Assembly: GCF_003991135.1 (NCBI RefSeq)
Contig: NZ_CP016379.1
Location: 2,604,001 to 2,668,000 of the forward strand
Length of the DNA: 64,000 nucleotides
Direction of reading: 5' to 3'
Source: Anoxybacter fermentans
Lineage (GTDB): Bacteria; Bacillota; Halanaerobiia; DY22613
Shown: one piece after another, positions 1 through 64,000 of the stretch
How the letters are laid out: every line of letters begins with the position of its first letter
How positions within the stretch are numbered: position 1 is the first letter of the stretch
Notes under the pieces: generated by a model
The model's database searches: none
What the model was told of the DNA's origin: nothing
Seen by the model: the letters and a program-made list of their open reading frames with translations, nothing else
Translations under genes and position numbers: made by a program

Positions 1-509
1 CCTTCAACAATAAAGATTACCTCTTTGAAACCACCAATACCAGATGCGTTAGAACTTAAAATTTCAATTTTCCAACCCTTACTTTCGGCATAACGGGTGT
101 ACATTCTAAAGAGGTCTGCAGCAAAGAGTCCAGCTTCATCTCCCCCTGCACCAGCCCGAATCTCCATAATAACATTCTTCTCATCATTGGGATCTTTAGG
201 TAATAATAAGATAGGAATCTCTTCTTCTAATTTCTCTTTTAAAGGCTCCAGTTCCTTTAACTCCATCTGAGCCAGTTCTTTTAACTCAGGGTCGCTGCTT
301 TCAGATAAAACTTTTTTTGCTTCTCTAATACCATTTATCGTATCCCGATATTGATGATACTTTTCGACTATCTCACTCAAGGATGCATGTTCCCGGGCAA
401 TCTTTTGATATTCTTTTGGATTTTTATGAATAGATGGATCTGCCATTCGCTGACCAAGTTCATTATACTTTTCTTCAATCTGTTTCAACTTCTCCATTAA
501 ATTTTCCAT
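1..509 (-). CDS. prfA: Peptide chain release factor 1, N-terminal part (runs off the window)
   Basis: The reading frame opens with ATG at 509, nine bases after a GGAGG at 519-523, and is still open at base 1. About 169 residues are visible. They begin [20 protein letters not shown] and include the conserved stretch ending in [10 protein letters not shown], typical of class I release factors before the GGQ domain. The GGQ and anticodon-like PxT motifs lie outside the window, so RF1 rather than RF2 is inferred from the N-terminus and from the Firmicute gene order tdk-DUF1385-prfA. RF1 recognises UAG and UAA on the ribosome. It lies 39 bases after the DUF1385 gene on the same strand and is probably cotranscribed. 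Confidence 0.9.
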
Positions 510-548
510 AAAATACAACCTCCTTAATAAGGTTAAATAACAACAAAA

Positions 549-1424
549 TCAAGATTCTTCTTCCAAAACGGCTTTTAAAGAGGCAATGGCTACTTCAATT
601 TGATCATCAGAAGGAGTACGGGTGGTCAATTTTTGTAACCATATTCCTGGTTGGGCAATAACATAAATTATTGGATTGACCTTTTCTCCCCCTGCCTTTT
701 TAATCACTTCATATGCAGTACCAGCAATCACTGGCAATAAGGCCAGATGGATCAAAATACGCTTTAAAAATGCCGGACGACCGAAGAATGAAAAAAAGAT
801 GATACTAATTATAATTACAACAAAAATGAAATTGGTTCCACACCGCGGATGAAGTGGACTATATTTGCGAGCATTCTCTATGGTAAGTTCTTCACCCTTT
901 TCGTAGGCATGGATTGTTACATGCTCTGCACCGTGGTATTCAAAAATCCGTCGGATATCTTTCATAAGAGAAATAACAAGAATATATCCAATAAAAGCAG
1001 AAGCCTTAACAATACCTTCAATAAGATTCAAAACCAGGTTACTGGCAACATAGCCCTGTATTAGCTTGACAACCCAGGCAGGTAAAGCAATAAAAAGCAG
1101 TACTGCCATCCCAAAAGCCAAAAGAATTGAAAAAAACATCTCCAGAAAGGACAGCTCTTCTGCTTCTTCTTCATCATCCAAAGCCTGATTAGCAGAAAAA
1201 GTAATGGCTTTCATCCCGATAATTAAAGTTTCAATAAGTGCCACAACTCCGCGAAAAAAGGGCCATTTTAAAAACGATAGCTTTTGAGTTATGGAATTTA
1301 GCTTTTCTTTTTTTACTATAATTTCGCCATCAGGACGACGAACTGCTATTGCCAGCCATTCTTTTCCCCTCATCATTACACCTTCAATAACAGCCTGGCC
1401 ACCATATTGAGATTTTTTAGCCAT
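549..1424 (-). CDS. DUF1385 family membrane protein
   Basis: About 291 residues from the ATG at 1424, preceded by GGGGG about seven bases upstream; a longer frame to 1478 exists but has no such site. The N-terminus [20 protein letters not shown] is the DUF1385 signature. Hydrophobic segments follow at roughly 90-130, 135-165 and 200-230, with HGAEH and HPRCGTNF motifs between them. The family is common in Firmicutes next to prfA and its biochemical role is not established. The start overlaps the last 8 bases of tdk, so translation is probably coupled. Confidence 0.85.
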
Positions 1425-2013
1425 TCTCTTTCCCCCCTTTTCCGGGAACTTCATGGCACTTACGGCATCTAGCCTCATAGACTTCCTGAGCTCCTACTAA
1501 AATTACCGGATCATCATACTGAGCGGGTTTCCCATCAATCAAACGCTGGGTTCGACTAGCAGGATTGCCACATTTAACACAGATAGCATGAAGTTTATCC
1601 ACATATTCCGCCAAAGCCATTAATTGAGGCATCGGACCAAAGGGTTTGCCTCTAAAATCCCGATCCAGACCTGCCACAATCACTCGAAGGCCGCGGTCAG
1701 CCAATTCCTCACAGACACCGATAATCTGCTGATCAAAGAATTGAATCTCATCAATAGCAATCACATCTGTCTTAGGATTCAGCCGCTTTAAGATTTCATC
1801 CGGATGATCTATAGGAATGGCTTCTACCTGATCACCATTATGGGAAACCACATTGGTTTTGTGATATCTATCATCTATTATAGGTTTAAAAACCTGTATC
1901 TTTTGTTTAGCAATTTTGGCCCGACGAACCCGACGGATCAATTCCTCACTTTTGCCGCAATACATGGGCCCAGTTATAACTTCAATCCAACCTGTATTCT
2001 GTATCTTATACAA
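1417..2013 (-). CDS. tdk: Thymidine kinase (TK1-like)
   Basis: Phosphorylates thymidine to dTMP in the salvage pathway. The P-loop GPMYCGKS lies near the N-terminus, DEIQFF is the Walker B region, and a zinc ribbon is formed by CVKC and CRKC in the C-terminal half. Length of about 198 residues is normal for the type II (TK1) class. A GTG at 2022 is in frame, but the AGAGGTG ribosome site overlaps it; the TTG at 2013, six bases downstream of that site, is the better start. The gene overlaps the DUF1385 gene by 8 bases. Confidence 0.93.
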
Positions 2014-2187
2014 TATTGTCACCTCTTTTGACCATTTTTATGTTTTACGAACATATAACAGTAACATAATAATTTTCGCTATGGATTTGAAATTTCCTGC
2101 TCAATAAATAAGGAAAACTCCATAAACACTTTCGCCACAAAAAATTATTTTCAACCAATTTCTATTGAATACTAAAATACAAAGAAA

Positions 2188-2207
2188 TCTACCTCAAATG
2201 AGGTAGA
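2188..2207 (-). terminator. Hairpin downstream of chemoreceptor gene
   Basis: An 8-bp perfect stem (TCTACCTC / GAGGTAGA) with a 4-base loop starts 11 bases after the chemoreceptor stop codon and is followed on the minus strand by a short T-rich stretch. It is a plausible intrinsic terminator with a weak U-tract. Confidence 0.5.
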
Positions 2208-2217
2208 CGTTTGTACT

Positions 2218-4242
2218 TTAAATTTTAAATTTGGCCACCATTTCCTGTAAATCTTTTGCCAAACGTGCTAATTTATCAGTCGATTGAGAAATTTGTTCTA
2301 AGGCTGCTGTCTGTTCTTCTGTAGCCGCAGAGGTCTCCTCTGTACTTGCCGCTGTTTCTTCAACACTGGCACTAATATTTTCAATCATCTTTACCATTAG
2401 ATCTACAGTTTGGGAAATCTTTTCGTTCTCTTCAACAATCTCATTCACCCTGATGGTTATTTCTTTAAGCATCTCATGAATTTCATTGAAAAATTTATTT
2501 GTATTATCAACTGCAATTTCCTGAGCTTTTACCGCTCTTTCAGCATTACCCATTTCTGATACAGCAGCTTCAATATTTTCTTTTATATGATTAATAATCT
2601 CTTCAACTTGAGTCGTAGCTCTACCTGTCTCTTCAGCCAGGCTCCTGACTTCATCAGCAACAACAGAAAATCCGCGACCATATTCACCTGCTCTGGCTGC
2701 TTCTATAGCTGCATTTAATGCCAATAAATTAGTTTGGTTCGAGATGGCCTGAATAGTACTCACTATTTTGACAATATTTTCTGTTTGTCTTGCTAGTGAT
2801 TGAATAATTTCCCCTACTTTTATTACTGAAGTTTTATTTTCATTCATTTTTGCAAGCTGCTCTTTAACCACATTCACTCCCTCGTTACTAAATCTTTCTA
2901 CTTTTGTGATTGATTCTAAAGTTTCTTTGGTATTATTCATTATTACTTTAAGAGAATCAGCCATTTTTTGTATCGAATCAGCCCCGCGTTGGGTATCTTC
3001 TGCTTGAGAGGAAGCCATGATAGCCAGACCTTCAATAGTATTAGCAATCTGTTGAGCTGTTTCCAAACTTTCTGCTGTAATAGTTGCCAGTTCCTGACTA
3101 CTGGAAGAAACTTGAGTGGAAGTATTAATAATTTTATCTATTATTTTCCGCAAATTTAGAGCCATATTATTAAAGTTTTTGGCCAGTATTCCAATCTCAT
3201 CGTTAGAATTTATATCTATTTCGTTCGTCAAATCTCCCATAGCAATTTTCGTAGTCCCTTTAGCCAGTATATCTATTGGTTTACCAACAAAAACCATAAT
3301 TACTATGTACATTATAACTATAGTAATAGCTAAACAGATTAAACTTATAATTCCAAAAAATTCTAGAAGTTCTCTGGCTGGACGAAGAGCAGCATCCAAA
3401 TCACCGCTCACTACAAAATATTCATCTCCAGATCTTTTAAATGCAACCATCTGTCGAACCCCATCAAAAGTAGTATGCACAAACAATCCTTCATCTTTAC
3501 CAACTATTTTATTAAAAAGTCCCATGTCTTTAAGATTTGCCCCTATAAAATTTTCATTTTTATGATATTTAATATTCCCCTCTTTATCAACAACCCACGG
3601 TTCAAATAAACCAAGCGAGGTTCTTTTAATAATATTTTCCAGTTTATTTCTTTCATAAACTTTAGCCAAAACTTCCGGTCTAATTCCTACTTGAACAATA
3701 CCCGGTTTATCCAATCGGCCTACGCCTATATATTGAAAAAGTACTCCATCTGCACCCCGGGGCTGAGGTTCTTGAGCCAGTTCAAAATTTGGATCATAGA
3801 TTCCCTCTAAAAAAACTTTTGACTGTTCAGAAGAATGAAAATCAAACCCAAAAAACTCAGGATGAGTTCCACTAACTAAAATACCATTTTCATCTACAAT
3901 GTGTATTTCATCAATAACACCAAGATCTTTTTGCAATTTTTTCAAAGCCTCCGAATTCAAAAATTCCGGATTTCTTTGAATCAATATAGCAATCATTCTA
4001 GCCAGGGCTATAGCATTATCATTATTCAACTGATAAACAGCTTCTTCACTAAGTTTTGCTTCTTTACTTAACTCGTTCACCTTGCGTACACCAGCTCTTG
4101 CTGCTTCTTCCATCTCTTTATACAACTGCCTAACATCATGTTTATAAAGTACTACCCCCAATATTAAAAATAAAATTACTAACACTAAAACTGTAGGAAC
4201 TGTAATCTTGGCTCTTAATGAATTTTTTAAGAACTTAAGCAC
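2218..4242 (-). CDS. Methyl-accepting chemotaxis protein (dCache-type sensor)
   Basis: Membrane chemoreceptor of about 674 residues. Transmembrane segments are visible at about 15-34 and 295-317 and bracket an extracytoplasmic region of about 260 residues that looks like a double-Cache sensor ([19 protein letters not shown] and [13 protein letters not shown] are PAS/Cache-like strands). A HAMP region follows ([20 protein letters not shown]), then a long signalling domain with the conserved hairpin tip ([19 protein letters not shown]). The ligand cannot be told from sequence. The TTG at 4245 is one base after the ribosome site, so the GTG at 4242, eight bases from GAGG, is preferred. It appears to be transcribed alone. 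Confidence 0.9.
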
Positions 4243-4503
4243 CAAACCACCCTCTTTCTTTTTTATCGAATAATATCTACTAAAGCTTAATTTATTAACT
4301 GTAGGTTACAAAATTGATAAAAAGTCAAGATATCTCCTCCTCCCCTTTCATTTATAAAGAACTTCCATTGAAATTCCAGCTATGATAATCTTAACAACAT
4401 ATTACTTTAATTTAAATATTCTATATTTATTCGTAAAACCCTCCTTGACTCTTTCAGTTATAACAAAAGTTTTGTTAAACATTTACTTATACATAAATTA
4501 AAA

Positions 4504-4531
4504 AAGGCTCCTAACACCTGTCAGAAGCCTT
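4504..4531 (-). terminator. Second intrinsic terminator behind rpmE
   Basis: A 28-base element pairs end to end on the minus strand as 13 pairs (some G-U) around a two-base centre, so in practice about 12 pairs with a 4-base loop, followed by TTTTTTAATTT. It lies just after a first terminator in the same orientation. Confidence 0.75.
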
Positions 4532-4540
4532 CTAAACATA

Positions 4541-4573
4541 AAAAATAAAAAACAGGGCGTTTTTACCCTGTTT
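4541..4573 (-). terminator. Intrinsic terminator of rpmE
   Basis: Stem AACAGGG / CCCTGTT (4551-4557 with 4566-4572) and an 8-base loop. The minus strand continues as TTTTTTATTTTTTATG. It lies 14 bases after the rpmE stop codon. Confidence 0.8.
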
Positions 4574-4586
4574 GAGATTCTAATAT

Positions 4587-4793
4587 TTATGCATCAAAAC
4601 CGTATTTTTTATTAAATCTTTCAATTCGACCGCCTCGAGCAGCACGTTTAGTAGCCTGGCCGGTATAGAAAGGATGGCAATTTGAGCAAACCTCAACTCT
4701 GAGTCCCTCTTTTACAGTAGTAAGCTCATACTCTGCTCCACATGCGCAAACAACCTTAGTTTTTTTCAATTCAGGATGAATTCCTTTTTTCAT
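4587..4793 (-). CDS. rpmE: 50S ribosomal protein bL31 (zinc-binding form)
   Basis: 68 residues, the standard length for bL31. It has the zinc-binding cysteine set CAC near residue 16 and CSNC near residue 37, so this is the zinc-containing C+ paralogue rather than the zinc-free stress form. The C-terminus HPFYTGQ and [11 protein letters not shown] are characteristic. It has its own promoter (4894-4922) and two tandem terminators, which isolate it from both neighbours. No zinc-responsive operator is evident. Confidence 0.96.
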
Positions 4794-4893
4794 TCTATTT
4801 CACCTCTTTCTTCCGAAACTAAATTTATTTTAACATGTATGAATGTTGAGCTCAAACTCTAAATAAGACGTCTTTAAACACAATCCAGACATT

Positions 4894-4922
4894 ATTATAC
4901 CTCATCTTCTATTAAGAATCAA
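4894..4922 (-). promoter_or_regulatory. Sigma-A type promoter for rpmE
   Basis: On the minus strand, TTGATT (4922-4917), a 17-base spacer and TATAAT (4899-4894) sit about 100 bases upstream of the rpmE start codon. Confidence 0.7.
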
Positions 4923-4955
4923 GTCCATTTTAACCTTTATCTTCTATAAAAGATC

Positions 4956-6074
4956 TTATTTTTTGAGATATTTCAACGGATTTACTGCCTTACCATTAAT
5001 CCTGATCTCAAAATGGAGATGAGGCGCTGTAGAGAAGCCGGTATTACCGGAAAGGGCAATCACCTGACCTTGATAAACAAAATCGTTTTTCTTAACAAGT
5101 AGTTTACTATTATGTCCATAGCGGGTAACTGTTTTATCATCATGTTTAATGTAAACTGCTAACCCATAGCCTGATGCTTCCCCGCTATAAATCACCTTTC
5201 CTGATTTAGCAGCTTTTATCGGAGTACCGGTTGGAACTGCCAGGTCAATTCCATAATGAAATTTGCCCCAGCGCATTCCAAAAGGTGAGGAAATTGGTGC
5301 ACGTACTGGCCAGATAAAACCTGTAGAAAATCCACCTCGAAACTCCAATTTTACTGGACTGGCACCAGGAATAATCAGAGTATCGCCAATACTTAATCTG
5401 GCAGATTTAAGGTTATTATACTCCATAATTTTTTTTACCTCAACCCCATAGAGTCTGCTTATATCACTCAAAGTCTCATAGGGGCTAACTTTATGAATCA
5501 CACCCTTACAATTCAAAATCTTTAACTCCTGTCCAGCTTTAAGCCGTTTAATATTTTCAATATGTTGATTAGCTCCAATGATCGTATCTATATCAATACC
5601 ATACATACGTGAAATATCCCAGAGAGTTTCTCCCGGCTGAACAATATGAATCGAAACCTTCTTACCAGCCGCCTTAAGTAAAGTATTTTCCCTTGGAGAT
5701 TTAACATCGACCAAAAGATTTTCCGGACGGATAGTTGGTTTGGGAAAGTCTACACTATTTAGAATAACAGAAGACTCTTCTACCACCTTAAATATATTTT
5801 TCATAAAAAGTTCTATCGATTCACTGCCTCCATTTAATAAATCATTCCTGTTCCAATCCTGTTCAGCTGTAAATATTGCAGTTTGATTTGCTTTCCAGAT
5901 CTCCTGTTTTTCTAAAAGCGGGTTTGTAAGAATATCCTCAGTTAAATGAATTTGTATCTCTTCAGGTTTTATCACAGACTCCGAATCAGATCTGGCAATG
6001 GTAAAACCAAGAATCAGAAACAGAATTAAAACTCCAATAACCACCCATCTTTTCAACACAAAAGGTATTACCAT
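4956..6074 (-). CDS. LysM / M23-family cell-wall endopeptidase
   Basis: 372 residues. An N-terminal membrane anchor or signal (WVVIGVLILFLILGFTIA, about 9-26) is followed by a linker, two LysM domains (about 141-187 and 190-236, each with a VxPxETLxDISRxYG pattern) and a C-terminal M23 metallopeptidase domain (about 265-370). The zinc site is visible as HYGIDLAVPTG and the terminal HLHFEIRI. The protein should bind peptidoglycan outside the membrane and cleave peptide cross-links, or act as an EnvC/NlpD-like activator if inactive; the zinc ligands look intact. GGAGTGACCCGGG precedes the start, 20 bases after the rho stop, so it is probably cotranscribed with rho. Confidence 0.88.
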   Translation of the reverse strand: MVIPFVLKRWVVIGVLILFLILGFTIARSDSESVIKPEEIQIHLTEDILTNPLLEKQEIWKANQTAIFTAEQDWNRNDLLNGGSESIELFMKNIFKVVEESSVILNSVDFPKPTIRPENLLVDVKSPRENTLLKAAGKKVSIHIVQPGETLWDISRMYGIDIDTIIGANQHIENIKRLKAGQELKILNCKGVIHKVSPYETLSDISRLYGVEVKKIMEYNNLKSARLSIGDTLIIPGASPVKLEFRGGFSTGFIWPVRAPISSPFGMRWGKFHYGIDLAVPTGTPIKAAKSGKVIYSGEASGYGLAVYIKHDDKTVTRYGHNSKLLVKKNDFVYQGQVIALSGNTGFSTAPHLHFEIRINGKAVNPLKYLKK

Positions 6075-6094
6075 CCCGGGTCACTCCAATTATT

Positions 6095-7348
6095 TTAGAA
6101 AATTTTCTCCAGTGCAGCCAGAAGCTCTTTATTATTAGCAGTATTTTTAATCTGCTGAATAAATGTTTCAATTACCCTGGCAGGATCTAAATTGCTAATT
6201 CCTTTTCTAAATTTCCACATTATCCTCAATTCTTCCTCTGTTAGAAGCAATTCTTCTTTTCGGGTTCCTGAACGCTGAATATTCACAGCCGGGAAAAGCC
6301 TCTGTTCTGCCAGACGGCGATCTAAATGTAATTCCATATTACCTGTTCCCTTAAACTCTTCATAAATTACATCATCCATCCTGCTTCCCGTCTCCACTAA
6401 AGCTGTAGCAATAACCGTTAAACTCCCACCTTCTTCAATATTCCGGGCCGCACCGAAGAAACGTTTGGGATAATGCATAGCCGACGGATCAAGACCTCCA
6501 GAGAGAGTTCGACCGCTAGATGGAATGGTCAGATTGTAGGCCCGTGCCAGCCTTGTAATACTATCCAATAAAATTACCACATCATATTTATGCTCAACCA
6601 GGCGTTTTGCCTTCTCCAATACCAGTTCAGCTACTTTAATATGATTTTCAGGCGGTTCATCAAAAGTTGAAGAAATTACCTCTGCATTGACAGAACGAAC
6701 CATATCTGTGACTTCTTCAGGTCGCTCATCGATTAATAGAACCATTAATTTCACTTCTGGATGGTTACGGCTAATACTATTAGCAATTTTTTTGAGTAAA
6801 ACAGTCTTACCAGCTTTGGGTGGGGCTACAATCAACCCCCTCTGCCCTTTACCTATGGGAGATACCAGATCAATCAAACGGGTAGATACTTCATGAGGAT
6901 AGGTCTCTAAACGAAGACGTTCCTGGGGGTAAAGTGGGGTCAAATCTTCAAAATGAGAACGTTCACGAGCCAGTTCAGGGTCCTGATAATTAACAGCTTC
7001 AACACGTAATAGAGCCAGATATTTCTCATTCTCCTTTGGACGTCTGACCTGCCCCGAAACCACATCGCCATCTCGCAAACCAAAACGCTTAATCTGGGAA
7101 GCTGATATGTATATATCATCAGGAGTAGGTAAATACTTGGACGGTCGCAAAAAACCATACCCCTCAGGTTGGATGATCTCTAAAACTCCCTCTGCAAAGA
7201 TCAAACCACCCTTTTCAGTCTCTGCCTTTAAAATCTCAAAGATCAGTTCTTTTTTCTTTAGTCGGGTATATCCGGAAATCTGCAGGTCTTTTGCTATAGA
7301 GTGAAGTACACTTATGTTTTTAGCTTCCAACTCACTAAGGTTCAACAT
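6095..7348 (-). CDS. rho: Transcription termination factor Rho
   Basis: 417 residues. It has the N-terminal Rho_N helical region, an RNA-binding cold-shock-like domain ([17 protein letters not shown], about 57-73) and the RecA-like ATPase with Walker A ([13 protein letters not shown]) and Walker B ([16 protein letters not shown]). The Q- and R-loop segments are present, and no large insertion domain is visible. Rho is a hexameric RNA translocase that ends transcription. The start has GGAGG nine bases upstream, and a good promoter lies at 7397-7426. Confidence 0.97.
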
Positions 7349-7396
7349 GAACAGACCTCCTGTACATTAAAATCCATATCTAATTTAACTCTTTAC

Positions 7397-7426
7397 ATTA
7401 TATCATTCCTGACAAGGCAACGTCAA
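7397..7426 (-). promoter_or_regulatory. Sigma-A type promoter for rho and the M23 gene
   Basis: On the minus strand, TTGACG (7426-7421), an 18-base spacer and TATAAT (7402-7397) lie about 50 bases upstream of the rho start codon. Confidence 0.7.
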
Positions 7427-7573
7427 TAAAGGAAAAATAAAACTTTTATTTAAATTAATTTGTCTATTTAATTTCCCTTTTTCTTTCTGCATTTCCGGTC
7501 TGGATATTTGATTTTTTCGATTTTTAAAAAAACAATTGTCTTCAGATTGAAGCAGAAAAATATTTTTCATTTT

Positions 7574-8968
7574 GGGTCTATAATTAATGTTGTGAAGAAA
7601 AAATTATAAAAAATAAAAAGGCATTTGCTGGCCCCGTTGAATTAATTAGTTGCGAACTAAAAACCAAAGAAAGGAGTCCAGCAAATGCAATATAATAATA
7701 TCATAAAATTTCTTGATTTGCCAGACATTATTGCAACTGAAATTATTTCAACGGAGGACAGATATATTTTTATCGCTGAAGCAAAGAAAAATCACATTGT
7801 GTGTCCTCAGTGTGGTAATATCACTAATAAAATCCATGATACAAAATGGCAAAATATTAGAGACATCCCCATAAGAGGTAAACTAGTAATCATTAGACTT
7901 CTAAAGAAAAGATATCGTTGTCCTTATTGTCATAAGAGGGGTATCCCTGAAAAATATGAAAGTATTGATAAATATGCCCGTAATACCAAACGCTTTGATA
8001 AATATCTTGCTAAAGAAACTGTCAGCAAGGATTATTCTAAAGTTGCTAGAGAAAACGGGTTAAGTTATACAGCTGTTAATAATGCAGTTAAAAAAGTAGT
8101 TGACCCTCTCATTAAACAACAAGTTTCAAAACTTAGTCAATTAAAAGCCATCAGTATCGATGAATTTGCAGTTTTAAAACGCCATAAATATGGAGTTAGC
8201 ATTACAGATCCAATTAATCGGGAGTTAATTGACATTTTACCTACTCGCAAAAAGGATGATTTAATTGACTACTTTAATTGTTGGGAAGATGAACAAAGAC
8301 GACAGATTCAATCGATCTCTATGGATATGTGGCGGCCGTTCAAAGCAGTAGCAGATGCAGCATTTACTCATGCAAAAATTGTTATAGATAAATTTCATCT
8401 TGTAACTTTAATGAACAGAGCCCTTGATGAAGTTAGAAAACAAGTTCAACAAACAGTAAATAATCATCAGAGAAGAAAGTTTTTTCAAAGTCGTTTATTA
8501 CTCCAAAAACGAGCTGAAGAATTGACAGATGAAGAACATGAAAAGCTCATCAAATTATTTGAACTCAGTCCAGCTCTAGAAAAGGCCTGGGAATTAAAAG
8601 AGGAATTCAGAGACCTATTGCAGCTAGATGATGTGAAAGAAGCCACCAGAGCTCTAAAAAGGTGGTATAAAGAAGTAATAAAAAGCAAGCTGATGCCTTT
8701 TTACCAGGTAAAAAAGATAATACAAAGATGGGAAGAAAAAATACTAAATTATTTTAAGAATAAGATAACCAATGGCTTTGCTGAGGGTATCAATAACAAG
8801 ATTAAATTGATCAAAAGGATTGGATATGGTGTTCCAAATGTTATGAATCTAAGGAGAAGAGTATTTAATGCAATGTTAAGTTATTAAATTTAAATGTTTA
8901 TTTCAAAATCAATTTACCAATCAATTCAACGGAGCCAACTTATCTTTCACAACATTTGACGGAGAGCC
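7574..8968 (+). mobile_element. ISL3-family insertion sequence, copy 1 (1,395 bp)
   Basis: Ends were set by comparing this copy with the second one at 28397-29791, which is the same length. Termini are GGGTCTATAATTAATG on the left and, read inward, GGCTCTCCGTCAAATG on the right; both share AATGTTGTGAA further in. The element is flanked by an 8-bp direct repeat, TTCATTTT, at 7566-7573 and 8969-8976. Eight-base duplications and GGSTCT ends fit the ISL3 family. It sits between the rho promoter and the regulator at 9427 and disrupts no recognisable gene. Confidence 0.95.
7685..8887 (+). CDS. ISL3-family DDE transposase
   Basis: 400 residues, full length. The N-terminal zinc-binding region (CPQCGNITNKIHD, then CPYCHKRG) and helix-turn-helix are followed by the DDE_Tnp_ISL3 domain: SIDEFAVLKRHKYG, SMDMWRPFKAVA and a late helix with a glutamate near NGFAEGINNKIKLIKR. 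It differs from the second copy at only three residues that I can see (N/K near 107, D/N near 222, N/T near 358). The start has AAGGAGTCC upstream. No frameshift, so it is probably active. Confidence 0.95.
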   Translation: MQYNNIIKFLDLPDIIATEIISTEDRYIFIAEAKKNHIVCPQCGNITNKIHDTKWQNIRDIPIRGKLVIIRLLKKRYRCPYCHKRGIPEKYESIDKYARNTKRFDKYLAKETVSKDYSKVARENGLSYTAVNNAVKKVVDPLIKQQVSKLSQLKAISIDEFAVLKRHKYGVSITDPINRELIDILPTRKKDDLIDYFNCWEDEQRRQIQSISMDMWRPFKAVADAAFTHAKIVIDKFHLVTLMNRALDEVRKQVQQTVNNHQRRKFFQSRLLLQKRAEELTDEEHEKLIKLFELSPALEKAWELKEEFRDLLQLDDVKEATRALKRWYKEVIKSKLMPFYQVKKIIQRWEEKILNYFKNKITNGFAEGINNKIKLIKRIGYGVPNVMNLRRRVFNAMLSY

Positions 8969-8976
8969 TTCATTTT

Positions 8977-9263
8977 TTATGAAAAATTATTTTTTGTAAT
9001 TATATATTATTTTATATATTTATTTATGGCTTATTATTTTAAATAATACATAATTTTAAAATTCATATTGTTGATAAATATTCAACTTAATACTATAGTT
9101 ATTGTATAAGTATCAAACCCAACAGGGAAGACTGTTAGAAACAGAGATTTTCAGGTTATTCTTTTAATAAAAAGGTTACTACTATAATATTATACAATAG
9201 TATTGAGTATAAGTTAATAAATTCTCTTGTATTCCTCTATAGATTCAATATCTTTTTAAAATA
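8977..9263. other. AT-rich spacer, no gene
   Basis: No coding region is seen. A loose inverted repeat pairs the area around 9095-9115 (ACTATAGTTATTGTATAAG) with 9188-9208 (TTATACAATAGTATTGAG); its role is unknown. Confidence 0.4.
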
Positions 9264-9380
9264 TGATTTTACTACAAAAAACTAATTTTTCGCTTCATAA
9301 AGAAATTTCTTCAATCTCACTAAGATAGTTAAACGAAAAATTTCAATAACGCTCAAAATTAGCTTTTTGCAGTTTAATCA
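9264..9380 (-). repeat. Nested palindromic repeat, deleted derivative (117 bp)
   Basis: It carries both termini of the family found across the window (TGATTTTACTACAAAAA at one end and TTTTTGCAGTTTAATCA at the other), but the central double-hairpin core is missing. The inner parts of the arms are still recognisable (CGCTTCATAAAGAAATTTCTT and ACGAAAAATTTC). Confidence 0.75.
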
Positions 9381-9426
9381 TTATATAATTTAAATAAACT
9401 AAATAAAAATTTAAGAGGGAACAAAA

Positions 9427-9963
9427 ATGTCTAATGAAATATATCAAAAGTTTAAGGTTTTGACCCAAAAGATAGCTGAATTTAAAGAGAAAAATAACCT
9501 TACTTATCAAAAAATTGGAGATGCTACAGGAGTAAATAAAAGTCATGTTTATAGAATTGTCAATATGGATACATTTCCATCTTTAAAGTTTGTTATTCGA
9601 CTGACAAAATATATGAAACTTCCTTTGTTTTCTCTGTTTATTCCATCTGAAGAGATGAATAGACAGGAATTTGCTAATAAAATTAATAAGCGGCTTAAAG
9701 AATTGGATTGGACACATGAAGAGTTTAGTAAAATAACAGCTATTCCGCTTCTTCGGTTAATGAATATTATGCAAAGTAATTCATCCCCTTCAATTGAGGA
9801 ACGGAAAACCATCATTAAAGTTCTGGATTTAAAAGAGGAAACCGATTATCTTGAAATTAAATTAAACCTTTTAAAAACCATCCTTTCTGATCTGGGTTTG
9901 AAGGATGAACAAATAAACAATATCATGCAATATGTTAAAGAAAATAAAGAAAATATAGATTAA
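9427..9963 (+). CDS. XRE-type helix-turn-helix regulator
   Basis: 178 residues. The N-terminal segment (about 12-65) is a Cro/C1-type HTH: LTYQKIGDATGVNKSHVYRI fits the recognition region. A second, similar helical segment follows (LDWTHEEFSKITAIPLLRLM, about 97-116), which looks like a duplicated or second HTH-like unit, and a helical C-terminus of about 50 residues ends the protein. AAGAGGGAA precedes the ATG. The gene is convergent with the CRISPR-like operon and shares a bidirectional terminator with it, so control of that operon is possible but not shown. Confidence 0.75.
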   Translation: MSNEIYQKFKVLTQKIAEFKEKNNLTYQKIGDATGVNKSHVYRIVNMDTFPSLKFVIRLTKYMKLPLFSLFIPSEEMNRQEFANKINKRLKELDWTHEEFSKITAIPLLRLMNIMQSNSSPSIEERKTIIKVLDLKEETDYLEIKLNLLKTILSDLGLKDEQINNIMQYVKENKENID

Positions 9964-9969
9964 AAAAGA

Positions 9970-9989
9970 CTCCTGATTTAATTCAGGAG
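9970..9989. terminator. Bidirectional terminator between regulator and RAMP operon
   Basis: Stem CTCCTGA / TCAGGAG with a 6-base loop. It is followed by CTTTTC on the plus strand and by TCTTTTTTA on the minus strand, so it could serve both convergent units. Confidence 0.7.
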
Positions 9990-10059
9990 CTTTTCATGCT
10001 ATAATAGTTTTTAAATTTCTCAAGTCATCTTCCAGATTAAAAGAAGGTATTTCCAATAA

Positions 10060-10989
10060 TCAAATTTCGTTATTTTCACAATGATTTTCTCCATTTTTTT
10101 CTTTAATTTTAACAATAACTCTTCCAGCCCCTTTGCTTTTCTGGCCTCCAAGTTCTCTTATATTTTCAAGGGCAGGAATAAGAAATTCCTCAATTAAAAT
10201 CCTTTTTCTTTCTTTAATATCCTCTTCTTTCCAATTTTTTAACCATTTATCAATAATATTTCCCTGAATTTCTCTAGGTCTTCCAAATTCAAATCCAAGT
10301 GGTGTAGAATCAATCAATTCCAAAATGCCCGAAAATCTTGTTCCTGGTATCACCTGTTCCATATCAACTTTTGCACTTTTAGCAGCAGTTCTTGTTTTTC
10401 TATCTATCCGTATATTTACTTGATCTAAAATAATATCATTTTCCGCAGCAACATTAAAGTTAGGAATTCTCAAAAAACCCATAATACCTCCTGCACCCAT
10501 AAAATAACATACCGGACAAACACCCATATCATCTTTCGTATTTTTATGATCACTTTTATCAACATTTATCAGACAGTAACCCGTATATTTGTTTTTGTCA
10601 ACTTTACCCCTATATAGCCCCACTTCAATTAAATCTTGTTCTGCTTTTGTTGGATTTGGCGAAGGAATACATGGTTTTAACTTCTCAAAATCTTCCTCGA
10701 ATACACTAAATAAATTAGCTAAATAATCTATTTTTTCTATAACCAACAACTCTAACTGATGCCTCAAAGCTCCTTTAAAACTGGTGGCTGGAATGGCAGG
10801 AGTCCTATTTATCTTAAAGATAGCACCTTTCTTATCAGATAATGGGGATGGAGCCGCACCTATATGTAAAAAACTCCCTTTTTCAACTTCTATCTCTATA
10901 GGTATCTGCCACATTTTCATTTTACCTAAATTATATTGTTGCAACTCAATTTCTCTATCTGAATTTTTAATTTTTACTTTAAGATTCAT
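10060..10989 (-). CDS. RAMP-superfamily Cas7-like protein (Csm3/Cmr4 type)
   Basis: 309 residues. It has the Csm3/Cmr4 pattern: LHIGAAPSP near 41, IPATSFKGALRH near 66 (compare IPGSSLKG), RIDRKTRTA near 194-202 followed by EQVIPGTRFSG, and the glycine-rich loop GGQKSKGAGRV near 281-291. Asp52 aligns without gaps, 14 residues before IPATS, with the catalytic aspartate of Csm3, so target-RNA cleavage may be retained (inference). A CPVC pair (158-161) may bind zinc. In type III effectors Cas7 subunits form the crRNA-binding backbone. It is the last gene of the operon and overlaps the upstream gene by 11 bases. No CRISPR array is near. Confidence 0.78.
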   Translation of the reverse strand: MNLKVKIKNSDREIELQQYNLGKMKMWQIPIEIEVEKGSFLHIGAAPSPLSDKKGAIFKINRTPAIPATSFKGALRHQLELLVIEKIDYLANLFSVFEEDFEKLKPCIPSPNPTKAEQDLIEVGLYRGKVDKNKYTGYCLINVDKSDHKNTKDDMGVCPVCYFMGAGGIMGFLRIPNFNVAAENDIILDQVNIRIDRKTRTAAKSAKVDMEQVIPGTRFSGILELIDSTPLGFEFGRPREIQGNIIDKWLKNWKEEDIKERKRILIEEFLIPALENIRELGGQKSKGAGRVIVKIKEKNGENHCENNEI

Positions 10990-11560
10990 TTTTTAGCACC
11001 TCCCAATATTTTTGTAAAGAATCTAATTTTCTAACAAAAAAAGCTATTTCTTCTGTAGAAACACCTAAATTATAGAGTTCTATTACATAATCTAAAACTT
11101 TTCTTAAAGCTCTTGACTTTAGACCAGACAACCCCTTTACTTTATCTAAAAAATAATGTTTAACGAAAGGCAATTCATACCTTTCTATAACTCTTCCGTA
11201 ATTATCCATATTAGGCAAATTACAACTCACTGTGCCGTACCAGTCTAACATTTCAAATAAATCTTTTAAAAGACTTGGTTTATTTTCAACAGCTAATTTC
11301 AACCATCTTGCAGAATCCTTTAATTTTTTTATCTCTCTTTTCGATCCTTTCTCCTGACTTTCGATTTCTTTTATCCTCTTGTCAATTTTGTCTTTAAATT
11401 CTTCTATTTTTTTCTCTTCAAATAATTTACCTAGTTCTTTCCATTCTTTTCCCTCAAAAAGTTTTGGAATATGCCCCTTTTTTTTAATGTCATATGGGCT
11501 ATCAAATATGTCCTTATCATTCAATACACGTTTTAATACATCATCCATTTTCCCTGTCAT
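10979..11560 (-). CDS. Helical protein of the RAMP operon, possible Cas11-like small subunit
   Basis: 193 residues, not recognised from any family. It is predicted to be almost entirely helical and highly charged, with a lysine/glutamate-rich first half (about 30-95) and a C-terminal helical half (LSGLKSRALRKVLDYVIELYNLG). GGAGG lies nine bases before the ATG at 11560. It is embedded by overlaps of 20 and 11 bases between two RAMP genes, the position where small-subunit genes often occur in type III operons. Assignment as Cas11 (Csm2/Cmr5 counterpart) rests only on size, helicity and position. Confidence 0.5.
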   Translation of the reverse strand: MTGKMDDVLKRVLNDKDIFDSPYDIKKKGHIPKLFEGKEWKELGKLFEEKKIEEFKDKIDKRIKEIESQEKGSKREIKKLKDSARWLKLAVENKPSLLKDLFEMLDWYGTVSCNLPNMDNYGRVIERYELPFVKHYFLDKVKGLSGLKSRALRKVLDYVIELYNLGVSTEEIAFFVRKLDSLQKYWEVLKNES

Positions 11561-12188
11561 AATAAGTTACCTCCTTTAAAAACACCTCTGGAGCCTCAAC
11601 CAGACTCCCAGGGAATAAAGATTTTTTATAAGCTCCATGGATTAAAGATGAATCTGGTTTAAACAAATAACCATATAATGGAGAAATATCCTCTATATTA
11701 AAATCTTTAGCTTCATCTAAAAAAATCTTTACATTCAATATCCCTTGTTTTATCTCAAAATCACCACATTTTACATCTTTAACCTTACATCTGCCAAATC
11801 CTTTACTTTTTAATGCACCCATTTCAAATTCTGCATTTAAAAGTTTATCTTTCAAATCTTTATCCTTGTTATACGGTATATAAACTTCTGCCTGGATTTT
11901 ACCTTCTGGTTCTGCAGGAGCCAAATAATTTGTTATAAGCAACAACCTGGAAGTATTTAAAAATCTATCCCGTACTGAATAAGTATATTCTTTAATCTGA
12001 TAAGTTCCCTTTTTAAATAAACCTACAGCTGGAATATTTTCTAACCCAAAACAGTGCCTTAAAGCTCCTTCAATTGTAGATGATGGTATAGTTTCCTGAC
12101 ATGGTCGAAATACCCCACCTTTAAACCTCTCACCAATAATTATGGAATCAATCTCAAGTAAGATCTGCCAAAGTTTTACTTTACTCAT
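11541..12188 (-). CDS. RAMP-superfamily protein, Cas5-like candidate
   Basis: 215 residues. The N-terminus LWQILLEIDSIIIGERFKGG and IPSSTIEGALRHCFG (34-48) match the first RAMP strand and helix, and GALKSKGFGR (124-133) is the glycine-rich loop. The remaining C-terminal part is short for a two-domain Csm4/Cmr3 protein. In a type III complex the Cas5 subunit caps the 5' handle of the crRNA; here that is inferred from a single additional RAMP gene placed next to the Cas10-like gene. Its start overlaps the end of the upstream gene by 8 bases. Confidence 0.65.
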   Translation of the reverse strand: MSKVKLWQILLEIDSIIIGERFKGGVFRPCQETIPSSTIEGALRHCFGLENIPAVGLFKKGTYQIKEYTYSVRDRFLNTSRLLLITNYLAPAEPEGKIQAEVYIPYNKDKDLKDKLLNAEFEMGALKSKGFGRCKVKDVKCGDFEIKQGILNVKIFLDEAKDFNIEDISPLYGYLFKPDSSLIHGAYKKSLFPGSLVEAPEVFLKEVTYYDRENG

Positions 12189-14433
12189 TGTCTTTCGCTC
12201 CTTTGAGTATCCTATACAAGTTTAAAAACTTTGATGGATTAATTCCCTGTACATATAATTCATAAGGTTCTTTATACTTATCTCTATTTTCCAGAATTTT
12301 TATCATAACATAAACATCTGACTTCAGTGCCTTTAAACTCTCACTCATTTGAATTAAATTATAAAGATAACTTTGAGATACATTTGAATTTATAAGCTTT
12401 GTTTTAATCTCTTCAACTTCTTTTTTAGCATATTTCTCTTCAAATACTGGATAATACTGAATATTTATAAATGACTTATCTTCAGATTCAAAATATCTCC
12501 AATGTTCCCTTATTGGATATTTGATATTGGAAATACTCAATGAAAAACTTATAGGACAAGTTTGATCACCTATACAATCAGGGAAATACTTATCAAACAA
12601 ATCTATATAACTGTCTATCACTTTTCTAAGTAACTCAGGAGTAAATTTAAATACACCAAGTTCATTATAATCTGAAATAGGTCTTTTTATATCATTTTCA
12701 TCTCCAAATTTTTCCCAAAATTCTTTTAATAATTCTTTATAGTCATTGATAAAGTCCATTTGAAGTGCTAATGGTCTAAAATTTTCTTGAAAATCTTTAT
12801 AATCGAAATTAATAACTAATTTAGTTTTTAAATTTTTCTTATTATTTTCTAATTCGTCAATTTTTTCTTGGATTTCTTTTCTTAAAACTCTTTGTTTATT
12901 TATTTCGAGACCAATCATCCTTCTTTCATTCTCATCATTACTTTTTTTAACTTTTTTTTTCAACTCATCTTTTTTTTCTAAAACTTTACGAAGTTCTTCA
13001 TTTCTAGATTGAAGTTCATTCTCAATTTTTTCTAATTCGCTTTCTACAAATTCCTTAACATAATCAGGATAATCCCTAATATAATCATTAAACGCTTTTT
13101 GAAGCCAATTTTCTAATTTTTTCTGATCTAAAGAAAATTTAAACCAGCAAACTTTCACACCTTCTTTATCCCATATCTCACCATATTCTCTAAAAGGTTC
13201 ACCATATTTCCGAATACTCTTACATTTTTCACATACCCATTCTTTTATATCTTCTTTATTTTCATCCCTTTTTTCTATCACATAATTCTGTTGACAAATA
13301 TCACAAATTGGCATAATTTTGTCAGGTAGAATTTGCTGAAAATATTTTTTATAAACTTTTGTATTATTACTAATCTCTGCTTTCTGGTTTTCATTTTTCT
13401 TTTCCTGTTTCCTTGCTTTAAATATTTTTCTATCAAGAATTGAATCAAGTTTTCCCAGATTAGCTATTATTTCAATAACTTCTACATAAAATCCCCAATC
13501 CAAAAAATCTTTAAATATCTCTTTTAAATTTATACTCTTTGGTACAAATAAAGTTAAAAAATCAGATGTAGAAAAAAGAATTTCGTCATTATATCGCTCT
13601 TTTACTTTCTTTAAAAGCTCATCTCTTTTTCTGAGAAGGTTTATATCTCTCAATCTTACAAACGAATGAGGAAATTTAATCCAACATTTGACTATTTTAG
13701 CCTCCCAACTTTTATTTCCACGCTCTGCTTCATTGACAGTCTTTAATTCTTTTTCATCAAACTTGATAGATATCAAACCATTTTCATCACAGATAAGAGT
13801 AGAATATTTTTTTAAAACTCTATATATCTTTCCAACCAACTCCACATGTGTATATAAAGTAGTTACATTCCTTGGAAAACTCTTATCTTCAGGCGTTAAC
13901 AACAAATTTTTTCTATATTTTTCCAAAAAGTCATCCCCAGAATCGCAATTTTGAATTTCATCAAACAAAACTTTCAGGTCATTAATGTCATTAAACGCAG
14001 CCCAATTTTTTTGAGGTTTTTTATTCCAAAGTTTTAAAACTCCATTATTTTTCAAAACATCATTTGAATCTAATACTTTTTCAACTACTCTTGAAATAGA
14101 TGAGGCTAAATGATCAGCCAGTTTAAGTAAAAAAACATCCTGTATATACTCCTCAGGAATAGATAACTGATTCCATTCATTAATATCTATTTCGTCAATG
14201 CTAACTTTATTTAGTTTATAATGATGATATTGTCCCCACCATGAAGGAGATGGATCTTTTGATATTTCAAACCCAAACTCAGAAAAAGGAAAATCCACAA
14301 ACACATGTCCCTTCCAGGCTTTCGCATCAACTTTACCTTTTACTTTATCCTTTATTTTATCTTTTACTTGATTTTTTACATCATCATGAACTAATTTTCC
14401 GATATCATGCAATTCAGCAATAAAATCTTTCAT
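12181..14433 (-). CDS. Cas10-like large subunit with HD domain and no GGDD motif
   Basis: 750 residues from the ATG at 14433 (AAGGGGGT ten bases upstream); an upstream in-frame ATG at 14478 has no ribosome site. The N-terminal HD domain has H9-D10 (ELHDIGKLVHD), H70/H71 and D107 (LKLADHLASSISR). A zinc ribbon is formed by C377, C380, C401 and C404. A charged coiled coil (about 462-540) is followed by a palm-like segment in which FSLSISNIKYPI (630-641) resembles the SxGIxxxxYP segment after the active site of Cas10 palms. The expected GGDD position (about 588-597) reads as SDYNELGVFK, so cyclic oligoadenylate synthesis is not expected. The last 100 residues are helical, as in Cas10 domain 4. 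It is the first gene of the four-gene operon. Confidence 0.72.
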   Translation of the reverse strand: MKDFIAELHDIGKLVHDDVKNQVKDKIKDKVKGKVDAKAWKGHVFVDFPFSEFGFEISKDPSPSWWGQYHHYKLNKVSIDEIDINEWNQLSIPEEYIQDVFLLKLADHLASSISRVVEKVLDSNDVLKNNGVLKLWNKKPQKNWAAFNDINDLKVLFDEIQNCDSGDDFLEKYRKNLLLTPEDKSFPRNVTTLYTHVELVGKIYRVLKKYSTLICDENGLISIKFDEKELKTVNEAERGNKSWEAKIVKCWIKFPHSFVRLRDINLLRKRDELLKKVKERYNDEILFSTSDFLTLFVPKSINLKEIFKDFLDWGFYVEVIEIIANLGKLDSILDRKIFKARKQEKKNENQKAEISNNTKVYKKYFQQILPDKIMPICDICQQNYVIEKRDENKEDIKEWVCEKCKSIRKYGEPFREYGEIWDKEGVKVCWFKFSLDQKKLENWLQKAFNDYIRDYPDYVKEFVESELEKIENELQSRNEELRKVLEKKDELKKKVKKSNDENERRMIGLEINKQRVLRKEIQEKIDELENNKKNLKTKLVINFDYKDFQENFRPLALQMDFINDYKELLKEFWEKFGDENDIKRPISDYNELGVFKFTPELLRKVIDSYIDLFDKYFPDCIGDQTCPISFSLSISNIKYPIREHWRYFESEDKSFINIQYYPVFEEKYAKKEVEEIKTKLINSNVSQSYLYNLIQMSESLKALKSDVYVMIKILENRDKYKEPYELYVQGINPSKFLNLYRILKGAKDNE

Positions 14434-14590
14434 AACCTTTTTTACCCCCTTAAAAATAGACCATAACAGAATCAACAAAACTACATAAAACTCAATAATA
14501 AGTTTTTCTTTGACTTAGTTTGAAAATATTTTCTAATTTAATTTTTCTAGTTAAAGACGTATACTCCTGCTTTTAAAATAACATTTTTTT

Positions 14591-14633
14591 AAAAAAAATT
14601 AGGATACACCCTTTTTAATGGTGTATCCTAATT
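14591..14633 (-). terminator. Intrinsic terminator of the his operon
   Basis: A 14-bp perfect stem (14597-14610 with 14620-14633) and a 9-base loop, followed on the minus strand by TTTTTTTTAAAAAAATG. It lies about 38 bases after the hisIE stop. Confidence 0.9.
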
Positions 14634-14670
14634 GATTATGATTTTGCCTTTATCATCTTATTAATCTTAA

Positions 14671-15312
14671 CTATTTCTTAAACCGACGGGCCAACTCCTC
14701 TGCAATATCCTCAGGCCTACAACCCATTTCAGCTGTAAGAACCAACAGATGATACACAAGATCAGCCATCTCATAGATAAATTCCTCTTTAGACTGATTT
14801 TTAGCACCAATAATCACTTCTGCCGTTTCTTCCCCCACCTTTTTTAAAATCTTATCCAGACCTTCCTTAAAAAGATAATTGGTATATGAACCTTCCACCG
14901 GATTGGTTTTCCTATCCTGAATCAGGGTAAATAGTGATGAAATCACCTCATTAACTGTCAGGGAAGACTTCTCACCAGCCAACTGACGATAAAAACAGCT
15001 ATCTTCCCCTGTATGGCAGGCCGGGCCCTCTGCAATAACCTCCACCAGAAGAGTATCTTTATCACAGTCATAAGAGATAGCTTTTATCTTTTGCACATTG
15101 CCCGAAGTCTCTCCCTTATGCCAGAGTTTTTGACGGCTCCGGCTGAAAAACCAGGTCTCTCCGGTCTTAAGGCTCAATTCCAGAGATTCCCTATTCATAT
15201 AAGCGAGCATCAATACTCTTTTACTCTTCCAATCCTGAATAATTGCAGGAATCAGACCCGTTTTCTCATCAAAGCACAGTTGATCTAAATCTTTAGCTTT
15301 AACCTCCATCAT
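14671..15312 (-). CDS. hisIE: HisIE: phosphoribosyl-AMP cyclohydrolase / phosphoribosyl-ATP pyrophosphatase
   Basis: 213 residues, a two-domain fusion of usual size. The HisI half (1-115) has [31 protein letters not shown] and the metal/catalytic region [10 protein letters not shown] and [11 protein letters not shown]. The HisE half (about 120-213) has [14 protein letters not shown] and [13 protein letters not shown]. It performs histidine steps 2 and 3, ring opening of PR-AMP after pyrophosphate removal from PR-ATP. It is the last gene of the operon, 17 bases after hisF, followed by a strong terminator. Confidence 0.96.
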
Positions 15313-15329
15313 TTGCCCAACTCCTTCCT

Positions 15330-16097
15330 TTAACCAATCTGCCGGACTGAAACACCTGCTTTAACCAATGCAGCCTTAACCTGGTTAATAGTTAGCTCTC
15401 CAAAATGAAAGAGTGATGCTGCTAAAGCCGCATCAGCTTTACCTCTAGTTAATACCTCTACAAAATCATTTAAAGAACCGGCTCCCCCTGAAGCAATCAC
15501 CGGAATATTTACTACCTCAGCCACAGCACGGGTCATTTCAAGATCAAAACCCTTCTTAGTCCCATCTGCATCAATACTGGTTAAAAGAATCTCTCCAGCA
15601 CCCCGCATTTCTACTTCTCTCACCCAATCTATAAGATCAATTCCGCTATCCCGGCTTCCACCGTGAGTATATACATTCCAACCCGCACCATCCTCACGCT
15701 TTTTGCCATCCACTGCGACCACAATACACTGAGAACCAAAAATTCTTGCACCTTCTGTAATTAGATCTGGATTTTTAACAGCAGCAGAGTTAATGGCAAC
15801 TTTATCTGCTCCGGCTCTCAGCATTTTTTTCATATCCGCAACAGTTCTAATTCCACCGCCCACAGTCAAAGGAATGAAGACCTGAGCTGCCACCTCTTCT
15901 ACAACATGACAGATGGTATCACGGCCTTCCACCGTTGCTGTAATATCCAGAAATACCAGCTCATCTGCTCCCATACGATTATAAACTGCAGCAATCTCAA
16001 CCGGGTCACCTGCATCTACCAATCCTTTAAAATTAACTCCCTTAACCACCCGGCCATCTTTTACATCCAGACAGGGGATAATCCGTTTAGTTAACAC
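15330..16097 (-). CDS. hisF: Imidazole glycerol phosphate synthase, cyclase subunit
   Basis: 255 residues, a (beta-alpha)8 barrel. The catalytic aspartates sit in [15 protein letters not shown] (D11) and [10 protein letters not shown]; phosphate-binding motifs are [10 protein letters not shown] and [12 protein letters not shown]. It uses ammonia delivered by HisH to form imidazole glycerol phosphate and AICAR. It is six bases downstream of hisA. Confidence 0.97.
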
Positions 16098-16103
16098 TTT
16101 TTA

Positions 16104-16820
16104 TCACCCCATTTTTTGCAATATTTCCTTAAGACTCAATATTCCCTGATAAAGTGCCTGCCCAATAATAGCCCCATAAACACCGATCTTTTTTAATTTA
16201 ACCAGATCTTCATAAGAGCTAATTCCACCAGATGCAATTATTTTGAGATTTTCAATTTGAACGAGTTTTTCTAAAGTCTGAAAGTCAGGGCCAACCAACA
16301 TTCCATCCCTACTTATATCCGTATACAGAACCTGGCTTACACCCAGATCAACCATCTCCTTAGCAAAATCCAGCACATTACGACCGCTCTGCTTTAACCA
16401 ACCATCAGTCGCTATCTTTCCATCTCTGGCATCAATACTTATAACCAGCTTTTCAGCTCCAAATTTGGCTACTGCCTCACCTATAGCAAGAGGTTCTTTT
16501 AAAGCCAGTGTTCCAATCACAAGCTTATCAATTCCTACCTTAAACCATTCTTCCATCTTTTCAAGTGAACGAATTCCCCCACCCAATTGTAATTTCAGAT
16601 TTGTTTTATTTTTAATTTTCCGCACAATTGCTTCATTAGCTCCACATCCATCCCTGGCTCCGTCCAGGTCTACCAGATGAAGCCAGGTTGCTCCCTCTTT
16701 CTCAAATTGTCTTGCTCTACTTAAGGGGTTATCATCAAAAACCGTTTCACGATTAAAATCTCCCTGTTTTAACCGTACCACCCGTCCATCTTTAAGATCT
16801 ATAGCTGGATAAATAATCAT
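16104..16820 (-). CDS. hisA: Phosphoribosylformimino-AICAR ribotide isomerase
   Basis: 238 residues. The barrel's paired aspartates are in IYPAIDLKDGRVV and VISIDARDGKI; phosphate loops are QLGGGIRSLEKM and IIASGGISSYEDL. It catalyses the Amadori rearrangement of ProFAR to PRFAR. The start overlaps the hisH stop by one base, indicating coupled translation. Confidence 0.97.
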   Translation of the reverse strand: MIIYPAIDLKDGRVVRLKQGDFNRETVFDDNPLSRARQFEKEGATWLHLVDLDGARDGCGANEAIVRKIKNKTNLKLQLGGGIRSLEKMEEWFKVGIDKLVIGTLALKEPLAIGEAVAKFGAEKLVISIDARDGKIATDGWLKQSGRNVLDFAKEMVDLGVSQVLYTDISRDGMLVGPDFQTLEKLVQIENLKIIASGGISSYEDLVKLKKIGVYGAIIGQALYQGILSLKEILQKMG

Positions 16821-17419
16821 TATACCATCTCCCCAAAATTCTTTAAAATCCTAAGTCCTTCATCCCCGCTCTTTTCGGGATGGAACTGAACTCCCATGAT
16901 ATTCTCCCGGGCAACAGCTACAGGAATCTCCTCTCCATAGATAGTGGTTGCAATTACATCGTCGGTCATTTCACTCAAAGCATAGGAATGAACAAAATAC
17001 ATATATGGTTCTTTAGAAAGCCCCTGCCAGAGGGGATGCTCCACTTTACAATAAATCCGATTCCATCCCATATGAGGTATTTTAACCCCACCTTTTAGCC
17101 GCTTAACTTCACCAGACAAAAATCCAAGACCCGAAGCTTTTTGATCTTCATACCCCACCTCAAAAAGAAGCTGCATTCCAAGACAGATACCTAAAAAAGG
17201 TTTACCCTGATCAATGGCATATTTGATTGCTTCTACAAAACCGTTTCGAATCAAATTTTCCATAGCTTTAGGAAATGCTCCCACACCGGGTAATATTAAA
17301 CCGGACATCTTTTGTATTTCTTCAGGTCGGGTAATCATTTTCACGGGGTAATTTAAATATTCCATAGCTTTTCGAATACTCTTAAGGTTACCCATGCCAT
17401 AGTCAATGATTCCGATCAC
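16820..17419 (-). CDS. hisH: Imidazole glycerol phosphate synthase, glutaminase subunit
   Basis: 199 residues, class I glutamine amidotransferase. The nucleophile elbow is PFLGICLGMQLLFE and the His/Glu pair is VQFHPEKSG. It hydrolyses glutamine and passes ammonia to HisF. It directly follows hisB with no gap. Confidence 0.97.
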   Translation of the reverse strand: MIGIIDYGMGNLKSIRKAMEYLNYPVKMITRPEEIQKMSGLILPGVGAFPKAMENLIRNGFVEAIKYAIDQGKPFLGICLGMQLLFEVGYEDQKASGLGFLSGEVKRLKGGVKIPHMGWNRIYCKVEHPLWQGLSKEPYMYFVHSYALSEMTDDVIATTIYGEEIPVAVARENIMGVQFHPEKSGDEGLRILKNFGEMV

Positions 17420-18004
17420 TTATAGCACCCCCTTAGTTGAAGGAATCTGCTCTAAACCGCTTTTCTGTACCGCCATTTTTAAACTTTGGCCAAGTGCTTT
17501 AAATACCGCTTCTACCTGGTGATGGGTATTCCGGCCGTGAAGAAGCTCTGCATGAAGGGTTAATTGCCCATGAACACTAAAGGCCCGTAAAAACTCTTCA
17601 ATAAGTTCTGTAGGAAAATTACCTACCCTCTCATTACTAAAGGGCAGGTCAGTATATAAATAAGGCCGCCCGCTTATATCAACCACAACCCGGCTTAAGG
17701 CATCATCCATAGGAATAAGGGCACTACCAAAACGCTGAATACCAACACCTTCACCCAGAGCTTTTTTAAAAGCCTGACCGAGAACAATTCCCACATCTTC
17801 AACTGTATGGTGAAAATCTACATCTAAATCTCCCTGGGCATTGATAAAAAGATCTAGACTGCCGTGTTTTGCAAGTTGAGCCAGCATATGGTCAAAGAAG
17901 GGAATTCCCGTCTTTATTTCATAGTTACCGTTTCCATCAATATTCAACTTCAATTTGATTCTGGTCTCTAAAGTACTGCGTTCAATTTCACATCTCCGTT
18001 CCAT
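17420..18004 (-). CDS. hisB: Imidazoleglycerol-phosphate dehydratase
   Basis: 194 residues, a stand-alone dehydratase without the N-terminal phosphatase domain of enterobacterial HisB. Manganese-binding histidine motifs are DFHHTVEDVGI, IPFFDHMLAQLAKHG and NTHHQVEAVFKALGQ. The ATG at 18004 overlaps the hisC 3' end by 17 bases, and its ribosome site AGGAGAAGG lies inside hisC. Because no phosphatase is fused, a separate histidinol phosphatase is needed; a candidate lies at 22517. Confidence 0.97.
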   Translation of the reverse strand: MERRCEIERSTLETRIKLKLNIDGNGNYEIKTGIPFFDHMLAQLAKHGSLDLFINAQGDLDVDFHHTVEDVGIVLGQAFKKALGEGVGIQRFGSALIPMDDALSRVVVDISGRPYLYTDLPFSNERVGNFPTELIEEFLRAFSVHGQLTLHAELLHGRNTHHQVEAVFKALGQSLKMAVQKSGLEQIPSTKGVL

Positions 18005-19079
18005 TAGCCCTTCTCCTCTCTTTAAAAGTCTTAATTACCCGTATAACCTGATCATTTTCTTCAGGTGTACCAACTGTTATTCTGATAGCATCCTTAAGAG
18101 GAGATCTAAACTTACGTACCTTGATAGCAGCTCTCTCAAATTCTTCTGCCAATGCCGGTACTTCTAATCCACGTAAAAAGAGGAAATTGGCTTCAGACGG
18201 AAAGACCTGCCAACCAGCATACGACTTCAATACTGCCCGAAGACGTTCCCTTTCTTTAATAATTTCTCTAACCCTTTTTTCAATTAGAGAATAATTTTCC
18301 AGAATTGTCTCACCTACCATCTGAGAAATGGAATTCAGATGATATGGTGGAACTACTTTTGAAACTTCCCTGATAAAATCCCGATTAGCCACTAGATAGC
18401 CCAATCTAACTCCTGCAAGTCCAAAAGCTTTTGAGAAAGTACGGGTAACTGCCAGATTTGGATATTTATCCAGCATAGAAATCATACTTCCCTGACAGAA
18501 TTCACCGTATGCCTCATCCACTACCAAAATTCCTTCAAATCTTTCTGCAATTTCACCTATAGTCTCAAGCGGAATCCGGGTTCCGGTAGGATTATTGGGA
18601 GAACAAAAAAATACCATCCTGGGATAGGTAATTTTTACAGCTTTCCAGAATTGCTCTAAATCAAGAGAGCCATCACTATTTAAATGAAGACTGACATAGA
18701 CTCCACCGGATAACTCGGTAAAAATTTTATACATGGAAAAGGTCGGGGCCAGAGCCAGAACCCGATCTCCCGGACGAACAAAAGTCTGAACCAGAAATTG
18801 TAATACCTCATCTGAACCGTTACCCAAAAGAATCTGTTCTGGACTCACTCCTTTACCCAGATAATCTGCAATTTTTTGCCGAAGAGCATAACAGCTCGCA
18901 TCTGGATAACGATTGAGCTCTAATTTTATAAATTTCTGCGCCATCTCCTCTCTAAGCTCATAGGGCAGGGGATAGGGAGACTCATTACCATCCAGAATAA
19001 TCATATTTTCTTTTTCTTTTTGCTGAACGGTATACGGAACCAGATTCTTAACCTCAGGTCTAACCAGAAATTGAATCAT
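17988..19079 (-). CDS. hisC: Histidinol-phosphate aminotransferase
   Basis: About 363 residues from the ATG at 19079, which has AGAAGGTGA six bases upstream; a longer frame to 19106 overlaps hisD and has no better site. It is a fold-type I PLP enzyme with NGSDEVLQFL, FCSPNNPTGTRI, VVDEAYGEF and the PLP lysine in TRTFSKAFGLAGVRLGY. It converts imidazole acetol phosphate to histidinol phosphate with glutamate. Confidence 0.95.
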   Translation of the reverse strand: MIQFLVRPEVKNLVPYTVQQKEKENMIILDGNESPYPLPYELREEMAQKFIKLELNRYPDASCYALRQKIADYLGKGVSPEQILLGNGSDEVLQFLVQTFVRPGDRVLALAPTFSMYKIFTELSGGVYVSLHLNSDGSLDLEQFWKAVKITYPRMVFFCSPNNPTGTRIPLETIGEIAERFEGILVVDEAYGEFCQGSMISMLDKYPNLAVTRTFSKAFGLAGVRLGYLVANRDFIREVSKVVPPYHLNSISQMVGETILENYSLIEKRVREIIKERERLRAVLKSYAGWQVFPSEANFLFLRGLEVPALAEEFERAAIKVRKFRSPLKDAIRITVGTPEENDQVIRVIKTFKERRRANGTEM

Positions 19080-19083
19080 TTTT

Positions 19084-20394
19084 TCACCTTCTCTCATCAT
19101 CTTCAAATCTTACCCTGATGGCATTAGCATGGCCCAATAATCCTTCTATTTCAGCCAAATTGATCACATGATCTTTGACTTTTGCCAATGCTTCTTTACT
19201 GTAAGAAAGAAAACTTAAATATTTGACATAATCCCTCACAGATAAAGGTGAGAAAAACCGGGCTGTTCCATTGGTAGGCAGTACATGATTGGGCCCAGCT
19301 AGATAATCACCTAAAGGTTCAGGAGCAAAATGGCCTAAAAAGACCGCTCCCGCATTCTTAACTCGGGTTAACCATTTAAAAGGATCTTTTACCGCCAACT
19401 CCAGGTGTTCAGGAGCAATCCGATTGGCAAGTTCTATCCCATCATCCAGATTGTCCACCAGAATAATCCGACCATAGTTTTTTAGTGATTGTCGGACTAT
19501 CTCATTCCGCGGGAGGACTTTCATCTGTTCTATAACCTCTTTTTGTACCTCTTCTGCAATCTTTTCAGAGGTGGTTATGAGAATAGCTGCTGCCAGGGGA
19601 TCGTGTTCTGCCTGACTTAAAAGATCTGCTGTAAGATAACGGGAATTGGCCGATTCATCAGCAACAATTAAAATTTCACTGGGGCCTGCAATCATATCAA
19701 TATCTACCTGGCCATAAACCATTTGTTTAGCTAAAGTAACATAAATATTGCCCGGGCCAACGATCTTATCCACCTTAGGAATGGACCCGGTTCCGTATGC
19801 CAAAGCGGCAATGGCCTGAGCCCCACCAACTTTGTAAATCTTATCCACACCTGCAACTTTTGCCGCCGCAAGTATATAATGATTAATTTCTCCTCTTCTG
19901 TTTGGGGGAGTAACCATTACTACTTCTTTAACTCCCGCAACTTTAGCAGGAATCACTGTCATAAGTACCGATGAAGGATAAGCTGCACTTCCTCCGGGTA
20001 TATAAACCCCTACCCTCTCTAAGGGGCGACAAATCTGGCCCATAATCACCCCATCTTCTTCTGTTAAATTCCAGGAAGTTTGGAATTGGGCTTCATGGTA
20101 CCGTTGAATCTTTTCTTTTGCCAGCTGTATAGAATTCATAAACTCAGGCTCAACCCTTAAACAAGCCTCTTCAAGCTCAGTTGGTTTAACTAACAAATTT
20201 TCTATTGATATATCCACCTGATCAAAACGTCTGGTATATTCACGAACTGCCATATCTCCGGTCCGCCGCACATTTTCCACAATCTTTAAAACCTGCTCTC
20301 TATACAGACTTAAATCCTGATTAGTTCGCCCTTCAATCAGCCGCTGCACTTCCTCAGCACCGCCATTATTCATTTTGACAATTTTCATCATCAT
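19084..20394 (-). CDS. hisD: Histidinol dehydrogenase
   Basis: 436 residues. Conserved stretches are YIPGGSAAYPSSVLM, VGPGNIYVTLAKQ, IAGPSEILIVAD, SQAEHDPLAAAIL and NRIAPEHLELA, covering the zinc- and NAD-binding residues. It oxidises histidinol to histidine in two NAD-dependent steps. Three consecutive ATG codons at the start overlap the hisG stop (TAATG arrangement), so translation is coupled to hisG; which ATG is used cannot be settled here. Confidence 0.97.
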   Translation of the reverse strand: MMMKIVKMNNGGAEEVQRLIEGRTNQDLSLYREQVLKIVENVRRTGDMAVREYTRRFDQVDISIENLLVKPTELEEACLRVEPEFMNSIQLAKEKIQRYHEAQFQTSWNLTEEDGVIMGQICRPLERVGVYIPGGSAAYPSSVLMTVIPAKVAGVKEVVMVTPPNRRGEINHYILAAAKVAGVDKIYKVGGAQAIAALAYGTGSIPKVDKIVGPGNIYVTLAKQMVYGQVDIDMIAGPSEILIVADESANSRYLTADLLSQAEHDPLAAAILITTSEKIAEEVQKEVIEQMKVLPRNEIVRQSLKNYGRIILVDNLDDGIELANRIAPEHLELAVKDPFKWLTRVKNAGAVFLGHFAPEPLGDYLAGPNHVLPTNGTARFFSPLSVRDYVKYLSFLSYSKEALAKVKDHVINLAEIEGLLGHANAIRVRFEDDERR

Positions 20395-21032
20395 TAATTT
20401 TCACTCCTCTCTACCTGCGACTTTAACCGCTCAATCAGTTTATTTATTTCTTTCCGCCTCGTCTTCATACTGACCCGATTTACAACCAATCTGGCACTCA
20501 CCGGACAAATATCTTCATAAACCATAAGTCCATTTTCTTTTAAGGTTCGACCTGTCTGCATAATATCCACTATCCAATCAGCAAGCCCTGTTAGAGGTGC
20601 CAGTTCAATAGAACCTGTCAATTCAATCACTTCCACCGGTTCACCCTTTTTCCGGAAATACTCTTTAGCAAAGCGGGGATATTTGGTTGCTACCCGCCGA
20701 TGGGTTAGCTGCTTTTCTCTAAAACCAGGTAATCCAGCTAGAACAAATTTACATTGACCAAATTTTAAATCCAATACTTCATATAAGGAGCGCCCTTCTT
20801 CCAAAAGAATGTCCCTTCCAACAATTCCTAAATCAGCTGCACCGTATTCTACATAAATGGGTACATCGGCAGGCTTAACCAGAACTAATTCTACCTGTTC
20901 ATCTTCTATATTAAAGATCAGTTTCCGGGAAGATAAAATCTCATGAGGTACTCGATACCCTGCTTTCTTAAGCAGTTTTACAGCATCTTCAGCAAGACGC
21001 CCTTTTGCCAGCGCAATTCTTATTCTATCCAT
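20394..21032 (-). CDS. hisG: ATP phosphoribosyltransferase, short-form catalytic subunit
   Basis: 212 residues, the short form lacking the C-terminal histidine-binding regulatory domain; such enzymes need HisZ, encoded immediately upstream. Motifs: RIALAKGRLAEDAVKLLKKA, ADLGIVGRDIL and GLADWIVDIMQTGRTLKENG. It catalyses the first committed step, ATP plus PRPP to PR-ATP. It adjoins hisZ with no gap. Confidence 0.97.
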   Translation of the reverse strand: MDRIRIALAKGRLAEDAVKLLKKAGYRVPHEILSSRKLIFNIEDEQVELVLVKPADVPIYVEYGAADLGIVGRDILLEEGRSLYEVLDLKFGQCKFVLAGLPGFREKQLTHRRVATKYPRFAKEYFRKKGEPVEVIELTGSIELAPLTGLADWIVDIMQTGRTLKENGLMVYEDICPVSARLVVNRVSMKTRRKEINKLIERLKSQVERSEN

Positions 21033-22301
21033 TCAATCTTTACCTCCTGTCAAAAAAGTCCAACACCTTAAAGCCACCTCTTTAAGTCCTCCACTAAATT
21101 CGAAAGTCTTTTTACCATCCTGATCAACCAAACTGAAAATTCCATCCTTCCACTGGCCTATATATGGAATCTGATGGAATTTACAATATTCAAATACCTT
21201 TTTACCGGTATATAGTTCCGCATTAATTCCCCATTCTTTAAGCAAATTTGCTAATCGATAAGCAGGTGCAAACCCCTCATTACTAACCTGAAGTACAACC
21301 CTCGGCTCTTTTTCAAGTTTTATAATGTCAAACTGCCGTAAACAGGTCATCAATCCTTCGATATTAATGGCAAAACCCACTGCGGGTACATCCAGCCCAA
21401 ACTGTTTCGCCAGCCTGTCATATCGGCCACCGCTTGCTACAACCTCTCCATAACCTTTAACATAGGCTTTAAAAATGATTCCGGTATAATAACCCAATTG
21501 AGTTCCCATAGATGGATCAAAGGTTATATATTGAGCTAGACCGATCTCTTTAAGCTTCTCATAAATCTCTTCTAATTCACAAACCACTTTCCGTGCTTTT
21601 TCAGTCAATGGCAATTTATATAACTGAGCCAGAACCTCTTCCGGTTCACCGAAGAGGACAGGAAACCTGGTCAAAAGCTCCTCTTCACTTTTACTCAGGT
21701 TCCAATTTTGTATCCGTAAACGAATCTCTTCAACATTTTTCTCTTCCATCAGTGAACATAATTCTTCTTTGGCTAGTTCGTCTAAAGAAAGATTCGTTAA
21801 TATCTCCTCAACCAGAGCCACCTGGCCCAGATCAATCACTGGTTTATTAATTCCAACTTCTTTTAGAGCCTGAATTAAAGTACCTATAACCTCCACATCC
21901 GCCAATATATCACCACTGCCCAAAAGCTCAATACCTGCCTGAGTCTTCTCTTTCATCCGCTCTGATTGACCCCCGTTAGTCTGATAAGCAGTGGTTATAT
22001 AAGAAAATTTCCACGGTTGGGGTATTCCAGTGTAACGGGTAGCTGCCAACCGGGCTATAGGTAAAGTTCCATCAGGTCGAAGTACCAGAATCTGGCCACT
22101 TTCATTTACCACCTTAAACATTTGTTCTTTTGAAAGCAATGTCTCCGTTTCAGCATATAAATCCAACGACTCTAAAGTAGGGGTAGCTACTTCTTGATAA
22201 CCGCTCTTTTCAAAAACTTTTCTTAATTTTTGATAAACCCATTTCCGTTGGCGAATTTCTTCAGGTAATAAATCCCTAACTCCTTCTACAAATGGACACA
22301 T
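21033..22301 (-). CDS. hisZ: ATP phosphoribosyltransferase regulatory subunit
   Basis: 422 residues, histidyl-tRNA synthetase-like but placed in a his operon next to short HisG. Class II synthetase motif 2 is present as VLRPDGTLPIARLAATR with IPQPWKFSYITTAYQ; a later motif-3-like GGRYDRL and GFAINIEGL are seen. It binds HisG in a hetero-octamer and confers histidine feedback. It is the first gene of the operon, and its AGAGAGGTGGAG ribosome site lies about six bases upstream of the ATG. Confidence 0.95.
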   Translation of the reverse strand: MCPFVEGVRDLLPEEIRQRKWVYQKLRKVFEKSGYQEVATPTLESLDLYAETETLLSKEQMFKVVNESGQILVLRPDGTLPIARLAATRYTGIPQPWKFSYITTAYQTNGGQSERMKEKTQAGIELLGSGDILADVEVIGTLIQALKEVGINKPVIDLGQVALVEEILTNLSLDELAKEELCSLMEEKNVEEIRLRIQNWNLSKSEEELLTRFPVLFGEPEEVLAQLYKLPLTEKARKVVCELEEIYEKLKEIGLAQYITFDPSMGTQLGYYTGIIFKAYVKGYGEVVASGGRYDRLAKQFGLDVPAVGFAINIEGLMTCLRQFDIIKLEKEPRVVLQVSNEGFAPAYRLANLLKEWGINAELYTGKKVFEYCKFHQIPYIGQWKDGIFSLVDQDGKKTFEFSGGLKEVALRCWTFLTGGKD

Positions 22302-22358
22302 CCAACTCCACCTCTCTGTAGCCTGAAATCACAAATCATAATTTCTTTAGTTGTTTAA

Positions 22359-22394
22359 TATTTTAATACTTTAACTTGTTAAACTATTAAAATA
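22359..22394. promoter_or_regulatory. 36-bp near-perfect palindrome in the his leader, probable operator
   Basis: The sequence reads TATTTTAATA-C-TTTAAC-TT-GTTAAA-C-TATTAAAATA: two 10-base and two 6-base arms in perfect inverted symmetry with one C/C mismatch per arm. It lies 58-93 bases upstream of hisZ and touches the likely -10 region of the his promoter, where a repressor would block transcription. An AU-rich RNA hairpin is the alternative. The leader is too short for a His T-box. Confidence 0.6.
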
Positions 22395-22419
22395 CAGTAT
22401 GCATTTATTTTAACGTCAA
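22391..22419 (-). promoter_or_regulatory. Candidate his operon promoter
   Basis: On the minus strand TTGACG (22419-22414), a 17-base spacer and TGTATT (22396-22391). The -10 match is weak, so the exact element is uncertain. Confidence 0.4.
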
Positions 22420-22451
22420 ATCTGGCCCATGTCAAGTTTTTACCGAAAAAA

Positions 22452-22480
22452 TTGACATTAATTATTGAAACAGTTATTAT
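22452..22480 (+). promoter_or_regulatory. Sigma-A promoter for the histidinol phosphatase gene
   Basis: TTGACA (22452-22457), a 17-base spacer and TATTAT (22475-22480), about 37 bases upstream of the ATG at 22517. Confidence 0.8.
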
Positions 22481-22516
22481 AAAAAAGTAATAATGAACGA
22501 AAGGGGTTTATAGGAC

Positions 22517-23326
22517 ATGTTTTTCGATTACCACATTCATTCTAAATTTTCAACCGACTCTAAAATGACTCTTGAAGAAATTTGTGAACAAAGTATTTTA
22601 ATAGGACTAGAGGAAATTGCCATCACCGATCACCATGACATAGATTACCAGGATCCATCCATTAGTTTTGAAATCGACCGCCACCTTTATCTTTCTACCC
22701 TTGAAGAATTTCAGGCAAAATATCAGGGCAAATTACGCATTAAAAAAGGACTGGAATTAGGTCTCCAACCCCATATCCTGGATAAATGTGCTGAATTTGC
22801 AGGAGATCACTTTGACTTTGTTTTGGCTTCATTTCACACAGCCCAGAAAAAGGACCTTTACACAGGTAAATTTTTCGAAGGTTATACCCAGTGGGAAGCT
22901 TACCGGGAATACTTAAAGGAAGTGCATTATTGTGTGGAGAGATTTGATCATTTCAGTGTAGTGGGACATCTGGATGTCATCCGACGGTATGGTGACTTTC
23001 CAGTTATACCTGATCTTATGGATGATTCTGATTGCAGGGATTTAATTGAGGAAATTTTAAAAATCCTGGTGGAAAAAGGGAAAGGTCTTGAAGTGAATAC
23101 ATCCGGATATCACTATGGAAACAGAAAGGATCCTCTGCCGTCCCGGGCCATCTTACGGCTGTATCGGGAACTGGGGGGCGAAATTTTAACCACTGGTTCA
23201 GACAGTCATTATAAAGACCAACTGGGATATAAGTTTAAAGAAACCCATGAAATGCTGAAAGATTTAGGATTTAAATATCTGACAACTTTTGAAAAGGGAA
23301 AACCTATCTTTCATAAAATTAAATAA
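22517..23326 (+). CDS. hisJ: Histidinol phosphatase, PHP superfamily (HisJ/HisK type)
   Basis: 269 residues. The PHP metal centre is spread over DYHIHSKFSTDS, EIAITDHHDIDY, GLELGLQP, LASFHTAQ, VVGHLDVIRRYG and TTGSDSHYKDQ. The length and the pattern fit the Firmicute histidinol-phosphate phosphatase, which removes phosphate from L-histidinol phosphate. The gene is divergent from the his operon across a 215-bp control region, supplying the one enzyme missing from it. A palindromic repeat begins one base after its stop codon. Confidence 0.9.
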   Translation: MFFDYHIHSKFSTDSKMTLEEICEQSILIGLEEIAITDHHDIDYQDPSISFEIDRHLYLSTLEEFQAKYQGKLRIKKGLELGLQPHILDKCAEFAGDHFDFVLASFHTAQKKDLYTGKFFEGYTQWEAYREYLKEVHYCVERFDHFSVVGHLDVIRRYGDFPVIPDLMDDSDCRDLIEEILKILVEKGKGLEVNTSGYHYGNRKDPLPSRAILRLYRELGGEILTTGSDSHYKDQLGYKFKETHEMLKDLGFKYLTTFEKGKPIFHKIK

Positions 23327-23327
23327 A

Positions 23328-23552
23328 TGATTATATTGCAAAAAGCTAATTTTGAGCAACATAGAAATTTTTCGCCAAATCATCTTAGCGAGATTTCCGA
23401 CGAAATAAGGCCTCATCACAGGAAGTGATGAGCTAGTTCTAAGGGCCAGGAGGGCCCTTTGATTAGGAAGCCTTATTTCAGCGGAAATCGAGCTTTAGAT
23501 GATTCGAAAAATCTCTCAAGAAGCGAAAAATTAGCTTTTTGCAGTATAATCA
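23328..23552 (+). repeat. Nested palindromic repeat, full-length copy (225 bp)
   Basis: Termini TGATTATATTGCAAAAAGC and the inverse at 23552. The middle has an outer stem (AAATAAGGC with GCCTTATTT) enclosing two hairpins, one CTCATCAC/GTGATGAG-like and one around GGGCC-AGGAG-GGCCC, so a three-way junction is predicted. It directly follows hisJ and may also end its transcript. Confidence 0.85.
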
Positions 23553-23654
23553 TAATCAGATTAATTTTCCTGCTTTTGAAAATAATATTCCCCTTACTTA
23601 CAATCAATATTTCAACAAATGTATTAATTCACCTCTAAGAGATACCTGTGATAA

Positions 23655-23718
23655 GAAAAATTTATTGATATCAGGAAGAAAAATTGTCCACAGCTGTATA
23701 ATCGCATTAAAAAAACTT
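23655..23718. repeat. Short repeat with DnaA-box-like core, copy A
   Basis: AAGAAAAATTTATTGAT then TTGTCCACAGCTGTATAA and CATTAAAAAAAC. It is similar in order and spacing to 42174-42241, where the core is TTATCCACA, the DnaA-box consensus. Role unknown. A 74-codon plus-strand frame through here looks accidental. Confidence 0.4.
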
Positions 23719-23740
23719 TGGAGCCATCACTCCAAAGTTT
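23711..23740 (-). terminator. Terminator of the HesB-like gene
   Basis: An 11-bp perfect stem (AAACTTTGGAG / CTCCAAAGTTT) with a 6-base loop, followed on the minus strand by TTTTAATGCG after the stem's own T residues. It starts 28 bases after the TAA of the HesB-like gene. Confidence 0.75.
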
Positions 23741-23767
23741 CTAACTTTACTAAAAAAGATTAAACAC

Positions 23768-24055
23768 TTAATACCTAATACCGGATACTTTCAATCTCTT
23801 AAAAATCCAGAATCCAGGTGCATCAATCACCACTTTAGGATCCGTCCGTAAAGTCTTTAAAATATTAACCCGATAATTATCCACTTCGTACTCTTTAAAT
23901 CCATCAGAAGCTGGCTTTCCTACTGTCACGGTAGGTTGATAAATAATACCATTTCAACCGCCGGATATAGTGATCAAGCTAATCGTTATATCTCTACTAC
24001 CTTTTTTCTTTAGATAATCTTTCGCTGCTTGAGTAATGATTATATTCGGAGTCAA
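23768..24055 (-). CDS. HesB-like protein with in-frame TGA, candidate selenoprotein
   Basis: 95 residues if the TGA at 23956-23954 is read as selenocysteine 34. The frame begins at a TTG (24055) nine bases after GGGAGG and reads MTPNIIITQAAKDYLKKKGS ... ITISGG-U-NGII ... GFWIFKRLKVSGIRY. Both sides of the TGA stay in one frame and match the small HesB-related (seleno)protein family, whose selenocysteine replaces the conserved cysteine of the HesB/IscA domain, related to iron-sulfur handling. A bacterial SECIS-like hairpin begins 18 bases after the TGA. The gene has its own promoter and terminator. The alternative is a Cys-to-stop pseudogene. Confidence 0.72.
23919..23956 (-). promoter_or_regulatory. 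SECIS-like element downstream of the in-frame TGA
   Basis: From the TGA (23956-23954) there are 18 bases to a hairpin CCTAC-CGTGACA-GTAGG (23935-23919): five perfect pairs and a 7-base loop containing GU. Bacterial SECIS hairpins sit inside the coding frame at about this distance. Confidence 0.55.
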
Positions 24056-24086
24056 CTCTTTTAACCTCCCTTATATAATATCCCAA

Positions 24087-24103
24087 ATACCCCGGGGGTG
24101 TAT
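24087..24103. promoter_or_regulatory. G/C-tract palindrome in the HesB-like gene leader
   Basis: AATACCCCGGGGGTGTATT is a GC island in AT-rich DNA, just downstream of the -10. It resembles the TACCC...GGGTA operators of CsoR/CstR-family sensors, with one imperfection. Assignment is tentative. Confidence 0.35.
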
Positions 24104-24112
24104 TCTAATTAT

Positions 24113-24141
24113 AGTATATCCCATACCGGCTTTATTGTCAA
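24113..24141 (-). promoter_or_regulatory. Sigma-A promoter for the HesB-like gene
   Basis: On the minus strand TTGACA (24141-24136), a 17-base spacer and TATACT (24118-24113), about 58 bases upstream of the TTG start. Confidence 0.8.
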
Positions 24142-24251
24142 TAACAATTACCCCTATAATCTCCAACACTTTTAAGGTACCTATTGGCTTCCTAAAGTTA
24201 TACTATAAAATGAGGTGATATCAAACAACGCGCTACTTAAAGGCAATTTTT

Positions 24252-25229
24252 TCACCTTATATAATATACATGATTATCCTCTGCCACTACTACATCAACT
24301 CCAGAAAGCTCAGCTACAAACTGAGCCATCTTCCCTGCAATCGGTTCAGGCCGGATACAGCAAACATCAAGATGGGTCATCCAACACCGCTTAACCTTAG
24401 AATCCATAAGCATATGGGCTAACCCCACAGCAGTAATATGGCGCTTAGCAAAGAGGTTAAAATAACTGACATTGGCGATCAGATAATCTACCTGACTAAA
24501 AATTTCTTTTAAGTCCTCTCGATATTTGATGATTTTTGTAGGAGGGCTTATAGGTACCCATTTTCCCACTTTGTGACGCAAACCATTTAAATCTTCATAT
24601 TCCAAAAGATAACTGGTATCACTGGTATAACCGATAGTAAAGGTAGGAGTTGTAATTACAAAACCATAATTCATCTTACCATGATAAGCTTTAACAGGAG
24701 TAAGGAAGATTTCATCCGTAAGTTCAATCATCTTTTTTTCCTGTAAATAAACTATCTTTTCAGGTCCTCCTACATATCCCTCATGATGTTGATGACGCCC
24801 CTGGTGATAAATACTGATCAAATTCTCATCACTTACATCTCTGGGTAATAATAAAACTCCTCTCCTTTGACTCATTACCCGTGTCATTCCTTCAATAAGC
24901 AAGGGAGCGCCTAAATAGTGATCTGTATGACCATGACTGATATAAATTCCATCCAGAGCCCGTATATCAACACCGTTTTGCTTTACATGCCAGATTACAC
25001 CTGGCCCTGGATCTACAGCCAGAGTAAAACCCGGTAAATAGAGAATAAATCCCCCGGTCTGACGTACTTGTTCTAATAAATTGACTGGATTTCCTCCTGT
25101 TCCCATAAATAATATTTTGGGGGTACCACAGTAGGGTAGTATTTCTTCTTTCCAATATTGTCTATCATTTTTAACTACCTGAAGAGTATATTGTGAAAGC
25201 TTTTCATATAATTTCAGATCATAATTCAT
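24252..25229 (-). CDS. Metallo-beta-lactamase fold hydrolase
   Basis: 325 residues. The MBL zinc motif is YISHGHTDHYLGAP, preceded by VDPGPGVIWH; AYHGKMNYGFVI and DTSYLLEYED supply further metal-ligand candidates, and a late histidine lies in MTHLDVC. The arrangement resembles RNase Z/PhnP-type phosphodiesterases, but the substrate cannot be assigned. It follows fba but a terminator separates them. Confidence 0.75.
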   Translation of the reverse strand: MNYDLKLYEKLSQYTLQVVKNDRQYWKEEILPYCGTPKILFMGTGGNPVNLLEQVRQTGGFILYLPGFTLAVDPGPGVIWHVKQNGVDIRALDGIYISHGHTDHYLGAPLLIEGMTRVMSQRRGVLLLPRDVSDENLISIYHQGRHQHHEGYVGGPEKIVYLQEKKMIELTDEIFLTPVKAYHGKMNYGFVITTPTFTIGYTSDTSYLLEYEDLNGLRHKVGKWVPISPPTKIIKYREDLKEIFSQVDYLIANVSYFNLFAKRHITAVGLAHMLMDSKVKRCWMTHLDVCCIRPEPIAGKMAQFVAELSGVDVVVAEDNHVYYIR

Positions 25230-25251
25230 AAATCTTCCCCCAATTCATGAT

Positions 25252-25287
25252 AAAAAAGCATGTCAGAGAATCTGACACGCTTTTTTT
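25252..25287 (-). terminator. Terminator between fba and the MBL gene
   Basis: Stem TGTCAGA / TCTGACA with a 3-base loop, extended by GC pairs and an A/T stem; T-runs occur on both strands. It lies about 20 bases after the fba stop. Confidence 0.8.
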
Positions 25288-25305
25288 AAAAGGTATGTAA
25301 ACCTT

Positions 25306-26175
<870 letters not shown>

Positions 26176-26218
26176 TTATATATAATTTCATTTTAATAAT
26201 TCCCAAGTAAAAGTATTT

Positions 26219-26860
26219 CTATGAAGGGTCATTTTGAAGTGCGGTATTTTTACCCTTGGTAAGAATCACTTTATTTGTTTCCTTTAGTTGTTCTAAATCT
26301 GCAATAGTTCTAGCTTTGATCATAGTCATTCCCTGGCATTCCCGACAGACAAGTTCAATTTTGTCAGGATACATATCTATATCAATATTCTTATTACCGC
26401 ATTGGCAGAAAAGACCACCTGCTTCAGCAATATCATGTAATATATCCAATACCCCTAACATGACCTCTGGATCACAGAAATAGTCATCAAAACCCAGGTC
26501 TTTAATCATAGCCTCTAAATCCTGCTGTTGATCCTGAATCTCACCTTGTACTAAAATCTCAGGGCCCAGATAACCTAATTTTAGATCAGTATCAGGACAG
26601 CGAATGGTCAATAACTTAGAACCCCAAAAAGCACTGGGTGTAAAGAATAAGGTATGCTCCAATTCACAAATAATACAATTGAATTGAACCCAATAACGTT
26701 TATAATTTTTAGTCTCCAATTTAACTTTTCTATATCCACATGAACAATAAATTTCTTTACTTCGTTGACCAGAAAAGTCGAAAATATTAATCGGATGTAC
26801 ATCTAATCTTCCACATACAGGGCAACGTAAAGATATTGTTGTGAGGTATTCTATAATCAT
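26219..26860 (-). CDS. Hypothetical protein with several CxxC zinc ribbons
   Basis: 213 residues, not recognised. Cysteine pairs occur at CPVCGRL near 13, CSCGY near 40, CIICE near 62, CQCGN near 153 and CREC near 174, suggesting at least two zinc ribbons. The middle is acidic (about 105-140). There is no signal peptide or membrane segment. It lies directly upstream of fba on the same strand. A regulatory or RNA/DNA-binding role is only a guess. Confidence 0.6.
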   Translation of the reverse strand: MIIEYLTTISLRCPVCGRLDVHPINIFDFSGQRSKEIYCSCGYRKVKLETKNYKRYWVQFNCIICELEHTLFFTPSAFWGSKLLTIRCPDTDLKLGYLGPEILVQGEIQDQQQDLEAMIKDLGFDDYFCDPEVMLGVLDILHDIAEAGGLFCQCGNKNIDIDMYPDKIELVCRECQGMTMIKARTIADLEQLKETNKVILTKGKNTALQNDPS

Positions 26861-26943
26861 AGCCCCTAACCTCCTTTTAATTTTTCATATTCTCTATTCA
26901 TCGCCAAATTCCTTTCTTAAAAAATACAATTAAAAGAAAAAAA

Positions 26944-26960
26944 TGCTCCTAAAAGGAGCA
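26944..26960 (-). terminator. Terminator overlapping the end of the secreted hypothetical gene
   Basis: Stem TGCTCCT / AGGAGCA with a 3-base loop, then TTTTTTTCTTTTAATTG on the minus strand. The hairpin includes the last codons and stop of the gene ending at 26949. Confidence 0.75.
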
Positions 26961-27701
26961 GAAATTCATATAAGATATAATATTTTTCTCTTTATCCACT
27001 AAAAATTTCACTATTACCAAAGTTTTATTCTTTAATAATTCAGTAAGTTTTTCCCAATTTTTATAGATTCTTATTATCCTTCTATCTATCCTGAATTTCT
27101 TAAGTTTGGGATTTAATCTTGTTCCTATATTAACTACCATAATTTCTTTTTCTAAGTCAAGCTCTTCAATAAATCCGGTATAATCATAGTGAAAAACCGC
27201 CATCTTTTTTACTTGAAATTTATAATCTAAAACCAAAAGTACTTTCATTCCCGGAGTAATATTTTCCAATTTAGCAGGAAAATTATTCAAAAAAATATCT
27301 ACATTTTTTCTTACTACATAAGAATCACAGATTCCACTTTCGGTTTCTCTAAGGATTACTTGTTTATCTCCCAATTCCATAATAGTTCCTTCCCGTACTT
27401 GATAAAAGAAATTTGCTGTTTGTACTAAACCATCTTCATTAATCTCCAGATAACCGGAAACAAAATCATTTGCTGTTACAGGTATGTACATACCTAAGTC
27501 TGCTTTAAGGTTATTATAATATAACTCTGCATCTTTGCCCAGTTTAAATACCTTTTCTTCTCCACTTACCAACTTTAAAACCAGAGTCTTCTCCTCAAGA
27601 TCCACCCCTATAACTTCTCCTTCATACCACTCAGCTGCTATAGGTAAATTCACCATGGTAATTATCATGATCAATATAAAAGCGCATATTATTCTTTTCA
27701 T
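26949..27701 (-). CDS. Hypothetical secreted beta-rich protein
   Basis: 250 residues, unrecognised. The N-terminus MKRIICAFILIMIITMVNLP is a signal peptide, with probable cleavage after IAA near residue 23. The rest alternates short predicted strands with repeated units of similar shape (GxVxGVDLEEKTLVLKL, GTIMELGDKQVILRETE, GFIEELDLEKEIMVVNIG), suggesting three or four repeats of a small barrel or SH3-like fold. AGGAGGAGATG precedes the ATG. Confidence 0.65.
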   Translation of the reverse strand: MKRIICAFILIMIITMVNLPIAAEWYEGEVIGVDLEEKTLVLKLVSGEEKVFKLGKDAELYYNNLKADLGMYIPVTANDFVSGYLEINEDGLVQTANFFYQVREGTIMELGDKQVILRETESGICDSYVVRKNVDIFLNNFPAKLENITPGMKVLLVLDYKFQVKKMAVFHYDYTGFIEELDLEKEIMVVNIGTRLNPKLKKFRIDRRIIRIYKNWEKLTELLKNKTLVIVKFLVDKEKNIISYMNFCSF

Positions 27702-27790
27702 CTTTCATCTCCTCCTTTACTTACAAAAAGTATTACCGGAGAAGAGAAAGACTAAACATGACCCGCATAAGTTTTTTTTAATTTTATATC

Positions 27791-27921
27791 TGATTTTACT
27801 ATAAAAAACAAATTTTTGACCCATGGATTGGTTTATCATATACTGTGATGAAGCCATATTTCTCCTTAAATCTCACCAAAATAGTTAAACAACTCAAAAT
27901 TAGTTTTTTGCAATTTAATCA
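27791..27921 (-). repeat. Nested palindromic repeat, degenerate and core-deleted (131 bp)
   Basis: Ends TGATTTTACTATAAAAAAC and TTTTTTGCAATTTAATCA are clear. The arm with TCTCACCAAAATAGTTAAAC matches the family, but the double hairpin is missing. The stretch 27922-28072 beyond it shows no gene. Confidence 0.65.
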
Positions 27922-28072
27922 TCTCTTAATAAATTAATATCAATACTTTTAATTTTACCTAATATCTTAAAACTATTTTATATAGATTTCTAAAGAAAAA
28001 TTATATTTATAAATTTCAGAAATTTTAGCAGGACTTTTCCCCTAAACGTCTAAATTATTGTTTAAATAAGTG

Positions 28073-28082
28073 CAAACGTTTG
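28073..28082. promoter_or_regulatory. CAAACGTTTG palindrome before the interrupted chemoreceptor
   Basis: A perfect 10-base palindrome with a central CG, resembling LacI/CcpA-type operators (core AANCGNTT), 31 bases upstream of the ATG. It does not meet the full cre consensus. Confidence 0.25.
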
Positions 28083-28396
28083 AACAAAACCACTTTTAAA
28101 GGAGGCCTTAAATATGGTCAATAAGAATGTTGCGGGTTGGAATATACCCATTAAACAAAAATTATTGTTTTCTTTTATACTGGTTGTTATCATTTGTCTT
28201 GCATTATCCACCTTGCAAAGTGCTACTCTTATAACCCGGACAATGAAAAACACTGTCTCTGAGGCCCAGGAAAAAAGTTTTAAAACTATAAAAAATCTCT
28301 ATTTGAATAAATTAAATTATTTAGAAAATTTATCAAAAAATATTGCTGCACAGCCTGATATCCAACAGGCTACCAAGAAAAAAAGTTTAATTTTAT

Positions 28397-29791
28397 GGCT
28401 CTCCGTCAAATGTTGTGAAAGATAAGTTGGCTCCGTTGAATTGATTGGTAAATTGATTTTGAAATAAACATTTAAATTTAATAACTTAACATTGCATTAA
28501 ATACTCTTCTCCTTAGATTCATAACATTTGGAACACCATATCCAATCCTTTTGATCAATTTAATCTTGTTATTGATACCCTCAGCAAAGCCATTGGTTAT
28601 CTTAGTCTTAAAATAATTTAGTATTTTTTCTTCCCATCTTTGTATTATCTTTTTTACCTGGTAAAAAGGCATCAGCTTGCTTTTTATTACTTCTTTATAC
28701 CACCTTTTTAGAGCTCTGGTGGCTTCTTTCACATCATCTAGCTGCAATAGGTCTCTGAATTCCTCTTTTAATTCCCAGGCCTTTTCTAGAGCTGGACTGA
28801 GTTCAAATAATTTGATGAGCTTTTCATGTTCTTCATCTGTCAATTCTTCAGCTCGTTTTTGGAGTAATAAACGACTTTGAAAAAACTTTCTTCTCTGATG
28901 ATTATTTACTGTTTGTTGAACTTGTTTTCTAACTTCATCAAGGGCTCTGTTCATTAAAGTTACAAGATGAAATTTATCTATAACAATTTTTGCATGAGTA
29001 AATGCTGCATTTGCTACTGCTTTGAACGGCCGCCACATATCCATAGAGATCGATTGAATCTGTCGTCTTTGTTCATCTTCCCAACAATTAAAGTAGTCAA
29101 TTAAATCATCCTTTTTGCGAGTAGGTAAAATGTCAATTAACTCCCGATTAATTGGATCTGTAATGCTAACTCCATATTTATGGCGTTTTAAAACTGCAAA
29201 TTCATCGATACTGATGGCTTTTAATTGACTAAGTTTTGAAACTTGTTGTTTAATGAGAGGGTCAACTACTTTTTTAACTGCATTATTAACAGCTGTATAA
29301 CTTAACCCGTTTTCTCTAGCAACTTTAGAATAATCCTTGCTGACAGTTTCTTTAGCAAGATATTTATCAAAGCGTTTGGTTTTACGGGCATATTTATCAA
29401 TACTTTCATATTTTTCAGGGATACCCCTCTTATGACAATAAGGACAACGATATCTTTTCTTTAGAAGTCTAATGATTACTAGTTTACCTCTTATGGGGAT
29501 GTCTCTAATATTTTGCCATTTTGTATCATGGATTTTATTAGTGATATTACCACACTGAGGACACACAATGTGATTTTTCTTTGCTTCAGCGATAAAAATA
29601 TATCTGTCCTCCGTTGAAATAATTTCAGTTGCAATAATGTCTGGCAAATCAAGAAATTTTATGATATTATTATATTGCATTTGCTGGACTCCTTTCTTTG
29701 GTTTTTAGTTCGCAACTAATTAATTCAACGGAGCCAGCAAATGCCTTTTTATTTTTTATAATTTTTTCTTCACAACATTAATTATAGACCC
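28397..29791 (-). mobile_element. ISL3-family insertion sequence, copy 2 (1,395 bp)
   Basis: Same length and termini as the element at 7574-8968, inserted in the opposite orientation. It is flanked by the 8-bp direct repeat AATTTTAT (28389-28396 and 29792-29799). Near identity of the copies implies recent transposition. Confidence 0.95.
28478..29680 (-). CDS. ISL3-family DDE transposase, second copy
   Basis: 400 residues, full length, with only three visible amino-acid differences from the copy at 7685. The zinc-binding N-terminus and DDE region are intact. It lies inside a chemoreceptor gene on the opposite strand. Confidence 0.95.
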   Translation of the reverse strand: MQYNNIIKFLDLPDIIATEIISTEDRYIFIAEAKKNHIVCPQCGNITNKIHDTKWQNIRDIPIRGKLVIIRLLKKRYRCPYCHKRGIPEKYESIDKYARKTKRFDKYLAKETVSKDYSKVARENGLSYTAVNNAVKKVVDPLIKQQVSKLSQLKAISIDEFAVLKRHKYGVSITDPINRELIDILPTRKKDDLIDYFNCWEDEQRRQIQSISMDMWRPFKAVANAAFTHAKIVIDKFHLVTLMNRALDEVRKQVQQTVNNHQRRKFFQSRLLLQKRAEELTDEEHEKLIKLFELSPALEKAWELKEEFRDLLQLDDVKEATRALKRWYKEVIKSKLMPFYQVKKIIQRWEEKILNYFKTKITNGFAEGINNKIKLIKRIGYGVPNVMNLRRRVFNAMLSY

Positions 29792-31673
29792 AATTTTATT
29801 AATGAAAGCTCTAAAACAGGAATTTTTATATAATTACCAGTTAGATGTGATAGAAATTGATAATCTGGAGGGGAAAAAGATTGCTCGCAGAGGAAACCTC
29901 CCTACCAATGACTATAGTCTTGAAAAAAAGTTTCTACCCTTCCTAAAAAAAGATACCAATATTCAACAGTTAGAATTAACAGAAGCAGGTTTAATTGTTA
30001 AAAGTGCTGCCCCCATTAAGGATCCGGACCTTACCACTCAGACCAATGGATTTATTATGATTGGGAAGGTATTAAATCATGATTTTCTTATAGATCTACA
30101 AAAGATTATTAAAGACGACCTTTTTATCCTGGATCTAAATCTTAATCCCATTCTTACAACTATGGAAACAGAAGATATTCAAATAGAATTAGATAAGCCA
30201 GAGATTTTACCTGAACAAGAACTATATCAATCTGATATACTGATCAATAAAAAGCCATATCTATCCGGACTAATTCCCATTTTCAATCATAACAATCAAC
30301 CCATCGGTTGGTTCATGATCGCAACTTCTTTAGAAAAGATGTATACTGCCCGCCGTGCTCTCTTTACATCACTATTTGTTATCGCTCTTGTAGGTGGCAT
30401 TATAAGTATCATTTTCAGTTTTATAATCACTAATAGTATTACCGGGCCTTTAAATCAATTAGTACAGTTATCAAAAAAAATCGCCGGTGGCGATCTGAGA
30501 GATCATTTCAAAACCTCTGCTAAAGGTGAAATAGGATATCTAGGTCAGAGCTTTAACCAGATGGTAAGCATGTTACATAACCTGGTTCACGGAATTCGTT
30601 TAAGTTCTGAAAATGTTGCCAGAGGTTCTGAACAGTTGATAGAAGTTACCCACCAGCTAAAAAATAATGCCAAAGTTACAGATCAATGCATTCAACAGAT
30701 CGTTTCCCGGATTAATAACCAACAACAACAACTGAATTCGGCTATGGATAATATTAATTCACTTTCAGAATCCATCACAGAAATTGATCACGGAATCAAT
30801 CAGGTCGCATCCAACTCTCTTCAGGCAGACCATGAAGTTGAATTGAGTACTGAAACTTTAACACATTTAATGACAGTTATGTCTGAAATTAAAGACGCTG
30901 TTTCTGCCTCCCATAAGATCATTAACCAACTAGGTAAGAAATCCAACAAAATAATTGGAATCATTGATATTATTCGCAATATTGCTGAACAAACTAACCT
31001 TCTGGCTCTCAATGCTTCCATTGAAGCTGCCCGGGCCGGAGAAATAGGACGAGGTTTTGCCGTTGTAGCTGAAGAGATTCGCAAACTGGCAAATGAGTCC
31101 CATACTGCTGCTGAAAACATCAATGAATTAATCAACTCCATTAATGATGAGATTAATACTGCTGTTCAAATGATGGACAAGAGTGCAAATACTGTGCAAG
31201 AAGGTGTATCAAAAGCAGAAGAGACCCAAAATGTACTTTTAAGTGTCAATAAAGCCGTTCGCTCAACCCGTCAATCTGTCGAAGAAATGAGTGCTTATCT
31301 TCAAAATCAACAAAATTCTATCAAGTCCATGATACAAATTGTAGAAACTATCGCCACTAATGGCAATCTAGCTGTAAAAGAGGCTAATTCCAGTTCCATC
31401 GCTATCGAAAAGCAAAATCAGACTCTTAATCATCTGTTGACCGTTGCTCAGGAGCTTGATCAGATGGCCCGTAATTTAAGGGAGCAAATTATTTCCTTTA
31501 AATTGCAGGATGAAGATGAACCTCTAAAAGACGATATAGAGATATAATTTTTAAACAAAACAAAAACTTTGAAACACTTCCAAAAGAATCGGGAACAAAA
31601 TACCCTCCAGGTACTCTACTGTGAGCAGCTTATTTTACTGCAAAAAGTATAACTTCCTAAACACATATAAAAG

Positions 31674-31702
31674 CCCATTATCTCTAAAAAAGAGATAATG
31701 GG
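31674..31702 (+). terminator. Terminator after the interrupted chemoreceptor
   Basis: An 11-bp perfect stem (CCCATTATCTC / GAGATAATGGG) with a 7-base loop, then TCATTTTTATG. A nearly identical hairpin occurs at the end of the decayed IS1182-type element near 39034. A half terminus of the palindromic repeat (TTTTACTGCAAAAAG) lies just upstream at 31632-31647. Confidence 0.75.
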
Positions 31703-31794
31703 TCATTTTTATGTATTGGCATGCTAAAATTTTTCTAATCCCTCATTTGTCAATACATCTCAAACAATCAAATCAATCTTTACATTTAATTAAT

Positions 31795-32985
31795 CTATTT
31801 TCCATTAAGATAATTGCTCCACTTATCCTGAACTTCCTTCAGAGATTTAGATGATGTCATTTTTAATAATTTATCTTCAAGTTTACCCTCTTTTGTATAC
31901 AAAAATTTAACCAGATCCTCAATTTTCATATTCGATGCATTAAGTAAATATTCAACAAACAACACACATAGATAAGCATTTTCAAATAAATATCCTGAAG
32001 CAAACAGATCTTTTAAACTGACCCTGTTTAATTCATCACCTTTGAAGTAAGAACGATAATTTTTACCTTTCAATAAGACTTCATCTATATAAGCAACAAT
32101 TCCTTCTTCAATAAAATAATTATTAATTTTGCCTATCATGTTAAGTATAATATGAAGTTCTTCATGTACACTTGCCGCCGAAATCCTGTTAGTAAAATTC
32201 AAAACTTCATGAATTTGTAATTTATCTGGAAAAGCTTGTGCTGTAAAGTAATATCCTGTCATAATAAACTTTTGATTTACATTATTGTAAAAATAGCAGT
32301 GGATTTTAAATGGAAGCTCATAATTTAGAAGATTTAATACTTTCTTTAAAAGAATTTCTCTTTTTGTTGATATATAATCTATATTTTTAGAAACATATGA
32401 ATCTTCTAAATAATAAAAATAGTAATGTTCAGTTTCTTTTATCTTCCAATCTAATTTTTCTAAGTATTCTATATTTCTTCCGTTTTTTCCAATAACCAAT
32501 TTTGTCTCACCATGAAAAACCTCATTTATATTCATAAGAAAAGTCCATGAATTCGCTAAATAAACCAAAACTTCTTTATCTGGGTTAAAAGGTGATTGAG
32601 TCAAAAAAATAATTTGATCATCCTTGTCAGTAAAATCCTTATCTAAATACCTAAAACCATTTTCAATAGGTTCTACTACTAAATCATACTTTTTCAGTAA
32701 ATCAGAAGAAGAAGTCAAATATAGAATTAGATTATTATTGACTAATTCATTTTGCATTACATCCTCCAAGGATTTAATTACTACTTGTTTTTTATATTTC
32801 TTTAAATGATTTCCAACAAATTGTGTTAACTTAAGCAACCTACTATTTATGTAATTATTATCAAAGTCTTGATATAATATTAAAAAGTTATTATTGTTTA
32901 TGATAAAATCATTTATTGAGTCAGATGCATATGTATTAAACGAAATAACAATTAAAATGCATAATATAATTAATTTAGTTTTCAT
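31795..32985 (-). CDS. Secreted gluzincin-like metallopeptidase
   Basis: 396 residues. Signal peptide MKTKLIILCILIVISFNTYA. About residues 270-300 hold HEELHIILNMIG followed 12-15 residues later by FIEEGIVAYIDE, the HExxH...E arrangement of gluzincin zinc peptidases. The first half has no recognised domain. It is likely exported; the substrate is unknown. AGGAGG precedes the start. It lies next to two broken radical-SAM genes and an MFS gene, so a maturation or processing role in a lost pathway is conceivable but unproven. Confidence 0.65.
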   Translation of the reverse strand: MKTKLIILCILIVISFNTYASDSINDFIINNNNFLILYQDFDNNYINSRLLKLTQFVGNHLKKYKKQVVIKSLEDVMQNELVNNNLILYLTSSSDLLKKYDLVVEPIENGFRYLDKDFTDKDDQIIFLTQSPFNPDKEVLVYLANSWTFLMNINEVFHGETKLVIGKNGRNIEYLEKLDWKIKETEHYYFYYLEDSYVSKNIDYISTKREILLKKVLNLLNYELPFKIHCYFYNNVNQKFIMTGYYFTAQAFPDKLQIHEVLNFTNRISAASVHEELHIILNMIGKINNYFIEEGIVAYIDEVLLKGKNYRSYFKGDELNRVSLKDLFASGYLFENAYLCVLFVEYLLNASNMKIEDLVKFLYTKEGKLEDKLLKMTSSKSLKEVQDKWSNYLNGK

Positions 32986-33013
32986 AACAAAAACCTCCTA
33001 AAAATTATACGTA

Positions 33014-33535
33014 TTGTCAAAAGTTTTTTTAAGTTTTTGACCTTAAACCCTTGATATTACTAATTTTTTATTTAAAACTTGCCACCCCCTTTTTTTTGAG
33101 ATATATTTAAGTTAACTATACCAAAGAAAGAAATAGCAAACCTTGACTAAATTAATTCAAATATTACTGTTATATATTCAAATTCAACAAAAAATCATTA
33201 TTTTTCTCATCAACTCTTTACTTGGTAAACATATTACTATTAATCGTAAAACTTATGATAAATTGATTGACAAACCCTATAAAAAACTTCAAGTTGATCA
33301 AATACCCATTATTGAAATTACTAAAAAACTGAACTTTAATCAACTTCTAATCGATTATCAAAACTTACATGGTAAACCTCTTAAACCTATCAAACGTCAT
33401 AAAAACAAGAAAGTTCAAATACCCAATAACCTTGTATGCCCACGATGTGGCACTCCTCATCAATATTTATACCTTTCTATTTTACTCCATTTTTATTATA
33501 CCAAAAACACCAGCCCGACTTTCAATTACTAAGAT
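33014..33535 (+). pseudogene. Remnant of an IS with a truncated transposase N-terminus
   Basis: The frame 33143-33532 (129 codons, TTG start) reads like the N-terminus of a zinc-ribbon DDE transposase: KPYKKLQVDQIPIIEITKKL, a LHGKPLKPIKRHK basic stretch and CPRCGTPHQYLY, after which similarity stops and the catalytic domain is absent. Upstream, 33014-33120 carries what appears to be the IS end; a similar end sequence without any ORF lies at 62555-62657. Confidence 0.6.
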
Positions 33536-35158
33536 GATTTTAACTTATCTACCAATGAACTTGAATAAATTAGATAAGACTTAAAACTTTCAACAATGGG
33601 TTCATAATATCCAAGATAGTTTTTCATAAATTCATTTTTTAACATCAGAAAAAGTTTTTCACTCCAATGTCCTTCAGCTAAATCTAAAACCTTTATAAAG
33701 AAATTATAAATCACAGAACGTGCAACAGTAATGTTACTAACAACTTGATTTTCAATCGGTTGAATTTCCTCTTCAATCTCTTTTATTTTATCTGGAGCTA
33801 ATTGTTCCAATTTTCTAAAAGTTAAATTTCTTTTGAATTCTATATAATTAATCATATTTGATAAGTAATTTAAATTATCTACATTAAGAGTCAACATACT
33901 ATCAAAAACTTTCTGAACCTTTTTATCGACAAAATCATAGTTGTATACTTTATAATGCTCAAAATCATCCCAAGTAAGTCCATCTTTTTTGACTTGCTCA
34001 GTAATCTGTGAACCTGGATATAAAGCGATTTTTGAATATAAATGAATTATTTTAAAGAAATTTATTTTTTAAAAATTCAGCATTATTTCTAAGTTCAGAA
34101 ATATTAGAATAAGGATGGTATGTTACAAATCCACATGGAGTTATATCAATTCTTTGTTTACGCAAAAAATTTATTGCTTCATAGCTTTGATTAATTTCAA
34201 TACCTTTATTATAAACCTCCAATCCCATTTCCACTTGAACTAAACCAACTTGTCGAAGAGATTTAACCAGGTCTTTATTATTAACAACTGAATCTACCCT
34301 CGTTAGGATATAAAAAAAACAAAAAATTTGTCTTTTCAACATTTCATCAACAAAATCTCTAACCCACTTTATTCCATTTGACGAAGTATTAATAAAGTTT
34401 AAATCACAGAAATTCACAACCTCATGTAAATTATAATTATCACCATACTTATTGAGAAGAATTTCTAGTTCATCCACTATACTTTTCGGAGAACGACAAC
34501 ACCATTTATTTCCTCCTCCCAAACTAAAATACTTGTTAGCATTACAAAAATGACAATTTCCCAAACAACCTCTTGAACATAAAATATTAATAGTAGAAGT
34601 TATACCCAACTCTAGACCTTTTTTAAGGTTATCCCTTATAGGCATAGGAATACTATCAATATTCTTTATTGACTCTCGATCTGGATTTTTTATAATCTAA
34701 TTCTCATTACGGTAAACAATTCCATTAACATTTGCTAAACTCATATTATTCTGGATACAATCCAATAATTCTATTATTGTTTTCTCTCCTTCACCCCGTA
34801 TAATTGCAAATACTTCCGGATTTTTCTCCATAATTTCTTCTGCTGCAAAAGTTGCATGTTCTCCTCCAAAAATTATCTTAACTGTATTATTATAATTATA
34901 AATTTTTTTTGCAATATATAATGCTGATTCAATATTTGAATATACTGCTGAAAAACCTATTATGTCAAAGTTTCCTTTCATCAAAAAATCTATAACCTGG
35001 TCATCATCTAGTCCCAACATGTGTGCATCAATCATTTGAACATAATGATTATGCTTTCTCAAAGTTCCCCCTATATATGCAAGACCAAGATGTTCATCTC
35101 CGGTGTAAAATTCCTGAGATAATTCCCCAATCTTAGGATAGACCAAAGCTACTCTCAT
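33529..35158 (-). pseudogene. B12-binding radical-SAM protein, broken by a stop and a frameshift
   Basis: One gene in three pieces. 35158-34697 encodes the N-terminal cobalamin-binding domain (LAYIGGTLRKHNH, FDIIGFSAVYSN, KIIFGGEHATF). An in-frame TAG at 34699-34697 is followed without a shift by the radical-SAM core (34690-34052) with CSRGCLGNCHFC, the CxxxCxxC iron-sulfur motif. A one-base shift near 34060 then leads into FFKIIHLYSKIALYPGSQ and the C-terminal helical part that ends at 33529. A full gene would give about 540 residues. It probably encoded a B12-dependent radical-SAM enzyme, substrate unknown. Confidence 0.8.
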
Positions 35159-35164
35159 CTTTTT

Positions 35165-36394
35165 TTAAACCTCCTCACCAACTATTAATTTATTTCTAAC
35201 AATCTCAAACTTCATTCCCAATTTCAAAAATGCCAGAACTAATATAAAAGCTAAACTAGCTATAAAAAATATCCAATTATAACATCCCATAATAATTAAC
35301 AAACCGCCATGATAGGTACTAAGGGAATCTCCTATATTAAAACTTGTATTCATAAATCCAGAAACTGTACCATGATTCTTCTCATCCACATTCTCAAAAA
35401 CATAATTACTTATCAAAGGAGAAATAAGATTAAAAATTCCACTGGTTAAGATTAAAAGAAAAATATTTATAGTTGGGTGTTGCAATAAAATCATACTACT
35501 GTAAATAATTGACAAAAAAATAATACCTGTAAATATTACCTTTTGAGGAGAAAATTTTTTAACCACATATGACCCTATAAAAGCCATAAAGGCAGAAAAG
35601 ATTTGTATAAATGACATAAAATATCCAATATAAACAGGATCTAAAGCATATCTTTTATTTAAGTAAAGATTAATATAAGGTGTTAAAATAACAGTATATC
35701 CTAAAATGAAAAAGATTATTGAAACTAGTGCATATGTTTTTATATTCTTAATATTAAAAAGCTCCTTTAACCATAAGCCTTGAAATTTTTTGGATTCCAA
35801 TATTTCTGAAACTTTGCTTTTTCCACCTTTTTCAATAAAAATTAAAGGAATAGTTGCAAAAATATAGATAAATGCTGCAAACAATAAACCTGTTCTATAC
35901 AATTCCTCAACTAGATTAATTTTAGCTAAATATCCTCCTGAAATTGTTCCTACTGTCAACCCAATTAAAGTAATTGCTCTAGATGTACTAAACAAAAATG
36001 GCCCTTCCTCACTATTTCCACACTGCATCAAAAAAGGACCTGCAATGCACATTAAAGCTGCAAAACTAAAACCATAAAGAACAGCAATAAAAAGCAATAG
36101 AATTTCATTTACTACCAAAACCTCAAGCAAAAAAGCCACACTAGCTAATAGATTTGCTAAAATAAGAACACTTTTCTTTGAAAATCGATCTATGATAATA
36201 CCTGCCGGAATACTTCCTAAAGCCATCGTTAAATTCCCAACTGCTAAAAACAAACCAAGAAATTTTTCAGAAACTCCAATTCTAATGATATATAAATTAA
36301 ATAAAACAAAAAATATACCCAAAGCCATATACCTTAAAAAGGCCGAACAAAAATAAAGAAAAGAATTGCGTTTGTAAATTATAATATTAAACAT
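35165..36394 (-). CDS. MFS transporter
   Basis: 409 residues with about 12 hydrophobic helices. The loop after helix 2 reads GSIPAGIIIDRFSKKSVLI, matching the MFS G-x-x-x-D-R-x-(G)-R/K-K signature. It is probably an exporter or drug-type permease in the cytoplasmic membrane. It lies between the two broken radical-SAM genes and six bases upstream of one of them, so it was likely in their operon. No disruption seen. Confidence 0.85.
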   Translation of the reverse strand: MFNIIIYKRNSFLYFCSAFLRYMALGIFFVLFNLYIIRIGVSEKFLGLFLAVGNLTMALGSIPAGIIIDRFSKKSVLILANLLASVAFLLEVLVVNEILLLFIAVLYGFSFAALMCIAGPFLMQCGNSEEGPFLFSTSRAITLIGLTVGTISGGYLAKINLVEELYRTGLLFAAFIYIFATIPLIFIEKGGKSKVSEILESKKFQGLWLKELFNIKNIKTYALVSIIFFILGYTVILTPYINLYLNKRYALDPVYIGYFMSFIQIFSAFMAFIGSYVVKKFSPQKVIFTGIIFLSIIYSSMILLQHPTINIFLLILTSGIFNLISPLISNYVFENVDEKNHGTVSGFMNTSFNIGDSLSTYHGGLLIIMGCYNWIFFIASLAFILVLAFLKLGMKFEIVRNKLIVGEEV

Positions 36395-36431
36395 TATATC
36401 ATACTCCTTCCGTATTTTAATAATTTTCGAC

Positions 36432-37364
36432 TTATAAATTTCTTATATTCTTTTTTAATTCTGTAAAGATTTTTTCAATTTTACTTACAATTTTGGTCTT
36501 AGTACTATCTACATTTTTCTTTTTATTATTTTTTACTTTTTCAATTACTTCCAACAAATAATAGTATGTTTCCCTATTAATTTGATTATAGTAAAAATTA
36601 AATAATTGCTTATAATTTTGTAATAAATTTTTCTTCCTATCATCAAGTTCTCTTTCTTTACTTCGAAAATACACTGCTATGCCAGAAACAAAGCCTAAAT
36701 ATTCTTGTACAATTTTTTCAAGTGCTAATTCTCTGAATTCCTGAAAAATTTGTGCAACCTTCTCATCCTGGAAAGAGTAACCACTTGGATACCTCTTTTC
36801 ATCACCAAACAATCCTTCTTTTTCCAATCTCTTTTCAATTTGACTTCCAGGAAAAATTTCTAAAGCCTAACTTACTCTCCCCAATAAGTTTTGTTGTAAA
36901 TTAAAGTAATATTTTATATTTTGTTTTAATTATTCTATTGTAGTAAAGGGATTAAAAGTAATAAATCCACAAGTTGGATCTAAAACATCATGTTTCTGCA
37001 ACATCTTTAACATTGTAATATTTTGTGATGGAACTACCTTTTTATTATAATTTTTTAAAGTCTCATTTGTTCCGCCTTCTATTCCAACAAACACATCAAT
37101 TAAACCAGCCTCTTTCAATTTAATTATAATATTCTCATCTTCAACACCCAGGCTATCAGCACGTAAATTTATTCTAAATGTAATTTTCAAATTACATCTT
37201 CTTATCTCCTCAGCAAATCGAATAGCACGTTTTTTACTTTCTTTTGTTGGAATAATAAAAATATCATCATTAATATTAATTTGAATTTTCCTTTGAATCG
37301 GGATTTTCCTAAAAAAGAAAGAATCCCTCCTCTGAAGCAATAGGTAGTAGTTAACCAAACCCAA
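36432..37364 (-). pseudogene. Second radical-SAM protein remnant
   Basis: The segment 37364-36930 resembles the second half of a radical-SAM barrel (IPTKESKKRAIRFAEEI, GLIDVFVGIEGGTNETL). It is followed in the same frame by TAA and TAG stops (near 36930 and 36870) and then by ALEIFPGSQIEKRLEKEG and a C-terminal helical region ending at 36432. Its ...FPGSQ motif parallels the YPGSQ of the other remnant, so the two were related. The N-terminal CxxxCxxC part is missing. Confidence 0.7.
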
Positions 37365-37644
37365 ACTTACCTCACTACCAACTCCTTTACTATGCCTTTA
37401 TATTCTAAAACTTAAATTCTTTTATATATATATGACATTTATTAAGAAACTTACAAAATATTTTTTCATCATTTTTCTTAATATTCCTCCTTTTTTCAAA
37501 AATTTTTTTACTAAAAAAATATCTATTTGCTAACGATGAATAAGTAAAATTTTATATACTAAAAAATAAAGAAAAAACTCCTCATAATAGAGATTAGGTA
37601 GTTTCTCCCATAATCTCTATGATAAAGAATGCTATTACTTATCT
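37365..37644. other. AT-rich spacer with one long hairpin
   Basis: No gene seen. A 10-bp inverted repeat (ATAGAGATTA / TAATCTCTAT, 37587-37596 and 37611-37620) lies next to the left end of the IS1182-type remnant. Confidence 0.4.
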
Positions 37645-39178
37645 CTTCAGGTTGTTGACAAAGTTAGAAAGCCAATAGCCTTTTTATGTCGAATTTAAAT
37701 TATAAGACTTTTTTCTGAGAGTGATATTCATATTTAGAAGTGGAAAACCAAAACAAACTGAAATGGAATTGGTTCATATAGATGCTCTTGTTCCTCAAGA
37801 CCATTTATTGAGGAAGATAGATAAATACATAGACTTCAGTTTTATAACTAAAAAAAAAGCCTTTTTATTGCAAAAATAATGGGCGTCCCTGAGTTGATCC
37901 GATTATTCTTTTCAAAATGATGTTTATCGATTATCTCTTTGGCATTCGTTCAGAACATCAATTGGTAGAAGAAATTAAAGTTAACATTGCCTACCGGTGG
38001 TTTTTGGGATTATCTCTCCATCATTCTACAACCAGTCAGAACCATCGTAAGAAAATTTAATAGGACTAACATTTTTCAAGAAATTTTTGATGAGATTGTT
38101 TTACAAGCAATGGATAAAGGATTAATTGAAGGAAAAGAATTATTTACTGATTCCACATTTTTAAAGGCAAATGCCAATAAGAATAAATATACCAAAGAAA
38201 TAGTAATTCAATCTACAAAGAGTTATATTGAGGAACTTGACAAGGCAATAGAAGAAAATCGTTTAACACATGGCAAAAAACCTTTTAAAAAAGACCAAAA
38301 AGAATGAAGAAAAAGAAATTCGAGCAAGTATAACTAATCCGGATTCTGGATATATGGTCAGGGATGGCAAACCCAGGGGGTTTTTTCTATCTTGATCGTA
38401 GAACAACAGATGAGAAGTTAAATTTAATAACAGATGTATATGTAACTCCTGGTAATGTTTATGATTCAGTTCCATATCTAGAACGATTGGATAGGCAAAT
38501 AGAACGTTTTGGTTTTAATGTGGAAAATGTTGCATTAGATTCAGGATATTTGACTAACCATATTTGTCATGGTCTCAGGAAGAGAGGAATTTTTGATGTA
38601 ATTGATCATAGGCGTTTTCGTCCCAAGAAAGGATTATTTCATAAATGGCAATATAAGTATTGTCATAAAAAAATGTTTATATTTGTCCCAATAATCATGA
38701 ACTTACCTATAGAGCAACAAATCGTGAAGGTTATCGTGAATATCATTCTAACCCTGAGGTGTGGAGAAATTGTAAGTTTTTATCAAAATGCACTGAATCA
38801 AAGACGAATATCAAAACCATAACCAGGCATGTATGGGAAGATGATAAAGAATGGATTAGACAGAATCGACTCATAAAAAAAAAGAAAAAATTGTATAAAA
38901 AAAGAAACCATTGAACGAAGTTTTGCAGATGCAAAAAATCTCCATGGTTTAAGATTTTGTCGGATGAGGGGGCTAGAAAAAGTAAGGGAACAATGTTTCC
39001 TCTCTTCGGCATGCAAAATATGAAAAAAATAGCCCTTTATCTCTGGAAAAGAGATAATGGGCCTGATTTTATAACAGATTCTTTTAGAAAAATTGCTTAA
39101 TTTAGAGGTTTAATCTATCTAATTTTAATAATCCAGATAAATTGCAGTAAAAAACTAGTGTTTGTCAACAGCCTGAAG
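37645..39178 (+). mobile_element. Decayed IS1182-type element (1,534 bp)
   Basis: Bounded by an 18-bp imperfect inverted repeat: CTTCAGGTTGTTGACAAA (37645-37662) and, at 39161-39178, the inverse of CTTCAGGCTGTTGACAAA. The transposase inside is destroyed. The right end lies 10 bases from the pyrG stop codon. A hairpin GCCCTTTATCTCT / AGAGATAATGGGC sits inside the right end near 39034-39062. Confidence 0.8.
37727..39013 (+). pseudogene. IS1182-family transposase, multiple frameshifts
   Basis: Pieces in three frames reconstruct an IS1182-type transposase: IFRSGKPKQTEMELVHIDAL and QDHLLRKIDKYIDF at the start, then RSEHQLVEEIKVNIAYRWFLG, STFLKANANKNK (37987-38307), and VALDSGYLTNHI in 38364-38822, with the final part near 38880-39010. 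At least four frame breaks or stops separate them, so it is inactive. Confidence 0.8.
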
Positions 39179-39188
39179 GGTCATCAAC

Positions 39189-40790
<1,602 letters not shown>

Positions 40791-40806
40791 TTAGTCTCCC
40801 TCCATT

Positions 40807-40971
40807 CTACATATGGAACAGAAATTTGACCAGAATATATCCTAAAAATATCCCTACAACACCCATTACACTTGCCAATGTCGGCGGTGCGGGAAGAGGT
40901 AATTTAAATACTGTGAAAATAACTCCTACAACCATACCTGTAAACGTTGACAACAGTATATCTTTCATCAT
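40807..40971 (-). CDS. XapX-domain small membrane protein
   Basis: 54 residues from MMKDILLSTFTGMVVGVIF through VFKLPLPAPPTLASVMGVVG to FLGYILVKFLFHM. The P-L-P-A-P-P-T-L-A segment and two flanking hydrophobic helices match the XapX family of small inner-membrane proteins, function unknown. GGAGG lies five bases before the first of two adjacent ATG codons. It is 16 bases before pyrG and about 20 after the DUF1934 gene, so all three are likely cotranscribed. Confidence 0.85.
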   Translation of the reverse strand: MMKDILLSTFTGMVVGVIFTVFKLPLPAPPTLASVMGVVGIFLGYILVKFLFHM

Positions 40972-40994
40972 CCATTCCTCCATTTCTAATTTTT

Positions 40995-41420
40995 TTAGCT
41001 ATCCTGTATTGTTTGATAAATAATCTCCAGAGTATTATTACTGGTCAATTCATCACCAAGGTATAAATCATAATAAATTCGAATTCGGCCTTCATCAAAA
41101 CCCAAAGCCTGCTCAAGACGCTTGGTATCAGTTGAAAGTGGAATGCTGCCGTAAGATGTTTTATATTGACTCTCATCTTTAACCCCTTCTTCAAAGACCT
41201 GACACATGGAGACTTTTCCATGACGAATTAAAGTAACCCGGTTTTTCTCCAGTTTCAGGGTCGTTCGAACACCCTCAAGACCCTCGGCACTTTCCTCATA
41301 TTGAAGATAGGTAGCCTGTCCTTTATCATAGAGAAATCCCCGGGTTTGATAATTAATAATATTCTTTTCTCCATCCTGTTTTTGTAAATTCTTAATGCTG
41401 ATTAAAATCTCTGTGGCCAT
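40995..41420 (-). CDS. DUF1934 (YwiB-like) protein
   Basis: 141 residues from the ATG at 41420, which has AAAGGGG eight bases upstream; the longer frame to 41486 has none. The sequence MATEILISIKNLQKQDGEKN, then GKVSMCQVFEEGV and SYGSIPLSTDTKRLEQALG, fits the DUF1934 calycin-like beta-barrel family of Firmicutes. Its biochemical function is unknown. Confidence 0.75.
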   Translation of the reverse strand: MATEILISIKNLQKQDGEKNIINYQTRGFLYDKGQATYLQYEESAEGLEGVRTTLKLEKNRVTLIRHGKVSMCQVFEEGVKDESQYKTSYGSIPLSTDTKRLEQALGFDEGRIRIYYDLYLGDELTSNNTLEIIYQTIQDS

Positions 41421-41479
41421 AATAATACCCCTTTGTAATGTTTTCTTAAAATTAGTATGGCCCAAATAGTCAAATAGAA

Positions 41480-41510
41480 ATTCCACAGCAACAATAAATT
41501 ACTGTGGAAT
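41480..41510 (-). terminator. Hairpin between flavodoxin and DUF1934 genes
   Basis: A 9-bp perfect stem (ATTCCACAG / CTGTGGAAT) with a 13-base loop; the following T-run is weak. It may terminate the flavodoxin transcript. Confidence 0.4.
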
Positions 41511-41579
41511 TCTAACTACATCTTTTATAGTATATCCTAAATTTTCTCTCTTGACAAGTTCTATTTTCAAAAAATAATC

Positions 41580-41978
41580 CTAAAGATGCCTACCAAATTG
41601 ATAAGCCTCGTCTAAAGAACGAAATCCACGAAAGTCTTTAACAATACAGCCCTGAGATTCCATAACTCCCATCAAGCGGCGAAGTGCTTTATCAGTACCA
41701 AATATCTTACGTTTCACAAAAGCGATGGAATTCTGTCCTTCTGTCCTTTTTAGAGCACTAAGGTAAGGTTTTAAATCTTCAGCAATTTTACCGCCAAATA
41801 CCCCCAAAATTGGACTTCCTACAATAAGTAAATCATAAGGGTGACAGCTCACCATATCTCCTCTCTCACTTGCTTTTTTCATCGTCACCTGATGTCCTTT
41901 AGATTCAGCACCTTTTCTAAGAGCATCAGCATATTCTTCAATTTTTCCTTCTTTAGAATAAACAATTAATATCTTCAT
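41580..41978 (-). CDS. Flavodoxin-like domain protein
   Basis: 132 residues, shorter than standard flavodoxins by 10-15 residues. The FMN phosphate loop region is ILIVYSKEGKIEEYADALRKG, and DLLIVGSPILGVFGGKIAEDL is the second loop. FMN binding and a role as an electron carrier or NAD(P)H:quinone-type partner are inferred. It appears to be monocistronic. Confidence 0.75.
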   Translation of the reverse strand: MKILIVYSKEGKIEEYADALRKGAESKGHQVTMKKASERGDMVSCHPYDLLIVGSPILGVFGGKIAEDLKPYLSALKRTEGQNSIAFVKRKIFGTDKALRRLMGVMESQGCIVKDFRGFRSLDEAYQFGRHL

Positions 41979-42037
41979 TTATCTCACCTCGCATTAACAA
42001 TTAGTCATTAATCTTAAAAGTCCTTCTTTTATAAAAA

Positions 42038-42100
42038 TGATTTTACTGCAAAAAGCTAATTTTCCACTTCAAAAGAAATTAACTTTTTGCAGTTTAATCA
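42038..42100. repeat. Minimal copy of the palindromic repeat (63 bp)
   Basis: Only the terminal arms remain: TGATTTTACTGCAAAAAGC and CTTTTTGCAGTTTAATCA around a 20-odd base centre. It shows the terminal inverted repeat that defines the family. Confidence 0.8.
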
Positions 42101-42173
42101 AAAATTTTAGGCATAAAGATTTCTTGTCCAAAATATTAATTTAATAACCTGCTCTTAATTAAAAGCTGGAAAA

Positions 42174-42241
42174 CAAGAAAAATTTATTGATGCCAGAGAT
42201 GAAAGTTATCCACAGCTGCATAAATTCCCTGACATTAAAAA
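42174..42241. repeat. Short repeat with DnaA-box core, copy B
   Basis: AAGAAAAATTTATTGATGCCAG, then TTATCCACAGCTGCATAA, then CATTAAAAAACC. TTATCCACA is the exact DnaA-box consensus. It parallels 23655-23718. Confidence 0.45.
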
Positions 42242-42265
42242 ACCTATTGAAAGGGGATAATAAAA

Positions 42266-43450
42266 ATGGAAAAAGAGAAAAGATTAAAACGGGCCAGGCA
42301 ACATATTTTTTCTTTAGGTCTATACGACAGTGGAGCAAAAATTGCAATTCAGGTCATGACTTATGGACTGGCCAAAATCCATTACCTACAGGAATATTTA
42401 GGCTATAAACCAAATGCCTTTTTTCTGGGTGCACCTGATTTGACCATTACCCGAAACATATACCGTTTTAATCAGGGAATTGGCTATGGAGGAATCATTT
42501 CCTGGGGTGAAGGAACTGATTCCTTTATCCCAGTAGACTTAAAACCCAATGCCTGCGGCATGCTTATAGGGGGTGTAAATACCCCAAAAAGCTGTACAGA
42601 ACTGATTCAGGCTTTGGAGGAACTTAAAAATAATCCTGGCAAAATCGAAGGTACCAATATAAAATGGGATTTCAATAAAAGTAATCACTTTATCAATTTC
42701 TTTAAAGTTATAGATAATCATAATCTTCCTCCCTATCTTTTTGTAATTCACGGGGCCGGTGATGAATTCAGAGGTGATAATAACGGGCAATTTGGCTTAT
42801 ATATTGATAAAAGTAAAATTCTTAAATCCAAAGTCCATACCCTTAAAACTCCCTTTGGTGATATCAACTATCTTATAGGTGAAGATGCAATAGAATATTT
42901 TAAATTCTATCAGAATGTTGAAAAATTTGCTAGACAACGGCGTATTCATGTAGCCCACCATCTTTTTGATAATTTTTTACTAATCACTGATCAGACCCAT
43001 CAAGGTTTAGTAGGTTTAAATGAAATTATTCTTGGCTGCCATAAATTTGTTGACGAGGAAACCCTCTTCCCCCTTATGCTCAGGGCAGATCGGCCTGGAT
43101 ACCTTATCAAAGGAAAGTTTAATCTGACAGAGAAACAGTTAGAAAACCTGGAGTTTAAAGCGCGGGCTAAAGAACTGGATATTTATCATCGACTTTTAAG
43201 AGCCAATATTTTACCCCATGGTGGAGGTTATAACTTCCCTGATCTGTTAGATATAGAGGAAGTCCTTGAGGTTAATGAAAATCGATATTATAAATTAAAA
43301 ACCACAAGCGGGATGGGATCAAAAATTGTTCAACATCTCCGGGCATTACCTTATGAATACCGGGGCCAGCAGGTTTTGAATCGGACATTAGAACTGGGCC
43401 TTGGGCAAATCTATGCCACACTGATTCCTCTTTTTACACTAAAAATTTAA
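42266..43450 (+). CDS. Conserved-looking protein of unknown function
   Basis: 394 residues, not recognised. It is rich in Gly/His clusters that look catalytic or metal-binding: LFVIHGAGDEFRGDNNGQFG (about 155-175), RRIHVAHHLFDNFLLITDQTH (about 230-250), and LPHGGGYNFPDL (about 330-341). There is no signal peptide; hydrophobicity is ordinary for a soluble protein. AAAGGGG precedes the ATG. It is followed 20 bases later by an HD hydrolase on the same strand, so the two are probably an operon and may share a pathway. Confidence 0.6.
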   Translation: MEKEKRLKRARQHIFSLGLYDSGAKIAIQVMTYGLAKIHYLQEYLGYKPNAFFLGAPDLTITRNIYRFNQGIGYGGIISWGEGTDSFIPVDLKPNACGMLIGGVNTPKSCTELIQALEELKNNPGKIEGTNIKWDFNKSNHFINFFKVIDNHNLPPYLFVIHGAGDEFRGDNNGQFGLYIDKSKILKSKVHTLKTPFGDINYLIGEDAIEYFKFYQNVEKFARQRRIHVAHHLFDNFLLITDQTHQGLVGLNEIILGCHKFVDEETLFPLMLRADRPGYLIKGKFNLTEKQLENLEFKARAKELDIYHRLLRANILPHGGGYNFPDLLDIEEVLEVNENRYYKLKTTSGMGSKIVQHLRALPYEYRGQQVLNRTLELGLGQIYATLIPLFTLKI

Positions 43451-43469
43451 AAATAGAAAGGAGAACTTT

Positions 43470-44102
43470 ATGCTTACACGAAGTCTGACTCTAAAAGAAC
43501 GGAAATTAATTCAAGAAATTGAAACATTTATTCGTGACAAACACCGCCACAGTGAAGGACATGATTATTCTCACGTTCTGGAAGTAGTCAGGTATTCATT
43601 AAAAATCGCAAAAGCCATTGAAGAACCTGTCAATCCCTTTATACTGATCTGTGGAGCATTATTTCATGATATCGGCAGGATTTATGATGAGGAAGGAACC
43701 CTACACGGTCTCATTGGCGGGGCTATTACTGACATGTATTTAAAATCCACCTGGGTAAAAGAAGAAGATGCCTGTAAAATTGTTCGCATAGTCGTTCGTC
43801 ATACCGCCACCTCCAGAATTCCACCCGAAACCGTTGAAGAGAAAATTGTTTATGATGCTGACGGATTAGACCGATTGGGTTTAATGGGTATGATCCGGGG
43901 AGTTATGGGAAAACGCGGTTCAATAAAAGAAATATTGGAAAACAGGAGCAGAAAACGGCTTTTAGATTATAAACGTTTATATTTTGATGTCAGCCGCGAA
44001 ATTGGTGAAAAACTTTATAATGAAACCTTAGAGATTGTTGCCCAACTATTAAATGCCTTAGAAACCCGTCTTAAAGACATTAATGACATCCAACTTCCTT
44101 AA
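43470..44102 (+). CDS. HD-domain phosphohydrolase
   Basis: 210 residues. The HD metal site is spread over HDYSHVLEVVRYSL (H51-type position), ICGALFHDIGRIYDE and a late aspartate in VYDADGLDRLG; RHTATSRIPPETVEEK lies between. It resembles the YedJ/YpgQ type of soluble HD hydrolase acting on nucleotides or phosphate esters; substrate unassigned. AAAGGAGAA precedes the start. It is downstream of the unknown gene at 42266. Confidence 0.8.
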   Translation: MLTRSLTLKERKLIQEIETFIRDKHRHSEGHDYSHVLEVVRYSLKIAKAIEEPVNPFILICGALFHDIGRIYDEEGTLHGLIGGAITDMYLKSTWVKEEDACKIVRIVVRHTATSRIPPETVEEKIVYDADGLDRLGLMGMIRGVMGKRGSIKEILENRSRKRLLDYKRLYFDVSREIGEKLYNETLEIVAQLLNALETRLKDINDIQLP

Positions 44103-44104
44103 TA

Positions 44105-44317
44105 ATATTATAGCTAATTTTGAGCGCCATAGAAATTTTTCATTTAACCATCTTAGTGAAATTTCAGTCAAAATAAGGCCTCATACAGAATGTGATAAGC
44201 TAATCAAGGGCCAGGAGGGCCCATTGATTGGTGTGCCTTATTTCAACTGAAATCGAACTTTAGATGGTTCAAAAAATTTCTTTTGAAGTTAAAAATTAGC
44301 TTTTTGTAGCTTAATCA
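44105..44317 (+). repeat. Nested palindromic repeat, nearly full (about 213 bp)
   Basis: The left terminus has lost a few bases (TATTATAGCTAATTTT); the right terminus is TAGCTTTTTGTAGCTTAATCA. Both inner hairpins are present but degenerate (CTCATACAGAATGTGATAAG, and GGGCCAGGAGGGCCC intact). Confidence 0.8.
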
Positions 44318-44433
44318 TAAAAATATTCTTTTAAAGAAAACTATTTTGCAGGCAGGATTTTTACAATCTTTAACGAAATTTATAATAGCACCCTAAAACG
44401 GAGCATACTTGATAGTGAGAGGAGTATCTCAGC

Positions 44434-45639
44434 ATGAAAAAGAGTAATAATAATTTGATATGGAAAGAAATAGAAATCAAACTGATCTGTGTCGGAATCC
44501 CCGCTATCGGTCTAACTATATTACTTTCTTATTTACCTAAAATAAATCCTCTAGCTGATTTTAATATTATTGTTTTTATGGTTATAAATGTTTTTGCTGA
44601 TCTCTTATCTGTTGTATTACCTACCGGAGTTAACCTCAGTTTAAGTTTTCCGTTCATGATCTGTGTTCTTCTGTTATTGGGATCCACAGCCACCATGTGG
44701 GTTTATATTCCGGGCGTTGTTGTTTCACATATTTTAAAAAAGAAAGAACCTTTTAAAATAATATTTAATGTCAGTCAGATCAGTATTTCTGTATATATAG
44801 CAGGATTGTTTTTACCGGATAATATTTCCAATATAGTTCTTACTCGTGATATTCTCTGGATCCTTTTAGTTGTAGTAATCCTTGACTTTTTCAATTTCGC
44901 TCAGGTAATAAAAATTATCTGTATTAATAGAGGTAGTAAATTTTTTAAAACCTTTTATGAAATTTGGATACATGAAATGGCTACAGTTCGTCCCATTTAT
45001 TATGCAACAGGAATTATCATGGCCATTTGTTATCAAGCCCAGGGAATAATAGGCGCACTCTTAGTTGCAGCCCCCGTATTAGGCGCATTTTTTCTGTTAA
45101 ATGCACAAAATGAATTAAAAAGCCAGACTTCACGGGCCAATACTGATGCACTGACTGAATTGGGTAACCGTTATGCTTTAGCCAATTGGTGGAAAAAGGA
45201 ACTTTCTTATATCATTAACAATAGTAAGGATTTAAGTGTACTAATGATTGATATTGATAATTTTAAGAAATTTAACGATACATACGGACATGATATCGGC
45301 GATGAAATACTGAAGCTAGTTGCCAGGACTATAAAAAAATGCGTCAGACAGACCGACTGTGTATTCCGTTTTGGCGGAGAAGAATTTGTAGTTCTTTTAC
45401 CTGATTCTAATATTGACAATGCAAAACAGGTAGCTGAACGAATCCGTATTTCCATCAGTGAAACTAAAATTCCACACCTGAATAATGTAAGTATTACTAT
45501 AAGTGCAGGATTATCACATCTAACCTCACTTTTGATTGAAGAAGAAAATGATATTCCCGATGAATTAATCCGTCGGGCTGATAAAGCTATGTATATGGCC
45601 AAACAGAATGGCAAAAATCAGGTTCAGGTTTATATCTAA
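44434..45639 (+). CDS. Diguanylate cyclase with multi-helix membrane sensor
   Basis: 401 residues. The first 225 residues contain about six to seven transmembrane helices (a MASE-like integral membrane sensor). The GGDEF domain (about 235-400) has the active-site motif GGEEF at 314-318 and metal aspartates in LMIDIDNFKKFNDTYGHDIGDEIL. RQTD (305-308) five residues upstream is an I-site RxxD, so product inhibition by c-di-GMP is likely. It makes c-di-GMP at the membrane. GAGAGGAG precedes the ATG, and a strong terminator follows. Confidence 0.93.
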   Translation: MKKSNNNLIWKEIEIKLICVGIPAIGLTILLSYLPKINPLADFNIIVFMVINVFADLLSVVLPTGVNLSLSFPFMICVLLLLGSTATMWVYIPGVVVSHILKKKEPFKIIFNVSQISISVYIAGLFLPDNISNIVLTRDILWILLVVVILDFFNFAQVIKIICINRGSKFFKTFYEIWIHEMATVRPIYYATGIIMAICYQAQGIIGALLVAAPVLGAFFLLNAQNELKSQTSRANTDALTELGNRYALANWWKKELSYIINNSKDLSVLMIDIDNFKKFNDTYGHDIGDEILKLVARTIKKCVRQTDCVFRFGGEEFVVLLPDSNIDNAKQVAERIRISISETKIPHLNNVSITISAGLSHLTSLLIEEENDIPDELIRRADKAMYMAKQNGKNQVQVYI

Positions 45640-45655
45640 AAGTTGAGAGACAACA

Positions 45656-45686
45656 AACAGCCGTTCAAATTAGACGGCTGTTTTTT
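45656..45686 (+). terminator. Terminator of the diguanylate cyclase gene
   Basis: Stem AACAGCCGT / ACGGCTGTT with a 9-base loop, followed by TTTT, 16 bases after the stop codon. Confidence 0.9.
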
Positions 45687-45717
45687 CCATCAATCAAATC
45701 TGAAAAATATATAAAAA

Positions 45718-45752
45718 GTCAAGGCTTCCGCCCTCCTGGCTTTAGCCTTGAC
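45718..45752. other. Isolated imperfect hairpin
   Basis: GTCAAGGCT and AGCCTTGAC form a 9-bp stem, with an inner GCC/GGC stem around CTCCT. There is no T-run. Its function is unknown. Confidence 0.4.
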
Positions 45753-45778
45753 TTATACGTTTCAGAAATTATATTTAG

Positions 45779-46000
45779 GGTTACACTGCAAAAAGCTAAT
45801 TTTTCACTCCATGAGAAATTTTTCGAACCATCTAAAGCTCGATTTCCGCCGAAATAAGACTTCCTAATCAAAGAGCCCTCCTGGACCTTGATTAGCTCAT
45901 CACCTCCTGTAATGAGGCCTTATTTCGTCGAAAATCTCGCTAATATAGTTTAATGAAAAATTTCTATGTTGCTCAAAATTAGCTTTTTGCAGCATAATCA
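45779..46000 (-). repeat. Nested palindromic repeat, full-length copy (222 bp)
   Basis: Orientation is opposite to the copy at 23328. Termini GGTTACACTGCAAAAAGC and CTTTTTGCAGCATAATCA. Both inner hairpins are recognisable with scattered substitutions. It lies between the convergent diguanylate cyclase and lysine-fermentation units. Confidence 0.85.
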
Positions 46001-46067
46001 TTTAGTTTTTCTGGTAGTGTAGGGGCAAGTCTCTTCTAAACGACCAATTCGGTCGGCTACAAATCCT

Positions 46068-46847
46068 CTATTCTCCCTTAAACTCAGCTTTCCTTTTCTC
46101 CAAGAAAGCTCTCATACCTTCTTTTTGATCCTCTGTAGCAAAACAAAGTCCAAATAAATCTGCTTCCATTTCTAAACCCCGCTTTAAATCCATCTCCATA
46201 CCTTCATTGATAGCCCGTTTGCACAACTTAACAGCAAAAGGTGCTTTATTAGCAATCTCTCTGGCCATTTTTTTCGCTTCTTCTAATAGGCTTTCAGCAG
46301 GATAAACATGATTTACCAGACCGATTGCATGTGCTTCATTGGCATCGATAATCTTTCCAGTAAAGATCAATTCTTTCGCCTTAGCAGGACCAATGGCCCG
46401 GACTAACCGCTGGGTTCCACCAAAACCAGGAGTAATTCCCAGACCAACCTCAGGTTGACCTAATTTGGCCTTTTCAGATGCAAGCCGAATATCACAGGCC
46501 AGAGCCAGCTCACATCCACCACCAAGGGCATAACCGTTAATAGCTGCAATAACAGGTTTCTCCATCTCCTCTAATGCATTAAAGACAGAGTTGCCCAACC
46601 GTCCAAATTCCCGGCCTTCAACAGCATTAAATTCCACCATCTCACCGATATCAGCACCGGCCACAAAAGCTTTACCTTCGCCTGTAATAATACAGACTTT
46701 AATCTCAGGATCATCTTTAATCTGAGCAATAGCTTCTTTTAATTCATTCAATAGTTCTCTATTCAAAGCATTTAAAGCCTCCGGACGATTGATAGTTAAA
46801 ATCCCAATCCCATCTTCTTTTGTCAAATTCAGATTGACAAAAGTCAT
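46068..46847 (-). CDS. crt: 3-hydroxybutyryl-CoA dehydratase (crotonase)
   Basis: 259 residues, enoyl-CoA hydratase family. Oxyanion-hole segments AFVAGADIGEM and AINGYALGGGCELALACDIRLA are intact, and the glutamate in GQPEVGLGITPGFGG is present. It converts 3-hydroxybutyryl-CoA to crotonyl-CoA in the butyrate branch. It is the last gene of the lysine operon, separated from hbd by a hairpin. Confidence 0.93.
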   Translation of the reverse strand: MTFVNLNLTKEDGIGILTINRPEALNALNRELLNELKEAIAQIKDDPEIKVCIITGEGKAFVAGADIGEMVEFNAVEGREFGRLGNSVFNALEEMEKPVIAAINGYALGGGCELALACDIRLASEKAKLGQPEVGLGITPGFGGTQRLVRAIGPAKAKELIFTGKIIDANEAHAIGLVNHVYPAESLLEEAKKMAREIANKAPFAVKLCKRAINEGMEMDLKRGLEMEADLFGLCFATEDQKEGMRAFLEKRKAEFKGE

Positions 46848-46873
46848 TATGTATCCTCCTCTCTGTGGATTAT

Positions 46874-46904
46874 AAAACAGCCGTCCCGGCTGGACGGCCG
46901 TTTT
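46874..46904 (-). terminator. Strong hairpin between hbd and crt
   Basis: A 13-pair stem on the minus-strand RNA (one G-U), loop of 5 bases, followed by TTTTATAATCC. It may partially terminate or stabilise the upstream mRNA, so crt expression could differ from hbd. Confidence 0.65.
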
Positions 46905-46905
46905 A

Positions 46906-47757
46906 TTAGTAACTGAAAAATCCCTGACCAGTCTTCCGACCCAATTGATTTGCGCGAACCATTTTTCTTAACAGTGGACATGGCCGATACTTGGGATCAC
47001 CAAACTCGGTATAAAGGGTCTCCATAATGGAAAGACAGACATCCAGCCCGATAAGGTCTGCTAAAGCTAATGGACCAATTGGATGATTAGCCCCCAACTT
47101 CATTGCCTTATCAATATCTTCTGCTGATGCAATCCCTTCCATCAGGATATAAGCAGCCTCATTAATCATCGGAATCAAAATCCGGTTAACTACAAAACCG
47201 GGAGCCTCTTTGACTTCAACGGGGGTTTTGCCCAGAGATTCAGCCAGTTCTTTAACAAAGTTAAAAGTCTCATCAGAAGTAACAGCACCTCTGATCACTT
47301 CTACCAGTTTCATTACCGGAACCGGATTAAAGAAATGCATTCCAACAACCTTATCCGGCCGTCCGGTCACGACAGCAATCTCACTGATACTTAAAGCAGA
47401 TGTATTGGTAGCAAGAATAGTTTTAGAATCACAAACCTGATCCAATTCTTTAAAAACCTCTTTTTTTACATCCAATTCTTCTACAACAGCTTCAATCACC
47501 AGATCCAGATCTCCAGGCAGATTAGATACACCTTCAATTCCGGTAATATTAGCCATAGCGGCATTCTTCTCTTCTTCAGTCATCCGTTCTTTTTTTACAT
47601 TCCGGTCATACCCCTTTTCGATACGGGCCAGACCTTTATTTAAAAACTCAGCATTCTGTTCTACCAGATAAACCTGATGACCACTCTGTGCCAGAACCTG
47701 ACAGATACCGGAACCCATTGTTCCTGCACCAATTACTCCAACTTTCATCATTGACAC
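46906..47757 (-). CDS. hbd: 3-hydroxybutyryl-CoA dehydrogenase
   Basis: 283 residues. The NAD(P) site is [18 protein letters not shown]; the catalytic histidine is in [35 protein letters not shown] follows. It reduces acetoacetyl-CoA to 3-hydroxybutyryl-CoA. It follows the thiolase by about 20 bases in the fermentation operon. Confidence 0.95.
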
Positions 47758-47778
47758 CTCTCTTCAAGTTTTGAAAAT

Positions 47779-48960
47779 CTACCGCTCAACTATAGTTGCC
47801 ACACCCTGGCCACCACCGATACAGAGAGTAGCAAGACCATATTTGCTATCACGCTTCAGCATTTCATGGATTAGAGTAACCAGAATCCGGGCACCACTAG
47901 CACCAATAGGATGGCCCAGAGCAATAGCACCGCCATTAACATTTACCTTATCGGGATCAAGCCCCAATTCTTTTAAAACCGCTAGAGATTGAACTGCAAA
48001 AGCCTCATTTGCTTCTATAAGATCAAGATCTTCAATGGTAAGACCAGTCTTTTCAAGAACTTTTTTAGTTGCAGGAATAGGACCAGTACCCATAATCCGC
48101 GGCTCAACCCCGGCAGATGCATAACCTTTAATCTTAACCAGAGGTTTTACACCCAACTCATCAGCCTTTTCTTTTGACATAACTACAAGAGCAGCAGCTC
48201 CATCATTTATACCGGAAGCATTACCAGCAGTTACAGTTCCATCTTTTTTGAAAACAGGACGCAATTTAGCCAGACTCTCAACAGTTACACCTTTACGAGG
48301 ATGTTCATCTGTATCAAAGATAATGGGATCACCTTTCCGCTGTGGAACCTCTACAGGAACAATCTCATCTTTAAACCGTCCTTCAACCAGAGCTTTCTCT
48401 GCCTTCTGTTGACTGAAAGCAGCAAACTCATCCTGCTCTTTACGGGTAATTCCGTATTCTTTAGCAATATTTTCAGCAGTAATACCCATATGAGTATCAT
48501 CAAAAGCACACCAGAGTCCATCATGGATCATAACATCAATCAGTTCACCGTGTCCCATCCGCTGGCCCCAACGGGCATTTTTCAAAAGATACGGAGCCTG
48601 ACTCATGTTTTCCATTCCACCGGCCACGATAATATCTGCATCTCCAGCGATAATGGCCTGAGCTGCCAGATTAACTGCCTTAAGACCAGAACCACAGACC
48701 TTGTTGATGGTCATAGCAGGAATGCTATGATGTAATCCTGCTTTAATCGCAGACTGCCGGGCAGGATTTTGGCCAAGACCGGCCTGAAGTACATTGCCCA
48801 TAATTACTTCTTCTACATTTTCAGGCTTGATTCCAGCACGCTTGATGGCTTCTTTAATAACAATAGCCCCCAGATCAGTAGCTTTAACATCTTTCAAAGT
48901 TCCGCCAAAAGTCCCAATTGGAGTCCGGACAGCACTGGCAATAATAACTTCTCTCATCAA
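47779..48960 (-). CDS. thl: Acetyl-CoA acetyltransferase (thiolase)
   Basis: 393 residues. The acylated cysteine is in [16 protein letters not shown], the His in [17 protein letters not shown] and the second Cys in [13 protein letters not shown]. In lysine fermentation it splits acetoacetyl-CoA to two acetyl-CoA, or condenses them for butyrate. GGGGGAGAA site precedes the start. Confidence 0.95.
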
Positions 48961-48988
48961 TTCTCTCCCCCTTAAAATTTATTTAGAT

Positions 48989-49642
48989 TTATTCAACATC
49001 CATAACTTTTAGATCATCACTAATGATTAAATCAGCCTCGGTAGCCTTAATTACATCTTCCACAGTTACACCGGGAGCAATCTCCTTTAAAACCAGGCCT
49101 TCTTTAGTTACTTCCATTACCGCTAGTTCAGTAACTATCATATTAACCTGTTCTTTAGCCGTAAGAGGGAGACGGCACCTCTTCAAAATCTTAGATTCAC
49201 CTTTTTTGTTAGTATGCGTGGTAGCAACAATTACTTTCTTTGCACCCACTACAAGATCCATAGCGCCGCCCATACCCGGAACCAGTTTACCCGGAATCAT
49301 CCAGTTAGCCAGATTACCGAACTGGTCAACTTCTAATGCTCCCAGAACGGTAGCATCTACATGCCCACCACGGATAATAGCAAAAGAAGTAGCACTATCA
49401 AAAAAAGCTCCACCTGGTCTAATAGTCACCGGTTGACCGCCAGCATTAACTAAATCCTTATCTTCCTCACCAGGGGCAGGGGCTGGACCTAAACCGACAA
49501 ATCCATTCTCAGATTGGAAAATAATATCTACATCTTCAGGAATATAATTAGCAACCATAGTTGGCATACCAATTCCTAAATTAACTACATCTCCACTTTT
49601 AAACTCTTTAGCAATTCGTTTTGCAATTAACTCACGACTCAT
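48989..49642 (-). CDS. atoA: CoA-transferase subunit B
   Basis: 217 residues, class I CoA-transferase beta subunit with the catalytic glutamate in [14 protein letters not shown]. Starts within the end of the alpha-subunit gene (4-base overlap). With the alpha subunit it probably acts as butyryl-CoA:acetoacetate CoA-transferase in this pathway; other acyl specificities cannot be excluded. Confidence 0.93.
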
Positions 49643-50298
49643 GAATTTAACCCCCCATCATAAATATAATCAACAAAAATTCCAGGTGTCATCACTTCAT
49701 CGGGGTCAATTTCACCTACTTCTACAATCTCTTCTGCTTCAACAATAACAATATCTGCTGCAGAAGCCATAACCGGGTTAAAGTTACGTGCACTCTTTCT
49801 ATAAACCAGGTTACCTTTTTTATCAGCTTTCCAGGCTTTAATAAGAGCCAGATCAGCTTTTAAAGGAAGCTCTAAAAGATATTCGACTCCGTCAATTACT
49901 TTCTTTTCTTTTCCTTCCTCCACCACTGTACCTACACCAGTAGGAGTGAGTATTCCACCCAATCCAGCACCAGCTGCTCGAATCCGCTCAGCTAAAGTTC
50001 CCTGTGGTACCAATTCCACTTCCAGTTCACCGGCATTCATCTGATTTCCGGTCTCAGGGTTAGTTCCAATATGAGAAGCAATCACCTTTTTTACCTGACG
50101 GTTAACTACAAGACGACCAATCCCCTTATCAGGATAACCGCTATCATTGCCAATGATAGTCAAATTTTTTACATTTTTTTCAATCAAAAGGTCTATCAAC
50201 CCTTCTGGGGTACCTACAGCTAAAAAACCACCGATCATCACAGACATTCCATCTTTAAAAATATCCATTACTTCTGATTTACCGATGATCTTAGCCAT
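49639..50298 (-). CDS. atoD: CoA-transferase subunit A
   Basis: 219 residues. The family pattern includes [33 protein letters not shown] and [17 protein letters not shown]. It pairs with subunit B to move CoA onto acetoacetate. It lies 27 bases after kce. Confidence 0.93.
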
Positions 50299-50325
50299 TA
50301 TCTTTCACCTCCAATAGTCATAAAA

Positions 50326-51144
50326 TTATCTTTTTATGTGTAAAATTTCTCTTGCTTCATCAGGTGTGGCAATTTCCCTACCCACCTCTTTAGCAATCCG
50401 GACAATCCGTTCCACTAATTGTGCATTACTTTCTGCCAGTACACCTTTACTGTAGTAAATATTATCCTCAAAACCAACCCGCACATGGCCTCCCATTATA
50501 ATAGCCATTACTGCAAGAGGTAATTCATAACGACCAATTCCAGCAACACTCCAGGTAGAACCCTCTGGAATCTTCCGTACCAGATGAAGCAAATCTTCTA
50601 CCTCTCCAGGAATTCCTCCGGGCACACCCATTACAAAATCAAAATGAAGAGGCGGTTCTATAAGACCTTTTTTTACCAATCTTAGAGCATTATTGATCAT
50701 TCCTACTTCAAATACTTCAATCTCAGGCTTTATACCCAGCTCTTTCATTCGTGATGCAAAAAATTCAATATATTCTGGCGAATTAAGAAATACATCATCA
50801 CCAAAGTTGACAGACCCGGTACTCAGTGTCGCCATCTCGGGTCTAAGATTTAAAGGTTGTATTCGTTCCTCAGCAGTCATTCCCACTGCCCCACCTGTAG
50901 ACGGCTGGATAATTGCTTTACACCCTTTAGCCTTAATCTTTTCTATCACTTCTCTAAAAACTTCTTCACTCTGAGTCGGATTTCCATTTTCATCCCGGAC
51001 ATGGAGATGAATAATTGAAGCACCTGCCTGCTCGGCATCATAAGCAGCCTGGGCCAGCTCATCGGGTGTTATAGGAAGATTAGGGTTTTGTTCTTTAGTT
51101 ACTTCCGCCCCACAAATAGCAGCAGTAATGATCAGTTTTTCCAA
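50326..51144 (-). CDS. kce: 3-keto-5-aminohexanoate cleavage enzyme (BKACE family)
   Basis: 272 residues. Zn site residues are in GASIIHLHVRDENGNPTQ (HxH) with an early glutamate in AAICGAEVTKEQNP; PSTGGAVGMTAEERIQPL and FVMGVPGGIPGEV are characteristic. With acetyl-CoA it converts 3-keto-5-aminohexanoate to acetoacetate and 3-aminobutyryl-CoA. It sits 14 bases after kal; the context strongly supports this member of the broad DUF849 family. Confidence 0.93.
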   Translation of the reverse strand: MEKLIITAAICGAEVTKEQNPNLPITPDELAQAAYDAEQAGASIIHLHVRDENGNPTQSEEVFREVIEKIKAKGCKAIIQPSTGGAVGMTAEERIQPLNLRPEMATLSTGSVNFGDDVFLNSPEYIEFFASRMKELGIKPEIEVFEVGMINNALRLVKKGLIEPPLHFDFVMGVPGGIPGEVEDLLHLVRKIPEGSTWSVAGIGRYELPLAVMAIIMGGHVRVGFEDNIYYSKGVLAESNAQLVERIVRIAKEVGREIATPDEAREILHIKR

Positions 51145-51158
51145 AAAAATTCCCCCCT

Positions 51159-51551
51159 TTATTTATTAAATCTCTGCCTTTCTTTGGGTACTACACAGGT
51201 ACCGCTAGCACGACAAACAAGTATCGGTTCAGGCAGAACTTCAGCAGCAGATTCATATTCAGCATCCTTTACAGAAGCAATTACCTTTCTTGCTTCAAAC
51301 TCCATCTTCCGTGATGTATTACCCACTTTGACAATTTTTCCGGTCGCTTCGATATAATCACCAGCATAAACAGGTGCTAAAAATTCTACATTATCATAAG
51401 CGACAAATAACCCCTCATCTCCATCGTGGCGAATCAAAAGTTCGGTTGCTACATCCCCGAACAATTGGAGCATCTTTGCACCATCCACCAGGTTCCCCGC
51501 ATAATGAGCATCCTGTGAACTCATCCGAACCCGAATCATAGCTTTTTCCAT
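51159..51551 (-). CDS. kal: 3-aminobutyryl-CoA ammonia-lyase
   Basis: 130 residues, hotdog fold ([40 protein letters not shown]). It removes ammonia from 3-aminobutyryl-CoA to give crotonyl-CoA in the lysine pathway. It is the first gene after the repeat pair that splits the operon; a GGGGGAATG-type site precedes the ATG. Confidence 0.92.
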
Positions 51552-51575
51552 TCACATTCCCCCTTAATTAATATA

Positions 51576-51799
51576 TAATTATACTGCAAAAAGCTAATTT
51601 TGAGCGACATAGAAATTTTTCGCTAAACCATCTTGGCGAGATTTCCGACGAAATAAGGCCTCATCACAGGAGGTGATGAGCTAATCAAGGGCCAGGAGGG
51701 CCCTTTGATTAGGAAGCCTTATTTCGGCGGAAATCGAGCTTTAGTATGGTTCGAAAAATTTCTCAAGGAGTGAAAAATTAGCTTTTTGCAGTTTAACCA
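51576..51799 (+). repeat. Nested palindromic repeat, best-preserved full copy (224 bp)
   Basis: Termini AATTATACTGCAAAAAGC and GCTTTTTGCAGTTTAACCA. Arms TTTCCGACGAAATAAGGC and GCCTTATTTCGGCGGAAAT close two hairpins, CTCATCAC-AGGA-GGTGATGAG and TAATCAAGGGCC-AGGA-GGGCCCTTTGATTA. It is in tandem with a deleted copy and interrupts the lysine operon between the amidohydrolase and kal. Confidence 0.9.
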
Positions 51800-51803
51800 T
51801 ATA

Positions 51804-51992
51804 TGATTTTACTGCAAAAAGCTAATTTTGAGCGCTATTGAAATTTTTTGTTAAACCATCTTAACAAGATTTCAGTCGAAATAAGGCCTCATCACAGGAG
51901 GTGATGAGCTAATCAAGTTACTGAAATCGAGCTTTAGATGGTTCGAAAAATTTCTCAAGGAGCAAAAAATTAGCTTTTTGCAGTTTTAAACA
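51804..51992 (+). repeat. Nested palindromic repeat, one inner hairpin deleted (189 bp)
   Basis: It starts five bases after the previous copy. It keeps both termini and the first inner hairpin, then jumps from GCTAATCAAG directly to TTACTGAAATCGAGC, so the second hairpin and one side of the outer stem are gone. It ends next to the amidohydrolase stop codon. Confidence 0.88.
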
Positions 51993-51993
51993 T

Positions 51994-53529
51994 TTATTCT
52001 TTCTCAAATACAATTTTTCCTTCAACAATGGTCATTTCAACCTGAATTTGATCAATTTCTTCCGGTTTAGTAGTCAGTGGATTTTGATCTAAAATTGTCA
52101 AATCTGCATATTTACCCACCTTAATCGTTCCCCGTTCCTTCTCTTCAAAGACAGAATATGCCGGATTGATGGTAAAAAGTTTTAAAGCTTCTAAAGCATC
52201 CAGTCTTTCCTCCGGATTTGAATGGGTCATAGCACCTTGAATACCAACAAGCGGGTTCATAGGTGTAACGTCGCTATCAGACCCACCAGCAATGATTCCT
52301 CCAGCTCTTACAATTGAGCAGAAGGGGTTTGATCTTAAGGCCCGTGCCTGGCCCAGACGGTGACCATACATTCCGCTACCGCCCCAATAGTACTCAAAGG
52401 CAGGTTGCATAGAAAGAATAATTCCCAGATTTACCGCGCGTTTAATCTGTTCTTTAGTCGGTAATTCAAAATGCTCCAGTCGATGTCTGGCATCAGAACG
52501 CGGGTACTTTTTCTGTGCCAATTCATGAGCGGTCAAAATCTGTTCAATAGCCCGTTCTCCAAGAACATGTACCGAAACCTGTAGTTCTGCCCGGTAGGCC
52601 TCTTCTACAAATTGATTCACCGTTTCCTGATCATAATAAAGCACCCCATTGTTACCCGGATCATCACTATAGTCCTCAAATAAAGCTGCTGTCCGGGAAG
52701 TAAAAGAACCATCAAGTATAATACATCCACCGATTCGGGGTAATCCGGTTTTTTTGACTTTTTCAATCTCCATAGTTTGATGCCAGATAACAACATGCAC
52801 GGGTAATTCATTTTTAACTTTAAGTAAAACTTCCACATCTTTATCATTAAAAAGCTGGCCACCTTCCAGGGCATGAATGGTGGTAATTCCAACTTTAACG
52901 GCAGCTTCAGCAGCCATATGGGCAGCCCTAATTCTCATCTCTTCAGGAATGATATTCAATACCCTATTACGTACATAAGAATTGGCAGCCTTTCGCATAA
53001 ACCCCGATGGTAGGCCATATGTATCTTTTTCTACTCCTTCAAGATCTAAAGGAACTTTTATAAGCTCCATCATTTTGGTATTAATCACACAGGAATGGGA
53101 ATCTACCCGATTGATAAAAACCGGATTATGAGGAGCAACATCATCCAGCTCTTCACGTGTAGGTAGTCTCTCTTCTTTAAAACGGTTGGTATCTAAGCCC
53201 GAAGCCAGGATTAATTCTCCTGGCTTTTGAGCCTTTGCTTTATTACGAATCCTTGCCAATACTTCTTCTAAAGAATCAGCATCATTAAGACGAATCCCCA
53301 GCATATTTAACCCTGTTCCTATAAGATGAACATGAGCATCAGAAAAACCCGGTACCACAGTCTTACCCTTTAGATCTATTACCTCTCCTCCATGGTTCAT
53401 ATTCAATATCTTTTCGTTAGTACCCAGGGCAACTATTTTACCATCTTTGATTGCTAGAGCCTCTGCTTTTGGCTGAGATTCCTCCAGAGTAATAATTATA
53501 CCATTAATTAAAATTTTATCGAGCCTCAC
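51994..53529 (-). CDS. Amidohydrolase family protein (YtcJ-like)
   Basis: 511 residues, full length. Metal-binding region VPGFSDAHVHLIGTG, then VSVHVLGERAIEQIL, RHRLEHFELP and the aspartate in GGSDSDVTPMNP; the C-terminus KVGKYADLTILDQNPL is the usual composite-domain ending. The family hydrolyses N-acyl or cyclic amide substrates; substrate unknown. It lies 16 bases after kamE in the lysine operon, so a role in freeing lysine or an acyl-derivative is possible but speculative. Confidence 0.85.
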   Translation of the reverse strand: MRLDKILINGIIITLEESQPKAEALAIKDGKIVALGTNEKILNMNHGGEVIDLKGKTVVPGFSDAHVHLIGTGLNMLGIRLNDADSLEEVLARIRNKAKAQKPGELILASGLDTNRFKEERLPTREELDDVAPHNPVFINRVDSHSCVINTKMMELIKVPLDLEGVEKDTYGLPSGFMRKAANSYVRNRVLNIIPEEMRIRAAHMAAEAAVKVGITTIHALEGGQLFNDKDVEVLLKVKNELPVHVVIWHQTMEIEKVKKTGLPRIGGCIILDGSFTSRTAALFEDYSDDPGNNGVLYYDQETVNQFVEEAYRAELQVSVHVLGERAIEQILTAHELAQKKYPRSDARHRLEHFELPTKEQIKRAVNLGIILSMQPAFEYYWGGSGMYGHRLGQARALRSNPFCSIVRAGGIIAGGSDSDVTPMNPLVGIQGAMTHSNPEERLDALEALKLFTINPAYSVFEEKERGTIKVGKYADLTILDQNPLTTKPEEIDQIQVEMTIVEGKIVFEKE

Positions 53530-53545
53530 GGCAACAATCTCCTTT

Positions 53546-54292
53546 CTACTTATTTAGCCTCTCAGCCAGTGTCTGGACAATATAGGATGCCACTTCAGGT
53601 GGAAGTGTCCCGGCTCCAAATCCAGCATCAAATCCCAATTCCAATGCCAGTTCATGAGTAATCCGCGGCCCACCTACAATTAGAATAAACCGATCTCTTA
53701 ACCCTTCTGCATCCAATAAATCTACCAGATGGGTTAAATTATGGATATGAACATTTTTCTGGGTAACTACCTGAGAGACCAGAATGGCATCTGCATTAAC
53801 TTCCACCGCTTTTTTGATCAGTTCCTCATTGGGAACCTGGGAACCCAGGTTATAAGCATTTATTTCAGGATAACGTTCCAAACCGTACTCACCTGCATAC
53901 CCTTTCATATTCATAATGGCATCCAAACCAACAGTATGGGCATCGGTTCCAGTACAGGCGCCGACTACCGTTACCTTCCGGCCAATCTTTTCACGAATAA
54001 ATTCATTAATCTCATAAAAATCCATTACCTCAGTTTCCACTTTCGCCACCTGAATCTGGGTCATATCTACAGAATGACGACACTTACCGTATACCACAAA
54101 AAATGTAAAACCAATCCCCAGATCATTCATATAAACCACATTTACATCATCTAAACCCATTTTGTTAGCCAGAATTTTAGCCGCTTCCTTGGCCTCTTCT
54201 CCGGCAGGAACAGGTAGAGTAAAACTGAGTTGAACAGCACCATCATTTAATGTATCACCATAAGGCCGAACATTTTTCAGATCAATATTCAT
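53546..54292 (-). CDS. kamE: Lysine 5,6-aminomutase beta subunit
   Basis: 248 residues. The cobalamin-binding motif DAHTVG gives D117-x-H119-x-x-G122, and the lysine 11 residues after the histidine (K130) corresponds to the PLP-binding lysine of the known beta subunit. The C-terminal half is the Rossmann B12 domain. With KamD it moves the terminal amino group of beta-lysine or D-lysine using adenosylcobalamin and PLP. Start overlaps the kamD stop by one base. Confidence 0.95.
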   Translation of the reverse strand: MNIDLKNVRPYGDTLNDGAVQLSFTLPVPAGEEAKEAAKILANKMGLDDVNVVYMNDLGIGFTFFVVYGKCRHSVDMTQIQVAKVETEVMDFYEINEFIREKIGRKVTVVGACTGTDAHTVGLDAIMNMKGYAGEYGLERYPEINAYNLGSQVPNEELIKKAVEVNADAILVSQVVTQKNVHIHNLTHLVDLLDAEGLRDRFILIVGGPRITHELALELGFDAGFGAGTLPPEVASYIVQTLAERLNK

Positions 54293-55860
54293 TATTTTAC
54301 GCCTCCTTTTAACAGGCTAAAGAATGGGTTATAATAACGGTCAGCCTTTTTGACTACACCGTCTAAGCCCTTCCCACCTGTGAGGGAACGTTTAATATCA
54401 GCAAACATTCCTTTTTCAATGGCCCGTACCAGGCCCATCTCAGCAATTTCTTCAAGCATTGTCACAGCCTTTTTAAGAACGTATTGAGCCCGCTTCTGGA
54501 TCTTTCCATTAGGCTTAAACATGATCTCATCACCTAAATGGCGGGCATTATTGAAGATATATTTAGCATTCTCAATTGAGAGCGCCCGGTCCTGTAAAAA
54601 TGGAGTATGAATTGCTTCAGTAAGCATTCCCAGAAGCTGAATATGCTGACCTGTCAATACTCCGGTTAAGTTGAACATAGCATCCATTATATGACCTTTG
54701 AAAATATTTCCTGTCATATATTTAGTTGGCGGCATATATTTTAATGGCGCTTTAGGGAAGATCTCCCGTGCCATCTGAGCCTGAGCAATCTCCATCAAAA
54801 GCCCATCTTCTAAATCAGGGTTCATCTCAAAGGCATGTCCCAATCCCATCTGCTCTTCCGGTAGATTGGAATTTAACGCCATTTGCTCATTAATTAACTG
54901 AGACGCAAGAACAGTATGGGCTTCTTCTACCGCATCAGCAGTAGTTAAATAGTTATCCTCACCTGTATTGATAATAATCCCTGCCACTGCATTGATCATA
55001 CGACTAAAGTGCTGATCTATAAATGTCCGCTTCATGTTAATATCTCTAAAGAGGATTCCATACATAGCATCATTGAGCATCACATCCAGACGCTCAATAG
55101 CACCCATTGCTGCAATCTCAGGCATACAAAGCCCGGAACAATAATTACATAAATGAATATATCTACCAACCTCTTCACTAACTTCATCTAAAGCCTTTCG
55201 CATAATTCTGAAATTTTCCTGGGTAGCATAGGTTCCACCAAAACCTTCAGTAGTTGGGCCATAGGGTACATAGTCCAATAGGCTCTGAGCAGTCGTCCGG
55301 ATTACGGCAATAATATCAGCCCCCTGCTTTGCAGCCGCCTGGGCCTGGATTACATCCTCATAAATATTACCGGTAGCAACAATAACATAAATCAGAGGAG
55401 TACTGCCTATTCCCAGCTTAGCCTGTAAATCTTCTCTCTTTTTTCGCTGGCTAATAATATGTTCTATCATTTTGCTAGCTTCAGCATCAATTACCTGCTT
55501 AATCTCTGCATCATTTCCAGGAGGAATCTCAAGTAAATTAAGTTCACCCCGTCCTACTGCTTCTGCAACTTCCTGGGCTGTCATATTTTTAGCCACCATA
55601 GCATTACCCATCCAGTAAGCTATCCCTTTATCTAATTCTCCACCCTTATGAACCTGGTCTACTACCACATTGGGTAATGGTACATCCTGATGATCAACAC
55701 CATCCACACCCAAAAGACGTACAACTGTTCGCTCTACAGCAACGGTAGTATTAGGTTCAATTATCTCCTCATACACCCTGGCTGCAATTTTACGGGCAGC
55801 TTCACGACCGCGATCAATCAGATTTTGATCTAGATTTAGTTTTTTCTCCATCTCACACAC
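54292..55860 (-). CDS. kamD: Lysine 5,6-aminomutase alpha subunit
   Basis: 522 residues, the usual length. Conserved pieces include VERTVVRLLGVDGVDHQ near the start, YGPTTEGFGGTYATQENFR and PLKYMPPTKYMTGNIFKGH. It forms the TIM-barrel catalytic subunit that holds adenosylcobalamin with KamE. Placed nine bases downstream of the KamC-like ATPase gene. Confidence 0.95.
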   Translation of the reverse strand: MCEMEKKLNLDQNLIDRGREAARKIAARVYEEIIEPNTTVAVERTVVRLLGVDGVDHQDVPLPNVVVDQVHKGGELDKGIAYWMGNAMVAKNMTAQEVAEAVGRGELNLLEIPPGNDAEIKQVIDAEASKMIEHIISQRKKREDLQAKLGIGSTPLIYVIVATGNIYEDVIQAQAAAKQGADIIAVIRTTAQSLLDYVPYGPTTEGFGGTYATQENFRIMRKALDEVSEEVGRYIHLCNYCSGLCMPEIAAMGAIERLDVMLNDAMYGILFRDINMKRTFIDQHFSRMINAVAGIIINTGEDNYLTTADAVEEAHTVLASQLINEQMALNSNLPEEQMGLGHAFEMNPDLEDGLLMEIAQAQMAREIFPKAPLKYMPPTKYMTGNIFKGHIMDAMFNLTGVLTGQHIQLLGMLTEAIHTPFLQDRALSIENAKYIFNNARHLGDEIMFKPNGKIQKRAQYVLKKAVTMLEEIAEMGLVRAIEKGMFADIKRSLTGGKGLDGVVKKADRYYNPFFSLLKGGVK

Positions 55861-55868
55861 CCCTTTTC

Positions 55869-57524
55869 TTAAACTTTTCCATCTAACTCTTTGAGTGCAT
55901 CTTTAATAATTTGCTCAGGCAATCCAAGCAAAGCTGCAACCCGGATTGCGTCCCGGGCTATTTCATTATTGGCCTCAGCTTCTATAAGATGATAATCCAT
56001 AAGTTGATTGATAATATCCAATGATACTTTTCCCTCCATTTGATATTTTTTCAGTAATAACTTATATTTCTCCCGATCTAAGCCTTTAACCTTTAAATGC
56101 CGCACCCCCTGAACATTGGTCAATATTGCAAAATGGGTAGTCAGAATAGTAATGGCAGGAGAATCAAGTAAATATTTGATAATCGCTTTACCTAAAGCTC
56201 CTCCTTCTTCCGGATTAGTTCCCCGGGCCAGCTCATCGATTAGATAAAGACCCGGCCTATCTTTTAAAGGCAAAGCCTGATTTAAACCCACAATTTCCTG
56301 TCCAAAGGTACTCAAATCCCCTTTGGTCTGATCATCATCCACTGAAAAATAAATAAATTCCCTCAAACTAAACCGCATCTCTTCTGCCGGAACATAGAGT
56401 CCATACTGGGCCATAGCGGTCAAAAGACCAACCATTCGTAAATTGAGAGTTTTTCCTCCCATATTGGGACCGGTAATCACTGTAACTCCTCTTTTTAATG
56501 TTAAATCAATGGGAGTGTATTCATCCCCACGTTCTTTAACCTCTGCTTCGACCAGTAGATGACGACCTCTCAGGATCTGGATCATATTTTCATCGATCCG
56601 TACAGGTGGTACACATTGATGTTTCAAGGCATACTCTACCTTTGCCAGCATCCAGTCCAGTTCGCCCAGTCTCTGTTGATTTTTCTGCAGGCAATCAACA
56701 TAATTTCTGATCTTCTGGCTTAATTCAGCTAATACACGTTTGGAAATTTGCTCTTCTTCTATGTTTAACTGTTCGAGCTCATTTTCGAGTTTCTGGACTG
56801 CTGGCCCTGGAATCCACTTATAAAAACAGGTACTAAAGCTTTCTCTTTCCAACCTCAGATCGCTGCGGGAATTTAAATATTCTAAAAGTTCTGTATCTCC
56901 CTTACTGACCATCACTTCTCCCGAAGCAGGAATCGTTCTTCCTAACCTACTCTCCAATTCCGCCAACATTTCTCTTTTCAGCCGGCGAACCCTCTGTTGA
57001 AGTTCATTTTTTTCCCTGCGAACCCGGGCCAGTTCCCTGTCATATTCATCCCGTAGATAAAACCTCTCTGTCTCAATACCACCCGGGTTTAACAGTTCCC
57101 AAAGCCGGTCCAATGGATCAATTTTTAAAATCGGCTCTAGTAACATATCACGATTGTAAAGTTTCATTTTTACAATCGATTTTAATTTTTTCCAAATCTT
57201 CCGGGTAATCACCAGGTTTGCTTTAATCTCAAAACATTCCCCTTCATTTAAACTCTCACCTTTAGCCAACCGTTCCAGAATCCCATGAATATTTTTTAAC
57301 TCAGCCAGAAGGGGGCGTATCTTTTTCACAAGGTCTGTCCTTTCTCCCAACTCAAGCCAGAAGGTTAACCGTCTCGTCATTTGATCAAATTTTTCTTCAT
57401 CACCCGGGAGAAAGGGTTGGATGGATCTTTTTACCCTCTGGCCCTGCGGAGAACAGGGATTGATTTTTGAAAAAACCTCTGTAAAACCCAGACGATCCGC
57501 CGTATCAAGAATGAAAAACATCAA
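55869..57524 (-). CDS. kamC: MutS-related ATPase, probable lysine 5,6-aminomutase reactivase
   Basis: 551 residues. The C-terminal half is a MutS-type ATPase: VTVITGPNMGGKTLNLRMVG (Walker A), SVDDDQTKGDLSTFGQEIVG, YLIDELARGTNPEEG (Walker B) and ITILTTHFAILTN. The N-terminal half is helical with a coiled-coil-like middle (about 170-270) and lacks MutS mismatch-recognition domains. Together with the upstream P-loop gene it matches the KamB/KamC pair found with KamDE and thought to reactivate the B12 mutase. It overlaps kamB by 4 bases. Confidence 0.85.
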   Translation of the reverse strand: MMFFILDTADRLGFTEVFSKINPCSPQGQRVKRSIQPFLPGDEEKFDQMTRRLTFWLELGERTDLVKKIRPLLAELKNIHGILERLAKGESLNEGECFEIKANLVITRKIWKKLKSIVKMKLYNRDMLLEPILKIDPLDRLWELLNPGGIETERFYLRDEYDRELARVRREKNELQQRVRRLKREMLAELESRLGRTIPASGEVMVSKGDTELLEYLNSRSDLRLERESFSTCFYKWIPGPAVQKLENELEQLNIEEEQISKRVLAELSQKIRNYVDCLQKNQQRLGELDWMLAKVEYALKHQCVPPVRIDENMIQILRGRHLLVEAEVKERGDEYTPIDLTLKRGVTVITGPNMGGKTLNLRMVGLLTAMAQYGLYVPAEEMRFSLREFIYFSVDDDQTKGDLSTFGQEIVGLNQALPLKDRPGLYLIDELARGTNPEEGGALGKAIIKYLLDSPAITILTTHFAILTNVQGVRHLKVKGLDREKYKLLLKKYQMEGKVSLDIINQLMDYHLIEAEANNEIARDAIRVAALLGLPEQIIKDALKELDGKV

Positions 57525-58576
57525 TCAGGCCTCCCGATGAGAATACTTTTACCCAACACCAGATCCAGAATGGGGATATTCTTCAACTGTCGAGCCAGAG
57601 ATGTACATAATTCATCCGGATCGAGCTGACCCCCCTGGGGTGTTGTACTATTTACCGTCACCGCTACCAACTGGATCGGTTTAAGCACCTGAACTATACC
57701 ACCTCGGCTCAAAAAACGATTAAACGTGCGGGGTTTTAAAAAGATTCGGGTTCCGTCCCGGACAATAATCTTCAAATTATATACTTCTCCTACCTCTTTT
57801 TCCAGAGATGTCAAAAACCCTTCCGTTAAAGCTCCTCCTAAAACCAGTGCCTGGGTATCCTCATTAATGGCATCGACAATTTTTTCTATCCCCATAAGGG
57901 CAGTGACCATCTCAATTGGCTTAACTTCATAATTATTTGAAATGACACCACCATTATATTTTTCAATTACATCCCAGCAAATCTTTGCCATTCTCTCATC
58001 TTCCACCGCAGGCAGGCAAAAACAACCAACCTGATAGACTGTCTTTTCTACCACAGTCCGGATATCTGGCCCGATTACAGCTCCTGTAGCAAGAATCACA
58101 CCATCTGTGATAGAAGGAGCAGCAGAACTGGAACGGTTTATAGCACCATCAACCAATATCAGATCCACTTCTTTAAACATCAGTTCAATGACCTTTTTAA
58201 TTTGAGAATGGCTGCGGGGACCAACAAGTTCAACAAAGCCATCCTCCATTGCTTCATAAATATAGACCCCACCAAGAACAGTTTTAATCCCGGTATCAGC
58301 CAATACCTGTGCCCTGAGATTGGTTTTTTCAAGGGCACGCTGGGCTGTAGCAAAAAGAGTTCCCACTGTCACCTGAATCTGCGGTTTATCTGCTGCCGAT
58401 AATGCATCCAACCGTTCCCCATCCCGGCCGATGGAGGTTAAGCCCAATCTAATTCCTTCCCTTTCTGCTCTCTGAATCAAATGGGTCAAAGTCACTGTCT
58501 TCCCTACATTTTTTGCCATCCCAACAATAGCAATAGTCTTAAGCCCCCTCCGGAGAATATTCTCAAGAATATTCAC
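57521..58576 (-). CDS. kamB: P-loop protein, probable lysine 5,6-aminomutase reactivase subunit
   Basis: 351 residues. The P-loop AIVGMAKNVGKTVTL lies near residue 17, and LILVDGAINRSSSAAPSITDG resembles a Walker-B region. The remaining fold is not recognised. It always travels with the MutS-like ATPase in aminomutase operons (family knowledge); a chaperone-like exchange of inactive cobalamin is inferred. It follows kdd by 20 bases. Confidence 0.8.
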   Translation of the reverse strand: MNILENILRRGLKTIAIVGMAKNVGKTVTLTHLIQRAEREGIRLGLTSIGRDGERLDALSAADKPQIQVTVGTLFATAQRALEKTNLRAQVLADTGIKTVLGGVYIYEAMEDGFVELVGPRSHSQIKKVIELMFKEVDLILVDGAINRSSSAAPSITDGVILATGAVIGPDIRTVVEKTVYQVGCFCLPAVEDERMAKICWDVIEKYNGGVISNNYEVKPIEMVTALMGIEKIVDAINEDTQALVLGGALTEGFLTSLEKEVGEVYNLKIIVRDGTRIFLKPRTFNRFLSRGGIVQVLKPIQLVAVTVNSTTPQGGQLDPDELCTSLARQLKNIPILDLVLGKSILIGRPD

Positions 58577-58596
58577 TTATTCTCACCTCAATTTCT

Positions 58597-59634
58597 CTAC
58601 ACATAAAGTTGTGTAAATACCTCCCGCAAGGCCGGATTTTCCCGAAGGGTCTCTAGAGCAATCTCAGCATGATTTTTCGTATATCCATTACCGATTATCA
58701 TGGTTACATCTTTACCAACACCTTCAGCCCCCAGGGCAGCAGCGGTAAAACTGGTCGCCATACTGAAGAAATAAATCAACCCTTCATCTCTGGTAGCAAG
58801 AATAGAAGCCATCTCAGTTTTAGGAATATTTACACAATTGATAGTTATATCAGCCATCTTGCCATCGGTTACAGCTGAAACTTTCTCCAATACTTCCACC
58901 GCATTTGTAGCATCTGCCTGAATAATCTCATCAGCCAGATTTAATTTCCGGATCCGTTCACAACCTTCATCACTATATTCCAGAGCAATCACTTTACCGG
59001 TTACACCGGCCATCTTTTTTGCCTGATGGAGACAAAGTAGACCCGATTTTCCACCTGCACCAATAATCAATACCGTATTACCAGGCTTGACCAATTTACA
59101 GGTCTGGGCAGGAGCACCAGCCACATCTAAAACTGCCAGAGCCAGGGTCTCACTCATATCTTCCGGTAGTTTGGCATAAATACCGCTTTCAAATAAAATA
59201 GCTTCTCCTTTTATATGAACCTGATCGATCTCAGGTTTGACTTCTAAAATCTCATAAATCTTCAACGGAGTCAGAGATAAAGAGACCAGAGTGGCAATTT
59301 TATCGCCCACCTTTAGATCAATTTTACCCTGCAAAGCGGGGCCAATTTCTTTTACCTCACCCACCAACATTCCACCAGAACCGGTAACGGGATTATGGTG
59401 CTTTCCTCTTTCTTCAACGATTTCCAGTATTCTGGCTTTAATCTTTTCTATATCACCCCCGGCTTCCTCTTTAATCTGGGTAAAGCTGGCTGAATCGATA
59501 TTTAAAGTCTTTACGTCGATTAAAATCTCATTATCATAAATCTCCATTGTGTTATCAATCTTCCATGCCGGTTGTGGCAAAGTTCCTTTTGGCTCAATAA
59601 CTCGATGTGTACCGTATTTACATCCTTTTTTCAT
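58597..59634 (-). CDS. kdd: L-erythro-3,5-diaminohexanoate dehydrogenase
   Basis: 345 residues from the ATG at 59634, eight bases after GAGGGGGG; the earlier ATG at 59640 and 59652 are too close to or upstream of it. Motifs: GCKYGTHRVIEPKGTLPQPAW, KHHNPVTGSGGMLVGEVKEIG, and the NAD-binding TVLIIGAGGKSGLLCLHQAKK. It oxidises 3,5-diaminohexanoate to 3-keto-5-aminohexanoate with NAD. First gene of the operon, behind a sigma-54 promoter. Confidence 0.94.
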   Translation of the reverse strand: MKKGCKYGTHRVIEPKGTLPQPAWKIDNTMEIYDNEILIDVKTLNIDSASFTQIKEEAGGDIEKIKARILEIVEERGKHHNPVTGSGGMLVGEVKEIGPALQGKIDLKVGDKIATLVSLSLTPLKIYEILEVKPEIDQVHIKGEAILFESGIYAKLPEDMSETLALAVLDVAGAPAQTCKLVKPGNTVLIIGAGGKSGLLCLHQAKKMAGVTGKVIALEYSDEGCERIRKLNLADEIIQADATNAVEVLEKVSAVTDGKMADITINCVNIPKTEMASILATRDEGLIYFFSMATSFTAAALGAEGVGKDVTMIIGNGYTKNHAEIALETLRENPALREVFTQLYV

Positions 59635-59682
59635 TACCATGACCCCCCTCAAAATATATGCAATTTCTAAACAATTTAAACA

Positions 59683-59698
59683 TGCAAATTACGTGCCA
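59683..59698 (-). promoter_or_regulatory. Sigma-54 (-24/-12) promoter of the lysine operon
   Basis: On the minus strand TGGCACGTAATTTGCA: the TGGCAC (-24) and TTGCA (-12) elements with the standard 5-base spacing. It is about 50 bases upstream of the kdd start, giving a leader of roughly 40 bases. Confidence 0.85.
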
Positions 59699-59818
59699 GC
59701 TTTTCATAAAAGGTAAGTATTGCTCACCACTTTGAAATTTCTAAGTTTATTTAGGCTATTTTATGATTTATTTATGATTTTATTCCAGGTTGAAAAAATT
59801 ACAGGATTGAATTTTATA

Positions 59819-59940
59819 AATCAAAATTGATTCAAAAATGTATCGTGATTTATTTTTTCCGCCCATTGAAGCAATAGAGAATGAGAAAAGTCCTTGTCAA
59901 TACTATAGATTCATTTTTGAATCGAATTGATTCATTTTTG
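59819..59940. promoter_or_regulatory. Cluster of inverted repeats, likely enhancer site for a sigma-54 activator
   Basis: AATCAAAATTGATT (59819-59832) and GATTCATTTTTGAATC (59908-59923) are perfect inverted repeats, followed by a third half-site TTGATTCATTTTTG (59927-59940). They lie 120-255 bp upstream of the -24/-12 promoter, where enhancer-binding proteins usually bind. The activator gene is not in the window. Confidence 0.55.
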
Positions 59941-60006
59941 TAAGAAATTTAGTGCAAACCAGGAGCAAATTTATACTTTTTATAAGGTTCTCTTTGTTAT
60001 AGAAAT

Positions 60007-60129
60007 AAAAAAAACACCTACCCTCTTATGTAACTGGTAGGCATTAAACTCTATTCATTTAGCAATGGTTCTGTTCTTGCTTTTGGCATGTTCATCCCTT
60101 TAATACAAGCATCTTTAGCAGTATAAACC
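60007..60129 (-). other. C-terminal ORF stub with terminator
   Basis: A 24-codon minus-strand frame, 60129-60055, ends VYTAKDACIKGMNMPKARTE... then TAG. It is followed by a hairpin GCCTACC / GGTAGGT (60018-60044) with a run of eight T. The stub is cut off upstream by the palindromic repeat and looks like the tail of a lost gene; I do not recognise it. Confidence 0.4.
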
Positions 60130-60138
60130 CCTTAATTT

Positions 60139-60362
60139 AAATTAAACTGCAAAAAGCTAATTTTTCGCTTCTTGAGAAATTTTTCAAATCATCTAAAGCT
60201 CGATTTCCGCCGAAATAAGGCTTCCTGACTCAAAGGGCCCTCCTGGCCCTTGATTAGCTCATCACCTCCTGTGATGAGGCTTTATTTCATCGGAAATCTC
60301 ACTAAGATGATTTGGCGAAAAATTTCTATGTCGCTCAAAATTAGCTTTTTGCAGTTTAACCA
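60139..60362 (-). repeat. Nested palindromic repeat, full-length copy (224 bp)
   Basis: Opposite orientation to 23328. Termini AATTAAACTGCAAAAAGC and GCTTTTTGCAGTTTAACCA, with both inner hairpins intact (GGGCCCTCCTGGCCC; CATCACCTCCTGTGATG). It separates an ORF stub from the IS110-type remnant. Confidence 0.88.
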
Positions 60363-60395
60363 TTATATTACTTAAACACTATTTCTCCAAATTCA

Positions 60396-60656
60396 TTAGG
60401 GGACTACATAGTAATGACCTGTTGGTTCAAACCCACAAATTACTTCTTGTTTATCATACTCAACCATAAGGGTACGAATCCACTGAATTAAGCGATTAAA
60501 GCCCTTTCTGGTATTGTCAAACATTAACGGCTTATTAAATTGAATACCACGAAAATCTTGTGCTCTTGCCACATGTTTGTATTTGGCAATGTCCACACTG
60601 ATAATTAAAGTATTTTCTGTTACTTGATTAATTTTGTAATTTTGGGTATCATTTAT
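60396..60656 (-). pseudogene. IS110-family transposase, N-terminal remnant
   Basis: 87 codons beginning at an ATA (60656-60654) that was probably an ATG: INDTQNYKINQVTENT, then IISVDIAKYKHVARAQDFRG, a DEDD-type N-terminus, up to ICGFEPTGHYYVVP and a TAA. The remaining 250-300 residues of an IS110 transposase are missing. The nearby GGAGG suggests the original start. Confidence 0.75.
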
Positions 60657-60869
60657 ATTGAGTACCTCCTTTGATATTTAAGGGTCGTCTGTAAGCCGAC
60701 ACCTCGTATTATATCAGGAAGTACTTTTTTTTTACAAACCTTATTTTATTTCATTACAGAAATGCCCCTTATAAATTTAGCAAAACACTTGTTCTGCTCA
60801 CTTCATAATTTGAATATAAACTATATAGTGTGTATTTGTCAAGAAATTTTTTAGACTTTTTTACTAAAA
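60657..60869. other. Spacer between IS110 remnant and HTH remnant
   Basis: No gene seen. It holds GGAGGTACTCAATATAAATG of the former IS110 gene and TAAACTATATAGTGTG near 60820, half of a repeat discussed with the following promoter. Confidence 0.4.
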
Positions 60870-60899
60870 TTGACCTGATAGTAAACTATATTGTATAAT
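60870..60899 (+). promoter_or_regulatory. Sigma-A promoter of the HTH remnant and pycTM
   Basis: TTGACC (60870-60875), an 18-base spacer and TATAAT (60894-60899). TAAACTATAT occurs within the spacer and again about 60 bases upstream (TAAACTATATAGTG), as direct repeats that could be operators. Confidence 0.65.
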
Positions 60900-60921
60900 A
60901 TTAAAGGAAGGAGGTCATATA

Positions 60922-61128
60922 ATGTCAATCAAAAATGCTATTCGAGCACCTAATTGTTAAATCTGGTTAGACTATTACTGATCTTGTAAAAGCACTAAAT
61001 AAAAAACGAACGTAATCATTCTGTCCAAAACTTACACAATAAACTATCTCAGAAAACTTCAAAATATAAAAAAACATCAGAAATAGCAGAAATCCTTGGC
61101 TATAAAATTGAATGGATTCCCAAAAAAT
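60922..61128 (+). pseudogene. Small HTH protein, frameshifted
   Basis: Three frames together read MSIKNAIRAP.., LIVKSGxTITDLVKALNKKR, and NHSVQNLHNKLSQKTSKYKK..EIAEILGYKIEWIPKK, about 68 residues. It resembles small phage-repressor-like HTH proteins. At least two frameshifts and an internal stop inactivate it. GGAAGGAGG precedes the ATG. Confidence 0.6.
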
Positions 61129-61168
61129 AATTATTCTACCAAAAATTACTATAAAGGAGGTTTTTGAA

Positions 61169-61738
61169 ATGAATAAAGATGATTCATATAGAAATCTAGA
61201 TAGAGTAAATAATTGGATTTCAAATTGTGATACTAAAACATCTTTTATATTAGCATTTATAGGTGTTTTTGCTGGAATTTTATTTACAAGCAATTTAATT
61301 AGTAATATTTTCACCAAAATATTAAAAGCGTTATCCGAATTAAAGTTAGAATATATACAGGGAACTCTTTCTATATTTTCTTTTTTATCTCTAATCTTCT
61401 TTATCTTCTTTCTATCTAAGGGAACTATAAAATTACTAAATGCTTTAACTGCAAATATTAATATATTTGAAGATGAAGATTTTGTTACAAATTCTAATTT
61501 ATTTTTTGGAAGCATTTCAACTAAAAATTTTCAAGATTTTAGACAAGAAATCAATCAACTATCGGAAGAAGATTTACTTAAAGACATAGATTCCCAAACT
61601 TATATAAATTCTATAATATGTACTATAAAATTCAAAAATTATAACGCAGGAATTAAAAATATTAAATATTCATTATTATTTTTTCTGATTTTAATTATTT
61701 TGGAATTTTTGAACAAAACTATAACGATATTTATATAA
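61169..61738 (+). CDS. pycTM: Pycsar effector, PycTM family
   Basis: 189 residues from the ATG at 61169 (AAGGAGG eight bases upstream). Transmembrane segments lie at about 24-41, 65-84 and 166-186. The N-terminal VNNWISNCDTKTSFILAFIGV and the cytosolic FFGSISTKNFQDFRQEINQL with SEEDLLKDIDSQTYINSI match the membrane effectors of pyrimidine-cyclase (Pycsar) anti-phage systems, which are activated by cCMP or cUMP and disrupt the membrane. Its partner cyclase lies 69 bases away on the opposite strand. Confidence 0.75.
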   Translation: MNKDDSYRNLDRVNNWISNCDTKTSFILAFIGVFAGILFTSNLISNIFTKILKALSELKLEYIQGTLSIFSFLSLIFFIFFLSKGTIKLLNALTANINIFEDEDFVTNSNLFFGSISTKNFQDFRQEINQLSEEDLLKDIDSQTYINSIICTIKFKNYNAGIKNIKYSLLFFLILIILEFLNKTITIFI

Positions 61739-61806
61739 TAGGTTAAACTAAAATCAACCGAACTTACTAGAATATAATATAAATTTTACTTTTGATAATC
61801 AAAAAA

Positions 61807-62529
61807 TTATGTGCAATTTTCTTCATACCACTCTTGCATTTTTATATTAATCACGTTACCTTCATAATATTTACCAAAATAATTATAAGTAAAAAAATCT
61901 TGATCTTTTTCAGGAAGATTAATATAAACATTCTCATCTATTAATATAGGAGCTGTCGAATCTTTATTAGCAAGATTACATAAATTAGATGCCCTATTAA
62001 CAACATCCCCCATCCAAACAACTTCATTAATTCCACTACCTGAATAACCAGCTTTGATCATCAGTGCTCTACCATAAGCCAGACCAATTCCCACTTTTAT
62101 CTCTACAATATCAGATTTTCTATATTTATAGTTTAAAATTTTTATTAAAGAATTGATTTCTGCTGCTGCAAAGTACATATTTTCAATTTGATACTTATAT
62201 TGTGCTTCAAATATACCAGATACACAATCACCAACAATATTAATTTCTTTACAATCATAATAACTATTTAGTATTGCAACTGTTTCTGATATATAACTTC
62301 GATATAGCTTGGCAAGTTTAGGTCTCCGATGTTCACCAGTTAATTCAGAAGATTGTCTAATATCTACAAAAATTGCACCAACCTTCACATAAAATCCATT
62401 AGTATATGTCAATTTACTTCTGTCTGGAATATAATCTAATTCCTCAAAACTATTATTACTTTCAGCTAAAATTTCATCTATTCTCTCCGCACTCTTATTT
62501 ATATCATAGCTTTTATGATTTGTTTGCAT
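61807..62529 (-). CDS. pycC: Class III nucleotidyl cyclase, probable Pycsar pyrimidine cyclase
   Basis: 240 residues, a single class III cyclase domain with no membrane or sensor part. The two metal-binding aspartates are D56 (GAIFVDIRQSSEL) and D101 (INIVGDCVSGIF); WMGDVVNRASNLCN (173-185) carries the transition-state Asn/Arg region. Pycsar cyclases synthesise cCMP or cUMP on phage infection; which base this enzyme uses cannot be read here. The AAAAAGGGGGAG ribosome site precedes the start. It is convergent with the effector gene. Confidence 0.78.
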   Translation of the reverse strand: MQTNHKSYDINKSAERIDEILAESNNSFEELDYIPDRSKLTYTNGFYVKVGAIFVDIRQSSELTGEHRRPKLAKLYRSYISETVAILNSYYDCKEINIVGDCVSGIFEAQYKYQIENMYFAAAEINSLIKILNYKYRKSDIVEIKVGIGLAYGRALMIKAGYSGSGINEVVWMGDVVNRASNLCNLANKDSTAPILIDENVYINLPEKDQDFFTYNYFGKYYEGNVINIKMQEWYEENCT

Positions 62530-62554
62530 ATTCTCTCCCCCTTTTTAATTTAGA

Positions 62555-62657
62555 TATTGTCAATTTTTTTGCATTTTTAACCATAACTCCTTGATATAGC
62601 TAATTTTTTATTTAAAACTTACTACCCCCCTTTTTTAAGATATATTATAAATATAAT
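62555..62657. mobile_element. Solo IS end
   Basis: The stretch TAATTTTTTATTTAAAACTT followed by a C-rich run and AAGATATATT repeats, with small changes, the end of the IS remnant at 33014-33120. No ORF is attached. Confidence 0.5.
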
Positions 62658-62793
62658 TGATTAAAGTGCAAAAAGCTAATTTTGAACAACATAGAAATTT
62701 TTCGTTAAACCATTTTAGTGAGATTTCAGTCGAACTTTAGATAGTTCGAAAAATTTTTTTGAAGCAAAAAATTAGCTTTTTGCAGTAAAATCA
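62658..62793 (+). repeat. Nested palindromic repeat, core-deleted (136 bp)
   Basis: Termini TGATTAAAGTGCAAAAAGC and GCTTTTTGCAGTAAAATCA. The arm jumps from GAGATTTCAGTCGA to ACTTTAGATAGTTCG, so both inner hairpins are missing. Confidence 0.85.
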
Positions 62794-62880
62794 TTATATC
62801 ACTTAAACACTATTTCTCTAAATTCATTAGGGGGCTATATAGAACCCACTCCACCCAATCTCTTTCTTAAATATAGTTAG

Positions 62881-62967
62881 GATAACAAATGTGCAGCTAT
62901 ACTACAAAGTAGAAAAGCATGTCCCGAAAGCCAAAAATGTAGCCAACAAAATATCGCCCTTGTTATC
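62881..62967. repeat. Imperfect palindrome behind the HNH-like gene
   Basis: Outer arms GATAACAA (62881-62888) and TTGTTATC (62960-62967) with inner partial pairing CTACA (62902-62906) with TGTAG (62938-62942). The layout recalls integron attC recombination sites. A GATAAC also occurs upstream of the gene near 63940. Confidence 0.35.
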
Positions 62968-63005
62968 TGTCGTACTTCTACAGCTAACTTTCAATAAGCC
63001 AAATA

Positions 63006-63887
63006 TTACCGGCTACTTTTTTTTAGATTTTCATCTGCCATAAAGAATTTATAGAACCTACTATTTTCAAATTTATTAATATTCTCTTTTATCTTGTCGA
63101 TTATCTTTTGTTTCTGTTGGTCTGATATTTGGGGCCAATTTTTTTGTTCTTTACAATATTCTAGAACATCATTAATCAAAGGACTACGTACATTTCGTGG
63201 AATTTTAATAATGCCACCAGACGGATCAACAATGGTATTGTTCCATACTTCGCCTTGAGCTTTTTTAATAATTGTAACCAAAAGTATTCCAGCTAAATTG
63301 GAATATACATAAAATGAATTAAAACCTGTATTTATCAAAATATATCCATAAGCACTGGTTCGAAAGAAGACATTTGGATTTTGTTTTGCTATTTCCGGAC
63401 TAGCAATGCTAATTTCAGGAAATAAGAACAGATGGTTTTCAATCGGAAGAACATTTTGGATATTTCCTAAAAGAAAATTACGCATACTTTCTTCTGCATC
63501 TGACAAAATCTTTAATGATGTTTCATTCAAACTTTGAGATTTACGAAATTCAGCTAAATCAAGATATAAAATGCGCCAATTTACCGAAACAATAAATGGA
63601 TATAGCCATTCACCATATTGGAAATCTTGATTCCCTAATGTATCATTTTGATAAGGGTAAAAAATATTTAATGCAAAAGCACGTTCAACTTTTGAAAAAG
63701 TTTCTTCACAATCTTTGCACAAAAGATCTAACTTGCGTCCGTCTTGTTATCTTGCATTCGGATTAATTTTGGGTAGACGTAAAAATCCCGTAGGCGAACC
63801 TTTCTTTATTGAATCAAAAACGAACTTAGGAATTACATGGCTTTTTAATAATCTTGCTTCTTTCCCACATAACGCACATTTAGCCAT
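63006..63887 (-). pseudogene. HNH-like / zinc-finger protein with in-frame stop
   Basis: The start ATG at 63887 has GAAGAGGT seven bases upstream. It reads MAKCALCGKEARLLKSHVIP (CxxC and an SHxIP motif as in HNH-like proteins) until a TAA at 63749-63747, then continues in the same frame QDGRKLDLLCKDCEETFSKV to a normal stop at 63006. Without the TAA it would be 293 residues. The second CxxC (LLCKDC) lies after the stop, so the zinc site is split. Confidence 0.7.
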
Positions 63888-64000
63888 TATTTTTACCTCT
63901 TCATTTAATTTTTAATTTGAAATATTTCTTAGCATAGCAGATAACGTTCCGAGTATTTCCGACACACCCGCCCCCGCCTATATAGCCCCCTAATGAATTT

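Follow-up and report, generated by a model that had tools for sequence, protein, structure and literature searches.

Does the single in-frame TGA in a short gene of Anoxybacter fermentans encode selenocysteine (Sec), and if so, to which family does the product belong? The window (the whole stretch of 64,000 nucleotides analyzed) had been described in a sequence-only reading as containing a continuous frame with one TGA, strand unstated; we located it on the minus strand, 24055 to 23768, where 95 residues and a stop are encoded and the TGA at codon 34 is the sole internal stop. The translation is MTPNIIITQAAKDYLKKKGSRDITISLITISGG-U-NGIIYQPTVTVGKPASDGFKEYEVDNYRVNILKTLRTDPKVVIDAPGFWIFKRLKVSGIRY, ending at TAA (23770-23768), with a TTG start (24055-24053). 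The TGA (23956-23954) lies in the context ISGG-U-NG, the residues following U are NGII, and the protein contains no cysteine (Cys). As anticipated for standard gene callers, the program-made ORF list includes no such ORF. The features of the locus are as follows.

23768 to 24055, minus strand: candidate selenoprotein gene with a TTG start, 95 codons, and a stop codon, TGA codon 34 as Sec; NF041239 match of 50.8 bits.
23954 to 23956, minus strand: in-frame TGA (predicted Sec34), aligned with the first cysteine of A-type carriers.
23919 to 23935, minus strand: putative bSECIS hairpin CCUAC-CGUGACA-GUAGG, 18 bases 3' of the TGA, inside the coding region, conserved in TGA forms.
24113 to 24141, minus strand: sigma-70-type promoter-like site TTGACA-17-TATACT, 11 of 12 consensus positions; function predicted.
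24065 to 24070, minus strand: ribosome-binding site GGGAGG, 9 bases 5' of the TTG, read directly.
23703 to 23746, minus strand: intrinsic-terminator-like hairpin followed by a T run, -17.7 kcal/mol, z -5.65 by folding.

The promoter, ribosome site, and separate terminator that had been claimed for this gene are thus all present as described, although promoter-like matches are not rare as such in the region (2 found, 3.2 expected). The terminator was revealed by folding and was not called by a terminator scanner, probably because its stem extends into the T tract.

The Sec machinery of the host genome (3.56 Mb, one contig) was located by family searches, using the Rfam cut-off for tRNA-Sec and curated cut-offs for SelA, SelB, and SelD. 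All four genes were found above these cut-offs: selC (76.2 bits), SelB (436.6 bits), SelA (634.5 bits), and SelD (404.4 bits). The host selD (L018, G000:C1:1616749-1617675) has an in-frame TGA of its own, indicating that SelD itself is very likely a selenoprotein. The SelA and SelB frames have no internal TGA.

The hairpin had been described as a 5-bp stem with a 7-nt loop starting 18 bases after the TGA, which is exact: the arms CCUAC (23935-23931) and GUAGG (23923-23919) enclose the loop CGUGACA. A published bSECIS model (PMC13188914) specifies a stem of 4–16 bp, a loop of 3–9 nt with G within its first two positions, a loop 16–37 nt after the UGA, and an MFE of at most -7.5. The window hairpin, with 5 bp, 7 nt, G at loop position 2 with U next to it, a distance of 23 nt, and an MFE of -9.5 kcal/mol for the 57 nt starting at the UGA, falls within this model. 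Among the 2553 TGA triplets of the window, both strands counted, the same geometry with a loop G was found at 8, and at 1 when only Watson-Crick pairs were counted. Because 188 of the 2553 satisfy a loose hairpin model and local folding 3' of the codon-34 TGA is energetically ordinary (z -0.13), a single hairpin is weak evidence alone; at the level of sequence, it is the conservation of the putative element, not its mere presence, that is strong evidence.

Such conservation was observed in several ways. Across 22 distinct TGA-form sequences, the stem is paired in 110 of 110 cells, and two-sided compensatory changes occur at three of the five pairs, which are all of the variable ones (U-A to C-G, G-C to A-U, and C-G to U-A). 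The covariation score is 0.293 compared with 0.167 in shuffles (reached by 0 of 500), and slid versions of the hairpin score at most 0.13. Synonymous sites under the stem are frozen, with Val encoded by GTG in 34 of 34 sequences, Pro by CCT in 31 and CCC in 3, and the intervening codon ending in C in all 34. Other TGA forms make up a second group, with a stem of mostly 6–7 bp and a loop of GGU or GGC.

To place the gene among its relatives, we considered the host together with related genomes, most of the same class: 19 of 61 carry the family, most with exactly one TGA. The family was also found in 89 of 399 sampled genomes of the phylum. A contig scan with the single protein as query returned no relatives, whereas whole-genome profile searches did find them. 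In the alignment every TGA falls in one column, nearly always as GG-U, and relatives lacking the TGA have Cys-Cys there. Comparison with Sec and Cys homologs, which the sequence-only reading had proposed as a check, revealed that TGA and hairpin are kept together in close relatives, and a stem at the corresponding place was absent from all 16 Cys-Cys relatives retrieved for that comparison. SelA was matched in 13 of 15 TGA-form genomes; this co-occurrence is in the expected direction but weak, since selA is widespread in the class, being present in 42 of the 61 genomes. The two TGA-form relatives without SelA above the cut-off are G019, which is 57% complete, and G042, which is 95% complete and in about 300 contigs.

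The host genome contains a second copy that is 66% identical and has the same TGA, and a syntenic ortholog, 45% identical and likewise with this TGA, occurs in the one further genome from its taxonomic family. The gene order around the ortholog is similar to that in the window, with a few extra genes inserted; from the translations, we take the shared order to be fructose-bisphosphate aldolase, a metallo-beta-lactamase-fold gene, the selenoprotein, a PHP-domain gene, hisZ, and hisG. In comparison with the paralog, dN and dS were 0.16 and 1.10 before the TGA and 0.25 and 0.76 after it; the corresponding values for the ortholog were 0.45 and 1.35 before and 0.40 and 1.86 after. The dN/dS ratio is thus below 1 on both sides of the TGA in both comparisons. 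The second copy (L085:6120-6383) adjoins a small gene on the same strand (L085:5272-5664), whose product, judging from its translation, looks to be a C-GCAxxG-C-C family protein. Two nearly identical transposase-like ORFs of 400 amino acids are also present in this genome (window 28478-29680 and L085:10177-11379), the former adjoining an apparent truncated sensor or chemotaxis gene (28114-28425).

A gene with one in-frame stop, which standard ORF calling splits, might be taken for a Cys gene decaying after a single nonsense mutation. We regard this as extremely improbable, given that the same TGA occurs in the paralog, in about 40 relatives, and in the syntenic ortholog, the last of which refutes decay; moreover, purifying selection persists past the TGA, the hairpin covaries, and the genome has the full Sec machinery. 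The earlier impression that the gene is unlike a decaying one is therefore borne out by the conserved TGA and by a dN/dS below 1 after it. We give an equally slight chance to readthrough with another residue, such as Trp, or to use of UGA as a sense codon throughout the organism. The TGA stands where stop-free relatives have Cys, the hairpin accompanies the TGA form, tRNA-Sec and SelB are present, and the host SelA and SelB frames are free of TGA, all of which argue against this reading. Selenocysteine at UGA34 is strongly supported by the machinery, the match to family NF041239, the kept TGA, and the covarying hairpin; we infer from these sequence data that the codon is read as Sec in the cell, and the gene almost certainly encodes an NF041239 selenoprotein. 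The sequence-only reading had named two outcomes that would count against it, a genome lacking the machinery and close relatives with Cys and no conserved hairpin, and on both points the results favored it instead.

The gene had been called HesB-like, a description that holds for the fold and the position of the first cysteine but not for the family. NF041239, the CC/Se motif family (seleno)protein (Moor_selen_rel), whose first prediction came from Moorella thermoacetica, matched with 50.8 bits (curated cut-off 40) over profile positions 3–90 of 91, spanning the TGA, with one Sec in the same column. The family pattern is Cys-Cys in Cys forms, with Sec taking the second position in Sec forms; the window gene has GGU, and six Cys relatives have CC, as do 16 of another 20 relatives free of internal stops. 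A true HesB-like selenoprotein of TIGR01911, with the function of those proteins, would share the IscA-like fold and Sec at the first cysteine position, and a PF01521 match of E 0.0062 points the same way, though at 17.2 bits it is under the cut-off of 26.3. On the other hand, neither TIGR01911 nor IscA_HesB_Se (NF038090) matched the protein even at E up to 10, NF041239 passed its cut-off, and the motif here is GGU-NG, not UxGP; we therefore consider membership in TIGR01911 very unlikely. The gene is an ordinary new member of NF041239, a family already listed among predicted selenoprotein families in a 2026 review (PMC13188914, Table 1). The motif given in that review is CxxU (CGGU members), whereas the window gene and the relatives closest to it read SGGU and are entirely free of cysteine.

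An AlphaFold2 model of the protein is confident (pLDDT 91.9, pTM 0.79), and its top eight matches among solved structures are SufA, IscA, AQ_1857, and HI1723 (probability 0.97–1.0). The best of these, SufA/IscA, reach E 4.8e-4, with modest TM-scores of 0.42–0.62. In an alignment that is weak by itself (E 0.23), the family profile places the Sec column on the cysteine in the HI1723 motif GGGCSG. The model thus predicts an IscA/HesB-type fold with Sec34 at the first conserved cysteine of SufA/IscA, in agreement with the position originally claimed for the TGA. A-type carriers need three cysteines as ligands, including a pair close to the C terminus. The window protein resembles IscA/SufA/ErpA (PF01521, TIGR00049) in predicted fold and in the cysteine aligned with Sec34; in contrast to them, it lies under every family cut-off (12.3 versus 58.8 bits for TIGR00049) and has none of the cysteine ligands, the C-terminal pair being missing. 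With no cysteine and no C-terminal ligands, the protein would have no strong chalcogen ligand or redox group other than Sec34. Although this chemistry is speculative, the single selenolate is most likely the working group, either as a redox-active residue or as a soft-metal/Fe-S ligand, and we see little to choose between these two roles.

The model best supported by these results is that SelB and Sec-tRNA, recruited by the intragenic hairpin starting 18 bases past the UGA, would decode codon 34 as Sec. The product would be a 95-residue NF041239 selenoprotein with an IscA/HesB-type fold and Sec as sole chalcogen at the first-cysteine site, whose selenolate may act in redox or as a ligand of a soft metal or Fe-S cluster, perhaps jointly with a partner subunit in a dimer.

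Some family members depart from this arrangement. Two Cys-Cys members from one genus (L035:1501-1815 and L038:1501-1815), in genomes lacking selA, have a strong hairpin 22 nt past the Cys codon, in which an 8-bp stem closes a loop starting with G; its shape is unlike that of the window hairpin. Hairpin presence and TGA are therefore not perfectly matched across the family. The hairpin in these two members may be what remains of a SECIS after a recent switch from Sec to Cys, of the kind described for another family (PMC1794560). Four stop-free members (L096, L101, L108, and L110) lack Cys-Cys at the Sec site (TAGG, NPAQ, TCG), indicating that the chalcogen pair has been lost in some copies. A weak family match (L091:603-845, 24 bits) with SYS-U-NG replacing GGU is possibly a divergent Sec form. 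TAG/TAA codons in G428 were considered as recoding of another stop and dropped, as they fall at match codon 0 or 2, before the conserved part.

Eleven family genes from ten genomes and seven genera of the same phylum contain TGA twice in a row (G-U-U or T-U-U); one genome has a second, more divergent double-TGA copy. Their positions are given below.

L078:763-768, plus strand: double TGA.
L079:709-714, plus strand: double TGA.
L080:696-701, plus strand: double TGA.
L081:738-743, plus strand: double TGA.
L082:672-677, plus strand: double TGA.
L090:698-703, plus strand: double TGA.
L083 and L086-L089, reverse strand: double-TGA genes.

A hairpin of 7 bp with a 4-nt loop, mostly GGU(C), lies 3' of the double TGA; every cell is paired in ten of the eleven genes, and covariation is above all shuffles. 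SelA was found in all ten genomes, and both Sec-Sec proteins scanned, with TGA read as Sec, passed the NF041239 cut-off. A 2020 paper on an algal PDI-like protein describes its consecutive Sec-Sec as the first (PMC7539508). Bacterial Sec-Sec is absent from the listing of the review (PMC13188914), and a search of the open-access literature, with RefSeq records outside its scope, found no report of it; thus, the predicted adjacent Sec-Sec codons may be new for bacteria. We lean toward the view that one IscA-fold family uses three site arrangements, Cys-Cys, Gly-Sec (a lone selenol in a protein devoid of cysteine, as encoded by the window gene), and Sec-Sec served by one hairpin, the last being the first bacterial pair. 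If true, a single SECIS suffices for consecutive UGA codons, and a vicinal diselenol is in use.

Standard callers drop or truncate such genes, with the result that too few selenoproteins are counted in this lineage. The pattern of Gly-Sec, Cys-Cys, and Sec-Sec around the gene is more interesting than the gene itself. Natural versions of all three on one small fold make the contribution of Sec directly testable, and the Sec-Sec version offers a test of bacterial decoding of two neighboring UGA codons.
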